A DNA stretch of 64,000 bases from Physcia stellaris (taxonomy: Eukaryota; Ascomycota; Lecanoromycetes; Caliciales; Physciaceae): NCBI GenBank assembly GCA_018902385.1, contig JABSSW010000008.1, positions 558,001-622,000 on the forward strand, read 5' to 3'. The notes beneath the pieces are model-generated. The model was not told the origin of the DNA and searched no databases. It saw nothing but the letters and a program-made list of their open reading frames with translations. This document shows positions 1 through 64,000 of this stretch, piece after piece. Both the position numbers and the translations under genes were made by a program. Numbering within the stretch: position 1 is the first letter of the stretch; each line of letters begins with the position of its first letter.

Positions 1-911
1 GACGGAGCGGCGGCCTCGCGGGTCGCGAGGTAGGATCCCGCTTGGAGAGGCGAGAGGACAGACTCGGAGCGGCGATGAAAAGAGTAGAACGGTGCCATAG
101 TTCGGGGAGATTGAAGGCAAGGCTTCAAGGTGTTTTATTGGGCCGAAGCCCGATTCTTCAGAGTCGGTCCCTCTCCCAAGACAAAGATTCTAAGCCGATT
201 TGGAGTTCGCTATGATGTGCGCTCGCCTTAATTTAGGATTATTGACTGATGGACATTAGAATGGAGACGTCGTTAAGGAGTGGAATGTTTGGCGGTAAGA
301 CTGTCGAATGCAGTGTCGTCAATGTGGTGGTTGGGGTAATGGCTGGGGTTGGGATCAACAAAGCGTTGACCAGGCAACAAAGCTCATCGCCTGACTTTCG
401 ATACAATCCACCGCTACGTTGGGTCTCTGAAGTGAACGATCGTCGCCTCCTTCGTGTTCACATACTAAATTTGGAGAAGAGTGAATTCAGAGAGACAACA
501 AGTGGCTTAAAGAAATGCGACGTCTTGCAGTTGGCTCACATTGTTCTGTTTTGTCCAACCGAGTGACCTGGTTCAAGCAATCATCGTTGTTGAAGCTCGT
601 TATCGACTATGCTAATTTACCCCATCCTATCTTCCTATCCCATCCTATGTAGAGCTCATCTGAACTTTGTAGAGGGGATATATCTGCCAACTGTCTACTC
701 CCCGTTCCGCCTGATACCTACTTCGTCGCTCATACAGTCGTAAATCGTACACATCAGGTCCGAGCTTTCCACCGGGCATTATGCTTTTAATGGCATTTTC
801 GTCAAAGACCCACCACTCACACCTATAAGCGAGAACCGAAATTTATAACCTAGAAGTAAAGTCGCCACAAGCGCTGCGTAATTCATTTCGTCGTCATCGG
901 AATGTGCATCT
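1..911. other. intergenic, no gene recognised
   Basis: This is the 3' flank of the minus-strand gene that ends at 912. A 105-codon open frame on the plus strand (249-566) has no recognisable domain and no fungal start context, so I do not call it. I see no RNA gene or repeat. Confidence 0.5.
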
Positions 912-2897
912 CTAACTTCGCCCGCTCCTGCTGCTCCTGCGGCTTCGACTCACTGCAACTCTTTTCTCCGCCGCTCGGCTGCTCTCTCGCGTCCTTGGTT
1001 CTCTAGTCGATCTTCTCCGGCCACCTCCGGCTTCCAATTCTCGAGTGCCGGAACTCTCAACATAGGTATATCGTTTCCGACCCTTCTCCTTCATTGAAGA
1101 TCTCCTGCTCACTACGCCACTCTTCCCACCAATACCCAAAACCATATCACCTTCATCACCATCATTACTGGGCCTGAGGCTGATGGTTCGCCCTTTGATA
1201 CTTTCTCCTTTGAAATCGACGTTAACCGCTTGCGATGCATTGAACCGCATTGTCAGACCATCCGTGTCATTCCTGGGTTTGGAATCGCTCCCACCTCTAC
1301 GGTCAATTGAGCTTCGACCTTTGTCTTCACTACTTCTCTTACTGCCTTTGCTCTGAGCGCTGAGCCTAGTGCCTGTCTCGCTGCTCGAGTGCGCCTTTTT
1401 CCGGACGAGGTTCAACGAGTCGGCAGTCAGCGGTAAGGCAGTACTCGTCCCAGTCGAAGTTTGGTAAGCCTCGACTGAGCGCTCTAGATCGCGCGGTGAT
1501 TCGTGACCATAATACGAAAATGGTCTCCTTTTCTTCGCCGTGGCACTGTTACTTTCAATGCTCATGCGGCGCATATCTCTTTCGATGGCATGAGAACCAG
1601 AACCTGAATTGTTACTAGAGGACGCTGAAGGTCTCGTCGTGACAGTCGGTCGCTGAGGAAGTTCTGGGATATGTGCTTTGGTTTTGACTGGGCTTTGAGG
1701 AGGTTGATATATGTCTGGGTCGATGTCGGTGCGGCTATTGCGGCGTTGCTGGATTGCGGCATGCGCTACCGAAGTAGTGGCAGCATGACGAATAATTGGT
1801 CGTTGTGTTTGCTGCCTGGGTGGTGGAGGCGGTGGAGGTGGCATTCTGTAATAATCTTCGTCGTGTACATAGTGTTCTTCACGCGGAGGATGCGAATAGC
1901 CTCTTTGAACGGAAGTCCGGCGGATAGTAGGCTGAGATGGAATAGAGGTGGCATAATGAGGTTGCTGGAAATGTTCAATCACTGGAGCAGCGCTGTACCT
2001 GATAGAATGTCTCTGGGGTGCGGGCTGGTCAGACTCCCACCATCTTAAAGGAGGGCATCGATCCAGAGGTGACGGAGGGGTAGAGTATGGATACGGACCG
2101 TGCTGGACTGGTGCACTAGGGGCGAAATAAGAAGGCGCAGGTTGATGATACGGTGTCGGTGGAAAAGCGCTCGGAGGGGTCATTGTAGGCTGAGCTTGGG
2201 CTAGATATACTGGCTGATATTGGACCTGAGGTGGAAATGAACCCCCATGGAAGCTGGTTGGCCGTTGCCTTTGTTGAGATTGTGCGGTTATAGGTCGAGG
2301 ACGAGCCTGCGTCGGTAGTGCGGGCGGCGCTTCTGGCGGAGAAAAATGTGGTACAGGTTTTGTAGAATGGGGCCGTTGAGGTACTGTTACTTGTGGCGGA
2401 GCTTTTGAGGTTGGCCTGGTAGCATCGTCTTTGCTGGACCTGGATATTTCTGGCGATTTGGTGGCATCATATCCCTTTGCTGTACATTCGTTGCACCGAC
2501 ATTCCTGCTGTGCTTTCTGCCCTTTTTCTTTTGCCCTCGAGTCCGTCCGTCGCAAGGTGGGTTTCCGCACCGTCTCTGCGCTATGAAGCTGTTTTTGGTG
2601 AACAGCGCCTGATCTTTCTTTGACATGAGAGACATCGGTATTGATCCTTAATGGGGCTGATCCTGCCTTTGAATCTAGCGAGGAGTCTCCGCTACCCAGC
2701 GTCGCTCCAGTCCTACTCGAGTAACCAGAGTCACTGAACTCGTCATGCGCAGCAGTCACGGTCGGCTTTACAATGTCCGGCTTCGACCTTTTGGCGGTGA
2801 TGTTGGCTGTTTGGCGGGTCTCGGGGAGGGTTGTTTTGGCATCCTCATTGTAGTCCTCGATGTAGGCGGCGCGAGGGCCAGTCGGGCTGCCTGACAT
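912..2897 (-). CDS. large disordered proline/serine-rich protein, function unknown
   Basis: Single-exon frame of 661 residues starting at an ATG (2895-2897). Nearly the whole protein looks intrinsically disordered. It has a Ser/Gly-rich N-terminal stretch containing DSGYSSRTGA (about residues 56-65), a CRCNEC cysteine cluster near residue 134, a long Pro/Gln/Tyr-rich middle with a run of eight prolines (about residue 355), and an Arg/Ser-rich basic tail. The only part that looks folded is near residues 550-600 (MRFNASQAVNVDFKGESIKG followed by RTISLRPS), which resembles a short beta-rich module seen at the end of many uncharacterised Pezizomycotina proteins. No catalytic motif is visible. The poly-Pro and RS-like segments could serve as scaffold or nucleic-acid contacts, but that is inference. 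An extra 5' exon cannot be excluded. Confidence 0.75.
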   Translation of the reverse strand: MSGSPTGPRAAYIEDYNEDAKTTLPETRQTANITAKRSKPDIVKPTVTAAHDEFSDSGYSSRTGATLGSGDSSLDSKAGSAPLRINTDVSHVKERSGAVHQKQLHSAETVRKPTLRRTDSRAKEKGQKAQQECRCNECTAKGYDATKSPEISRSSKDDATRPTSKAPPQVTVPQRPHSTKPVPHFSPPEAPPALPTQARPRPITAQSQQRQRPTSFHGGSFPPQVQYQPVYLAQAQPTMTPPSAFPPTPYHQPAPSYFAPSAPVQHGPYPYSTPPSPLDRCPPLRWWESDQPAPQRHSIRYSAAPVIEHFQQPHYATSIPSQPTIRRTSVQRGYSHPPREEHYVHDEDYYRMPPPPPPPPRQQTQRPIIRHAATTSVAHAAIQQRRNSRTDIDPDIYQPPQSPVKTKAHIPELPQRPTVTTRPSASSSNNSGSGSHAIERDMRRMSIESNSATAKKRRPFSYYGHESPRDLERSVEAYQTSTGTSTALPLTADSLNLVRKKAHSSSETGTRLSAQSKGSKRSSEDKGRSSIDRRGGSDSKPRNDTDGLTMRFNASQAVNVDFKGESIKGRTISLRPSNDGDEGDMVLGIGGKSGVVSRRSSMKEKGRKRYTYVESSGTRELEAGGGRRRSTREPRTRESSRAAEKRVAVSRSRRSSRSGRS

Positions 2898-4495
2898 AAC
2901 ACCCTGTAGGTAGCCAACGTGGCGACAGGCCAGGGCGGGTTTGCTCCAATTGTAGCGCTCGAGCGACAGGTAGAAGGCAAGTGGGACAGGAGCGAAGAGC
3001 AGTCCGGCAACTTTTTGGCAGACTCGGCTATCGATAAGCCGTCGATCAATTGCCCCACCTTTTAGGCAGACGGGATGATCTCCAGCAGTCAGCGAGCTGG
3101 GATGCTAACGGACTCGAGGCGCTGACAGTGACAGCGCGGGGTAGATGGCAGAAGGACGGTCGACGAGATCGGAGGTGGCTACAGGTATGAAAGGAAAGGG
3201 TGTAGCGGGACAACGGTCAGACAGGCCAGCACCGATCAGCGATCTGGATGTCCATTGATGCCGGCTGGGAGCTGCCAGCGACATGGTTAGAGAGTGTTGG
3301 AACGCTTCAGAGATGGACTGACTCACATCTGCTCGATCCAAGAGATAGTTGGAAAATTAATATGAGAAAATGAAGTTTTTTAAGGTTGTGATCGGTGATG
3401 GTTGCTGGGAGGCTGCATGGGTCCGGAGCTGGTTGGTCGTGGGCGTCCTGCTGTTCAATCATACGCCAGAATCCTTCTGCTAAGCTGTCTTCGGGCCCCA
3501 CACTCCATAGGTCGCCCGCATTGCTGCACAACATCAACCACCAGAGTCGGGCCCCAGCATCAGTCCTCCCCGAGGCAACTATCGCTTTTGGAAACTGCCA
3601 TTCGTGAGTGTCAACGGGAACAGCGAGTAGAAACATCGGCTTCGTGGAGAGTACGAGTGGTACCTGGCAAGAGGAGTCGCCCATTGGATACCCCATCCGT
3701 CATGGCTGCCTGAGCAGCGCAACATTCCCCAAGTTGCAGATATATCATTCGACCGCTCCTTTCGCGACAGGATAGTGACGCACATGGATGAATTGGATGG
3801 TGGACCGGCCGTTGCCATGCTTCACAGAGCACTGTCAGCGGTGCAGCACTATCCACCTCACTCCTGCATTGATAGGTTAACGTTGACGCAGGCGCAGACG
3901 TAGTTCAAAAACATGCAAGTGTAGGACCAATGACTGCCGGATTAGATGCAAAGCGTCAAACCTTGACTCGAATTCAGCATCGCGCTGGCATCATGCTGGC
4001 CCTATCGTCCTTGGCCGCTGATCACATGCCGTGCGGACGATGAGAAAGAGCGACAAGCTGCACGATTCGACACGAGCTTGCGACTCGGCATCCGACCGTA
4101 TGGCTGTGCTTCTTGCATGGCAAATCTCATTTAGTGTGGAACATTGACCTTCATGGCTGCGTCTTACATATACACACGATCAGACTTGAGAAACGCGCCA
4201 TGTGAGATTTCTTTCGCGCGAGAAATCGCTCTGGTATAAAGAACAAATGATTAGAGTACATGCTGGATAAAGATAAGCCTAGCGACTTACCGTCCAAAAG
4301 TCAGCCACATTAATGCTTTACACCAATCGGCGAACATGAAGAGAAGACTTCGTACACGGGACATACCTCGGTCCGTTCTTGGCATCACGGACGAAGACAC
4401 CATGAGCAGAGACAACTATTCTCTAAGGTATATGTGATGGGCTAGGAGCCTTGGTAGATGCCCTATCTACTATTGCCGCAAAGCATTTTCCCACA
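2898..4495. other. intergenic between two minus-strand genes
   Basis: 1.6 kb covering the promoter/5' leader of the disordered-protein gene and the 3' flank of the arginyl-tRNA synthetase gene. Several short overlapping frames (3105-3856) lie on both strands, but none has a recognisable domain. I see nothing else. Confidence 0.5.
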
Positions 4496-6602
4496 TCACA
4501 TACTAAACATAGTCAGCTTCAAGTCGTTATGGTAAAGAGAAAAGTATCAGATACTTACCGCTCCACTGGATTGAGGCCTAGAAGTCTCATCCCGTTGTGC
4601 AGAACTTGCCTCGCCGCTTCATACAGAGCCATCCTAGCTTTCATTACCTCCCGCTCACTACCAATGACTTTCAGCACGTCATAGCTTGAGCTCAGCATGT
4701 GCGTCATCTTGAACAAATACGAGAGTACTGTGACGGGCTCCAAGGTTTTCAGGGTATTTTGGACAACATCTGGCCACGACGCCAATGCACGCACAAGGTT
4801 AATAGCGTGGGGCTCCGTCAATAAAGATAAATCTGCCGACTCGATATCCTGGGGAGACAAGCCGGCCTTCCTGCTGATGGAGCACAGACGAGCGTGTGCA
4901 TACTGTAAATACGGTCCAGTGTCTCCTTCGAATGAGGTCATTCGTTCTAGCGAAAAATCGTAGTTGTTGATCCTAGCTTCCAGATTAATCTTCTAGCTGG
5001 AGATGAATAAAGGGTGATATTTTACCGTTTCCCTGTCATATCTTGCACCATAACCGCCGTAATTCCTAGAGTATCCGCAGTTTGTTCGGGGTTTTCAACC
5101 TGGTCATACTTTGCTTGATTTGCCCTCATGACCTCGTGCATTTTATCACCCACATCTCGTAAGATGTCGTCCAAGAACTTGACTGTTCCTCTCCGTGTAC
5201 TCATTCCTTGGACCATACCGAAATTCACATGCTGACATTTGTCAGAAATGTTCTGAAGACCCATGAGTTCTAGAATTTTGAAGAGCTGTGCTAGATGGAT
5301 GTCCTGTTGGGAGGCAACGACATATATCATCTTGTCGAAGTTGTAAAGCTCATTTCGCTTCACAATCTCCCCAACATCCCGGGTCAAGTAAAGGGACGAA
5401 CCGTCGGTTTTCTTGATGAGTGCTTTACCGAGTTTCCCGGCGCCATGTTTGGTGAAGTCAACGATCACAGCGCCCTTGGAGTCTTCCGAGATCCCGCGAG
5501 CTTTGAGTATGTCGGCGGCCTTCTCCATCCGTTCCATCTCAACTTGGGATTCACCTGAATAGTGGTCGTAATGTATATTCAGGCGCGCGTACGTTTGCTT
5601 ATACTTTTGGATGCTCAGATCTCGGAAGCGACTCCACGTAGCACGGGCCTCTTCATCGCCATCCTCTAATCGCTTGAAGTACTGTCTTGCCCGTTCGTTC
5701 TCACTTTTCGATTCCAATCCGGCAATTTCGTTCTCCAAATCTTGCGTCTGTTGGCCGGCTTCTGTAGCTTGTTTCAGCTCTTCTTTCTTTTCCTTGATCA
5801 AAGCTTCTTGCGGGCTTGAAAGTTTGTTAATTTCGACGTAGATATCGAATAGATGGCCTATGGGATCTCTCTCCAAGGCCTCTTCGCTACCATACATCTC
5901 GAATGCATTAGCGAGCAGACCGAATTGTCGTCCCCAATCGCCAAGATAATTCATCCGGATCACCTCCCATCCTGCGGCCTCATAGAGATTTGCTAGGAAA
6001 CCTCCGATAATGGTACTTCGCAGATGACCGGCATGAAAAGGCTTCGCAATATTGGGTGAAGAGAATTCGACGATTATGCGCTTTCGCCCTTTAGTTGGAT
6101 CGGACTCATCGCGCAGTCCTAATTTCTCGTTGGTCCCATATGCAGCCTTCTTTGTCAATATTGAGGGAATGATCAATTTTGTGAGAGGCTCAGGCTTGAA
6201 GAAAAATTGTAGAAAAGGACCGGCTGCAACAGGTTTTGCAACGATGTTTGACTCAGGAAATTGTTCGCTCCACTCAAGGGCTTGCTCCGCGGGTTTCTTC
6301 CCTTTAATCCTCAATGAGGCCACTGCGAGACCAAGGTCGCCTTTGTCGAAAGTTTGCGTCCAAGCAAGTCGCTCGTAGACTTCTTTTACTGGCTTTCCCG
6401 TGATTGGGGCCAGCGCTTGGGAGATACTCTCGCGGTACAAGTCGACTGGGTTATTCATTGTTGATGAGCCTGAGCCATCAGGTGTGTTATGCAGTGAGGC
6501 CATCAATGCTTTACGCTGCTTCTGGTGACTGATCTTGCTGAATGGTAGTAGACAGCTCAGCGATATGGAATACCTCCTGAAAGTCAAGGTACAATGAATC
6601 AT
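4496..6602 (-). CDS. arginyl-tRNA synthetase (class Ia), 3 exons
   Basis: Charges tRNA-Arg with arginine. The exons read as 6602-5026, 4972-4559 and 4502-4496, giving 665 residues from the first ATG or 632 from Met34 (6503). Visible in order: the Arg_S N-terminal domain, the HIGH-type signature FSSPNIAKPFHAGHLRST (HAGH at 190-193), the catalytic core with an acidic/coiled insert (EKKEELKQATEAG), MSTRRG in the KMSKS position, and after the first intron INNYDFSLERMTSFEGD and the anticodon-binding domain ending LLGLNPVERM. Both introns split an Arg codon (CG|G and CG|T). The last exon is only T-ATG-TGA and supplies the family-typical final Met. Residues 1-33 are rich in Arg/Ser/Leu with no acidic residue, so they may be a mitochondrial presequence, with Met34 giving the cytosolic form. 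That dual use is inference; a TTTCAG just upstream of codon 12 could instead mark a 5' intron. Confidence 0.93.
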
Positions 6603-7227
6603 CTAACGAGGTGAGTCAATTGCGCGCACCTACCTGTGTGATTGATCGCGTTCGAATTTTAGCGCTAATACGGAAGTTTATGCATTTTAGTGTTTGACTC
6701 AGGCTGAGTGTAATGACGGAAACTTTTCCATTCCAATCCTTGGCGAGCTTGGCAGATTAATGAGCCTCGTTTGTCGCGGGACGTATTTCCGTTAGCGTTG
6801 CAGGGCAAGTTCTATCACATATCGCACTGAGGTCTGAGCCCAGTAATTGGAGAATATTATGTGAAGCACGTTGTAGGATAGTAGTCACATCGTTCCATAT
6901 GACTGAGGCTATTGAGCTTGTATTGAGTTCAAAGGTAAGCTATCTTAGGTTTTTGGACTGAGTCATAAAATTATCAAATTGCGGAAGGCACCCACGAGAT
7001 AGTTGCCGCCTGAAGTAGTACAGAAAGCACAGCCTGATAATATTAAAGGGGAGTGGTTCAAAGCTCTCTTCTGTCTGCTTCTCTCTTTGAACATCCATTC
7101 TGCTCTACAATTCTCTCAACTGTTCATCGTCCTCACATCAACACGTGTTTTGGTACCACCCTCAAACACTTTCCGTTACTCCGTACATCGATTTCGACAG
7201 GCAAGTATAATTACAGGTATTGCAAAC
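6603..7227. promoter_or_regulatory. shared upstream region of two divergent genes
   Basis: About 0.6 kb separates the start of the arginyl-tRNA synthetase gene (minus) from the VIT/vWA gene (plus), so it must contain both promoters. The open frame continues upstream of 7228 as far as 7003, but that part looks like a CT-rich leader rather than protein. I did not identify defined sites. Confidence 0.45.
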
Positions 7228-10127
7228 ATGTCGTACTCGTGTGGAATCATCTACTTTGACATCTCCGAGAACGCTTGGAATCGCGCTGAGAAGCGTTTGC
7301 CGATTGTGAAACTGTCCACACACACTACGATTCTATCCACGACATCTCGGACCGTACTCTCGCAAACCTTTGTCAACAACAAGAAGAGCACCATCGACGA
7401 GTGTAGGTATGACTTTCCTTTGTATGATGGCGTCAGTGTCGTCGGTTTCACTTGCCATATTGGTGCGCGAACCATCGAAGGTGTTGTGAAAGAAAAGACC
7501 AAGGCCAAAGCGACTTACGAGGAAGCCAAGTTCAGGGGAAAGACTGCAGGCCTACTAGCTCAAGGTCCTACTTCAGACGTATTCTCGACTACTCTTGGGA
7601 ACATACCAGCAGGTGAGACGATTGTCGTCAGGGTCACTTACATAGGAGAGTTAAAACATGATGTCGCCGCTCAATGCACCAAATTCACCATACCCACCAA
7701 GATCGCTCCCAGATACGGAACTTCACCTTTCTCGATACCCGGAAGTACTGCCAAACCGGATGGAAATGGTATGGAGATTACGGTCGATATCAGCATGGGA
7801 TCAGGAACAACTATTCGCGAAGTACGCTCTCCTAGCCACCCGATAGCTATCAAACTTGGCAGAACTTCCATCACTCCGACTACAGGAACTCCACAATTGT
7901 CACAAGCATCTGCTACACTCTCTCAAGGCAGCGCCAATCTAGACAAAGACTTTCATATAGAAATCGTCAACGACATCACAAAACAGCCAAAGGCACTACT
8001 AGAAACGTACGCAAACAACACACGCCAGCGTGCTCTGATGGTAACGCTAGTGCCTGAGATAAATTTGGCTCAGGCCAAGCCGGAGATAGTTATTGTTGCT
8101 GATAGGAGTGGTAGCATGGGCGGCAATAAGGTGAGTTCTGGTGCCTCGTCTTATTCAAACCCCCCTTTTTTTGATTATGAACTTCATCGACGCAGCTATT
8201 CAAGTGAGATACAAGCTTTTGCTTAGCTCGGAAATGGTGCTGACTCTGGACTTAATAGATTAGGACGCTGGTGCGCGCCCTGAAGATCCTTCTTCGATCT
8301 CTGCCCGTGGGCATCCACTTCAATATTTGCTCCTTTGGTTCCACCCACAGCTTTCTCTGGGATAAGAGTCATGAATACGGAGAAGACTCACTTGCTGAAG
8401 CAACGAAGCACGTCGATGGCTTCGATGCGAATTACGGAGGGACAGAAACGCTCGCCGCAGTTAAAGCCTCAATTGGCGCTCGAGATGTGCGACAGGATCT
8501 AGCGCTGATCCTTTGCACCGACGGAGATATCTGGCAGCAGGAAGAGTTCTTCTCTTATCTAAACAACCAGGTCCGGGACAGCGAGAAACACATCCGTGTG
8601 TTCCCTCTCGGTATTGGTGACTCAGTGTCCTCCGCTTTGATTGAGGGTGCTGCGCGGGCTGGCAAAGGCTTTGCATCAACAGTTGGAGAAAACGAGAAGT
8701 TAGATGGCAAGGTCATACGCATGTTGAAAGGGGCTTTGACCGAAAATGTTGACTACACTTTCGACGTCAAGTATGGACAGAACGAAGATGATGAAGACGA
8801 TGGATTCGTCCTTATCGATCATGTGGCGGATAGTCTAAGCGTCGTATCCTTAGGGGACTCCCAGACACTGGTCTCCGAACCGAGCACGGAGAACCTAACC
8901 GGGCCTGTTGCTGGATTACCAGCAGTAGCAGTACCGAAATATTTGCAAGCGCCTCACGAGATCACGCCACTGTATCCATCCGCTAGAGCTACCCTATATG
9001 TCCTAATCTCCCCAGATTCTCCCCAAAAGCAGCCCATCTCTGTCTTGCTCAAGGGGCTCTCGAGTGGTGGCCCCATTGAGTATGAGATACCTGTTGAGAT
9101 TGTCGCAGAGCCGGGCAAAACTATTCACCAGCTTGCAGCACGCAAAGCAGTAGGCGACTTGGAGGAGGGTCGGGGTTGGTTAAACCAAGCCAAGGATGCC
9201 AAAGGCATTTTATTCAAAGACAAATTTGGAGCGGGCCCGTCTTTGGATCAAGTTGGTGTCAAGCCAAAGGCATCGAAGTTCCATGAACTCGTGGAGCGTG
9301 AAGCAGTGCGACTCGGAGTTGAATATCAGGTGGGAGGAAAATACTGCTCGTTCGTGGCAGTGGAAGGGAACGAAGTTATGATACCAGCAGAAAGCACCTA
9401 TGCCTCCGCTAGGGCTTCTGTTCCGAGTCCAGCAGGTTCAGTCTTTGCAGCCTCAGCCTTTGGAAGCCGCGGAGGTTTGTCAGCAATGGGTAGTGGAAAT
9501 TCTTCAAGAATGCCTTTAAGTGCTTCAAGTGGGTCTGGGGTCGCTCGGCTCTGTTCGATGACTACTTCGTCCAATGGTGGTACATTTGGAGCCTCGACCG
9601 CAATTCCGGTGTGCGCTCAATATTCCGGAGGCCGTGGCGGGTATGCGAGTGGACAATCGAATTTGTTTGGAGCTACTTCATATACGAGTGGACCATCGAA
9701 TGTGTTTGCAGCTACTCCGTATGAGAGTGACAGTGGTGAAGACGTGGGATTTGGACTTTTTGATGACGGGTCACCTGCCCCGAAGACATCGGGGGAATCT
9801 CCTGGAGGACCCCTGGATATTATCATCTCTCTTCAGCATTTCACAGGGTTCTGGGAATTCAACAAGGATTTGCTGAGCGTGTGTGGAATCGGGACGAGTG
9901 CGGCTGCAGGCACAATGCTCGCTAGTGCATCATCGGGTCAGCCGTCGCGCGGGCAAGTGTGGGCAACAGTGCTGGCAATCACGTTTCTGGAGCGCAAGAT
10001 GACAAGTGAGAAGGACACGTGGGAATTGATTGTGGATAAAGCCAAGGTATGGCTCCAGAGCAATGGGGTAAGCATGGAGAAAGAGGCGGAGACAGAGCCA
10101 CTGAAGGCCTTGCTCTCGGAACTCTGA
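7228..10127 (+). CDS. VIT and von Willebrand factor A domain protein, 2 exons
   Basis: Predicted 923 residues from exons 7228-8130 and 8259-10127. The intron (GTGAGT...AATAG, with CTGAC branch site) joins GGNK to IRTLVRALKILLRSLPVG, which restores the vWA fold. The VIT domain covers roughly residues 25-155 (FPLYDGVSVVGF, KEKTKAKATYEEAK, FSTTLGNIPAGE). The vWA domain covers about 285-455, with the metal-ion-dependent adhesion site DRSGSM at 292-297, a later Thr in GGTETL and the Asp in CTDGD, so the metal site looks complete. The C-terminal third is Gly/Ser-rich low complexity (FGSRGGLSAMGSG), followed by a helical end with QHFTGFWEFN. Fungal members resemble animal inter-alpha-trypsin inhibitor heavy chains and PARP4 in layout. 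There is no signal peptide, so it is probably intracellular. Its biological role is unknown. Confidence 0.9.
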
Positions 10128-11195
10128 GCAATGGGTTTATTCGCAAAAAGGGAAGGGTGGTTTTGACAGGATGCTTGGAAGTAACTTGCTACTTCCCAGC
10201 TATCATACAGAATGCCGGATGCTTGCATGGTATGAGGCATGGATTAAATGTTAGATAGATGTCAGTCCCATCCATCGATTCGACTAATCACTGCACCATT
10301 AACTTCCACCAATAACAATGTTGTGCATCTCAACACTGCTGTAAGCATTGATATCACCAAATCGATTGGTAGCCAGGCGTAGCCGTCGGCAAAAGCATCG
10401 CGTGGCGGAAAGGCTCGAGTGCGATGTGGAGCTTCAGAGCTTGAACAGATGACAGAGCCGCCAGGAGATGCAGCCTGCGCTCTGCAGGACATCATAGACC
10501 GACCATTGGACTATCAATCTCAAGCATGTTAGAAACTCAAGAGGTAAGCAGTGGTTCGGGTAGCAATTCTCATTGACGGCGTTTGGCGAGTCACAAATAG
10601 CATTCTCTTACTTGAGAATGGAACAGTATTCCCCTCATTGGCGTGTGAGGCTACTTCTTACCCCAGACTCCAGAATTTGTGCTGAGTTGATGAAGCGCGG
10701 AGGATCGGATGGAGAGCATGTTCAGCCTTGGCAAACTCGGGTGTTTCCGGGTGACCGAAGAGGTTTAGCGGATGATGGTGGATTGCAGGGTCTCGGTCTG
10801 TGCGGTCATGGAGATGGAAATTCCATCATCTTCGCGTGAGTCTGACAAAGAGCTACAACCTCGAAGCTTCCCCCGCTTGATCATCACCTCGCACGCGGCT
10901 ATAAACATTCGACTGCTTATGTACAGTCGACTTCAGCCATTGGTTTCACCATTTTCGTCCTTCATGCTCCCCACATTTCACCGTGTCTTCCTTCAATGTC
11001 TGCCCATCTTTCTTACGTAGTCTCCTGTACCGCTCTTCCTTTCTCAGCACCCGGCCTTCGATAACATTCGGGCGACGTCAATATCACCACAATTGTGAGT
11101 CTCTCTTTTGTAGCTTTCATCAATCAAGTGCTCACAGCAATCGCCATCCAGTTTTCAATCAACCCTTCCTAACGCGAACCTACGCCACCACCACC
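10128..11195. other. intergenic and 5' leader
   Basis: No gene recognised. The open frame upstream of 11196 begins at a GTG (10983) and contains a possible short intron (GTGAGT near 11097 to CACAG near 11139). A leader exon carrying an N-terminal extension therefore remains possible. The peptide it would give (FLSTRPSITFGRRQ) is basic and mitochondrion-like. Confidence 0.4.
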
Positions 11196-13214
11196 ATGCA
11201 TTGCACAAATACCGATCAGCATGTTTGCTGCGAAGAGTGCCCCACCTCTCATCCAAACGACCCAATACCTATTGAGCCCAGCTCTATAAGAGAGATTCAC
11301 TCCCGTCCGAGAATCATAACCACAACAAAGCAAGAATCGCCCTCATCATCCACAACCTCCCTCGGCTACACATCCTCTTCCGAGCCTGCTTCACCTCTTA
11401 CCCCCAATACAGACCCACACATAGATGAGACAGACGACGCGTTCAAGGGAGCAGCTGAAGCCGCCGTACAACCTACACCTCTCCGAAAGCGACGCGCCTC
11501 AACAGCCCTCATCTCGCAAAGTCCTCGGGACGTGCAGAGAGTACTGAGTGAAAATGGCGGTACAAGGACGAGGCTGGTGGAAAAGATATGTTGTGGGGGA
11601 GGGTGTTGCTTCCTGGATGCGTTACCAGAAGACCCCACGTCAAAGGCGGCCCTTCCTGTGGTCACACCGGACAACGATGCCTTTCGAAGTCTCCATCTGA
11701 AGCTTGGCCCTCTGAGTTTGGACAGTGAGCTCACAAAGCTTGTTGACCTCCCTCCCCAGACTCTTTCATTCAATAAGCTGTCGAATGACCTCGTACCGGA
11801 AGTCTCTGATGTCTATCGACACCCCCCAACCTTCGTGACGCCACATCCGCCGTATGAGGTATATTCGTCGAAAGTTCGCCATGCTAGAGAGCTCACCAAG
11901 CCAGGTGCCGAGAAGAGAACCTACCATTTCGACCTCGATGTGACGGACTATCCCAAAGAATCAGGCAATGTCGACTTTGTAGTCGGTGGCGCTGTCGGGG
12001 TACAGGCGCCCAATTCAGAATCGGTGGTCGACGACATTCTCGACCTCTTATCCATTCCAAGTTATGCTAGAGATAAGCAGGTCCTCCTAAGGACGGAAGG
12101 TGGTCGCTGGCCAACAATATGGGGCGATGAGAAACCCCGTGAGCTCGTCACAACCCGTCGTGAGCTCTTGACCTGGTGCTCTGACATCCAAAGCTACCCA
12201 CCCACCAAGCAACTCTTCCGCCTCCTCGCTGAATACGCCGACGCTCCTAATGAAAAGAAACTTCTTCGCTACCTCTCCTCCGCCCAAGGCCAGGCCGCCT
12301 TCTGCGACCTCCGCACAGGTCCCCATATCACCCTTGCTCAAATCCTGCACGCCTTTCCTTCATCCAAACCCCCTCTCCCTCACCTTCTCTCGATCCTCAA
12401 TGCGCTAATGCCCCGCTTCTATTCCTTGTCTCAAGACCCCTCCCTTTCCTGTAACCGCGACGGCGAGAACTGCCGCCGCATCATCGAAATCGCAGTCACG
12501 GTCCACGAAACGCCCAACTGGCGCGGTGGGCCCCGCACCGGCGTCGGCAGTGGCTTCCTCGAACGTATCGCTAGCAAAGTCATGGAAGCCGAGAAAGCGG
12601 GCCTGAATCCAGCGGACCTCGATCTCCGCGTGCCCATGTTCAGAGGGCTAATGGCCAATCCGCTCGCGCGTGAGTTCGTCACTGACGGGCCTATGCTGCT
12701 TATCGGTGCTGGTGTGGGCGTGGCGCCTTTCCGGGGGTTCGTGCAGCGGAGGCTCAAGTCTGCAAATTGCGCGAACAAAGTCTGGGTTCTCCAGGGCGTT
12801 CGAGACAGCTTATTGGACGAACTGTACAGTGGTGAATGGGGTGTTGAGGAAGACCAGGTGAAGAAAGTCGTCCAAAGTCGCAGTGGCGAGGGGAGGTATG
12901 TGCAGGAGGAAGTGAGGCATCAGGCGGATTTGGTATGGTTCGTGATCAACGCCCTGGACGGACGGGTGTTTGTGTGTGGGAGCAGTAAGGGCATGGGGGA
13001 GGGTGTGGAGGCTGCGCTGGTGGATGTGGCTATGGATAAAGGGAATCTCAGAAGGGAGGATGCGGTGGAGTTTTGGGACAAGAAGAAGGGAGCCGGGCAG
13101 TTTATTGCTGTAAGTTATTCTTTCCCCATTTTCCCTTTTCTCGCTTTGGGAAGGGTTCGTGTTTGTGCTTGCAATTGGAGATGGTGACTAACACTGGAGT
13201 AGGAGACTTGGTGA
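11196..13214 (+). CDS. FAD/NADPH-binding diflavin-type reductase domain protein without flavodoxin, 2 exons
   Basis: Exons 11196-13109 and 13203-13214 give 641 residues. Residues 1-170 are low complexity and include two cysteine groups (HVCCEEC near 10 and CCGGGCC at 132-138). From about 225 the protein follows the reductase half of cytochrome P450 reductase/CysJ: an FAD barrel, the connecting helical domain (LLAEYADAPNEKKLLRYL), the FAD motif RFYS (407-410), GVGSGFL, and the NADPH motif IGAGVGVAPFRGF (503-515), then VFVCGSSKGMGEGV. The second exon is only GAG ACT TGG TGA. It adds the C-terminal Glu-Thr-Trp, and the terminal Trp is the residue that stacks on FAD in this family. No flavodoxin (FMN) domain is present, so the partner that accepts or gives electrons is unknown. 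The start is uncertain; this is the first in-frame ATG. Confidence 0.85.
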
Positions 13215-14708
13215 TTACGATAACCCGGTTGAAAGGGGCGGTGGATTTGTGTACAGAGGGACAAACAAACAAACACTAGATATGGGATGAGAGTTCGGGG
13301 TCACGATTGTAGATGAGATGGGAGGTTGGCTTTTCGCCTGCTCGTATAAACCTGGCATCAAAGCTTCTTAGACATAGACGCACAGAGGGGGTGCAGCGGT
13401 TCCATGAGCTCGAGCTCTGAGCATTCCTTCTTTCCTTTACTTATTTTTTTTTTGATTTGTTTTTTTGGGAAAGCTGTGATGGCTGCTTGGTGGGTGGCTG
13501 TGTTTCTATGCAAATGGCGGCTTCCTCTGAATATGAGTGTTTGATACCTTCATTCAGCAATTCCTTGGACGGAGCTCTTGGCTGTACTTGCCTATTCCCT
13601 GTTCCTATACTCATTTGTTGGTTTGTCTGGGATTTCTAGATATTTCCATGAGGCGCGGCGGGGGAATCTTTTTCGTTTGGGCAGAAAATCCTATAACAAT
13701 TGTTCACGCTACTCAGCTTTTGATTGTGTCGGTATAGGTCCCGCAGTCTAGGCTTGGGGCTTCATAGATGGCAGAATTGCAATGGTATCTAGAGAAAGCT
13801 CGTTTGTGATATCATGTGCTATGAGTACCAGTAGAGCAAGCAGTTGAGCAAGGTCGTCCCAGTACAATGGCCGAGAATTGCAACCTCGTATGGTATATCG
13901 GCCGGCAAACAAAGCCCTGGTGAGAGCCCAGTTCAGATGCTAGAGCGAGGTCAGCATGCGAGCTCCAGGAAGATCCTCGCTTTGATGCGATGGGGAAGGA
14001 TAGGCAGACCGTGGACTTGGGATTTAGCTTGCGATATCGTCAAAGTAAAGCCATCTCAAAACAGGATGCGAAGCGACCGGACATGTCTCGAGATTAAAGA
14101 GCTTCTCGAAGTAAAGGGTGGTTCTCGGTTTCGTTTAAGCATGTTACAGCCTTCACCCCATGACTGAATTGAAGTGTCTCGGACATTATTTAATTATTTT
14201 CAGTTTCACACCTTCACCAACCGAGTAGCCACTGCGGCACATAAGGAGGATGGGCGAGCTCGTCGATTTGTCGATTTTGTAGGACTCTCTATATATTATT
14301 ATCATCAAACACTTGTTCTCCACACTTGTCTCCCGTGAATACTTAACAACCCCTATCGGTGAAGTGAACTCGCTTCCTAGAATAGTGACTATCAGGAATG
14401 GTCGCAGCTTGCTTGTGTCACCACAACCATATGCGTCTTGGCACGCCATCTGGAACAGCACAAGGACTCATCCATGCTTCCGTACGCGCTCAGTCACTAT
14501 AGATGTACACCAGCCGATGACACGATCCGGTCATATGATTGAGCTACAGCTCTGATTGCTTCAACAAAGAAACGTAAAAAACTTCTGTTGTCTTATCACA
14601 TTAGAACACTCCACACATTCACTACCGACAAATTGATATTCCTCTTCCATTTCTTTCACAAAATCGATAAACTGCATTCTCGAAGTAAAAGTAGAAGAAG
14701 GCTTAGCC
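13215..14708. other. intergenic, no gene recognised
   Basis: 1.5 kb following the reductase gene. A 107-codon frame (13844-14167) lacks any recognisable feature. AT-rich sequence with a T-run near 13443 could belong to the 3' end of the reductase transcript. The last 150 bases lead into the APH gene. Confidence 0.45.
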
Positions 14709-15998
14709 ATGCCCTCCTCCGAGAGTAACAGGTCCGTCGCCTCCAACTCTTCCGTTGCCTCCGAGACGACAACAATCGTATACGGTCATGAAACATGGGA
14801 GGACTTTGTGCCCCGTGTCCACCAACTATGCCGCCAGCTTTGGCCTTCAGCTTCCGAAGACGAAGATTTCATCGTTGAGAAGCTAAGAGGGGGTAGTTAC
14901 AATCGGATTATCGGCATTGAAACCCCTCTTTCAATCAGCGAGACCCAAAATCGATATATCCTAAGGATTCCACGTTTCGAATTCGCTCAGCAGGAGCGTG
15001 AGCTGGCTATCGCCCGCTATGTTCGACAGCACACCTCAATTCCGACGGCAGAAATCATCTTTTTCGATGCTGCATCGGAGAATCCCTTGAGCGAGCCATA
15101 TGTTGTTCAATCGAAGATTCCCGGACAGGATCTTCAAGTCGCTTATCCCAATTTGACTCACGAACAAAAGCTCGACGTTGCCGAACAGTGGGGCCGAATT
15201 TTGCTTTTCGAGCTGGCTGTCAAGAACGACTTTGCAGGTGTTGTTTATGCCGCCACTGACCAGACCGGCGCGAATATATACGGAGTTCGACCTTTCAAGG
15301 TCGATCCGCCAGACGACTATACGCAGGATGTCCGGCTGCTCTCGAAGCAATCGATTCTAGATACTCTCATCATACAATTTGAACGATGGGACGCTGCTGA
15401 CAGACGTCTATATCCAGATGATGAATTGGATCACTTCGAGCTACTCACCATTGTCGCAAAGGAGATGAACGCTGCAGGCCTTTTTAGCGACTCCTTCTTT
15501 TCACTTTGCCATCTTGATCTTGCTCCTCGCAATGTCATGGTGGACGTGAAAGAGGACAATTCATTGCAGATTTCCGGCGTATTGGACTGGGATAGCGCTG
15601 TCTTCGGTCCGAGTTTCGTTGTTTGCGAGCCTCCTTCCTGGATCTGGGCCTGGTCCAATACTGATGACGAGGACGAAGAGGAAGAGAACCAGGAATTTGA
15701 GGATGTTCATGCCAATGAGACGCCGTCCGAACCAGAAGACCAAGAATTGAAGCGAAGATTTGAAGAAGTCGTCGGCGAAAATTTGTTGAAATACTTTTAC
15801 ATGCCGCAATACCGGCTAGCGAGATCACTTTTCCACGTTGCCCTCGACGGTTTGCGAAGCAATGATGCCTTCACTAGAACAAGCAATATTCTGCAGCAGT
15901 GGAAAGATCTACAGGCTGAAGCTGCTGGGTCATTTCCACCCGTCCATGAAGCTACTGAGTCAATGCAGAAAGTGGATATTGACGATGATTTCGAGTAA
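14709..15998 (+). CDS. APH-fold phosphotransferase family protein
   Basis: Single-exon gene of 429 residues, ATG at 14709. It has the aminoglycoside-phosphotransferase / choline-kinase-like fold: the N-lobe has the loop LRGGSYNRIIGIE (about 59-71) and RYILRIPRF, the catalytic loop is CHLDLAPRN (HxDxxxxN, Asp270 and Asn275), and the metal motif is GVLDWDSA (Asp293). All key residues are present, so it is probably active. An acidic segment (DDEDEEEENQEFED) follows the catalytic region. The natural substrate is unknown; fungal members form a very large family, and drug resistance should not be assumed. A damaged relative lies at 61085-62648. Confidence 0.88.
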   Translation: MPSSESNRSVASNSSVASETTTIVYGHETWEDFVPRVHQLCRQLWPSASEDEDFIVEKLRGGSYNRIIGIETPLSISETQNRYILRIPRFEFAQQERELAIARYVRQHTSIPTAEIIFFDAASENPLSEPYVVQSKIPGQDLQVAYPNLTHEQKLDVAEQWGRILLFELAVKNDFAGVVYAATDQTGANIYGVRPFKVDPPDDYTQDVRLLSKQSILDTLIIQFERWDAADRRLYPDDELDHFELLTIVAKEMNAAGLFSDSFFSLCHLDLAPRNVMVDVKEDNSLQISGVLDWDSAVFGPSFVVCEPPSWIWAWSNTDDEDEEEENQEFEDVHANETPSEPEDQELKRRFEEVVGENLLKYFYMPQYRLARSLFHVALDGLRSNDAFTRTSNILQQWKDLQAEAAGSFPPVHEATESMQKVDIDDDFE

Positions 15999-16436
15999 AC
16001 GAAAAGCCTTGACGACATTTGCGGATATTTCCATAGAATTCAATAAACTGAGCATGCTTTCCCACAAAAATTCACAAGTATTCACAGAAATTTCTCCATG
16101 TGTCTTCCCCCTTCGTCCTGCAATCGTGACAGAAGTTCCGGGTTTATTTCCGGCTGACAACAAATGACAGCGTCGCTCATGACGGATATGTAACAAAAGG
16201 AAATTATGACTCCAAACGTCCTGATATCAGTCATCAACATGACAGGCAGTACAACGTTCTCCTACAGTCCAAAACATTCTCGAACTCTTATTTAATCCTT
16301 CTCTCCTCCAGCATTCTCCGCATTCAACCCTGCATCCAAAACCAGATACCCCGAGCTCAAAATATCGCAACACACTTACAAGAAAATCTTCCCCAAAACG
16401 AAAAAAGAAGAAGCCAGGAAGGCTAAGCGGAAAAAC
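15999..16436. other. intergenic
   Basis: 438 bases between two plus-strand genes. The final part (16270-16436) is a C/T-rich then A-rich leader of the kind found before fungal starts. No gene seen. Confidence 0.45.
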
Positions 16437-16937
16437 ATGCCTCGCATAAACTACACCCACACAACGCACCACTGCCCCCTAAAACGCAAAGGCAACTGCC
16501 GCCACAATCAGCACCTCGGCTACTGCACCGTCCACCAGGAGAAATGTCCCGTGCACCCGGACGTCGCACACGTCATCGGCGAGGAATGCAGCCGTTGCCG
16601 CGGCGAGCGCGAGGCCAACGAGCGACGGGAACGAAAGCGCAGAGAAGAAGAAAGGGGGCGGCAGGTCGAGGTACCTGCTCCAAGACTAAAGCCGAAGAAA
16701 GGAGGTGATGGCAAAAGCGAGCGATATGCTGCGGCGGCGAGGGACTCATACGATGCTGCTCCACCGGCTTGGGATTCCTACGCCCGTGATCCATATGCTG
16801 CTGCTTTCACTGCCAGGGATCCCTATGCTCGCGTGGCTCGGGATTCATATGGTAGCCGCGAGCGCGATAGATATGACAATGGCGGTGGATGGGATGATCG
16901 AGCAGACTATCGTGGAGGAGGTGGAGGCAGAGGCTGA
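16437..16937 (+). CDS. small Cys/His-rich protein with RDxYA repeats, function unknown
   Basis: 166 residues in one exon. The first 55 residues hold eight regularly spaced Cys plus several His (HHCPLKRKGNCRHNQHLGYC, then HQEKCPVH and EECSRCRGE), a pattern that suggests zinc binding. A highly charged helix follows (ANERRERKRREEERGRQ), then a linker and about five degenerate copies of a (W/R)D(S/P)Y(A/D) unit with Ala, ending in a GGGGRG tail. The architecture of zinc module, charged helix and Arg/Tyr/Gly tail recalls RNA-binding or condensate-forming proteins, but that is inference. I do not recognise a named family. Confidence 0.7.
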   Translation: MPRINYTHTTHHCPLKRKGNCRHNQHLGYCTVHQEKCPVHPDVAHVIGEECSRCRGEREANERRERKRREEERGRQVEVPAPRLKPKKGGDGKSERYAAAARDSYDAAPPAWDSYARDPYAAAFTARDPYARVARDSYGSRERDRYDNGGGWDDRADYRGGGGGRG

Positions 16938-18739
16938 GAAGGAGGCTATTATTACGGTGGTGGGCATGACGGCGGCGGTGGTCGGTGATACTGATATCCC
17001 TGCAATTCAATGAAGAACAGGATGGATTTCTGCGGTTTGCTGTTGTTGTTGATATTCCGCCTATTCCTTTTGTAGAGGGGGCGCTTGAGGTTCTTGTTAG
17101 CTAGCATGCATGTATTATGTACACGCTTGTTTTCTTTTCTTCCTGATTGGGTGCTAGGGGCTTTTTTGACTTCGCAAGCAATGGCAGGAAGAATATTTAG
17201 GGATGTGTTTCAGGCACTCAACCACCTTGTGGAAGGTCAATTTACTTCCCGCTTTTCTGCACATGCCTGGATATTAGTTGTTTCCTCACAACGGCTCGCT
17301 CTTCGTCGATGAAGAATACAACAACGTCCTTTTCATTTCCTAGAACATGGTTGACGTTATCCACAATGTTGAAAGGGCTCGCATCTCCTTCCAAGTGAAG
17401 GGGATGAGGTGCCGGAAGTACCCGTGCTGTGTGGCTTCGACATCTGACGAGATTCAAAGTAACCACTAGAAAATCTACCACTTTCCATTACCCATATACC
17501 GATCGATATACTACGATAGGTCGTGGCGATCATATATGTCAAGGCCGGTCTCAATTTCTGGATCTTGTTGGTCTAGAATGGCAAATGGTTGATCCTTGAA
17601 AGAATGCTAAAGATGGGACCAGACTTGCCATGATATTTAACGCAGAGACGAGTCTGCCGTAGAGAGTGAAGAATGTAAGGTGGATCGATGTGCGGATGTC
17701 AGCTTCGAGCTCGAGACGAACTCAGGCTCGATCGAAAATGGGCTCTGCCGCGTCGATGCGGCGTCCAGAAAAGCAGACAGGCAAGGCTTGAGGGCTGAGG
17801 GCAATGACAGGCATCCGCATCAGAGACAGTCTCAAGGCCTTCACCGTCGTTTATACGAGACTTCTTCGGCTCTTCGGCAATTTTACATCACCTCCGATGA
17901 TGTCGAACCGGTGAGTGGTGAATAAGTATGCCGCAAATGGCACACTGCAGAAAAGAGAATTCTACGACTTCGGCAATCGGAGAGCTCGCCCACCCTCCTA
18001 ATCTCCCGCAGTGGCTACTCGGCTGATGAAGGTGGGAAATTGAATATGGCAAACTGGCAAGTAATTAGATAGCTAGAGCGAGCACTTCTCGTTAATCTAA
18101 AGAATATGGTACACACCTCAGAAACGCTATGTACTTACAAGATTGAGTACCGTGTCGAGCGGATGTGTGGTACGAGTATCAAGATGTAGTAATGTGACAG
18201 CTCTAGGAATGCTATTTGTCTTATGCAGAATCACCCCGCACACATCCAATGCTCCAAAACAAATTTTCCCATCAGCAGCATTGATGAAACAACGAATGGT
18301 TTCGAGAGGGTTATATCACTAGCCGCACGTTGGCCCCCATCCCTCCGCTCAGCTTTGTTGTGCTCCTGTGGCAAAAAATATGGTTGACACTCAGGATTTG
18401 CTTATCGCAGGTACCATGAAAGTGACTTTATGGGAGCGATCACGTATGCGAGGACGGGCGCAGTATTCATCAAAATCCAGCTACATCGAGCCAACTCGCT
18501 CAGTGCAATTGCGCGGAAGCCGCAAGGTGCAATAAAGCTGACAACGTTGGACCTCGAATTCTAGGGTCCGCAATGACAAGGACTTCTTCAACAGTAGGTA
18601 GTGCCAAGAACGGGATGAGTGTAACTGTAGGTGGCCGTTATCTCCGGTTGGAAACTGTAAGTAAAAGTATTTGTTTTGGCAATATAGGTCAAATAGTTCA
18701 AAACCTTTTCCCCGGCACTGTAAGCACTCTTATCAAGTC
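16938..18739. other. intergenic, 1.8 kb without a supported gene
   Basis: Short frames occur (for example minus 17242-17481 with VVVFFIDEERAVVRK), but none can be tied to a family or a plausible exon structure. No repeat or RNA gene was recognised. Confidence 0.4.
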
Positions 18740-19794
18740 TTACGATACGCGAGTGCAAACCCCAAAATCACTCAGCATCTGACCCACAACCACAAACCCA
18801 CCAATCGCAGGCGCAGCCGCCGCAGCGAGCACGAATAGCAAGAAGAATCTCCACAGAGGGAGCCGCACGAAGAATCTCGAAAGAGGGGAACGCTCGCTAT
18901 CAAAACCCATTCTTTTGGACGTATCGAAGACAAGGGCATCACCCGTATCCAGAGCCCCTACGTAGCTGCCAACTGCAAGCCAGGTCATTGTCCATACACG
19001 CTGCGCATGAGTGCTCTGACCGTGCTCGAAGCGCGTGAGGCCGCCGATGATAGCGAGCGATACGGCTGTAGGAACCAAGTGCAAAAAGTTCAGTGCTAAC
19101 TTCCACCCAAATTGCCGGTAATGGCCGACCGTTGTTTGACGGCGCTTCTCTTCCAGGAATTGGCACTCGTCGTCGACTAATTCGCCAACATAGCCTTCGA
19201 AGACGGCTTTCGAATCTTGAAGTGCTTCATCCATTTCTTTGGACCGCACAAGATACAGCGCTGGATATTGGGGGCAAATCAAATTTCCCAGAAGGTTGAT
19301 AAGTGACATCAAAGCGTATTGGGTCACTGTGAGCCCGAACGCGGCGTAACCGTACCTTTTCGTCTGATCTCCCCGGGCACGATATATCGTAGTGACTGCG
19401 AATGCGAGCTGCCCCATTGCAATCAGAATCGATATTGCATTTAGATTGGAAGCGAGGATGATGGGTGACGAAGGATCATCGTCGTGTTTGAACTTTGAGT
19501 GTCTCGGTACTATCGCCAGCCCGTAGCCGTTGGGGAGACTGATACGTCCGTGGATCTTTTCAGATCTCCAGGAGCCTAAATCTGTCTAAGTATAGCTGAT
19601 AAAAAGGCGAGGGTTTGGATGATTCTATTACGATTCAGACGACGACTGAGATTCTTCTCACGATGGGACTGCGCGCTCAAATCTGTTCTTATGACCTTAC
19701 ACAACGCTCCGGCTCGAGCAGCAACCTGTAGGTCTGTCTTGGCTAAAGCGGCGAGACTGAAGATTCCACGCTTACTGTTACCACTGCTCTTCAT
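18740..19794 (-). pseudogene. multi-membrane-segment fungal protein, probably damaged or incompletely spliced
   Basis: A long frame ends at 18740. It stays open upstream of its first ATG (19417) to about 19578, including GSWRSEKIHGRISLPNGYGL. It has about five hydrophobic segments: LNAISILIAMGQLAFAV, YGYAAFGLTVTQYALMSLI, LALNFLHLVPTAVSLAIIGG, WTMTWLAVGSYVGAL and FFLLFVLAAAAAPAIGGFVV. A signature KRYGYAAFGLTV and YPALYLVRSKEMDEA follow the pattern of a large uncharacterised Pezizomycotina membrane-protein family. A second frame just upstream (19794-19576, starting MKSSGNSKRG and ending FLSAILRQI) looks like the N-terminal cytoplasmic part of the same family. The two frames abut without room for an intron, and the first membrane segments expected between them are missing. 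I infer an internal deletion with loss of frame, but unusual splicing could also explain it. Confidence 0.5.
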
Positions 19795-19935
19795 TCTGCT
19801 CTCATACTAGCAACCAAGCGACTGGAAGGGCGAAAGCCACAACCTCTACGATACACCTCCTGGGCTACTTTTTCTCTTCGGCCCTATCTTCAAGAACCGT
19901 ACAATATTCGTTTTCGAAATCCTGTAACCGCATAT

Positions 19936-20394
19936 ATGGTCGGCCTTCCCCTGAGCATAATCCCTTCAACATTCGTGGAGCAAGTGCTTCAATTGCAACC
20001 TTTCTATAAACAGCTATCCTCAACAGAATCAAGATCCGGTCTGCTCTCGTATTTGAAACCTTACATCAGTCAATCTACGGATCTCTTCGCAAATCCGCCC
20101 GCCGAAGACGCAAGCATACCATCAGAGCCTATACTTGACAGTCTAGGAATAGCAGATAGCTACTTGAATCGCTTTTACGGCGATGGTATCGAACTTCTCG
20201 ACTTCTGTCTGGCTTCGGACACGCTGACGGCTCAGCTTACAGTCTATGTCTGGACTTGGCAAGGCAAGATGACTTTCAGTGTGTGTTATAATGAGCACTT
20301 CCATGATAAACAGGCAGTGTCGGTGTTTCTTGGAACTTTCCTTGAAATATTATTATATGAACTGGGTATTGCACCACAGGTTGGCGCTCAGTAG
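19936..20394 (+). pseudogene. C-terminal fragment of a CAT-fold acyltransferase / condensation-like protein
   Basis: A 152-residue frame resembles only the last third of fungal acyltransferases of the condensation-domain superfamily: LDSLGIADSYLNRFYGDGIE, then YVWTWQGKMTFSVCYNEHF and a final helix LEILLYELGI. The N-terminal half with the catalytic HxxxD motif is absent upstream. It looks like a remnant rather than a small gene. It lies 1.2 kb upstream of a polyketide-synthase remnant on the same strand, which suggests a decayed secondary-metabolite locus. The family assignment rests on pattern memory and is moderate. Confidence 0.45.
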
Positions 20395-21569
20395 CTGGCA
20401 TAAGCTGGCTCCGTGGGTAAGGAAATTCGCCGTAGCGAACCGAAATAGGCTCCAACTTCATAGACTTCTAACATCTGCAAGAAATGTTTTTAGTATTTCC
20501 AGTGTTACTCAATTGCAAGATTGACATTTAAGTTGTGATCGTCATATTTCGATTTTACGACTGATCGATCATTACATTCATTGGTATTTGAAGCGATTCC
20601 GGGAATTGGCGCGATAATCTCAATTTACATGGCGAGGGTCTTGAGCTCCAGATACACGGGAAGCTCTTTCCGAAGACAGGTCTTCAGTGCGGCAATAACC
20701 ACCCTAAAAAGACTTTGCACACTTTCTCGACGGATAGTATCTTTGACGCAGTCGCTTGCCTATCGAGTCCATTTAAGGCGTCTGGTGTATGTGCAGCCAG
20801 GGTATTCGGACATGACGTTTTAATTGGTCGCCCAGACAGTCTATCGCGCTGATCATCGTCGACCATCTCGGGTCAATATTCCCGTCGCCGGGTGTCCGAG
20901 ATACTGCCATCTCAGATGGCCTGCATACCTTCTCTGTGGGCTCGTATTATCCTTACCCATGAGCATGAACCTCTACGTTTCACCACAAGCACGCTCTATG
21001 CAGCCCATGCGGCACATTCATACTGACAATGTGTCAATGCGATGTTGATCCTTGCCGAAGTTGGACTATCCCACGTTTGATCCTCCGAGGCGCTCTCCAA
21101 AAGTGTGCATACGCTGCATGGCATGAGCATCAAAAGCTAATGCTGCTCGGAAAAACGATACCAATCGTAGGCTACCAGGAAAATGAGCCGGCTGGTCCAT
21201 ACTTACAAGAATCGAGCGAACGTATTAATTACGAATCCTAATTTAAGTATGCAGATAACCCACGACAAGAGCCTCGGGTGGTACTTCGTGGCCGACCAAT
21301 TGGAGTTTGGGAGGGCCTCGGAATCGGCCCGAACGATGCTTTGGATCAGGCTCTCAGAAAAACCTTGGCCGATCCTCTTCCCAGCTGCAGATGCCTTGAA
21401 CAGCCACGTTTCTTGCGAAGTAAAGAGTTGTAACAGATCTCCCTTGTGTATACCGTAAACATTCTTAGCGCCAGCCCCGGGAAGACAACATACCTACATA
21501 CCGAAGCGAATCTTGAATGATGACGGAGGTACGTTAAATGTGGGAGGTCTTATCTAAAACGAAGGACTG
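20395..21569. other. space between two relics
   Basis: Frames here are short and unrecognised. It may include further eroded parts of the same lost locus, but I could not match any piece to a domain. Confidence 0.35.
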
Positions 21570-22208
21570 CACTTGCAGGCCGGGGCCTGAATGCCCGATA
21601 CAATGTGCATCTCAGCCTGATCCTACTGATGTGGGAATCGGAATCGGTTATCTGGGGCCTCTAAGCGCAGTCTCACCAGCGCTCTCCGTCGAAGTGGCTT
21701 CGAAGGCATCATTAAGTTCGAGTTCTTTGCGCTGCTGGAATGGGCGTGCGACCCAGTTGCGCAGCAGCTCGCGATCCGCGTACGGCACATGCTGTCAGTG
21801 GACTGGCGAGCGCGCAGACACTGCTCCCTAAGCAATTTCGTAATCTTTACTGGACCTCAAAGCCAATGTTCCAGCCCCTGGTCCGGCTCAACGCTACTAC
21901 TCACGCCACCGATAATGGTACGGCTCAGAGTGTAGCGCAGAAAAGATGTGGCGTTAGACGCTCTGATGAACCGGCTGGCGGCGCTGCTAGCGATCCCACT
22001 TGAAGATGTGGATCCTCAGAAGCCAATCACAACTTTTGGGGTTGATAGTCTTGTTGCGCTGGAGCTACGGCAATGGATTAACAAGCACCTGAGAGCGGAT
22101 ATGGGCGTTTTGGATATCATGCAGAGTGCAAGCGTCGAGAAGTTGGCTCGGAGGGTGGTGATGAAGAGTGACTTGACTAAATCTGTGAGTCGAAAGCCGC
22201 GAGAATGA
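21570..22208 (+). pseudogene. relic of the C-terminal end of a reducing polyketide synthase (KR end and ACP)
   Basis: The clear part is an acyl carrier protein domain at about 21950-22208: LAIPLEDVDPQKPITTFGVD followed by SLVALELRQW, with the phosphopantetheine-accepting Ser in GVDSL, and the usual end SVEKLARRVV. Just upstream lie pieces that fit the stretch between ketoreductase and carrier in highly reducing synthases (DVGIGIGYL; SGFEGIIKFEFFALLEWA), in a different frame. KS, AT, DH and ER domains are not visible in the window, so this is a broken fossil and not a working synthase. Product unknown. Confidence 0.6.
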
Positions 22209-25122
22209 ACTTTCATGATTACAAGATGACTTTCACGGCTGTTTCCCATTTATTTATATAGTTGTTTCACATCACCTGCATTATACCGCGATATACAGGC
22301 TCTGCTATACTTGAACTGATTATGAGTTCTGCAACCTTGTGAGCAATGCGTAATCTCAAGCAACTTCAGCTACCTACCAGTTTCATATGGAGGACACTGT
22401 TTCGCGCTGGCTGACAGACAAGGTCGATTCGATTCCATTCGAGTAAAGATAGGTCAAACCCTTCAAAATCGGACTTTTCCGACGATAACATGCATCCTAA
22501 TTTGGCTAAGGTACGCAATGGTCATTTGTCTCCTCCAACGATCCTTCCCAGAGAGATCCGGCAATAAGCACCAACAAGGCACTGTCCATTGAGACCGACC
22601 AGGTCGGTATTCCCCCCTTCTCATTCTCGCCACCTTGTAGAGCCATCTCGAAATTATCCCGCGCCCTCGTTGCCACGCAGTATCACCAAAATACCCTTCA
22701 CAGCTGTGCATTAACAGGCTTCCACAGATCTCGCAGCCGCTTTCTGCGTCCAGCACCCCCCCAAACATTCTCGCTAGCTCGCCGTCGCAATAAGAATATC
22801 TGCATTGCAAGAAATTTGTGGACACGAAAGGGGGTAGGGAGTTTCGATAGGATTCTTAAACCGCTTGGAGTACCCTGAAGTCGTTCAATGTACTTTCGGA
22901 GAAAGGGTTCCATTATCTGATAAGGTGGTTTGACAGAGTGCATTTCCCCGCAGGTACGTGTTTTGCTCCTTTCCACTCAACGAGTGGGGGATTCGCTGCA
23001 TTTTTGTGGTGGGTATTAGATCATATTGGCGGAATAACCAAATACGTGGGAGGTTGTCCATCGCATCCAATCGAACACGCACAGGCCTATCACCTGCATG
23101 CCAGAAGAACACCTTGGTTTCGAAGTCGACTCTGAATCTGCGACCTATGGTCATGAGACTGCCGAGGAGCGCATTGACCCAAATTTCGGGGCGAAGATGG
23201 GTGTAGGCATGGAATGTGTCAGATGTATTGTCGAGCGTCAGTGGTCGTGGAACGAGAAGTGGGAGAGCTTGAGCAAAGGGACTGGAACTGGAACCATTGT
23301 TTACTGGGCTTGGAGGGCATGGCTCGAAGACGGAAATTTTCAGGCCGGCGGTGTTGATTCTTGCCTCTCGAAAGTGACGGAAGTGACGTCCACGACCTAG
23401 AATCCCTGTCTCTTCGGTGGTCTAGTTCCTTCTTACTCATTCATGGCCTGCTGCCTCTCTCATGACCTCATATATCCCTTATGGCCTAATGTCTCCCTCA
23501 TGACCTCATACCTTCGCCTCTTTCCTATCGGATTATCTTCTGGTGTTCTCTTATACAGCTTAGCAGGTGCCCCGACATTTCGCCCTTGACCTGAAAATAC
23601 GGTAGACTCTGGGAGTGCGACCGGGTCCTGGAGGAGGTTAATTCTAACAAACCCTCAAACCGCCCTCCCCGACCAGTCAAGTCCAAATTTTCTCACGCTA
23701 TCAAAGCAGCAAAAGCCAAACAAAAGTAAATACCTTGCAACATGCGGATTTGGGGATAGACCAACACTTCAACCACTCCAGCGTATTGGCTGTAGCTTAA
23801 GATGAGAGAGTACCTCAATTATTTCCATGCGAAACCTTCGAAGTGACAGATCTGGAAAAAGAAAGGCATGTTGCGAAACTGTATTCTCCTGTAGTGCAGC
23901 TCGTTAATGAATGAGGCACAAATCTTTATATCAGACTCCAGATGGCCGAGCGAGAATTAAATACATAGCAGTGACATTGCTCTTGAACTTAAAAAAAAAA
24001 TATTACAGGCAACTCTCAACATCTTCTGCTGAGGAGGCTAGCCTTTGGATAACACCAATGAGAGATATGTCTTTCCGAAGCCATATAGTGTTCTCCTCTT
24101 CTTTCCTTATTTTTAGGTAATCGCGAGACCATGCATTGGGTACGAGTGATCGAGAGGAGTTTGGAACTAGAGGGAAGCACTCGCAGCAGAAGAGCAGCCA
24201 CCCGTGAAAAAAGCGAGACGGGGGTTTCCCCGGTTCTTTACCGAGTAGTATGGCTTTGTTACCGCCATGGACCGGTAAAATAGCGTCAGATCCTGATCCA
24301 TCGAACGATTGATGGAATGGTAGGGTTGATTAACCACAACAGATTCTGTGACTCCCACAAGCTTGAACTTGCTCTGCTGGAGGTTTCGAATGTTCATTTG
24401 AGGGTGGTAAGTTGGAAGTTGTAAGCTGTAGAGTATTGGAGGTAACAGGGTGGAAAAAAAGTAAAGATTAAAAAGATGTATGAAAAATGGGCGATGGTGC
24501 CGAGATGAAGTGTCCTACCGTAGCACTCCAGTATAGTGAGAATGTAAAAATGTCAAGAGAGAAGCCTGTAGGTTTAGAATGGATAGAAAGGATAAGTGTG
24601 TAGTCATGGTAGTACGCACTGATATTGAAGACTAAGTTTTAGCTGAGCGAGACGGGTGCAGTGGTGAACAGGAAGCGTGTCTCGGCATACAGTTGATATC
24701 GCTTGGGTATTTTGAATGAAGTGTACAGCCAGTGCGGCATTCTTTTAGATTCAAGAGCCATATGGAAGTAAAGAATATTGACCTAAGAGTAGGCATGTGA
24801 CCTCCCATACGCTGGAGTAGTTGTTGTTATACGACAAGTGGACGCATGTGACTCTCGGTATAGCTTGATAATTGAAAGAAGATGGTGCTATTGCTCGTTA
24901 CTAGTCATGATCGCGTCCGTGAATGAGACACGAGAGTCTCGATATCCTCCACCGCAGAACTAGCCAGATTTCTCGTCCTGATATCTAAAGCAATTGCCCG
25001 AGGTCGCGAAGTAGTATTTTCATCCTACGTGTGGAAGAAATGGCTAAAGTAGGACGGCCCCGACCCTCCCTCAATGGTAAACTGGCTTGGTGGCGACGTA
25101 GATGGCAATACGTTGGCTCCTC
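22209..25122. other. 2.9 kb without a supported gene
   Basis: Several 60-120 codon frames on both strands (for example minus 22463-22825, Cys-rich; plus 23098-23400) show no recognisable domain or convincing splice structure. Runs of repeated wording such as CCTCATGACCTCATA (23455-23515) are local and short. The 3' end belongs to the small membrane-protein gene. Confidence 0.4.
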
Positions 25123-25501
25123 CTAATCGCGGGGAGGTCGAACGGTCTGGGAAGGCGTCCCTGGTACCGATCCCATCATATCTAGCTCGTGAGATGACAG
25201 ATCTGTGAGTTAAATGCTGTTAGCTTAGGCTTCTCGTGAGCCAAGTGTATAGGGGGCTTTGCAAATGGGCAATCAAAATCTCGGTCATTATACCCATACT
25301 TTCTTCTGCGCCAGCACGTGCAGCGGCATAGGCCATCCACATATTCCAAGCCTTGCTGCCCTGCCAAATAGTCAAGCCACCGATAGTGAGGGCGCAGAGT
25401 CCGAAGACGATGTTCGTGATCGTCTCAGGCGTTCCCGAGGCTGAAGTTGAAGTAGGAATAACCGAGCCATTGACTGGGACGTAAGTAGGCGGCGCCATCA
25501 T
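25123..25501 (-). CDS. small single-pass membrane protein, 2 exons
   Basis: Exons 25501-25300 and 25202-25123 give 93 residues. Met-Met at the start (MMAPPTYVPVNGSVIPTSTS) is followed by one membrane segment, TITNIVFGLCALTIGGLTIW, then QGSKAWNMWMAYAAARAG and a soluble tail ending TPSQTVRPPRD. The intron has GTATGG at the donor, a GCTAAC branch site and a CACAG acceptor, and splicing keeps the frame to a stop. The segment plus WQGSKAW pattern recurs in short uncharacterised fungal proteins. There is no clear cleavable signal peptide, so the N-terminus is probably outside and the segment a membrane anchor. The frame stays open upstream to 25594, so a longer N-terminus is possible. Confidence 0.6.
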
Positions 25502-27649
25502 AAGTGAAGAGATAATACTTGGACAGTCTATTGGATAGGAAACGGAGAAGACACGGAGAAGTAAGAGAACGAAATCTGACGGGGAAACGGCCATTACTTA
25601 TAGGAAATACAGCACAGGCTTGTATAGATGGAGTAGAAGATTTGAGGATCCTGCAGATTGCCATTTAGAGTGGCTCAGAGTCGTTGCGTGGTGAAAGCTC
25701 TTATTAACTCTGACGGACTCAGTCATTCGAATCCGGAATGCAAGCTCCCGCCACTATGTCATGCAAGCTCCCTAATGCATGAGTTGGTGACGGGGGAAGG
25801 TTTCGCCTTGACTCCAGCCAAGCATTCTTCAAGTGACCGTCCAGGGTCCGACCTCAGTCGTCATGCAAACGAATGTTTTGGCTGTGAGATTTTGTACATA
25901 TCTTAGACCTTTGAGGCCCCGAGCTTTGGTGCGGTCCTGACCCACGATTAGAGCATCTTTGTAACACCAATGTCAACCATCAGGGTTGCCACTCAACAGT
26001 ACGGATTTCCAGGTCATTTGATCTTGTCAGGTTCTGCAGGTATCGGGCTTCCAGAATCTCGTGGTGGGGCGGACTGGAAATTTAGGCAAAGTCGCTGAGC
26101 GGGTAATCGAGCAAAAGAGCTCATGCGGTGAAAAGCTCAAATGTTGGGGAAACTGGGATGATCGCTTTGGAGTTGCAGCTGACCTCAGACAAAGGGATAG
26201 CCAACCCAACCGGGGATGGCTTTTGTAATCGTACAGCATGGCGTTTCAACCCCAGGTTGCAGCGATGTGCTCGCAGGGGTTATTTGACCTGGAGGCGGCG
26301 ACCCGGCTGAGTAGGCCAATAAATAAGCTGTAGGCGGTTCCGGTGGAATGGAGACGCCTAGCGCCTACCTAGGTCACAATTTCGGAAGACCTAGACTTCG
26401 GGTCTATCATATATATGTAGACCAGGTTTTCGGGTTTATCATGTAAGCACCCGGGCCACCCCTCTGCGTGGGGGTACCGATCACAAAGACTGTATCAGTG
26501 GTAATTTGCTTATCATCAAATATGGCCCTTTACCTGTTAGGCTGCTCAAATTCCATTAGCAGTGCTCTTCTAACCTTGAGTCAATTACCCGAACTGCTCA
26601 AATACTAATGCTCCTGCATTCATCCGCGACAAAGTACCTTTCTTACAGCCTATCTTTTTCTCTGTATCATAGCACCATTACTGAACTCTCTTCTGAATCT
26701 TGATTCTACCATGACATGCGTTATCGTTGCAATCCCACTCGTATGTTCCAACCTCTGGCGTAGTGTGTGAGATCCGAGAGCCACCAGGCCCTGTAAGCCA
26801 GCAAATATCGGACCACCAGGACAAAAACGAATTCATTTTCATCGTATTCGCCCACCATTCAAGTCAATGTCTTTCTTTTCGCCATTATCTTGACGTTATC
26901 GATTATCATCAGGTGTTTAGCGACTGGAAAGCTTTCGAAGAGCCTCCGGAGCTGTCTGACCATGTGCTCCCATAGAATAATATCGGAAACGTGTACACTC
27001 TCTCATGGGATAATAATTCCACCGTCAGAGAGCAATGCATACACACAGTTCAAAATGGCATCCTGAGATGTCAACATTGTACATGCTAGGTTTCCTATGC
27101 CAGGCTTAGTGTCAGCTGGAACGCTTCAGTCGATTTAGTCATCGCGGGCATAGCCCACATCTAGTTGGCTTCTCCAAATTTGCTTCTACGGGGCATGAAC
27201 ATACTTCTGAAGGGCAGACATTGCGATAAGAAACAATATGCTAGACTATACAGAACCTTAGTCAACAGCGTATGACATAATTGAGCTATTTTAGCAGGTG
27301 GTATCAGAGGCGTCGAACCACCCAGAGTCCTGCTGCAGCTGAAGTTGCGTGATTTTGAAATTAAGAAAGACGGTACTTCGAAAGGCTTATTGGTGGGCTT
27401 AGAAAATCACAAGTAAAAATAGAAATCACTACCTCCTCTCCCTCCAGTGAAAGTATGTAACGATGGACGATGGCTTGCGAATATTTACAGCGCTCCGGAA
27501 ACAATCACCTTGTCCAGCTTTGGAACTGCGTAAAACCGACCCTGAATGGGTATAACCTTTAAACAATGATGCAGGGACGCCTCGACGGATGCCAGCAACC
27601 TCCATATCCAATGCTTTTTAAACAAATCAATGCCGAGACATCCATGGCG
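25502..27649. other. 2.1 kb without a supported gene
   Basis: No gene recognised. A small hairpin lies at about 26401-26425 (GGTCTA paired with TAGACC around an AT-rich loop). The frame starting near 26710 is too short and has no homology I can name. Confidence 0.4.
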
Positions 27650-29584
27650 TTATACAGGTCTTTTGAATGTATGAGCCTCAGTGTTCCTGTGATTGTTCAG
27701 CGGGAGTCCAATATGATCAGGTGAGGAAAATCAGAGTACTGACAGTACAAACTCATCCAAGTCCAATACGTCAGGTTCGCTGAAGATCGCATAGAAATAC
27801 TTCAAGGTCTCAGCAAGCCAAAAACTCTCCATCCGGTTGTCCTTTGGCGGATCTTCCATCGTCATGTCCTTAATAGCCGCGCTCGCAATATCGGTTTTCG
27901 TATATTTCTCGATCGCATTGAACATTCGCCATGCTGCATCCTGTAGATATTTGTCACCTGTCAGACGATACATGATGAAGACAGACTCAATAGCCTCAGG
28001 ACGGAGAATATAGCGACGATCCGGAATAGCAGTAAAGCCAGCCGGTAAGCGCTCGTCTTTCATGGCAGTCTTAGCTTGTTCTTCTCGGCTTTTATCACCT
28101 GGAGCGGAGTGGTCGGGATAATCAGCTATAATGGTTTCCTGCCAAAGCGTCTCATTCCACTCGCAAACCCCCTTTTCTGGGCATGGCAGCATGTGAAACA
28201 CTTCAGGCATGATTCCCGTCTGGGTGTGATTGTAGGCCCATATACACCCATCGACGAGTTGCCTCGCTACATCTAATTCTTCTGGCCTATCAAAGATCTT
28301 CGCACCTATGCCGACCATGCCACCTGTAAAGCAACCAAGATGTTGTCCCTTGGATTCCTTGTCAACACGGAGTGCATCTCCACTAGAAACGAAAGCCCGC
28401 GCAGCACCAGAGACGAGGATGTCTGCGTTGTCTGGTGTCCTAGGTTTGAAGAATATGTGCTTCTTGATCTGGTGCATAGAGGCCTCGTACATCTCTTGAT
28501 AGTGCTTCGTTACCCCACCAAGTAGCATGTGCTGCTTAGGCAGATACTCGTACAAAGAATCAGCCATACCGCCCAATGTGAAGCTATTGTCCCTGAAGGA
28601 CAATTGTGCTGCATCGACCATGACGGCCCACATTCCTGGAAGGCGTGTCTTAGGTTGAGCCGCTTGTAGCGCATTTGTAATACGCTGAATGGCATCGAAG
28701 TACTTGGGGTCATCGGTCAATTGAGAGAGGCGAGTAAACTCGAGAGTCAGAGATCCAAGTTCAGCGATGAGCGTACTGTCGCTAGCTTCTTGCTTCTCTC
28801 CATTCTTCGCTTTCTTCCAATTCCATCGAGTTACAGGCATTCGATTGGGCGTATCAAAGGCACCATAAAGTAGATTTCCCACTTCTGTGGCCTTTTCCAA
28901 CAGCTTCGGATATTGTTGGTGGCTAATATCGTAGGCACCGAGGAACCCGCCAAGGTATCTGATTGTTGTCTCAAAGACGTTTATACTCTCTGACTCCGTG
29001 GTGCTGAAATCAATCTTATCAAGAGCCTTGACTGCCTCCTCGAACTCGTCCTTCAAGCCAATCATCCATAAGGTATCCAGCGAGTCAACGAGCGTTGCAG
29101 CCCAGCCGCTGAAGCTATTCACGAATCCTGACTCGACTGGTGTGACCTCATCCTTCAACCATGCATGTTTCTTGTAGCCCTCCCATGAATGCACAAAGCT
29201 AGCCTTGACAGCTGCTTGCCTGTTCAGTCTTTCAGCCTTGGCTTCCGCTGTCTCCGTGTCAAACGCATGCTGAAGTTTAGGGATCCTGACAGGCTTTTCC
29301 GTAGGAAGTGGTATGAATGACTTGACGGGATAGTAGCCACCAGAAGGCCGCCTCGTAGCCCCGGTCGGCCTAACTGTAAGGCTTGATACGACCGCAGGCA
29401 GCTCGGCAGGCTTCACTGATTGGTCAATCGTGGGTTGCTCCGGGTCATCAACTCCGGACTTCGGCTGTGTACTGAGATCATCGACGTATGGTCGAATGGA
29501 CAGGGGCTCATTGTAGAAATACCAGAAGGTTGCAATGAAAACGAAAGCTGCAAGGAGAGAGCTGGTCTTCCTCCGTAGGAACAT
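27650..29584 (-). CDS. class I mannosyl-oligosaccharide alpha-1,2-mannosidase (GH47), 2 exons
   Basis: Exons 29584-27744 and 27686-27650 give 625 residues. The enzyme trims alpha-1,2-mannose from N-glycans in the ER/Golgi. It starts as a type II membrane protein, with MFLRRKTSSLL and the anchor LAAFVFIATFWYFY, then a Pro-rich stem and the (alpha/alpha)7 domain: SFSGWAATLVDSLDTLWMIG, STLIAELGSLTLEF, GIMPEVFHMLPC, RPEAIESVFIMYRLTGD, ESFWLAETLKYFY. The intron uses the donor GTCAGT and acceptor CACAG and splits a Leu codon. The 37-nt last exon encodes NTEAHTFKRPV; its Thr is the family's calcium-coordinating residue, so the small exon is essential. An earlier in-frame ATG (29836) would add 84 residues ahead of the anchor, but I prefer 29584 because the family starts close to its anchor. 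Confidence 0.93.
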
Positions 29585-30215
29585 GGTCTGGAACTTCAAG
29601 GCTAGGTGGAAGGAGTGACTGCCTTTGAAGACCACATATCCGAACACCGAGAAGGGTGATAATGAGAGAAGAACGAGGATACAAGTGTCCTGAAAGTCGA
29701 GCCGTAGCAAAGCGTTCTGTGCCTCAGCCACGCGCCAAGCAAGGAAGCCAAGCAATGATGAACGCCAAGCATTCCTCCGCACGCAATCACGATCAACCAT
29801 TTCCTTAATACTGTACGTAATAGGCTTCTCGCTCAATAAAAAAATACAGTACTCGTACTCCTGGTACTACGACGCTATGATCAGGATTGCTAGACGAATG
29901 CCATGATATTTCCGGTCGCAACAAACTTCTGACATTGCGAGTCCTTGTTGGCAATCTGACTTCTCCAAGCGAGAAGTCATCCGAATATTCGGAAAAGTTG
30001 ATGTCGAGGAAAGAGTGATAGAGAACTCAAGATATCGTACCAGCAAGTTCTTTTGTTTTGCATCTATTCGGTTTGCTAGTCCTTGGTTGCAAAGGCTGCT
30101 TACAATACAGTCTAGTTGATCATGCCGTAGACCTCCCATGTCAACCGCCTTGACCCCATCTTCGTCGCTACCTCAGCTCCTCTGGCTCTGCAATCATTCC
30201 TGCGCTTGCTTTGAC
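29585..30215. other. intergenic / 5' region of the mannosidase gene
   Basis: The frame upstream of the mannosidase start is open to 29836 and probably represents the transcript leader. No other gene seen. Confidence 0.45.
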
Positions 30216-31173
30216 TTATGGTGTAAGGATCCAAGTCCAGATATAACGGAATGAACCTTTGTTCCGTAGTTGTTCGTCCTCACTGATGGTCTCCTTGTTC
30301 GAACCGAAGTCATCGGGGGCGATGTCGACTTCGTAGATTTCAGCCTGCTTAAAGATTCCTGGATCGAGATAGCCATTCTCCACGATCGGATTCTCTCGGT
30401 AATATTCCTCCTCATCATCCTCGTTGACACTGTTCAGTCTATGCTGGGAAAGTGCTCGTCTCTTTGGCAACAGAGTGACCGTCCACCTCTTTTTAGATCC
30501 TAATCTGCTAGCAAGTGTCACAAAACTTTGGCAGACGTCTTCATAACGACTGTGGACTGTGATCTCGATTCTTCTCCCGATCTCTAGATCAGCGACTCCA
30601 TTGCAGATATCCTCGTCCATGGCTATGACTTCAGCGTTGTCTTTCATCAGATCGTCGTAATGTTCGGGTTCATCACTGTTCCAAAAGTCGAAATCGAAGT
30701 AAATGTGCAACGTCTTGAGTGAGCAACCAAAAGAACCGACTAAATTGGAGACTTGCAGTATCTCGTCAATGACACTAATGACCTCGTCATCTGACATTGC
30801 CCGTGATTCTCCCAAATAGACGATCTCTAGCTGGTAATCGACCCTCTTAGCTATGACAATTTGAGGATGGGGACTACGTACCTTTTGATTCTGTCAAGTC
30901 GAGCCCCCGAAAGGATGTATTCCGCGAGTAACTCATCAAAGCTTCCCGAAAGAAGATACCAGCTGAAGCGGAAGACATTCTCCTCGTATAACATAGCCAA
31001 CGCTTCCGCATAAGCCTGCTTACAAGTGCGAAGAATGGCTGGACGGAGCTGTTTTTCACCGTCGTGTTGTCTGGTCTCAGTTTCGGATCTACACTATTGA
31101 CATTGTCGACTAGGAGCTCTCTGTAGATTTGATCACGAAGCTCTCTAGGTACTTTTTGAAAAAAGGACACCAT
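30216..31173 (-). pseudogene. RELRDQIYREL-type fungal protein, frame damaged
   Basis: The start MVSFFQKVPRELRDQIYREL (from 31173) is the typical opening of a large family of uncharacterised Pezizomycotina proteins with an F-box-like N-terminus. The continuation expected for the family, QLRPAILRTCKQAYAEALAM and LYEENVFRFSW, is present but in another frame, reached through a shift of one base between about 31105 and 31050 with no possible intron. A later join (exon end 30882, acceptor 30843) recovers DRIKRVDYQLEIVYLGESRA. It needs an intron of only 38 nt, which is short for fungi. The C-terminal part is open to TWILTP at 30216. Host gene, probably recently inactivated; an assembly error is the alternative. 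Confidence 0.55.
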
Positions 31174-31926
31174 TTTGAAGTTTACAGCGCTGTGGAGAAT
31201 TTGGAGAGAATGAAGAGCAAAAGATGGGTACTGAGATCTGTTGCCAAGATAAATTGCGGTCTCGAGTGTCAAAACCAAGTGACTCTATCGTTCATGACAT
31301 TGGCAAGTTATCAACAAGTCCCCGACACGTGTTACTCACTAGCTTGTCTGATAAAACTGTGTGAATAAAATATTCTCACAGCGTTCTACTGCCACTCATC
31401 GCTTTTTCTTTTTGCCGACCAGGTACTAACACTTACATGCCAAATACAAGCATTTCATAGTTTCGGTCCGATTGGAGAACACCTCCAATACCGTATAGTC
31501 ATTCCTCGATTTTCCAGTTTTGTTGAAGAAATGTTTCATTACTCATTGATGCATGCACACTCATCTAGATCTTCCACAATTAGCTAATGGAGCATTCTGA
31601 GCTTTTAGAACTGCAAATTTAAGGCCTTGAAAAGGTCCAGATACTCATTCGCTAATTCGCTAGTATTCAATATGACAGGAACCTCCCGAGACCACAGATA
31701 GCGGTATCAGCATCCTTTTCCTTATTCTCACAGTTAATTGGGAGAGACAATTCTAATCAGTCTCGATATCTGATGCATACTTTGTGAATATGACGACTCA
31801 CGCCAGGCAAAACTTCCACTTCCCCAAGGCTTTCCCCCTTTCAAGTCCTGATGAAGGCTTCGGAGACATGATCTGAGCTACTCTTAATAAAAAGTCTTTC
31901 AAAGTAGCTACGCAATTAGCCGATAA
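31174..31926. other. intergenic
   Basis: 0.75 kb, AT-rich in places; no gene, repeat or RNA gene recognised. Confidence 0.45.
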
Positions 31927-32589
31927 TCAGTTTCGATCAGTAGACTCCTCCTCCGCAATCCCCTGGGCTTCAGAATCGCGCTTGGCTTTCGCTTTCTTTT
32001 CTTTCCGCTTATCATTCTTCTTTTTATTCCTAGCTGCTTTCGTATTTACAGCCATAGCTGCTGCACGAACAACATCAGCAACCAAAACCCCTCCAAAACA
32101 TCCGACGAGAGAGTGGAACAAACCTGCAGAATCGTGCGGCTCGCTGTTAAGCCCAATCTCACTCTCCACGTCATCTTCCACCCTACCCTGCGTCTCCGCC
32201 TTCGGCTCCGACTTCCTAATCTGCTCCTGCAAAAGCACCATAAAACACTCCTTCTTCTCACCCACTGGTTCAATATGAAAGCCCGCCTCCGTCCAGCTCG
32301 GCTTATCGAAGGCACACCTATTAACATCAATACGCAACTTATTATCCCGCAGCATCTGCAGGACATCCTTCACGTGCGCAGTATGTTGTGGCTGGGCAGA
32401 GTCGAAGACGAGAATATCGCTCAAGTGGCCCAGGGAAAATGAGTTTCGCACATTGGGTGTAGCTGCGAAGGCGGCGTTGACGCGTTGGGGGTCGGCGCGC
32501 ACGTTGATACGGGTGAAGAGTGTGGCGGTGCGGAGGTTTATGGCGGCCTGGACTGGGTTTGGGTAGAAGACTGACGCCATTGTGGTCAA
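31927..32589 (-). CDS. small protein with a reverse-transcriptase-like segment and a Lys-rich tail
   Basis: Single intact frame of 220 residues. The segment LGHLSDILVFDSAQPQHTAH, VKDVLQMLRDNKLRIDVNRC, AFDKP (about 53-100) follows the order of the palm region of Gypsy-type reverse transcriptases: (Y)DDILVF, then HVxxVLxxLxxxxL, then KCxF. The first Asp of the catalytic pair is replaced, here by Ser, so no polymerase activity is expected. Residues 155-185 are hydrophobic (LFHSLVGCFGGVLVADVV) and could be membrane associated. The tail is very rich in Lys (RNKKKNDKRKEKKAKAKR), suggesting nuclear or nucleic-acid contact. The frame is complete and well supplied with G/C, unlike the copia fossil at 41.7 kb, so I infer a host gene that may have captured a retroelement piece. 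The resemblance is short and needs a profile search. Confidence 0.6.
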   Translation of the reverse strand: MTTMASVFYPNPVQAAINLRTATLFTRINVRADPQRVNAAFAATPNVRNSFSLGHLSDILVFDSAQPQHTAHVKDVLQMLRDNKLRIDVNRCAFDKPSWTEAGFHIEPVGEKKECFMVLLQEQIRKSEPKAETQGRVEDDVESEIGLNSEPHDSAGLFHSLVGCFGGVLVADVVRAAAMAVNTKAARNKKKNDKRKEKKAKAKRDSEAQGIAEEESTDRN

Positions 32590-33500
32590 TATTGAAATAT
32601 CACGGTTGCATCATATCTCATATCTCATTGCTTGTTCCATGGAGAGGGAGGTGCTAGGAGGGATATCGAGTTCCGGATACATGCGGGCCTGCAACGTGCC
32701 AAGCCCCGCTTAGAGGGAGTGATCTCATCATCAGGCTTAGCGAATCTCTCTGACAGTCACGGTGGGATATCTATGTAGAGAGTGCAGGGGAGAAAATTTG
32801 TTGTGCCAGTGAGATTTAGCAATTCGTAACGAAGGCAGGGGAGAAGGGTAATAATTTAGGCTGCCAGTCAGCGCTTCGCTTTCCCAGTACGTGCACCCCT
32901 CAGTACGGTACGCGCACCCCCGGTGCCCGGAGCTGCCCCAGGAGATTATCCGATCCCTGTTTTCCATCTCGCCAATGTTCGATTTCTCCATACGAAACGG
33001 ACCTTTTTGTTGGGGACACTCATTCCTTTCAGTAGCTCATCCAGTGATGGTCTGCATCGCTATTGACGAAGACTTCAATTAGTGTTAGACGGGTTTGCGG
33101 GGGTCCCATCTGGATCTGTCATCTTGGGAGTAAAGACTGTGCGAATTCGAACGTTTGTATGCTGCTTGGTGATCTAGGCAAGTCTTAAGTAGAAAAGTTA
33201 ACACCAGTAGTGAATGATCAAGCACTGAACATCGATCAGAATGTTATGGCTCAGACGGTGGAAAGCCCTAGGGAAACGCAAGAAGAGTGATTTTGTAATG
33301 CTAGAGTTGCTCATCAGTTCCAATGATTTGATAATACAATTTTATTATTGAAAATTATTCAGATATTGAAATCTGCTACAGTACCCTCCTTCATCCATCT
33401 CCTCCAGATAACCGACAAATGGAACAGATTCCCTCATCCAGTAATCTCTGCGAAAGTCTCCACCACTCCCTTCGTCCGCACTATCCAATGCCTCTGATAG
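32590..33500. other. intergenic between two minus-strand genes
   Basis: 0.9 kb; C-rich motif GTGCACCCC / GCGCACCCCC repeats around 32890-32922. No gene recognised. The last ~150 bases are the 3' flank of the secreted-protein gene. Confidence 0.45.
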
Positions 33501-34337
33501 CTACTGATCCACAGATGGATCAATGCTCTCGCGGACCTCCCCATCAGTAATATCAATTAAACCCCCATCCTCAGGCATCAAACTAGCAATGATGGTAGCT
33601 GAACCGTATGGCAGCTGACGCGAGAACTGTCCCTTGCCAGCCAAAGTCAGGAAATTCTTCTCATGAGTTGAGACATTGTTCATCAGTTGCACCAAGCGCT
33701 GCTGGAGCTGATTCCCTATATCGAGTCCGGTGTTGCTGGTGTTGTAAATCAGTGTGCTGGGGACCTCCTTCATCAACGCCAACATGGCCGCGTCCACTGA
33801 CGCTTGGGCTCTGTTCGGCTTGAGGATCATGTTCTTGAGTACGGTATCAATATTCTGGATCTCGGTGTTGGCACTTGAAGACTGGTCGCTATCCACCGGT
33901 TTGGCGTTCTCCTTGATGACATCAAAGTCCTCAGTGACGATCTCGCTGATAGCATAGGCCCAGTTGTTGAGGTAGGAGTGGGTGGACCAGATGTTCCAGG
34001 CGGCGTAGTAGGCCCGAGCGTCTTTGACGGCGGCCGTGGGCGGCTCACAGGTAGTGCTGTAGAGGAAGCTGCAGTCCATCTTTGGCTTTTTGACGACGGC
34101 GTTGAGGAAGCAGCGCGACCAGGTGTCTTCTAGATTGCAGGAACCATGTTTCATGGAGGCGTTGAGACCGGATTGCACGAAGGTGTTGAGGTAGTTTGTC
34201 ATTCCTAGAGTATCCCAGCATGTGCTAGTCAGGTTGAGGGCGCCGCAAGCATCGCTGCGGGTCGATACGGGAGAGGCATCGATACCCAATAGGAGGGCGA
34301 GGGAAGCAAAGGCAACGGTTTGGACTGGGGAATGCAT
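33501..34337 (-). CDS. secreted Cys-containing protein, function unknown
   Basis: 278 residues, one exon. The N-terminus is a classic signal peptide (VQTVAFASLALLLGIDASP, cleavage expected near Ala21/Ser22). The mature part has seven Cys in its first half (DACGALNLTSTCWDTL, GSCNLEDTWSRCF, DCSFLYSTTC), several N-glycosylation sequons (NLTS, NASM, NTSN, NVST) and a Trp/Tyr-rich stretch, ARAYYAAWNIWSTHSYLNNW. The second half is helical, without Cys, and ends acidic. No enzyme motif is visible. The profile fits an extracellular or wall protein and possibly an effector-like protein, which is inference. It has an apparent TATA box upstream. Confidence 0.75.
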   Translation of the reverse strand: MHSPVQTVAFASLALLLGIDASPVSTRSDACGALNLTSTCWDTLGMTNYLNTFVQSGLNASMKHGSCNLEDTWSRCFLNAVVKKPKMDCSFLYSTTCEPPTAAVKDARAYYAAWNIWSTHSYLNNWAYAISEIVTEDFDVIKENAKPVDSDQSSSANTEIQNIDTVLKNMILKPNRAQASVDAAMLALMKEVPSTLIYNTSNTGLDIGNQLQQRLVQLMNNVSTHEKNFLTLAGKGQFSRQLPYGSATIIASLMPEDGGLIDITDGEVRESIDPSVDQ

Positions 34338-34468
34338 TGCTGGTATTGGATGTGGAAAGCTTGGAATTTGGTAGATGAATGAAAATAGGAAGATGGGATT
34401 ATGTGACTGCGATCAGATTGAAGTCAGATTTGATGATGGAGATTCTGAAGAGGGAGGGCGAGCTGCTC

Positions 34469-34474
34469 TTTATA
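34469..34474 (-). promoter_or_regulatory. TATA box of the secreted-protein gene
   Basis: TATAAA on the minus strand within GGTATAAAGAGC, about 130 bases upstream of the ATG at 34337. The distance is usual for a fungal gene with a short leader, so this is a plausible core promoter element. Confidence 0.4.
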
Positions 34475-36259
34475 CCGTTTCTATCAAGTGAATGTGCAAC
34501 TCTTAGATGCTTTCTCGGGTGAGATGGACAGGGTTAGATTGTTAAAATTGATCAATGCCGTGTCTCACCCGAAGATCATGTTGATTCTCCATGTCGGGCG
34601 TCTGATGGTACGTAATGGTTTCCCGTTCTCCATTTCCGCCAGCTGCACTGGTGCTCGCGTCTGACTGACGATCGAAACGGGAACATATCTTGCGTTAGGG
34701 CAGTGTTAGCAGCTAGAGTCTTAGAAGACGGGGTTCTCAACCCAGGCGGAACGTCAAGCGAGTCATCGCTTCTGAGCCTGGGACAATCATCTCTGTTTCC
34801 ACTGGCTATTGAACGCAGATGGTCTGAAGTGGGGTCTGAAAATGAGCGATTTTCGCACCTTTGCACTATCAGATCCACGGTTTGCTTTCAAGACGTCAGA
34901 GAAAAGCAGTGAATTGCGCTTCTTCCAGCCGTGTTGCGAATAGAACTTGCTCCACAATATTGAACGGTCATACTGCAAGGTCCTGGTATTACCCCAAAAA
35001 GAGTTCTATGCCGTCAAAATAATCCCCAGTAGCTATTCTTGTTGCCGAATGATCTGGCTTAGATCTACGCTTGAACCCAAGGGTGGATTCGTTTAGTCCA
35101 GAGCCGCAGAGATCTTCAGGTACCCGAACCGAGATGCCATGCCTTTGGGGCTCTGATCAAGCGCGCTTATGAAGCTGCACGGGTTGTGTCTCAAATTTGC
35201 GGATTAGCAGATGGAGAAATGTACCGAGAGGAAGATCATGATCCAAGCTCTGAAACAATGTTCCTTTATACCGCTGCAGAGCGTAGGGTAGAACAGACTG
35301 TGGGGAAGAGAAATATGAACGCAAGACCGGGCATGTATCATACCCAGTGGTACATACAGCTTGTGGGCGCTAGCTGTAGAGATACGGAAACATGCTGCTC
35401 GCTATTCAAGACGCTAAGATATCGCAGGCCATACGGATTCGAGCCCGTATACGACGTCTTGCTGTCCGTTGCTGACTTTCCTAGGCATTGATAACCAAAA
35501 AGGCATCTTTATCTTACTCACGTGGCTCTCACTTTAGGCGACCCCGTGTTATATTGACCCGAAATAATCTCGCTCGGACTGTGGGGCAGTCCTGTTCGTT
35601 CCTTTGCCATATCCAGCAGGTAAGGGCGGGTACCTGTAGTAAATGGTCGTTTGATCACGCTCGAATAGGATAAGATCGGATGAGATGGGAATCATAGAAT
35701 GAGGTGTTGAAGCATGAGCTTTCCGAAAATAGCATGCGATAAGGTAGGTGAGGCGCTTGTAGCGCTTGTATCTTAATTCGCGACCTGACTAGTGACTACG
35801 GCACAGTTAGCTCCAGTGAGTAATAGGGAGACCCCTGCTCAACATGTCAATATGTAGCCTCATTGTACCAAGATGCAAAAGCCAAGGTACAGAAGCCAAG
35901 GAGTAATCCGGTCTCTACCAGATGTTTGACCATTAAAGAACCTTTTCAGGACGGCAACTCGAATTGCACTGCCGCAATGGGCACATTAAACATGTTGGGG
36001 ATGGACCAGGCTTGGTGTGACATTTTGTCAACCTCAGTCTGTGCATTTATGATCTGACGACCATGACGTGTGGTGTCTCAATTATTGTTGTGACGTTTTC
36101 GGGAATCCCGACCATTGTAGGTTGGACCACACACCAGTCTCTGTGGACGAGGTATCCTCAACGCAACAGCAATTGCGGCAACACCTGAAGCAAATAGCAA
36201 CCATCTTATGAGCATCAGAATACTCCATAAGCCTCCGTTGAGTACTTCCGACAGAAACT
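34475..36259. other. 1.8 kb without a recognised gene; one unassigned open frame
   Basis: The only notable item is a frame open from about 35078 to 35491 on the plus strand (about 137 codons; includes ALIKRAYEAARVVSQICGLA). It lacks an early ATG in a good position and has no domain I can name. It may be an eroded exon. Nothing else seen. Confidence 0.35.
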
Positions 36260-37783
36260 GTGTACGTGTGGGTGCTATAGTCACCAACGAGGCCTTTCAA
36301 GTTTCGGCGCTGGGCAATCAAGATCAAGAAATGTGCTTTACCAATGGATGGCATTCTAGTGGAGTAATTACTCCAGCACTTTATTGCTGTCATGGCTAAT
36401 GCTACCTTCAAGTGACTGTCGGCGGCGCGACTAGGTCGAGCTGCCATGGAGCTGGCCCCAGACATAAAAGAATCGATGGTCAAGTAGTTGCCGCTGAATA
36501 TGTATGTTCCAGCAGCAAGCGCAGAACGAGATATGAAGTCAATCTAGCTTAGGTGGATGTGAATAGCAATCTGCAAATGGTTACCGATAAGAAGTAATTG
36601 AAAGCAGTCGCAGGTTGTTTCGGCCTTCTCGGCATTGTGACTCACATCACATCTAAGTTGGAAGCGATGACCTACTCAGTTTCGAAACCGATGAAGCCCC
36701 CAATTACTTTGGCAATCCCGTTCTTGAGTATGAGCGGAGTCCCACCTGCCCTCTACAAGGATTGGACGGAAAACTACATCGTGGTTGCGAAAGCCCACTT
36801 CGAGAATCGAGTTACCAATGATTTCAATTCGGAATGATTACCAGTTTATTGCATGGATTGACAGCTGGAACCCTGTTGAAGACTCGAAGGGTGCAAAAGA
36901 CTATCCTTCGGAGGCTGGTGTTTTCCTGTAATGGCTCTAGACCTGGATTGGTGGTTAGTTCTCACAGATCTCCTTCAAACAAAGCCCCGGTCATTGGCTG
37001 GCGCAATTTTCTGAAATCTTGGGTATGACAGTACTGCCACCAACAGTCTTTGATCCTGAAGACATCGAGATCAAGACTTAGCTGCCAGATGGAATGCATA
37101 TCTTCCGTGGCGTACGTATTACGTAGCTACTCTGTAGTGAGGCACTGCTAATTTCAAGAGCAGGTCCAAAATACTCGAGTTCGAGATATGCAGTCCGAGA
37201 TTCCCTGTCCCCACTCATATCAGATTCTGCGAAGCCAGACATTAATATTTCGATTGTTCAACGTGCATGGTGCGATGTCATCAATCTCGTCTATCGTGAA
37301 GCTAAAGATAGCCGCTCACATATGCGCCTGACGATGGAACTGCGCAGCATGGGTGGTAGCGATATGCTCATGGCGCCTCAGCAAGGCAACGACCTCCGCA
37401 TTGTAAGTATCTAGGTTCTAACAATTTTGGTGCCTGTCCCCGAGCAGTGTAGGGACCTCAAGCAGAAATTAACGGATATCTGAATGAGCTATGAGGTCAA
37501 GGGTATCAAATTGAATGCAAGGCTACATCGGGCCAAGGATCAGTAAGTGTTTCTAGTCACAATTATCCAGACTCTGTGCTATATTTGTGACGTGAAGGGC
37601 AGGATGGACATGAAAACGGATGTCGTCTCGATGCAGCAACACCTCAAGCGTTCGGCCTACAACGACCAGATTCTCGCAGTTAAAGCAGAGTTGACCGAAA
37701 TCCGAATGGCTCAAGGCTGGACTATGGATGACCTGCGAAAGAGCTTTTTGGATCAACGTTGGGATACGATCCTTTATTCTTGA
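36260..37783 (+). pseudogene. decayed FAD-linked oxidoreductase (D-arabinono-lactone oxidase / L-gulonolactone oxidase type)
   Basis: Pieces of one protein follow in family order, scattered over the three plus frames. They are QVTVGGATRSSCHGAGPRHK (about 36405) from the FAD-binding PCMH domain, AVAGCFGLLGIVTHITSKLE (36604), ITLAIPFLSMSGVPPALYKD (36690), QFIAWIDSWNPVEDSKG (36841), ISIVQRAWCDVINLVYREAK (37247), MRLTMELRSMGGSDMLMAP, and the C-terminal YNDQILAVKAELTEIRMAQG with WTMDDLRKSFLDQRW (to 37783). Together they cover most of an ALO-type enzyme, but with several stops and frame changes, for example TAA and TAG within the segment near 36930, so no functional protein is expected. The first part of the FAD domain upstream of 36390 is barely recognisable. 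This is a host gene in advanced decay; it contains no inserted element. Confidence 0.7.
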
Positions 37784-39349
37784 TCGAACTGTTGTCGTGG
37801 AGTATGTTGGCTTCCTAAATGCTTAAGCAGTCGATGCTAGTATAGTTAAACTTGGTCTATGAAGTCCGTGGTGACGTCCTGGGTGATGTTTCCCGATTGG
37901 TGAAGAATTGACACTGGCATAATATCGAGCTTGATACGAGGACCTTGCCCTTACGCGACTGCCAATCTTCACCCCAGATCGAGCGACCAACCTCCCACTC
38001 ATCTCCTTGCACTTGGAACTCATGATCCCAGAAACTGTTCAGACGCAACATCCTTGCGCTCCTCGGCATCTCTGTTTGACTATGCCAACCGAGCTTCGTA
38101 GCTGGAGAATATTCACCAACCATTCCAAAGCAGTTGGCTAAAGATGAGCGCAATCAAATAATTGGCGGCCACGAAAGTCGCGCCCATTCCGAGTAAGATC
38201 AAGAGGCATTTCTCAGCATTCGTTCTTCGCGACCACCAACTACCTTTGGGTTTGAGAGACGATGCGAATGCGGCGTCGTTGTAATTGAGGGGTAGCTGTG
38301 TGGAGGTAAGACATGAGAATGTGGACCGCTGAATGTCTGGTTGTGGAGGTGAGGATTATACCTGTGGTGCCATAATTTCGGAGATCTGCAATTTTCCCTG
38401 CGTTGATCGTAGGTCTAGAGTGGCGGATGTTGAGACTTGTGCCCACTTATTCAATTGGGAAGAATTCGAGAGAAGAAGACTGTGCGATAAACCAACAAGA
38501 TTAATAGAGGAAAGCTTCTGAGGCTGTGTCGAGTTCTCGGGCGCTCGCTGGATTCGCAGCCGCTGCGCCAAAGGACGGGAAGGATCAGTAAGGATCTCAA
38601 TCTAGACTCTACCCAATCCCATGCACCGATGGAGGGCGGCACTCCAAGTTTGCTCTCTATAAGGCCGCCTGGAAACTAGTGACCGAGGGCCCCCAACAAC
38701 GATGATGGGCCTTAGATTTTGTGGGCCTCGGCACCCAGCACCGCCTAGCCGAGCCCATATTCTAAAGCGGCCTAAAGCCGCTTGTGCTATATCGGTGCAT
38801 GAGGTATCCCGTGACTTTACCCCCGGGTCGTTTACTCTTATGATCCTGGAAAATTTAGTATTTCTTCGCAAGCTCTTAGTCTATAAAGTTTTACAAAATG
38901 CGAGGAATGCAGCAAAACAAGCTCTCATTCGATCAGCAGCTGCTGAAACCTAAACTCAACATTGAAAATCAGGAAGGTTGCGGCCTCGGAGCGCAGTCGG
39001 TAAGAACCTGCGTTCCATCGTGGTATCCATGTCTTGGGACGTCTCGTCGAAACCGCTTTGATTCACGACTAGATCTTCTCAATCTCATGTACCAGCAACA
39101 TCTTTTTGATACACACAATACGCTGTGGATCAATCCATCATTTTTCGTTGCTGTGATTGTGCATAGTGCATTGTACATTGTTTGTTGTCCTGAAACAATT
39201 GTTATTTAAAAAGACCATTGTGTTGTACCCTGATCGATAACACAATGAACAAAGAAATGGGGCGCAGAGATATATGAGTCGCGAATAAGTCGCATTCTTC
39301 CGGCTCATCACAGTTGCAAGTGTAAAATCTGTCATAACAACCAAACAAC
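37784..39349. other. 1.6 kb without a supported gene
   Basis: No gene recognised. The segment 38655-38785 is GC-rich and holds several GGCC-containing stretches (GGGCCT, CGGCCT, GCCGAG), unlike its surroundings. It could be the end of an old DNA transposon, but I see no terminal inverted repeat. Confidence 0.35.
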
Positions 39350-39389
39350 TATAAATCGAACAATCAAACTACACATCGAACAATCAAAC
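39350..39389 (+). promoter_or_regulatory. TATA-like box and paired 15-bp direct repeat before the F-box gene
   Basis: TATAAAT (39350-39356) lies about 125 bases upstream of the ATG at 39478. It overlaps the first of two exact copies of ATCGAACAATCAAAC (39355-39369 and 39375-39389), set 20 bases apart, which is two turns of the helix. The spacing suggests binding sites for one factor, which is inference. Confidence 0.4.
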
Positions 39390-39477
39390 AACTGCAGACA
39401 GTCTCTAATTGATCAGAGGACTTCGCTTTTTGATCAACTCTATCTACCGGGCTCAAATTAGAGGGATTGCGATTACG

Positions 39478-41436
39478 ATGGCGGGCAGCATTCTTGCCGA
39501 ACACCAGCCACTGTACTCCTTGCCACAGGAAGTCTTGAGCCAGATTATCGACTACCTGCCCCAAAGCACTCGTCTCACGCTTATGCAAACAAGTCGCTCT
39601 CTGCGCCTTTGCCCCGTCTTAGTACGTTCCATGTACGTTGAGCCAATTTCAACGGCGGATTTTCCCACGACCCCGGCAAATATGTTGCTCGACGTCCCAT
39701 CGCTACTCGGTAACCCCTTTATTACCGGTCTACATGAGCGGACTAATGACTGTGAAGACTTCATGAGCTTGAAAGGTCTGACTGGACTCCGGGACGACCG
39801 CTATCTTAGCTCCGCTAAGTGCAAGGCAATATGCGATTCTATCGACAGAGATACAGGAGTCTACGTCAGACACCTAACAGTCCCTTATTTTATGTCTCTC
39901 GATTCAATACGGCCTTTCGCCAGAGATTGTCCAAACATCGTGTCACTGGATCTGGCAAATCAGATCAGATTTGACCCACTCGATTGTCATTACCGCGGCT
40001 CACACGTTAATTGGCCTGCAGGGACAAGCATCGGTTGGAAGGCGATTGTCAAGAGATATCCCGAACTGTTCGAGCGCCTGATGACCATCAAGGTGTCCGT
40101 TGCCGGTCTCGATATGTCTGACAACTCTAATTGCGATGCATTGACTTCGCTACTTAGGTCGACGAAGCGACTCGAAACTCTTGAGCTTCAAGGTCGATCC
40201 GAGCTTCATAACATATCCTATTACGAATTTAACGAGCCAAGAGAATGCCTGAAGTTGATAAAGGTACTGAGGACTTACACTGCAAAAACTCTGAGAGAAC
40301 TTCGACTAGATCGTATGCTTCTTTCCATTGGGAGTTTGCCGCTACTTCTTCGGAGAATGTCAAGAGATTTTCCAGAGTTCAAGAAAATCTCGCTATCTGT
40401 CGACTACGATTTGAAAATGGTCAGCAACCTCGACGAGTCATCTCCAAGTCGTTATGAGTTCAACCAGGCTCGAAAAGGCATGGGGCGAACAATACCTTAC
40501 ACTTGCTGGAGCTATATCCGAATGATCAAAGCAATCAGCCAACACGAAACAGCTTCCAACGTCCCACGATGGAACCTCACAGCTATGGACAACCATGATC
40601 TCACGCTTCGGGCGCAAGATTTGTTTGATTATGATTCTGATCGTGGTCAGATGACATCGGAATCAGTAGAGCTCCTCAGATGGCTCAAGCAAGACTTGCG
40701 ATACACGCCTAAGTTCACTTGGTCTCTAGAGAATAACAATCTAGGACCTCACCAATACACTCCATTGCACTTAATCAATGAAATGAATCGGCAGAGAACT
40801 TTCGAGCTCTGCGAAGAGCTGTTCCAAACGCTCAAAGCCGCCGATATACCAATCAAGCTTGAACTGTCAACAGAAAGCCAAAAAGTCTCAAAACCTGGCA
40901 AATCCTCCTTCTTCCTTCATAACTGGGTCCCACAAACCAAAGACGCAATTTACCGAGAATCATTATCCAGAATAATGTCCTCAGGAGAAGGAACGTGGCA
41001 GTGGTACCTTCACGGCATCGGAAGCCATGTGGACCACCTGAAAGTAATGTGGAGCCACGCATTCCTCCGCGAGCCCTTCGACATGAGCATGAAGAAGCAT
41101 CGCAAACGCAGGCGTATGGGTAGACCTGCAGGTTACTGCTTCGATCCCCGTCCACAGTCGGAGCGTGCGGACGAGGAGAAAACTTCCATCCAGCCGATGT
41201 GGGATGATCTCAAGAACGACTTTCCGAACCTCAAGCGACTCGAGCTGCGTGTTCCGGCACTGGTGTATCTTGGCGATGACGCTTTCCTCGAAGACGTATT
41301 ACCTGGCACAGGTTGGCAGTTACAACGAGGCGATGATGTCGTGGTCAAGGATTATAGACAGTGTGAGGGACTCACACCGCAAGCTGATGTGGTGTTCTTA
41401 GATCGTACCTTTTTTAGGGAGGAGTTCTCTGCGTAG
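39478..41436 (+). CDS. F-box protein, large fungal paralog A
   Basis: 652 residues, one exon; the frame is open further upstream (39409) but without an ATG. The F-box is at about 10-50 (LYSLPQEVLSQIIDYLPQST, LTLMQTSRSLR), which would bind Skp1 in an SCF ubiquitin ligase. The rest is a long leucine-containing region without sharp repeats (VRHLTVPYFMSLDSIRPFAR, KRLETLELQGRSELH, TLRELRLDRMLLSIGSLPLL), presumably the substrate-binding part. The C-terminal third contains WDDLKNDFPNLKRLELRVPA and GDDVVVKDYRQ. It is clearly paralogous to the gene at 50226-52391: both have TCWxYIRMxKxI, ERAxEEKxxxQPxW, FPNLKRL, YLGD and VVKDxR in the same order. The copia fossil begins 277 bases past its stop. Confidence 0.87.
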   Translation: MAGSILAEHQPLYSLPQEVLSQIIDYLPQSTRLTLMQTSRSLRLCPVLVRSMYVEPISTADFPTTPANMLLDVPSLLGNPFITGLHERTNDCEDFMSLKGLTGLRDDRYLSSAKCKAICDSIDRDTGVYVRHLTVPYFMSLDSIRPFARDCPNIVSLDLANQIRFDPLDCHYRGSHVNWPAGTSIGWKAIVKRYPELFERLMTIKVSVAGLDMSDNSNCDALTSLLRSTKRLETLELQGRSELHNISYYEFNEPRECLKLIKVLRTYTAKTLRELRLDRMLLSIGSLPLLLRRMSRDFPEFKKISLSVDYDLKMVSNLDESSPSRYEFNQARKGMGRTIPYTCWSYIRMIKAISQHETASNVPRWNLTAMDNHDLTLRAQDLFDYDSDRGQMTSESVELLRWLKQDLRYTPKFTWSLENNNLGPHQYTPLHLINEMNRQRTFELCEELFQTLKAADIPIKLELSTESQKVSKPGKSSFFLHNWVPQTKDAIYRESLSRIMSSGEGTWQWYLHGIGSHVDHLKVMWSHAFLREPFDMSMKKHRKRRRMGRPAGYCFDPRPQSERADEEKTSIQPMWDDLKNDFPNLKRLELRVPALVYLGDDAFLEDVLPGTGWQLQRGDDVVVKDYRQCEGLTPQADVVFLDRTFFREEFSA

Positions 41437-41713
41437 ACGATTCGCTCTAGTTTAGATAATATACTTGTACTGTAGGCCAACTACGGTTGCTGAAGTTTTC
41501 TGATTGTTTTGCGATCTCACCCTATGACTTTGACAGAAGGTGATCTTCAATGTGCACGTGTAGGGCCGATTTCGATGTTGCTCTGGCTCAAGAAATATGA
41601 CGCCCTCATCTAGGTACATCTTTTTAGCTTTTTACACCTACTTCCTACTGATGGAATCCTACGAACGTCCTCCTTTTCGTGTGATTATATCGGTGCATTG
41701 GGGGTAACCAAAG
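41437..41713. other. 3' flank of F-box gene A
   Basis: Normal base composition right up to the target duplication CAAAG (41709-41713) of the retroelement. No gene. Confidence 0.6.
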
Positions 41714-41857
41714 TGTAGAACTAGGTGGCCAATCAGGGACCGCCAAGAGCTTAGTAACTAGTGCGCACTTCAATGACATTAGATGCTAAAAATCATGTAA
41801 ATTAGCATTTCATAGAACAACATACAATCAATGATTTATTTATTCAGAAATTTTACA
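41714..41857 (+). repeat. 5' LTR (144 bp) of the copia fossil
   Basis: Same length as the 3' copy. Its outer ~96 bases have normal composition; its inner ~48 bases carry the mutational pattern of the element's interior. Confidence 0.92.
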
Positions 41858-44800
41858 ATTATGAATTCGAATCACGTTTAATTGTTGCATTCAATACGTG
41901 ATTTATTTGATTATCAATATTTTCAACATTCGATTGTTTCGACAAATTAACACGAAAAATCAAAACATCGCGAAAACATTTTCTTGTTTACATTTTTTTA
42001 CAATCAACAACAATCAAAATTTTTTTTTTATTTATTCGTTCGTTTAGCACGATGACGAATACGAAACGAAAATTCAAATTGAATTTTTTCAAAAATTGAA
42101 ACGCGTGATTTTTGATCGTACGAATCAAAATCACAAAATATTCGATTTGAAATTTCATCGATTCATTCAACGATACTAAATCAATAAAAAAAATTGAATT
42201 TTTAAAATTCAATTTTGACACACAACAAAATGCGAATTTCAACGAAAAACATGCTCGATACAAAATAACGACATCGAAATACAAAAAAAAATTTCAAAAT
42301 TGAAAAAAACAAAAAAAATTCATGACAAAAATAATCGATCACATTTACGATACAACAACGATTACAAATTTCAATTTTATTCAAATCGTTGAAATTCATT
42401 CATGAATCGTTTTTTGCGTTTTCAAAACACGTTTTGCATTCATCGATTCGATTAAAAATTTGAAATTAAAACAAAAATACAATCGTTTGATCAAGAATTC
42501 ATTCAATCGTCAAAATATCGATGTTTGAATAAACGATTATTTGAAAATGTTGACATTCGTTAAACAAACAAAAATTGTTGAAATCATCGATAACAAACGA
42601 ACGTATCGTGATTTTTTACACGCAATCGACAAAATCGCATTTATTTTCGTTAAAATACAATTATTTCAACTAAACATTGTAACGAATCACGAAATTCAAT
42701 TTTTCATTTTTATCGAAATTTTTCGACATCACATGCGCATGAAAAAAATTCGAAAAAAAAAAAAAAACGATATTCAATTCGACATTCGTTATTGACGAAT
42801 GCAATTATACAAATCATCGAAATCATTTTAACATTTCGTCATTTCGAAATCAAAATCAGTTTCGAAATTTTTGCATTTGCGAAAAAAAACATTTTTACGA
42901 CGATTGTTTTTATTTTAACGAAAAATACGTTCAAATGATTTCAAACTGAAATCAAAAATCGTGATTAAAATAAACGAAACGAAAAAAATTCAAAAAAAAA
43001 AACAAATAAAACAAAACATCAAGCGAATTGACGAAAAACGTCAAAAAAAAACGATAACAAAAACACAAAAATCGAAATAAAATTTTTCGTCGTTATTCAC
43101 GTCAATGTCATAAAATCGTTTACAAACGACTCGTTTTCGTCAAATTATTTTTTTCGTTCGTCGTGAATTATGAATTACGATTTCGACATTTACGTGATCA
43201 ACAACACAATGAAACAACGTTTTCAAAAAAAACGAAATTGCATAAACGAATCGAAAATTATGTTCGACATGAAATTATTTTTTATTTTGACATATGATCG
43301 AATGCGTATTAACGTCGATACGTTCACAAAAAAAAATCAATGAAATTTTTAAACGTCAATTATGTATCAGATTTCATGATCAATATCGTCGCGAAAAACA
43401 TTTTCGCAAACAAAAAATTACATTTTGATACAATTCATAAACATTTGCACAAAAACGATGCATCGATCGTTTTCGTGTCACGAATAAAAGCACATTACGT
43501 TTTCGAAAATAATAAATTTGAAAAAATAAACGTTTTCGCAATCATCGTGCGACAAGAATTTATTTTGAAATAATATCAATTTTTCGTTCATGCAAATAAT
43601 GACATCATACAACATTTACAAAAAACAATTGAAAAAATAAAATTCATTAACAAAAATAAAATGTCACTAATTAACAAATGCGAAAAATGTGTTTTTTTCA
43701 AAATATATCGAATTGTATTCAAATTTTCTGTAAAGTCAAAAATTTCGAACAAATCGTTTTATCGTATTACATACGATTTCATCGATATGACAACGATTTT
43801 GAACAAACACAAATGAATATTACACGTGACATGTTTCGAAACAAATTTTCACATGATATACACGCATGAAAACAAAAAACAAATTACGAAAATATTTATT
43901 CGAATCATTCACATCATCGAAATCAAATACAACGACAAAATGATATTTGTACGTTTTGACGACGAACGCGCGCTAAACATTGTTTAAAATAATTATTGTA
44001 CATTCAAAAACATTACATATGAATTTTCGATCGTTAATATTTCAACACAAAACGATCACAACGAACGATTAAATGACATATTGTTGATCAAATCACGAAC
44101 AATAAAATTCGAAACAAATTTATTTGTTTATTTATGATCGTGAATCAATGAAATCGCTGATTACATAATGAATCGTACATTTTTCAAAAAGCATGAATGA
44201 AAAACATCGTTCGAAATGATTATCGACAAAAAATCGAATTTTGTTCACATCGTTCAATATAAAACAAAAGCATATTTTTTGAATAAAAATATTTCGAAAA
44301 AAAAAAAGATGAAAATCAAAACACACATCGATTTTTTTGTAAATTATGACAACATCAATATTTTTTTAATTTGAATTTTTAGTCAACGAAAAATTATACG
44401 TACACGTGATGTCACATTCAACGAAAATTCACGTTATCGTTTTAATGAAATAAATTTAATTCAATTCGTCAACGAGTTTTTTTTGATTAACGATACGTTT
44501 GACATATCACGAAACGATTTCACGAAAATAATGAATATCGAATCAAACAACGACGAAAATGTATGAAAATTAACATTTACAAAATCTATTATCGATCGCG
44601 ATGCAAAGAAATTTCACAAACAAACAATTGAAAACGATTTTGAATCAAAATATTTATTTTCATTTGTTTCATTTTCGTCAAAAAATGAAAACACGTCAAA
44701 TACGTTTGATTTTTCGTATTTTTCGTCATTTGTCGTTACAAAAAATTTCTTGTCATTTGTCGTTGCAAAAACAGTAAAAAAATTATTTTCATTTGCATCG

Positions 44801-46711
44801 TCGTTGAAAGAGAAAAAATCGAAACATTGAACGAAAACAACGATTGACGAAATCAATATTCAATTTGAAAAATTCATTCGCATTCGCAAATCAAATTCGT
44901 TTCGAAATTTCAATCATTATATCGTTTTAAAAAATGCATTCGCAAAAAAAATGCGTTCATTTTATGAAACATTTATGATTTCATTCACGAAAAAAAAATC
45001 ACATCGTGACAATTTTTTCGTCGAATTACGTTTTTATTATCAAATGTTCAAACATTTTGAAATCGTCGATTTTTTACGAATCATTGACGTGAAAATCAAA
45101 ACATTACAATCAAAACAAATTTGAAAAAAAATTTCATGAAATCATGTCAAACAAACAAAAAAAATTTTTATATTTATCACATGAATATTCAAATACAAAT
45201 TCGACAACGAAAAATATTTGATAAAACACAAAATTCGATTGTGTATTCGAAAAAATTTTCAACAAATCGAACAAAATGTTTACGCAATTACATTAATTAT
45301 TAAAATTTTTCGAACATTAATGATCATAATTACAATTTTCGATTTGAACATTCGTCAATATGACGCAATCAATGCATTCGCAAATAACGATATCGACGAA
45401 TTCATTTATTGCAAATCGTTTGACGATTGAAAAAAAACAAACAATGTGTTATTTTTTTTATTGAAAGCATTTTATGAATTGAAATAATTTTCAACGTTAT
45501 GATATCGTCATTTATCGATCATTTTCAACAATTTAAATTTAAAACAAATGTCAAACATCGAATGTTTATTCATCAATGATTATATAATTTTATTTTTTTT
45601 CGTGAACGATATAGCAATTATGTATTATTTTCAATATTTCAAACAAATCGACGTTTTCGAAAAAAACTTTTCGAAACATACGAAATGAAAAACATCGATA
45701 AAATCGAATGATTTTTCAATATTCGCATTACACGCGATAAAAAACAACAAATAACATCGTTTTGTTAAAACAATTATATCGACAAATTTATCAACAAGTT
45801 CAACATTGATATGATCAAAAAAAAAATCAAAATCGTTTATATTCATTCATATTTCGATGATAAAAAATGAAAATAATGTTATTTTTCAAAAAATTCATAT
45901 GTATCAACAAAAAATCGAATTTGTCAATTTCGTTGCAACAACAATTCGATCAAATGTAATCGTTGCAATCTCGATATTATTTGAATATTTTACGAATTCA
46001 TTTAAACATCATACGAAACAAACGATTCGAACGTTAAAATATTTAACACACATCAAATATTACGTCATTGTTTACAAAAATCAAACAAATTATACAATCA
46101 TTATTTTTTTAATTTCGTCAAATGCGTTATTCGCAAACGATTTAAACATTCGTCAAAATTTAAATGAATATTGTTTTATGTTTTTCGACGATTTTATCGA
46201 TTAAAAAATCACAAAACAAAAAACAATCACAATTAATTTTATCGAAATCGAATTGTTGATTATGTCAATAACGATCAACATCAAAATGTGATAAAATCGT
46301 TTTTTTGAATCAATACAAATGAACATGAAAAAATTCATTCACATTCAATGCGATAATCGTCAAATTATACGAACGTTTATTATGTCAACGATCAAATTAA
46401 TCATTAAATTACGTCATGTCGATATACATCGTCATTAATTACGTCAAAAAATGCAAAAAAACACGATCAACATTCAATGAATTTTTACAACGAACATTTT
46501 GATCGACGATTTCATCAAAACTTTATCATTTCAAAAACAAAAAACATTCGTGAAACTGATTGATTTAAAATTTATTTCGATATCAAAATCGAAAAAAAAC
46601 AAAAAATTCGATCAATCAAAAATCGAATAAATCGCATCATGAATCACATCGAAAAATGAATAAAACATCAAAAATAAAACGAAATATCAAATATTTTTTT
46701 TTAAAAAAATG

Positions 46712-46855
46712 TGTAAAATTAGATGATCAATCAAAAATCGCCAAAAGCTTAATAACTAGTGCGCACTTCAATGACATTAGATGCTAAAAATCATGTAAAT
46801 TAGCATTCCATAGAACAACATGCAATCAATGACTTACCTATCCAGAAGTCTTACA
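46712..46855 (+). repeat. 3' LTR (144 bp) of the copia fossil
   Basis: Mirror image of the 5' LTR in damage: its inner ~41 bases are mutated and its outer ~103 bases are not. It is followed directly by the CAAAG target duplication. Confidence 0.92.
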
Positions 46856-46860
46856 CAAAG

Positions 46861-47446
46861 CGCTAGCGCTTCTGCGCTTCTCGCATGGAAAGTTCCGCAT
46901 TATCTCGTCGCGTAAATCAGAATAATTGACCTACTCGAGTCGCTACCATTCCAGAAGATCAGCCTCACATCACTATTGACTAGCATCTCAACTTATCTTT
47001 GCGTTGCACGATTATTTTTCGGCGTTGATGGATTCCCGCTCTGTTTTCCACTGCAGCTTTCTACTGTACCTTTACACCCGATATATGTCAAAGACAGGTT
47101 ACCTCAGATGCGCTTACGCCTTGAAAGCTTGTATCCTTATCAGCCTAAAGTCAGCTTCTGTTGATATTTAATCTTTTCGGGTGGAAAAACAGGTGAAATG
47201 AACTCCAAGGAGATCCTTGTGCGCATGGCTGGCTGTGAGACACTCCATAGCCGCAGAGCCGCAACGCGTGACAGCTAATCTTGATGTGGCTTGCTGATCC
47301 GGTTGACAACAAATCAGAGCATCATGCTATGGCCCCGTCAAGCCACTAGAATAGGTACCAGGTTCTTGAAGCAAGTCTTTTAGCCTTCGTCGCCCCTTTG
47401 CTTCTCCTCCTTAGCTAAAAACTTTCAATGCGAAACAATAGCTTGA
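46861..47446. other. 5' region of the protease gene
   Basis: About 0.6 kb between the retroelement and the aspartic protease gene; no separate gene recognised. It contains the short palindrome GCGCTAGCGC (46861-46870) beside the target duplication. Confidence 0.45.
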
Positions 47447-48883
47447 ATGATGGCATCGATCCTGTGGTATACAGCCCTACTATTCTTTGCATCCGTAACA
47501 CCAAGTTCCTCAAAGCTCCTCACGATCACGAACAACGCTACCGAGGCAACTCGTCCAACGAACAGCTCGGTTCAGCGACATATGACAGCATCAATACCGC
47601 TACAAGAAGTTGACCATCACTGGATTGCCAATGTTTCAATAGGCGGACAGCCAGTGCTTCTATGCATCGACACGGGATCCAATCTGGTGTAAATGATCCT
47701 ATTGAATTGCAGCAGATTCCGAGCTCACGGTCAATAGCTGGGTGACAACCCCGCAGGTTGCAATGAACCAGAGTCGCTCGTACAGCCCCTGGAAGAGCCC
47801 AACATCGACTATCTACCGCAATGAGACATTTTTGGAAGAGTTCCCTTCTGGTTCGGTGTCGGGGGTCGTGGTCGAGGACAGTGTAACGCTGTGGAATGGA
47901 TCTGCGAAGGTCCAGAATTTCGCGTTCGGATTTGTGGATCAAAGGTCCGCAGGCATCAGGAGCCAGCCATTCGATGGGTTTTTGGGCCTGGGCTTTTCCA
48001 GTCGGAGCCCCAACAGTAAGTTCCATATTCACACCTGTAGTCCCTTAAGTCTAGTGCCCTACTTTGATCGATTCTCTTGAAAAAGTCAAACGGGTGCTGA
48101 TTTCATCGTAGAAAGTATCCTCGAGTCAAATCCTACGTTCTTCGAATCATTGATGCCAAGTCTGAGTGCTCCTATCTTTTCGATGGATTTGAGACCTGCT
48201 ACAAATGGATCAGTTGGTACTCCAAGCATGACATTTGGCGAAATGAATCGATCGAGATTTCATGGCAATCTCACTCGGGTTCCAATTGATCGGTCCACGA
48301 ATCGATGGATAGCCAACAATATTACTTTCGGAGTCCAAGGCCGTCCCTTGAATGAAAGTGTAGATCTTGTTTTCGGTACTTTTCTGCTTCGTCTTCTTCT
48401 GCTTCAATGGATCAACTGACTTCAGTTAATTCCATAGATACCGGCGGAGACAACTATATTAATGCGCCCTTCTCCGTTATCGAGGAGTACTACAGTCAGT
48501 TGGAGACCGTGTTTTGGGGAAGTCATCTGGGGGGCTTCAACTGCACCATAGTCATCCCGTGCGGTTCGATGCTGCCAGACCTCCAAATGTGGATTGGTAA
48601 TGATACCGCTATAATACGTAGTGACTTCATGAAAGGCCGACCCTTGGCTGGCCCGGCAAACCCCGGATGGGGTAGAGGTACGAAGCTTGACTTTAATTAC
48701 TGGTATGGGACTCACTTCACAGCAGGCCTGAGCAATCTTTGCATCCCTGGATTACAGCCCTTTGGCTCTCACCCTGGGAAGTCATGCCGAGGCCTTGGTC
48801 TGATAGGTGCTCCATTCTTTTTCGAAAATTACGCCGTGTTCAATCAGGCTGAGCCCTCGCTGTCCTATGCTCCTTACATATGA
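47447..48883 (+). CDS. secreted pepsin-like aspartic protease (family A1), 4 exons
   Basis: Exons 47447-47688, 47738-48015, 48112-48375 and 48438-48883 give 409 residues. The N-terminal signal peptide is ILWYTALLFFASVTPSSS. The first catalytic site is CIDTGSNLVWV, split by intron 1 within the Val codon; the second is LVFDTGGDNYINAP, formed exactly at the exon 3/4 join (G|AT). Introns 2 and 3 have GTAAGT and GTACTT donors. Unlike most fungal pepsins it has almost no prosegment (about 40 residues before the catalytic domain). The flap position usually holding Tyr appears to be Phe (EEFPSGSVSG), and the second motif has Gly where Thr/Ser is usual (DTGG). It has many N-glycosylation sequons. Both catalytic Asp are present, but these departures make specificity and full activity uncertain. 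Confidence 0.87.
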
Positions 48884-50099
48884 CTGGCAGAATCTGAAGC
48901 ATTCATATGCTGTTGGGTAGGTCATCAAATATGAGTGGCAAGCAAATGCGTGCGCCCGTCTCTGGGATTCTTCCTGGAATGCATAACGTGGGGTCCGAGA
49001 AGGAGTCCGAGGATCCGAGGACGTGTTCCTCTGAAAAGACTAGAATCTGGAAGTCTACTCCATGTGCAAGAGGCATCGCTGGGCGTGACAACAGAGTAAA
49101 GTCACGGGCTAGTGCTTTGTAGGCCACTATCTGGCACTGAGTGGAGACGGGCGGAGACGATGAGGACCAGAGTTGCCGCTCCAGTCACCGTGCCCGTAAA
49201 GCCATCAAAAGCTGTGAGGATTCATCCGCTGGGATGGTAGCAGGGATATTAGCGCGTAATTCGAAGAGGGCTGTGAGGAGGGATGGATATTCTTCTAGGG
49301 AATTAGGTGGCGGTTGGCGCACATCAGGTATCCCACATGGATAAAAGTGGTAGGGGCCCTAAGGGTCATGATCGGCGGAGAAAAGCCTATGAGGCCCAAG
49401 GGGGTGGTTCTACTGGGGAGACTCTTAGCTCCAAGGGCTCCTGTAGGTGCTAGGCTGTAGATCGGAAGGAGACAGATAGGAAATCTGATGATAATGACCC
49501 GAGCAATCTGTTTGAGGAAGACATCCTTGCTTGCTTACTGGAAGTTCCACCTAACATGAATGTTCGGGACTCGGCTTTTCTCTGAGAAGTCTTTTGAAGG
49601 ATAACGGTTAAGATCTGGAAGCCGAATTCCCGCTGGATGTTTAGTAATCGCACGAAATGCTGGGAAAGTGAAGAAAGGAATGACTGCATTAACAAGATAG
49701 AAGACACTAGAACGGTACTCCAAGTCTATGTATGTGAAATGGGCATGCAAACTTTACTCACCGTGGACGAAAGTGAGCGTCGCCATTAGACATATAATGT
49801 TGTATCATCATAGCAAGTATTTGGTTTATAGATGAGATGCATGTGGCAAGGAGCGAGATTTGAAATCGATCCCAACCCCATATTAATTACATGGTGTTGG
49901 AGTCACCCCGGTGCTCATCTCTGTTCGGGACGAGTGATTGACTACGAGATCTGGCCAGGATTGATATTGCAGCAAACAAGATATATGGACCGAAATGCTC
50001 TGGTGATTGAGGATGTAGCAAATATAAGATAAGCAGAAATGTCCTACTCATGAGATTACACATTATAGCAACTAAACATACGCGCAATTTTTGTCGGAT
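48884..50099. other. 1.2 kb between convergent genes
   Basis: The 3' flanks of the protease (plus) and F-box B (minus) genes. Short frames at 49450-49750 (minus) and 48903-49344 are unrecognised. Confidence 0.4.
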
Positions 50100-50265
50100 T
50101 TTCCATCTAAGAATGTGAGATCCCCCTGGCGCTTCATGACTTCCATCCTCCGATAGTCCTTGACAACAATCGTTAGTCAAATGTTAGCTCTCCACTCCGA
50201 TTCTGGAAGCATGCTGGTCACGGTCTCATCGTAAAGGTAGACTTCCGTGGGGATATGTAGATTGA
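50100..50265 (-). pseudogene. truncated duplicate of the F-box gene 3' end
   Basis: On the minus strand this segment encodes a diverged copy of the C-terminal ~55 residues of the neighbouring F-box protein: LNLHIPTEVYLYDETVTSML, PESEWRANI, then (after a stop) LTIVVKDYRRMEVMKRQGDL. The gene's own version is LNLHIPDYLYLGDETMICLL, PESEWKLDI, MVVKDHRRKDGIKRG. The copy lies head-to-tail right after the gene, and the gene's final ~15 codons are read in another frame from the copy. This points to a partial tandem duplication or to recombination with a third paralog. Confidence 0.75.
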
Positions 50266-52391
50266 GCCACTCTGTCGAATTTTCGGTCAAAGAAGGCGAC
50301 TTCCCTCCCGCGTTTTATGCCGTCTTTCCTCCGGTGGTCTTTGACGACCATGGTTTTATTTTTTCCAATGTCAAGTTTCCACTCCGATTCTGGAAGCAAG
50401 CAAATCATGGTCTCGTCACCAAGGTAGAGATAGTCGGGGATATGTAAATTGAGCCGCTTTAGGTTGGGGAACGTTTGCGCCAAGTCAGTCCAAAGCGGTT
50501 GCATCTTCTCTTTTTCTTCTTCGGCGCGCTCTGTATGGGGACGTTTGTCAAACTGTGCTCGATGATTACAGGGTATAAGCACGTTATCCTCATAGCAGTT
50601 CACAGGTTCTTGCAGGAAGTTGTTTCCCCATTTGACGGTGAGTTCATCGACCAGATCACCATTCCAATCAAGGTACCATTGCCCAGGACCAGACTCCAGG
50701 AACTCTTTAAGTCCGCACTCTTCTTCTTCAGGTGCGTTATTTCTTTTTATGCACCGGTAGGTTCGGGTGTAAAAAGTTCCGGTATCGCCATATTGGCTTC
50801 TGTCATACCAGGGTGTCGTTGCCAGCATGAGCTTTACTGGGATGCCACTACTCTTAAGATCCTGGAATAATTCTCGGCATAAGTCGAGCTCCTGACGACG
50901 AATGTCTGATGTCATGTTGCGAAGAGAGTTGTGACTCCACTCCATCGTTTTTATATCATGCATTTGGTCGTACCAGTTGAACGTGGGTGTCCACTGGAGA
51001 GTCTGGCTGAACCAGCTGAAGATCTCTCCCCCGGGAAATGCATCTTTAGACCTCTGATTATCTTTGACAGAGAAGAAAGCTCGTGGATTGATTTCGTATA
51101 TTTTATCTGCTTTGAGACATTTGAGTGATGACGTCCAGCGGGGATCGTCGCAGATTCCCTTCAGCATCCGGATATACTCCCAGCAAGTCGACGGCGTTTC
51201 TCGGATCAAATCATCCGACGCCGGGTCCGGATTTTCGTCCCAAATATACCGAGACTCGTCCACAATATCCAAACCCAACATTTGTAGGTCTTGATCGATT
51301 GAAATAGAGATATCGCGGAGTTGAGGCAGAGCTTCTTCTAGTTCGTTCAGAAATGTATGATAGTTGCGGATATTGTGAAACATTCCGTCAAGTTGGAGCT
51401 CGGTGAGCCCTTTCGGAGCACTCGTAGCCAAGACATCGGCCAAAGCGAACGCAAATTCGGGGCCATTCCATGTCGAACCGCGCCTGTATAGCGGTGGGCT
51501 GTGAATATGGAGACATTTCAGATTTCGTGTTTGGCCGAGCAGACCAGCTAGATTTTCCAAATTCCAGCCATCATCGAAATCGCTACCCTCACCAAGGCAT
51601 TCAATCTTTATCGATCGCACATTGAGAAAAAGATCTTTACAGTCATCTTCCAAAAGCTCATCCCAGCGCAGTTCGAAAGGATGTTCAATACTGGGATTCT
51701 CCGATTTGGACTTGGGCTCAGGGTGGTCGATCGGGTGCATAAGACTCATCAGGTCCAGGAACTCGATATTGTGACAGTGCTTGGCGTACGGCAGTATATC
51801 GGTAATGGTAAGGAAGTCCGGTATGACTAATCGCTTCACATACGAGCCAAGTTTAGCATTAAGCTTTCGTCTGATGACACTGATAGTATGAGATGTAACA
51901 TATTTCTCATCTCGTGTGTCTCTGCGTCCCTTCTGGCTCAACACGTCATCACATAGCCCAGAGAAGTCGCGACGAATGTCCTCTGCAAAGCCCCAAGAAT
52001 ATCCTTCTTGACCGTCGAGAACACCGGTGTCGTACCTCAGCTCAAACAGGTTCAAGGGGAAGTCGGCCAAGCAAATGGGCTCTGTGAACAGATCGCGGGT
52101 TACCATGTGATTATATTTAAAGCCATGACAAGTATCCGACAGAGCTAGCAGACTGTTCCGAGACAGATTACGAAGAATCTGTGCGAAGATCTCTGGTGGT
52201 ATTGTGAGCAATGGCGGACAAAAGTCCTTCAGGCGCTCCTTCTTGCGGATTCTAGCTGGAGCACCTGCGGTGCCAGATGTTTGCTGGGCTTCAGTGTATT
52301 CTTGATGCCGTTCTTTGTCCGAAGGCCATGTCTTCATCGCCTTGCGTTCTTTTGCATACAGCTTCCGCCTCGCGCTTCTAGTTAGAACCAT
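50226..52391 (-). CDS. F-box protein, large fungal paralog B
   Basis: 721 residues, one exon from the ATG at 52391. The basic N-terminus (RSARRKLYAKERKAMKTWPS) may carry a nuclear signal. The F-box is at about 60-95 (LTIPPEIFAQILRNLSRNSL, LALSDTCHGFK). The long C-terminal part matches paralog A in motif order (ETPSTCWEYIRMLKGI, ERAEEEKEKMQPLW, TFPNLKRLNLHIPDYLYLGD, VVKDHRRK, FFDRKFDR). The predicted role is a substrate receptor of an SCF ubiquitin ligase; the target is unknown. The natural end of the family is near FDRKFDR. The extra tail VAQSTYPHGSLPLR comes from reading into the truncated duplicate downstream in a foreign frame, so the C-terminus is probably novel. Confidence 0.87.
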   Translation of the reverse strand: MVLTRSARRKLYAKERKAMKTWPSDKERHQEYTEAQQTSGTAGAPARIRKKERLKDFCPPLLTIPPEIFAQILRNLSRNSLLALSDTCHGFKYNHMVTRDLFTEPICLADFPLNLFELRYDTGVLDGQEGYSWGFAEDIRRDFSGLCDDVLSQKGRRDTRDEKYVTSHTISVIRRKLNAKLGSYVKRLVIPDFLTITDILPYAKHCHNIEFLDLMSLMHPIDHPEPKSKSENPSIEHPFELRWDELLEDDCKDLFLNVRSIKIECLGEGSDFDDGWNLENLAGLLGQTRNLKCLHIHSPPLYRRGSTWNGPEFAFALADVLATSAPKGLTELQLDGMFHNIRNYHTFLNELEEALPQLRDISISIDQDLQMLGLDIVDESRYIWDENPDPASDDLIRETPSTCWEYIRMLKGICDDPRWTSSLKCLKADKIYEINPRAFFSVKDNQRSKDAFPGGEIFSWFSQTLQWTPTFNWYDQMHDIKTMEWSHNSLRNMTSDIRRQELDLCRELFQDLKSSGIPVKLMLATTPWYDRSQYGDTGTFYTRTYRCIKRNNAPEEEECGLKEFLESGPGQWYLDWNGDLVDELTVKWGNNFLQEPVNCYEDNVLIPCNHRAQFDKRPHTERAEEEKEKMQPLWTDLAQTFPNLKRLNLHIPDYLYLGDETMICLLPESEWKLDIGKNKTMVVKDHRRKDGIKRGREVAFFDRKFDRVAQSTYPHGSLPLR

Positions 52392-52577
52392 AATGACGGA
52401 TGATGGTCTCTTGTTTTGTCAGATGCCTTCTTGAGTATTGAGTGAATTGTTAGAAAAAAGTATGGTGTAGCAGTGTTCAGGGTAGTTGAATCGCTTGTTT
52501 TCTTCCACTTGGAACCGTGATGAGCGAAAGCAATGATACTTATGAAGGGTGGTCAATTATCCTCTTCTGGGCTTCCT

Positions 52578-52716
52578 ACAAAGGAAAATTTATCATGCAC
52601 AAGCTACAAAACGACGCTATGATATGGACAGCTGGTTTCGGACAAAGGAAAATTTATCATGCACAGGCTACATAACGGCGCATGATAGGGACAGCTGGTT
52701 TCGGACAAAGGAAAGC
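52578..52716. repeat. tandem repeat, 63-64 bp unit, about 2.2 copies
   Basis: Units begin ACAAAGGAAA at 52578, 52642 and 52705 (the third is partial). Units one and two share ACAAAGGAAAATTTATCATG and the end GACAGCTGGTTTCGG with few differences. The array starts 187 bases upstream of the F-box B start codon, so it probably lies in or near its promoter. Confidence 0.8.
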
Positions 52717-52729
52717 GTACTATGCGTAC

Positions 52730-54873
52730 TGAAAACAGCCATACACAATGGAATCGGGCAAGACAAGATGTGTTGATCGAAAATCTGTTGCTGATACGTT
52801 TCTGCGGTGTACAGCCGTAATTCAGGTTAGCGTGGTCTGCTTGATTGAACAAAGCGTCTTCAACCGAAATTCGTTGTGAGATTTCCCAGAACCTTGAGCA
52901 TGGAAGCACTGGAGCAACCGCTTGGATGTCAACTGCACTCTTTATCTCCGCGCCTTGTAAGGTACAGATGTCGGAGGCGGGTCATGGGACTCAATTAGGC
53001 GTGCAGTAACGATCAGAGAATTTAGCTCGAAGCTCTCCATGAGTCCTCCAGAATTTTTCAAAGGCAAAGCACCACGTAGAGCATAGAAATACAGTGGCGG
53101 AAAACGCACGAGATAATGCCGGGATTCTTCCTTAATCTTTCTGAATGTTACATCAAGGCATCTCAAAGGCAAAAATAGCAGACCCACATAATGCCGAACG
53201 CTGCACTTTTGCGTCCTAACCTCTAGTCCAATGAATGCTGTACGTAGAACAAAGAATTATACGGCTTGAGCTTCGTCAATAGAAATGGTGTCTTCAGGTA
53301 TGTTATATCGTGGATTTCTGGGACAAACAAGGAATGTAGGAGACTCTTATGGTGTCACCAGTGTTCCTATCAACGTGGCATCTGGAAAACAAGCCGGGCT
53401 TTGCGCAGCGGTATTAGCAGGCATGGATCCACGATGGAAACCAGATCACATCGACGTGGAATGGCGTGTATGTCATGCAGTCTCGAGACTGTAGAACGAT
53501 TGATCTGTATCCGACTGGTCAAAATTCTAGGGATTACAAGGTGCATTAACGGTCCTCATCACCCAGCTATTAGAGACATTTGGTGTCATTGATCGTACAT
53601 ACCCTAGGAAACTGGCCGTTGATAGCTCGCTTATCACGTTTCTGAAATACCAAATCCTCGTCGAACAATAAGGCCTTCAAAAGGTATAAAAGCTTCCACT
53701 CCGACTAATAGAAGAGTGTCAAGACTCTGAGAGCCTCATGACTCTTCTAACTGCATTCGGGAATGTGGACTTAGAGATTAAAGAGGAGAGCTTGGGTACG
53801 TACTGGGTTGGGAGTCGAGAGCATTGAACTTATGTTCAACCTCTTTCCTTCGAACTCTTCATGAGCTTCATGATTCGCAACATCGAGTGTTTCATCGTCG
53901 ATGCTTCAGCCGTTGGCAATGGAGTTTACTCCGGCGAGGAGCACGGTATAATCCTTTGTCTACACGTGTACTGAAAGGATCATTTTAAAGAGCCAAACAA
54001 GACAGATTTCAACTCATTCAGACTCGTCGTTTACTTCAGTTAGTAGTAGATTAACTTTCCCGCGAATATTTTGCTGGCAAACATTGAATACTTATATCTG
54101 GTGGAACACATAGCGGCTCAAGCCCCCCTCCCCCATGATTTATCATGACATGAGGTATCTCTCATCGTCGATCCGCTTAGAGGCCAAGCCTCATTTTCAA
54201 GCACGTCGCACCGTCGCACGATCCTGTTCTGAATTAGTGTGCAGTAGTCTAGAAGTGTGAAGGCAAGTTTTAGCGACTTTGGCGTGCAGTGCATACGCGA
54301 GCCTGCGGGTCGGGGGCTGGGTGGGTGCTCGAAGATGCAATTGCGAAAAGCCGCAGGTGCCTAGAACGACATGGTTGGCTGGCTCTGCCGCATCAAAGAC
54401 AGCTTGGATCGAGCTCTTATTGGAAACTGCCACGTTGCACATGCCTCCAAGATTTCGCTCGTAATGGCTTCGAATCGACGAAAGAGTCTTAGGGGCACAT
54501 CTTCCCAAGCCGAATGTAACATGTCATGCAAGCTCTTTCCCTACACTTGCACCACGATTATGAAAAGGAAATCAGATGTTCGCTTGCCTGCCGCCTTTTC
54601 AAGACATTGTTCGTTCAGACGACGGAAGTGAACCTGCAAGCCTTCTGGTGACATCTTTCGTAAAATTGCAGGACCTCATCACCTTCGTTTCACATATGTG
54701 GTCAAAGACCGTCTTCATCGCTTGTCCTCAAACAGACCTTGAATGGGCCAGCTAAGCGAGGGCTCGAAGTCGCAGGGTCGCTCCATCCCTACGAGCCACA
54801 GGACTATCTGTGAAGGGTTCCATCAGCCGGTCAGAGATCAAACCTTATCTCACGCGCTTTGACGTTGCTCGCA
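52730..54873. other. 2.1 kb without a supported gene
   Basis: Short unassigned frames. Minus 52942-53187 (CLDVTFRKIKEESRHYLVRF) could be a fragment of a fungal F-box-like protein. Plus 53285-53494 (GLCAAVLAGMDPRWKPDHID) looks coding-like but is not recognised. No confident gene. Confidence 0.35.
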
Positions 54874-56482
54874 ATGCAATGCTATACCTTCATCACCGAC
54901 ACGGATGGCGGATCTGGAAAAGTAGCTTCGCAGAAAGCGCGTACAGTCATCCGTGCTCATGTAATGCGAAAGCATTGGTCAGACAGACCTACCTCAAAAC
55001 CAACCAAACCAGTTTTAGGTCGGCGAAAAGACATCGAGAGAAGGAATTTGCCTAGTCTGCCTAAGCAGTCCATAGATACAGAGGATGCCGCTTCTTCTCG
55101 TTGTAGCCACGCCACGTCGACCCAAATTATCCCGCAAGGTACAAACTCGCGAGAGGTGATCTTACCCCGAATCCTCAACAGGGTGACTGATGAGTTTGTC
55201 TATGCTGGATCATCAATCGACCTACCGTCATATCGTCACTTTCATCATTACTCTTCCGAATGTGATGTCTTCCCAAGCCGCACATTACATAATTTTACTG
55301 ACTTGTATCAAAGTCAGCATCATGCTGCCCAATTCCATTCAACCTTTGCCGTTGAAGAAAATCAATACCCCGTGCTTTATGGCAGTACATGAGAACTCTC
55401 CTATTTTACTCGGCACTGTTGTCTTCATGGCAGAATTCCATGAGTGTATGAAGCGAACCAAGGACTCTTGCGGAAGACTTGTTGCCACTTTCTCTAATCA
55501 GACGGTCTTGCGGTATAAAACTCTCACGTTGAAAAAACTATCTGATCATTTGACCAAAACCTCTCAAGGCGCGTGTGTGACGGAGGCAGATATACTCTGC
55601 ATCGTGATACTCCTGTTCTGTGAGACTATTGCAGGCGACCGACCTGCAGTCAATGCCCATCTCCTGGGCCTGACACGTATCATACAGTCGTATGGCGGGC
55701 AGCAGGCTCTCTCACCAATCGTTGCCACCCATATTCGATTGACGACTTTGCTGGCAGCGCAGCTTGACCAGACGCCACCAATACTCGAACTGAGTCCTGC
55801 CATGCAAAATCGATACGAAAAGGTCAGTACAACACCGTTCATACCCGAAAACCATGTAAGTCAAGGGTTTGAAATTGGCTCGGCGTTCTTTTTGCAACCA
55901 CTATGCTATGCATTGTCCAGCGCTTTGCAAAAATGTCTGCGCTACATGCACCAAGTCATTAAAAGAGTCGAGAAGTATCATGACAGCGCCCGAGTGCTTG
56001 AGGGCGAGTGGATGGACGACGTCCTAACGCTTGAGCACACTCTTCTATCCTTACCGCACAAAGCGGCTCTCAGCAAGCTGGAAGAATGTGTCAGGCTCGC
56101 AGGCTTATTATACTGCAACACAGCGCTATGGAAGATTCCCCTGTACTTGAGATGGGTGATGTCGCTGGTGGCGCACCTCAAATTGGCACTATTGTCGCTC
56201 AACCGAAGGGAATATCCCGGACTGCATTTCTGGATGCTTTTTCTTGGTCGTCAGGCTTGCACGTTGGAGTTTTGGACTGCTGAAATTGGATGGTGGAACG
56301 CGGCGGTTGGCGAGGCCGCTGTCGAGCTCGGCATAAACAGTTGGGAAGAGGCTTGCCGGGCCTTTCAAGGGTACTTCTATATTGAACGGACACATGCTAC
56401 GCGGTGGCGGGCAGTGTGGGCCGACATCGAGAACGGCACTTGCTCATTGGATCCAATTTGTCATCCCTGTGACTACAGGTGA
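54874..56482 (+). pseudogene. fungal_trans_2-type transcription regulator, frame interrupted
   Basis: Frame one starts at the ATG at 54874 (MQCYTFITDTDGGSGKVASQ) and runs on with IRAHVMRKHW to VEENQYPVLYG, ending at 55392. The rest of the protein continues in a second frame from about 55380: FMAVHENSPILLGTVVFMAE, IIQSYGGQQALSPI, CVRLAGLLYCNTALWKIPLY, ACRAFQGYFYIERTHATRW (stop 56480-56482). The layout, a short N-terminus without a Zn2Cys6 cluster followed by a helical domain, fits the fungal-specific regulator family often found beside metabolic clusters. The two frames overlap and differ by one base; there is no room for an intron, so a frameshift (real or an assembly error) is the likely cause. 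If the frame is intact in life, about 535 residues would be expected. Confidence 0.65.
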
Positions 56483-57035
56483 GCTGAGTACATGCCAACG
56501 TAATCTTGTGTAGACCAAGTTGTAGATGTGGGGTTCATCCGTAAATATGAATCAAGAGAAACCAAATATCCAGATGGAAAATGGGTGACTACCATTACGT
56601 CGTATTCGATCTCGTTATGCCAGGACTACGATTGTTGGATACAGGCCGCGCAGAAGAATTCCATGTACATGCCAAGGCGCTAGAAGTATTCTCTTGAGGA
56701 GCGCTAGCCCTTTTCCGTCGGTCTGTACCAGTTGGACCCTGACTGCACTGCCTGCGGAGGCTGTACTTTTGTGCCACACAGCTTCGGAGCCTGTGAGTCT
56801 CGAGCGAGCCTGGGGCGTGTGTGGATACTTGAGCCGATTATTTGGCTCAAAAGGGTCACGTGCACGTCTGAGGTAGTTATGTGTGAAATTCAGTGACTGC
56901 TCTGCAGATGTAATTTCCGCCCAAGTCCCAACGGCGTCAATAGCACAGAGTGAAATCATCCATCTCCTTTCCTACTAATGCTTTGCCCAGACTCTCGATA
57001 CTACGTTTTACTCACCGCTTTCGTGTTAATTTGTC
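56483..57035. other. intergenic between regulator and P450 genes
   Basis: 0.55 kb; presumably the P450 promoter. No gene recognised. Confidence 0.45.
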
Positions 57036-58791
57036 ATGTCTCAACCAAGTCTTCTGCACTTGTCGGCATTGGCTTACACGATTGGAGTCATACTTTTGAC
57101 TCTGGTGGCCACTTTCTTTGCCAAACTTTTCAAGAAGAGAAGTCAATTTCTGCAAATGAAAAGGCAGGGTCTGGTGTGTATTTATTTTTGGGCTGCACGA
57201 ATTCGACGGATAATACACACTCGCTGACTCTGGAAGCCGATGCCACCTTATAATCCTATACTTGGACATCTTCTTGTCGTTGCGAAGATCATGTCTAAGC
57301 TGCCTAAGGATTCTTCCAATCAATACCTTCCTGGGCTTCTTCGAAAGGCGTATCCAGACCTTGGGCCTAATTTTTACATGGACACTTGGCCTTTTGGGGC
57401 TCCAGTGCTCATCATCTGTGAGCCTTCAGCGCTCTTTCGGATCACTCAGGAACATTCGCTACCAAAGCATGCTGATCTACGCGACTTTCTGCGCCCACTC
57501 TCGAACGGACAAGACATAGTGACAATGGAAGGTCAGATGTGGAAGAGGTGGAGGAACATTTTCAACCCTGGGTTCAGCCTCGCCCACCTCACAACGTTGG
57601 TGCCGGTCATTATCAAGGAGACGATGGTCCTGTGTGATAAACTACGTGACTTGGCCGCAACTGATGCGGTGTTTCCAATCCAAGACCTTACAGACAAGTG
57701 GACCATGGACATCATTGGCAAAGTAGTACTGTGAGCCACTACATTGGATTGGTAGCGCCTCAAGATATGATTAAATTAATAGAGTGTAGAGATACCGACT
57801 CAACACCAAAAAGTCCGAGAACAAAATGGTCAATGCTCTCAAGACACAGATACGGTGGCTAGTATTTGGAAGTAAGCTCAATCCTTGGGAAAGATGGCAT
57901 CCTGCCCGTGGTCTGGTACATTGGTACTCCACTCGCCAGATGGACGATTACCTGCGCCCCGAACTTGATCGGCACACTTTAAAATCGCAGGATCCCAATA
58001 CAGCTCCTTCGAAGTCGATCATCAGCCTAGCGCTGCAAACTTATCTCGCGGAGGATCCCTAGAGGAAGTCGGTTGATGACACTTTCAAGACATTTGCGAT
58101 CAGCCAAATCAAGCAATGTCTGTTCTCTGGGCATGACACGACTAGTAGTACCATGTGCTATGTTTTCCATCTGCTTTCGACCAATCCGACTGTGTTGGGT
58201 CGGGTCCGGGATGAGCATACTCGGGTGCTTGGACCCGATATGGCTGCAAAGATCAAAAGACTGCAGGAAGAACCACATCTACTGAATCAGCTTTCGTACT
58301 CAGTGGCTGTTATTAAGGAGACAATGCGCCTTTTCCCCGTTGCATCAACTGTTCGAGGGGGAGAATCTGGATTCTACGTGAAAGATGACGAGGGCCGATC
58401 ATACCCCACGGACGGATCTATGGTCTGGGGTGTTTCCCAACCTTTGCATCGGGATCAGAACTACTGGTATCAGCCTGAAGCCTTTATTCCTGATCGGTTC
58501 TTGGTGGGACCGAATGATCCCCTTTATCCTGTAAAAGGTGCATTCCGACCATTTGAATTTGGGCCACGAAACTGCATTGGTCAAGAGCTGGCTATGATGG
58601 AGCTAAAGGTTGCGATGGTATTGGTGCTGCAGCTTTTTGACATTGAAGTCGCATATGATGACATTGATCGGCAATTGCCAAGAAGGCACAAAACTGTAGA
58701 TGGGGAAAGAGCGTATCAGCTTACAATGAGTGCCCCAAGTGACGGTCTTCCTTGCAAGTTGAAGCTATCGAAAGGAACTGGTCGAAGATAG
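57036..58791 (+). pseudogene. cytochrome P450 monooxygenase with one in-frame TAG
   Basis: Exons 57036-57173, 57237-57730 and 57792-58791 cover about 543 codons. The N-terminal membrane anchor is LAYTIGVILLTLVATFFAKL, followed by PMPPYNPILGHLL. It then has the C-helix WxxxR (WKRWRNIF), the I-helix oxygen motif SGHDTTSS, ExxR (KETMR), FIPDRFL, and the heme loop FRPFEFGPRNCIG with the axial Cys, so all catalytic motifs are present. A TAG at 58060-58062 interrupts the sequence between LALQTYLAEDP and RKSVDDTFKTF, where the family needs continuous protein and no GT donor offers a reasonable intron. The gene is therefore either a young pseudogene or translated by stop read-through. The acceptor of exon 3 is also uncertain: TAG at 57788-57789 gives DTDSTPK but loses the frame, while AG at 57790-57791 keeps it. 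Confidence 0.8.
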
Positions 58792-59995
58792 AGGGCCACT
58801 GTAAAGCTGCCTCTACGTGTAATGTGCCTCTTTTGTATCCCATTGAGGCTCAGAAGAGGTTCGGTATCATTTCTGGAAACCGATGATTCGTTACGTAATC
58901 GGCCTTGTTCCCACGGGCAAGAGGTCGATCCATGAACGTAGTCCTTGATGGTTCTTCGTGTTGGGGTTTATACCTCTCGTGTAATCAAACAGAGACTCTA
59001 AGCTATGTCTTCTACTCGGGACCGTGCTGTTCCGTCCCGACAGAAAGTACTGATAGCTTACACGCTTGCCTCTTGAGATTAAACAGAATCATCAGGATAT
59101 TCACCTAAGTCTATCCAGAGATTTTGTTCATTGTAATTTCCCTATCTTTGTTCTCTGGGTTAGAGAGAGATAGCTTGCTAGATATACTGTATAAAGCAAG
59201 CGTTAAACTACGATAAAAATTTAAGATGATAGATAATGACTGATGATCGCGCCGACCTCCGCACCAACCTCTAAGCTCGACTCGCATATCCGACCAGAGA
59301 TTCTGAACTCGACTCGGAGTCTGTTTGAAATAGAACTCCGAATTGAGTCCTCAACTCGTCTTGGGGTCAAGGCAAGCACGCGTTTCCGGGTTGATCTTTC
59401 GCTGTGGGCGTCATCAAGATGATTGTACTTGTATAGTCGACCATCATGAGCTGGAGACTTGGGACGGAGCGCCTGCCAATCTCTGGCTTGGAGAGACGCC
59501 GATTCCGTCATGAAAAATGATGGTAACTATTCATCGAATTCGATGAGTGTAGTCGATGACAGAATTGCATACGCATGCTCGCAGAACGTAGGATTGCATG
59601 AATCTGTGGACTCAAGCCTCCTAAGATTCGTGATGGAGTCTCTCTGGACTACGATAGTGCTGGGATGGCTTTCATGATAACAAATTAGAAAGGCTACCCG
59701 GCAGCGCCACCCCCTTTTCGGTACATACCCGCACCCACGATACTCTCATATGCACGTCTCGCATTTCCGGTGGGGGTGTTTCTTGGCAGAACGACTGGCA
59801 GGCAGTGCACTTACTCTCACAGATCCATAACGTCATCGCTATGATTTCAGTGCACCCCCAGACAACGACTGACTTCTTAAGTCTGGTTTGTATCTCAGAC
59901 AGAGTTCAAGATTCAAGGTATGGAGTAAGAAATTCTACTGGACCTAGTCGTAGCACCAGTTGTCCTCGAGTTGTTTCAGACGTTATTTTTGAGCC
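58792..59995. other. 1.2 kb without a supported gene
   Basis: Between the P450 and methyltransferase genes. The stretch 59270-59390 is rich in repeated CTCGACTCG / AACTCG words. The minus frame 59221-59511 is unrecognised. Confidence 0.4.
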
Positions 59996-60940
59996 ATGGC
60001 ATCAGAAACGTCACAAAGGATCGACTATGCTTTCAAACGAGATTTTCGATCTTCCATCCGGTGAGTGCCCAAAATTGATACAAGCAAACTGTGCGGCCCC
60101 TTATTGACACTTTGAAAGTCTCAACTACAACCACTGGCTGATGAAAGAGCTGACGGGCTATCTGATTCATCCCGCAATCCAAGCCGATAGTCCTAATCTA
60201 CGGATAGCGGATCTAGGTACTGGTACAAAGTGAGCACTGTACTTCTATCAGTGAGCTTTCAACCACTAAACTTAGGAAGCATTTGGGCTTCGGAGGTCGC
60301 CGCTCGATTTCCCGATACCGTGAGAATCGATGGATTCGACATATCAGGAGATCAGTTCGTACCTATGACTTGTTGTCCTAGTAATTTACACCTTCACGTT
60401 CAAGACTGCTTCAAACCGTTTTCCGCCGAGTCCGTTGGTTCTTTCGATCTAGTGCACGCCCGCTTCTTGGCGTGTGTTGTCAATAACCTTAGTGCGCCCG
60501 CCTTGCTCAAGAATATGGTTACGCTTCTCAAACCAGGTGGATATTTGCAGTGGTTCGAGCCTTTAAACCTCTCTGTGAGAGCAGTGCATTCATCCGTCGA
60601 CGACAGTAGTACAGCTCTTGACCAGCTTGTATCGTACTGGCAAAAGCCCTCAGAAAACAATTCCAATGACTGGATCGAGAAGCTCCCACAATTGTATTCC
60701 GAGCAAGGCTTAGAGGTCGTGGCTGCGGATCGATTCTCTCTTCCCCAGTATCTTCGTCACCCTTGGTGTCAGAGCCTTCTGGCCGGGATGGAAGATAGGG
60801 CCGAGATTCATACATCAAAAGAAAATGAACATGCTCTGGACCAAAAGAGGTGGATGTTGGGACTAATGAAAGCTTTCGCGAATGGTTCTTATCTGGACGT
60901 GCCGTTCATTTGTGTGGTAGGGAAGAAACTTGTTGAATAG
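59996..60940 (+). CDS. class I SAM-dependent methyltransferase, 3 exons
   Basis: Exons 59996-60060, 60119-60229 and 60280-60940 give 278 residues. The joins restore family-typical protein: SSIR|LNYNHWLMKELTGYL, and IADLGTGTN|IWASEVAARF. Motif I is DLGTGTN (about 53-59); the acidic residue after strand 2 is in GFDISGDQF. The post-I region is NLHLHVQDCF; motifs II and III are SFDLVHARFL and LLKPGGYLQWFEP. The second intron is 50 nt and uses the AG at 60278-60279 rather than TAG four bases earlier, which would break the frame. Relatives are common small-molecule O- or N-methyltransferases near fungal metabolic clusters, which fits the neighbouring P450 and regulator. Substrate unknown. Confidence 0.87.
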
Positions 60941-61084
60941 GCAACAATGAGCAAAACACTGTGACACGCACTTTATTGGAAGGAATTCTGGATCATCAAC
61001 CAACACTTTAATTAGTATGGGGGTCAGACCGAGCTGACTATTACGAGCAATAGGGACATCATATTGTGCATCAAACTTCGCTTG

Positions 61085-62648
61085 CTACTGTTCAGCTGCT
61101 TCATCAGATGAACCATCCTCTGATGAGGAATCTGATTGGGGATCCACGCCACCATTTTGGTATTTCTTGAGCCAGCGCCTTGTCCATTCCCAATTTCCAG
61201 CGATGTCCTGGATGTTGCGCATGACTTCTTGCTTGGTTTCAATCATTGAAAGATCAACGATAGGAGCATGACCGAATTCGAGTAACGCCCTTTTTAGCGC
61301 GGTATCAAAGTGCTGTCGAAGCTGCTTGTAATCCCACCTATCTCGTGCTTCAATGGCGAATTGATGTTTTTCTTCGTCATAGGACGGAGGGTGAGGGGGC
61401 TCTTCGGACTCCCAGTCGAATACGATGTAGTCGAGGAATTTGGGCGCCTTTGTAGCTGTCCACTCAGGAACAACGCAGGCCATTTCCCAGTCAAGGATTC
61501 CCGTGATCTCGAAGGTCTCGGGGTGGACGAGTGTGTTTGCTTGGTTAAGGTCATGATGATGCAGCACGAAACCTCCATCGTCTTCTTCTTCATTAAAGAT
61601 CTCTGGCAGAATTCCAAGCATCTTGTGACATAGCTCCTTCATCTCTGGAGCTTCGTCCTCCATGTCGCTGTCGAATTCGGTGTGCTCAAAAGATTGTTTT
61701 GAGCACAGCACCGAGAGTCCTTTGTCGATCCACTGAAGCTGTATAGCAACAGTTGCTCTCATCCATTGCAAAGAGCTCTGAAAGGGGCCTCGATTCGCTG
61801 GGAGATCTATACGAGATTCAAAGAGGAAATCATTTCTAAGCATATGACCGACGGTAAGATCACTGTCGCTCTAAGTGGTCTCAGGTGACACTTTCTCGTT
61901 GTTAAGCTCGCAAGAGATTAGGGGATCTGCAACTGTTCTGCATCCGTCTTGGACTCTGATATCGTTATGTCGTGGTTGGTCCCGAGATGCTGATGTTGAG
62001 AATCTAGGTTCCTTTTCGTACCCTGCCGTAGACCCATCGGTGAGCGACCTTATCGGTAAGATCGCCGTTGCAGATCCTGCTGTCTCAACATTCTTGCGAC
62101 CCGCATCTTGTCCATGGGAGGTACCGTCACGATCGCTAGCTCTTGGGTGTAGTGTAGTTTTGAAGTATAAGCTTCCTATGGCGTTGACTCTCTGCCTCCG
62201 TACCTGCGCAATCATCCTCGCGAATTTTTTCAGTTAAGGCCAGCTTGCGCTCCCAGGATACTTGACGCCAGAAAACCCACAGAGGCACGCCTGGTATCAT
62301 CTCTGTCAGGATCCACTCAAACCCCAAATCATTATCCCAGTTAGAGTCCCAAGCGATGACACGCGCCACTGGGATGAGGGTTTTAGCGCGTACGAATGCC
62401 AATGTCGCAACTTCGCTTTCAACCTTGAAGAAGGGATCGAGAGGAAGCGAAATGCGGAACATGTATGTTATAGGATGTGATTCGTAACAGACTCGATAAA
62501 GTTTGTTGAATATTCCTTGTGCAAAGAACTGTACATCGAACAAGGTATCGTCAAAGCCAGAAGAAATTAGTGCGAGCAAATGCCTTTTCGCTAATTTTTT
62601 TGATGGTGGCGACATCGGGTTCTGTAGACCACACTGATACGCGATCAT
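61085..62648 (-). pseudogene. APH-fold phosphotransferase family gene, frame broken
   Basis: The N-terminal part (62648 down) has AQGIFNKLYRVCYESHPITY, MFRISLPLDPFFKVESEVAT, and WILTEMIPGVPLW. The C-terminal part (61843-61085) has the catalytic loop VLHHHDLNQANTLV and the metal motif ITGILDWEMA, and ends in an acidic tail. Between them, KLALTEK runs into an A-rich run near 62228. Removing one A there would continue as FARMIAQVRRQRVNAIGSLY, which suits the family, so a one-base insertion is inferred. Farther on, a TAG at 61871-61873 interrupts the same frame just before TVGHMLRNDFLFESRIDL. A sequencing error in the A-run is possible, but two lesions argue for a real pseudogene. It is distinct from the intact relative at 14709-15998. 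Confidence 0.7.
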
Positions 62649-64000
62649 ATCCAGCGCCTGAGCATTTCAATCGATCTGGTCGACTGTCCATGTTGTGAGG
62701 AATGAAAGGCAGTTCTGCTACTGCACAAGACGGCAGCTGTGGGAAAGCAGGTGCCGAAAAATGCCATACACTTTCTAATCGGTTATTCAGTCTTCATAAG
62801 AGTGGGAACGAAGTAATTGATTATCGTTTTCGGAGATGGAAGATAGATAAAGTAGACTCCCGTGGTGTTAGCCCAAGGGTGCGGAGGAAACAAAGAATTG
62901 ACACTTCACTATGATTGCCTCTCTGTTCGACGCGCAAGAAGTTTCAAATGGCTCACTTACGGTCTTCTAATGAGATACCGATCGAGGGAAAAAACAAATC
63001 TAAAACATGAAAACAAATCGAGCTAGATATCACCTTCCTGTCATATGTTGGCCCTGTCTTCGCCAATAATCGGAATATCATTCATCGCGTTACAAATCAT
63101 CGCGGACAACATGTTTCATGTGTAAGAGTGTGCAAGGTCTTCGATGGCGCTCCTGAATTCAAGGGCACCTGGACATCATCAGCAGGTGAATACTGCAAAA
63201 TTGTAGAACCCTACTCCGCTGAGTCCTGAACGTCAATTCATGTTCACCATCTGGACCGAGTTGAGGCGTGTATCCTTCCGTGAAGATGTAGAGCTGAAGA
63301 TCAGTAAGGTACACAGTCCTCGGGCTTTTAGGACTACTCCACATCCATGTACGCGAAGCTACGTGGTGAGTTATGAAAGCGATCCATACGGGCGTTCTAT
63401 ACAAAATCAGCCAGATGCCAATCAAGAACACCGTTTTCTATGTACCGTTTCAGTTCACCACCTCTGACGGAGGCTTGTATACGAATGCCTCCAGAGCCTC
63501 GATCTCCCAATATCCTCAAAACATGCTCGTAGCCATCATCGAAGATGAAACTGAAGAGACTGTCAACTGCTAAGTTGTTTGCATGAGCGACTAGAGCTTA
63601 CCCGCCGAAGAGTTCGGTCTCTTCATGGAGCTTGTTGTATACTGTTCCTGAAGGATAATTCCCCGGGTCCTCAGCTTTCAGTACGAGAAATGTACAATAA
63701 AACAATACCAATTCTGTTGCAGACATGAGTCAATTGAGGAGATCTGACCACTGATGTGATAGTCATACGTTCGTAATTATGGAATCTCAAATTAGCCCAT
63801 ATCGAATCCGCCTGCCCAGATGGATCCATGCGACAGAATCTTAAACATGAAGCGACTTGTTGGATCCGCAACGACGTCAGGGCTAAACAGCTTTGCTTTC
63901 GTGACTGGCTTGGTCGAACTGTCTCACAAAGGAGTCTTGCTTGTTGATCCTTTGGGCGCACATGGAAGCTCACCAGCAGACCTCCTTGTTCGAATGGGCT
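62649..64000. other. 1.35 kb to the window end, no gene recognised
   Basis: Short frames on both strands (62702-62914, 63159-63573, 63671-63973) have no recognisable domains. A gene continuing past the window cannot be excluded. Confidence 0.4.

Follow-up and report, generated by a model that had tools for sequence, protein, structure and literature searches.

What process has removed almost every C that stood before a pyrimidine from one retrotransposon of Physcia stellaris, while CpA and CpG remain? The retrotransposon lies in the window, the 64,000-nucleotide stretch of DNA that was analysed, and its family was named through an unmutated copy in L032, which has RVT_2 and retroviral SH3-like matches and a gag_pre-integrs match under its cut-off. 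The features are:

41714..46855, + strand: full-length copia-type LTR retrotransposon copy
41714..41857, + strand: 5' LTR, TG...CA, 144 bp, with assigned changes at LTR positions 97-139 only
46712..46855, + strand: 3' LTR, 144 bp, with assigned changes at LTR positions 5-41 only
41714..41809, unstranded: left outer rim, spared, 96 bp
46753..46855, unstranded: right outer rim, spared, 103 bp
41810..46752, unstranded: hypermutated core, CpC and CpT almost gone on both strands but CpA and CpG retained, GC 25%
41709..41713, unstranded: left 5-bp target-site duplication CAAAG, preserved without mutation
46856..46860, unstranded: right 5-bp target-site duplication CAAAG, likewise preserved

Dinucleotide densities on both strands of the core (41810-46745), divided by those of the 58.8 kb of window flank, were 0.0018 for CC, 0.060 for CT, 0.92 for CA and 1.09 for CG, and GC content was 25.1% in the core versus 48.6% in the flank. 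The near loss of CpC and CpT described in the original prediction is borne out by these ratios, and the loss of CpG by which CpG-type methylation decay is judged is absent. Compared with an unmutated copy, the window copy carries 575 C-to-T and 629 G-to-A substitutions, together with T-to-C at 41 of 1100 sites and A-to-G at 17 of 1527 sites; across its 5.1 kb there are also 89 transversions and 26 gaps. As in repeat-induced point mutation (RIP), transitions from C:G to T:A prevail, and they do so on both strands. A recount of the 144-bp LTR pair agreed exactly with the earlier count by hand: 19 differences (8 in the 5' LTR, 11 in the 3' LTR), all C-to-T or G-to-A, 18 of them in CpC or CpT context. 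Over seven LTR pairs, each compared within one element, 112 of 115 transitions were at CpY (C before a pyrimidine). The prediction that CpA and CpG are spared holds for their abundance but not as an absolute rule, for C-to-T changes are found at 84 of 696 CpA and 46 of 577 CpG sites of the window copy, and both exceed the reverse transitions. The 64-kb window was scanned for further depleted stretches, and none was found besides the copia element.

The context was measured across the family by aligning 19 mutated copies to an unmutated copy that itself occurs in this 44-Mb genome. C-to-T changes were present at 5546 of 5795 CC sites (96%) and 5860 of 6894 CT sites (85%), compared with 868 of 7552 CA sites (11%) and 461 of 6721 CG sites (7%), at similar rates on both strands; as in the window core, loss of CpC and CpT is far stronger than loss of CpA. 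Background frequencies per site in the same alignments were 0.041 for T-to-C, 0.015 for A-to-G and 0.020 for transversions; mutation of CpA at 11-12% is above this background, so the exemption of CpA is not absolute. The 5' base is almost without effect (CC rates of 0.94 to 0.985, CT rates of 0.82 to 0.88). CpC is mutated ahead of CpT both in the copy alignment and in the depleted segments described below. The copies L031 and L032 are barely mutated despite a mutual divergence of 5-6%, which indicates that escape exists. In nine less mutated copies, neighbouring CpT sites of the same strand had a lag-1 correlation of -0.24 to 0.18 and correlations between strands by window were mixed (-0.21 to 0.84), giving no evidence for long single-strand tracts.

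The same signature occurs elsewhere in the genome. Ten depleted segments that have no copia match, which should not be counted as ten independent families, retain 0.005 of the flank density of CC, 0.20 of CT, 0.90 of CA and 1.19 of CG, and 17 of 160 sampled genome windows are hypermutated. Further depleted stretches that were examined have reduced CpY without loss of CpA, which supports the original prediction of either a cytosine mutator that prefers a following pyrimidine or a lineage-specific version of RIP or DIM-2-linked mutation. Action on repeats other than transposons is observed in one relic of a displaced rDNA unit, L057: tallied over every printed row of its alignment to the Rfam consensus, an outside reference, 28 of 34 CC, 17 of 36 CU, 1 of 32 CA and 0 of 34 CG sites are changed. 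That an rDNA relic carries the signature argues against an editor tied to reverse transcription. The only 5.8S match found was the mutated rDNA relic.

The mutation is confined to duplicated DNA, and unique flanks are spared, as judged by the left flanks of 16 copies and the right flank of the window copy. On the left side of the 16 copies CpY is undepleted outside the repeat (222-239 per kb, up to 800 bp away) and falls to 20-42 per kb inside it, beyond 100 bp from the edge; mutation fades within the repeat edges, and the outermost part of the repeat is spared. Neither this spared outer part nor the order of CpC before CpT had been noticed in the original prediction. Among the depleted segments L038, L041 and L043, the copy-number search covered L043, for which 39 other near-full-length copies were found among 40 scored of 394 candidates; L038 and L041 are putative repeats.

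The standard indices do not recognize this mutation. Canonical CpA-type RIP is called where TpA/ApT is at least 0.89 and (CpA+TpG)/(ApC+GpT) is at most 1.03; the core scores 0.44 and 1.34, and L038, L041 and L043 score 0.38-0.45 and 1.14-1.64, so all are negative. Both indices, and the mutation of 868 of 7552 CpA compared with 5546 of 5795 CpC, set the process apart from canonical CpA-type RIP. Until now RIP has been regarded as aimed at CpA, CpT or CpG being secondary targets, and the indices in common use reflect this view; because the preference here almost inverts the one that is usual in fungi, they miss it. Since 17 of 160 sampled genome windows are hypermutated and both indices are negative for the four stretches tried, genomes may have been wrongly filed as free of RIP.

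Taken together, these data probably reflect RIP with the order CpC > CpT >> CpA, CpG, most likely carried out by a C5-methyltransferase of the RID family with an altered 3'-base preference. Duplicated DNA, including retrotransposons, other repeats and the displaced rDNA unit, would be recognized through homology, presumably in the sexual cycle; on both strands C before a pyrimidine would be converted to T, first at CpC and next at CpT with CpA and CpG nearly exempt, and the mutator would act on the repeat interior and fade towards the edges. A search for RID and DIM-2 homologs found candidates for such an enzyme. Two RID-like methyltransferase genes (L009, L011) are assigned provisionally to the RID/Masc1 branch by domain layout and by motifs typical of it, which would provide the gene content looked for in RIP; one of the two, its 3'-neighbour preference shifted to pyrimidines, is the most likely mutator. 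A relative of DIM-2 (L010) matches PDB 9bap with an E value of 2e-181. The RID-A, RID-B and DIM-2 reading frames are open across the catalytic region. The top PDB match of the RID-B frame is M.HaeIII (GGCC), a general methyltransferase similarity from which nothing was concluded. A Pre-SET protein (L058) is also encoded, its SET motif recognized by eye. Two RID genes are not unusual, as excerpts of published accounts give two copies in Anisogramma, and five of the species treated by Amselem 2015 (PMC4352252) carry one or two.

The alternative that survives best, although doubtful, is that the DIM-2 relative acts on CpY in heterochromatic repeats, by methylation or by direct mutation, and may do so in vegetative growth; a parallel would be Zymoseptoria tritici, where mutation of CpA is promoted by Dim2 according to the part of PMC8016269 available. 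The gene is present, and its alignment to N. crassa DIM-2 (chain number equal to residue + 2, anchored on catalytic Cys 926) keeps R1145, T1164, T1166, T1167 and D1173 among nine target-recognition positions, with Ser, Phe, Ala and Ile in place of K1143, T1144, N1170 and R1175. An excerpt of PMC11315935 describes N1170 and R1145 as contacting the +1 flanking position and R1175 as intercalating, and in the section available of a 2026 review (PMC13297926) Neurospora DIM-2 methylation prefers CpT. The same section assigns new euchromatic repeats to RID and older heterochromatic ones to DIM-2, a division that, with a window that holds no other depleted stretch, speaks against DIM-2. The differing residues were read from a single pairwise alignment and could be ordinary in this lineage, and mutation has not spread into the left flanks of the 16 copies.

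Passive decay would proceed by methylation of CpC and CpT and then by spontaneous deamination at a slow pace. Decay of this kind is how CpG loss is commonly explained in other settings, and C5-methyltransferases are present in the genome; passive decay was nevertheless judged unlikely. Change of about 95% of CpC corresponds arithmetically to roughly three hits per site, a ratio above 100 when set against the 89 transversions and 26 gaps, and the tapering edges inside the repeat point to a process limited by homology. Still less probable is an AID/APOBEC-type cytidine deaminase, or an editor that acted while the retrotransposon was being reverse-transcribed. A retroelement with so many C-to-T changes broadly resembles one acted on by APOBEC enzymes, but the strands are alike (575 C-to-T versus 629 G-to-A) and the rDNA relic is mutated too. 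C5-methyltransferases read the 3' neighbour and AID/APOBEC enzymes the 5' neighbour; here the context is set by the 3' base. A search of the genome for unusual cytosine deaminases found no match to APOBEC_N, one Pfam family of the AID/APOBEC group, and 11 matches to PF00383 at nine places, of which the four inspected resemble by eye housekeeping deaminases (dCMP, two RibD-type and Tad2-type). AID/APOBEC editing was rejected on the lack of a 5'-neighbour preference and of an APOBEC_N match and on the mutated rDNA relic. A compositional or assembly artefact, favoured by nothing more than the low GC of the region, has a negligible chance of being correct, as C-to-T changes are seen site by site against unmutated copies of the same assembly and the Rfam consensus.

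It seems reasonably likely that a filamentous ascomycete lineage has a reversed RIP specificity, in which a RID-family (or DIM-2) enzyme acts only where a pyrimidine follows on the 3' side, with CpC as the first target and CpA and CpG exempt, leaving relics that are negative by CpA-based indices. The survey by Clutterbuck (2011) is the main one of RIP contexts. A CpC-first, CpA-exempt RIP may be mentioned there; no earlier report was found in those portions of the literature that were searched. CpT dominance by itself is known from ordinary RIP fungi, as far as excerpts of the literature go; what is unusual is therefore confined to the CpC-first order and the exemption of CpA. A strict 3'-base switch gives a way into the chemistry of RID, since the genome that shows it has two RID-like genes and a single DIM-2 relative. 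The spared rims, for their part, record repeat recognition in a form that can be measured.

Comparison with known systems, drawn from excerpts of the cited papers, begins with Neurospora crassa, in which RIP likewise converts C to T on both strands, is confined to repeats, affects rDNA (PMC5555474) and is accompanied by a RID homologue. The Neurospora order is CpA > CpT > CpG > CpC (PMC5496416), although a RIPCAL alignment of Tad1 places CpT above CpA (PMC2621366), whereas that of P. stellaris is CpC > CpT >> CpA, CpG. The experimental hallmarks of RIP are its loss in a rid mutant, its premeiotic timing and fresh mutation of a duplication during a cross. Botrytis cinerea, Sclerotinia sclerotiorum and Magnaporthe oryzae resemble P. 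stellaris in mutation of CpT and in having one or two genes of the RID family, but have a CpA signature too, and a CpC signature is not listed in the excerpt (PMC4352252); here CpC is first and CpA is kept. Conversion of CpT to TpT is also common in Colletotrichum truncatum, Nalanthamala psidii and Anisogramma anomala (PMC6180176, PMC8914235, PMC10998396), but their TpA/ApT is raised to 0.93-1.7, compared with 0.44 here; CpA-index values are mostly low in both C. truncatum and Anisogramma, and N. psidii is reported at 1.3, compared with 1.34 here. The RIP-like mutation of Microbotryum is similar in acting C-to-T on transposons in a strict context, but its target is TpCpG/CpG, which is kept here as CpG, and its enzyme is of the Masc2 type, a RID-type gene not having been found according to the excerpt (PMC4352252). 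The Dim2-dependent mitotic mutation of Z. tritici shares with P. stellaris C-to-T change linked to a methyltransferase, which here is a candidate enzyme, but is specific to CpA (PMC8016269).

Within the core of the copia-type element (41810-46745 of the window), GC content is 25.1% versus 48.6% in the remaining window, and both-strand densities relative to the flank are 0.0018 for CpC and 0.060 for CpT versus 0.92 for CpA and 1.09 for CpG, as expected from the original prediction that CpC and CpT (CpY) had been lost and CpA and CpG (CpR) retained. Its hand count of differences between the long terminal repeats (LTRs) was exact: the two LTRs of 144 bp differ at 19 sites, all transitions, with 18 in CpC or CpT context and one in CpA. 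The 5-bp target duplication CAAAG is intact on both sides of the element. F-box-type frames flank it at 39409-41433 and 50229-52418, the second below the Pfam cut-off. The assembly to which the window belongs (44.0 Mb, 147 contigs) holds two nearly unmutated copies:

L031, contig C8:896001-906000, nearly unmutated element copy
L032, contig C7:884001-894000, nearly unmutated element copy, used as reference

The copia label given to the window element was upheld by the frame of the L032 copy, which was scanned in three pieces and matched RVT_2 and a retroviral SH3-like domain, with gag_pre-integrs below threshold. With this copy as BLAST query, full-length relatives were found in the window and seven other stretches taken from the genome, and partial relatives in the remaining twelve. 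L031 and L032 diverge by 5-6%, and therefore both escaped the mutation process for some time; their C/T differences lean towards CpC in one direction (CC 37, CT 22, CG 18, CA 15) and towards CpG in the other (CG 30, CC 20, CT 17, CA 13).

From the window and each of L013-L031, 20 sources in all, the best matching stretch was aligned to the L032 copy, and substitutions on both strands at element positions 200-4950 were pooled for the 19 mutated copies, the unmutated L031 being excluded. C-to-T change affected 5546/5795 CpC sites (96%) and 5860/6894 CpT sites (85%), versus 868/7552 CpA sites (11%) and 461/6721 CpG sites (7%). The CpA and CpG rates are somewhat over background, because the same alignments have lower rates of T-to-C change (481/11866), A-to-G change (247/16730) and transversion (1130 in 56089 sites). 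The 5' base has little influence (NCC 0.94-0.985, NCT 0.82-0.88), and there is a small second-order effect at CpA, of about twofold (CAC and CAT 0.15 versus CAA and CAG 0.07-0.08). CpC is mutated ahead of CpT, since the least mutated of the 19 copies (L029) has rates of 0.87-0.89 at CC versus 0.51 at CT, with 0.05 at CA and 0.03-0.07 at CG. The two LTRs of one element are identical at insertion, and LTR pairs provide a test that is free of any reference copy. In seven full-length mutated copies, with short pair alignments in L029 (71 bases) and L028 (121 bases), the 115 transitions comprise 112 at CpY and three at CpR, one of the latter (in L026) lying just beyond the LTR, in addition to 10 transversions or indels.

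In up to 15 copies compared with L032, the CpY mutation rate rises from 0.13 in the first 50 bp at the left end to 0.40 in 50-100 bp and 0.76 at 100-150 bp, is mostly 0.8-0.98 inside the element (0.62-0.68 in the lowest bins), and drops from 0.83 to 0.57 towards the other end. The LTR pair of the window copy indicates spared rims of 96 bp and 103 bp; in other copies, by converted LTR-pair positions and with L029 not judgeable, the outermost assigned LTR change lies 37 to about 129 bp inward of the left edge, or 22 to about 87 bp inward of the right one. To the left of 16 copies, CpY density stays at 222-239 per kb out to 800 bp from the element. With mutation tapering at the edges and the left flanks undepleted, the process thus follows the boundaries of the repeat.

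Ten depleted segments without a copia match, picked by hand from the depleted-segment list and sampled stretches (shorter ones in L017, L021, L022 and L028 were unused), have densities relative to the flank of 0.00-0.01 for CC, 0.05-0.44 for CT, 0.79-0.99 for CA and 1.03-1.34 for CG. They do not represent ten families, as sequence is common to L013, L014, L016 and L025 and likewise to L018, L043 and L019, and eight of them sit in stretches that also carry the copia element. Two further targets are:

L043, contig C56:210001-212000, second hypermutated repeat
L057, contig C41:45899-46052 plus flanks, relic rDNA unit with CpC/CpT-hypermutated 18S, 5.8S and 28S pieces, found by 5.8S search

The second repeat has at least 39 other near-full-length copies, 91-96% alike, among the 40 of 394 candidates that were scored, and differs from its relative in L018 by 76 CpT, 17 CpA and 14 CpG transitions and 13 transversions. 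Among the matches listed in the 5.8S search, none in the assembly lay outside the rDNA relic. Scored at adjacent upper-case Rfam consensus positions in twelve alignment rows, excluding incomplete rows, row ends and the variable LSU part, the relic is changed at 28/34 CC, 17/36 CU, 1/32 CA and 0/34 CG sites, or 27/30, 17/33, 0/27 and 0/34 without one poorly aligned SSU row; the direction of change is thereby read from outside the genome. The process thus also strikes DNA other than transposons. Among 160 windows of 250 bp from 20 sampled stretches of 2 kb, 17 are CpY-depleted, one stretch (L041) being depleted in part only, and CpA loss was seen by eye in none of the 20. Ordinary CpA-biased repeat-induced point mutation (RIP) was not seen in the other depleted stretches examined. 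The mutational signature is real, repeat-directed and present in every hypermutated stretch examined.

The CpY changes are probably made by a C5-methyltransferase working in RIP, which fits the 3'-neighbour specificity, the action on both strands, the confinement to repeats and the near-saturation with few other changes. A PF00145 search of the genome gave four matches in three genes, including both RID-like and DIM-2-like genes, for which the original prediction had proposed a search:

L010, contig C3:338823-342998, DIM-2 relative (PF00145 match)
L009, contig C6:791557, RID-like methyltransferase gene (PF00145, layout)
L011 with L012, contig C5:498855-499792, RID-like methyltransferase gene (PF00145, layout)

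The latter two are predicted to be divergent RID-like genes in one genome from their layout, their mutual similarity (L009 versus L011, 39% over 195 residues and 34% over 149), and features such as a PPCQ motif and, within motif VI, EET/EQT, which we take to mark both as RID-like. In both genes the reading frame stays open throughout the catalytic region once short introns, placed by eye, are allowed for. A Pre-SET protein, with a SET motif by eye, is present, and the genome search gave no match to APOBEC_N. In alignment to the N. crassa DIM-2 structure, L010 keeps five of the nine target-recognition positions read, with roles as described in PMC11315935, and differs at four, including N1170 (Ala) and R1175 (Ile), which is a lead for DIM-2 as the alternative enzyme, no more. 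We infer that RID is the acting enzyme rather than DIM-2, because there is no spreading and RID acts at new repeats, according to a review (PMC13297926). The best reading is that the signature is a new variant of RIP, with RID as a candidate enzyme.

In the excerpts available from the literature naming repeat-induced point mutation and CpC, a scope outside which Clutterbuck 2011 falls, no description of CpC-first, CpA-sparing RIP was found. The order in N. crassa is CpA > CpT > CpG > CpC, and in T. reesei CpA and CpG lead, with CpT above CpC (PMC5496416); a ten-genome survey describes CpA, CpT and CpG signatures, CpT solely alongside CpA (PMC4352252); Monilinia has CpA plus CpC-to-TpT double changes (PMC8959702); and S. 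nodorum repeats have lost CpA, CpC and CpG (PMC2621366). The CpT part of the signature is not singular, since RIPCAL alignments of Neurospora Tad1 place CpT above CpA (PMC2621366) and a 2021 survey (PMC7882544) gives CpT-to-TpT as the dominant change among fungi capable of RIP. CpT-rich families of Colletotrichum truncatum, Nalanthamala psidii and Anisogramma anomala have raised TpA/ApT (PMC6180176, PMC8914235, PMC10998396), whereas the depleted core in the window has TpA/ApT of 0.44 and (CpA+TpG)/(ApC+GpT) of 1.34, on the wrong side of the RIP index thresholds of 0.89 and 1.03, respectively, and therefore scores as unmutated.
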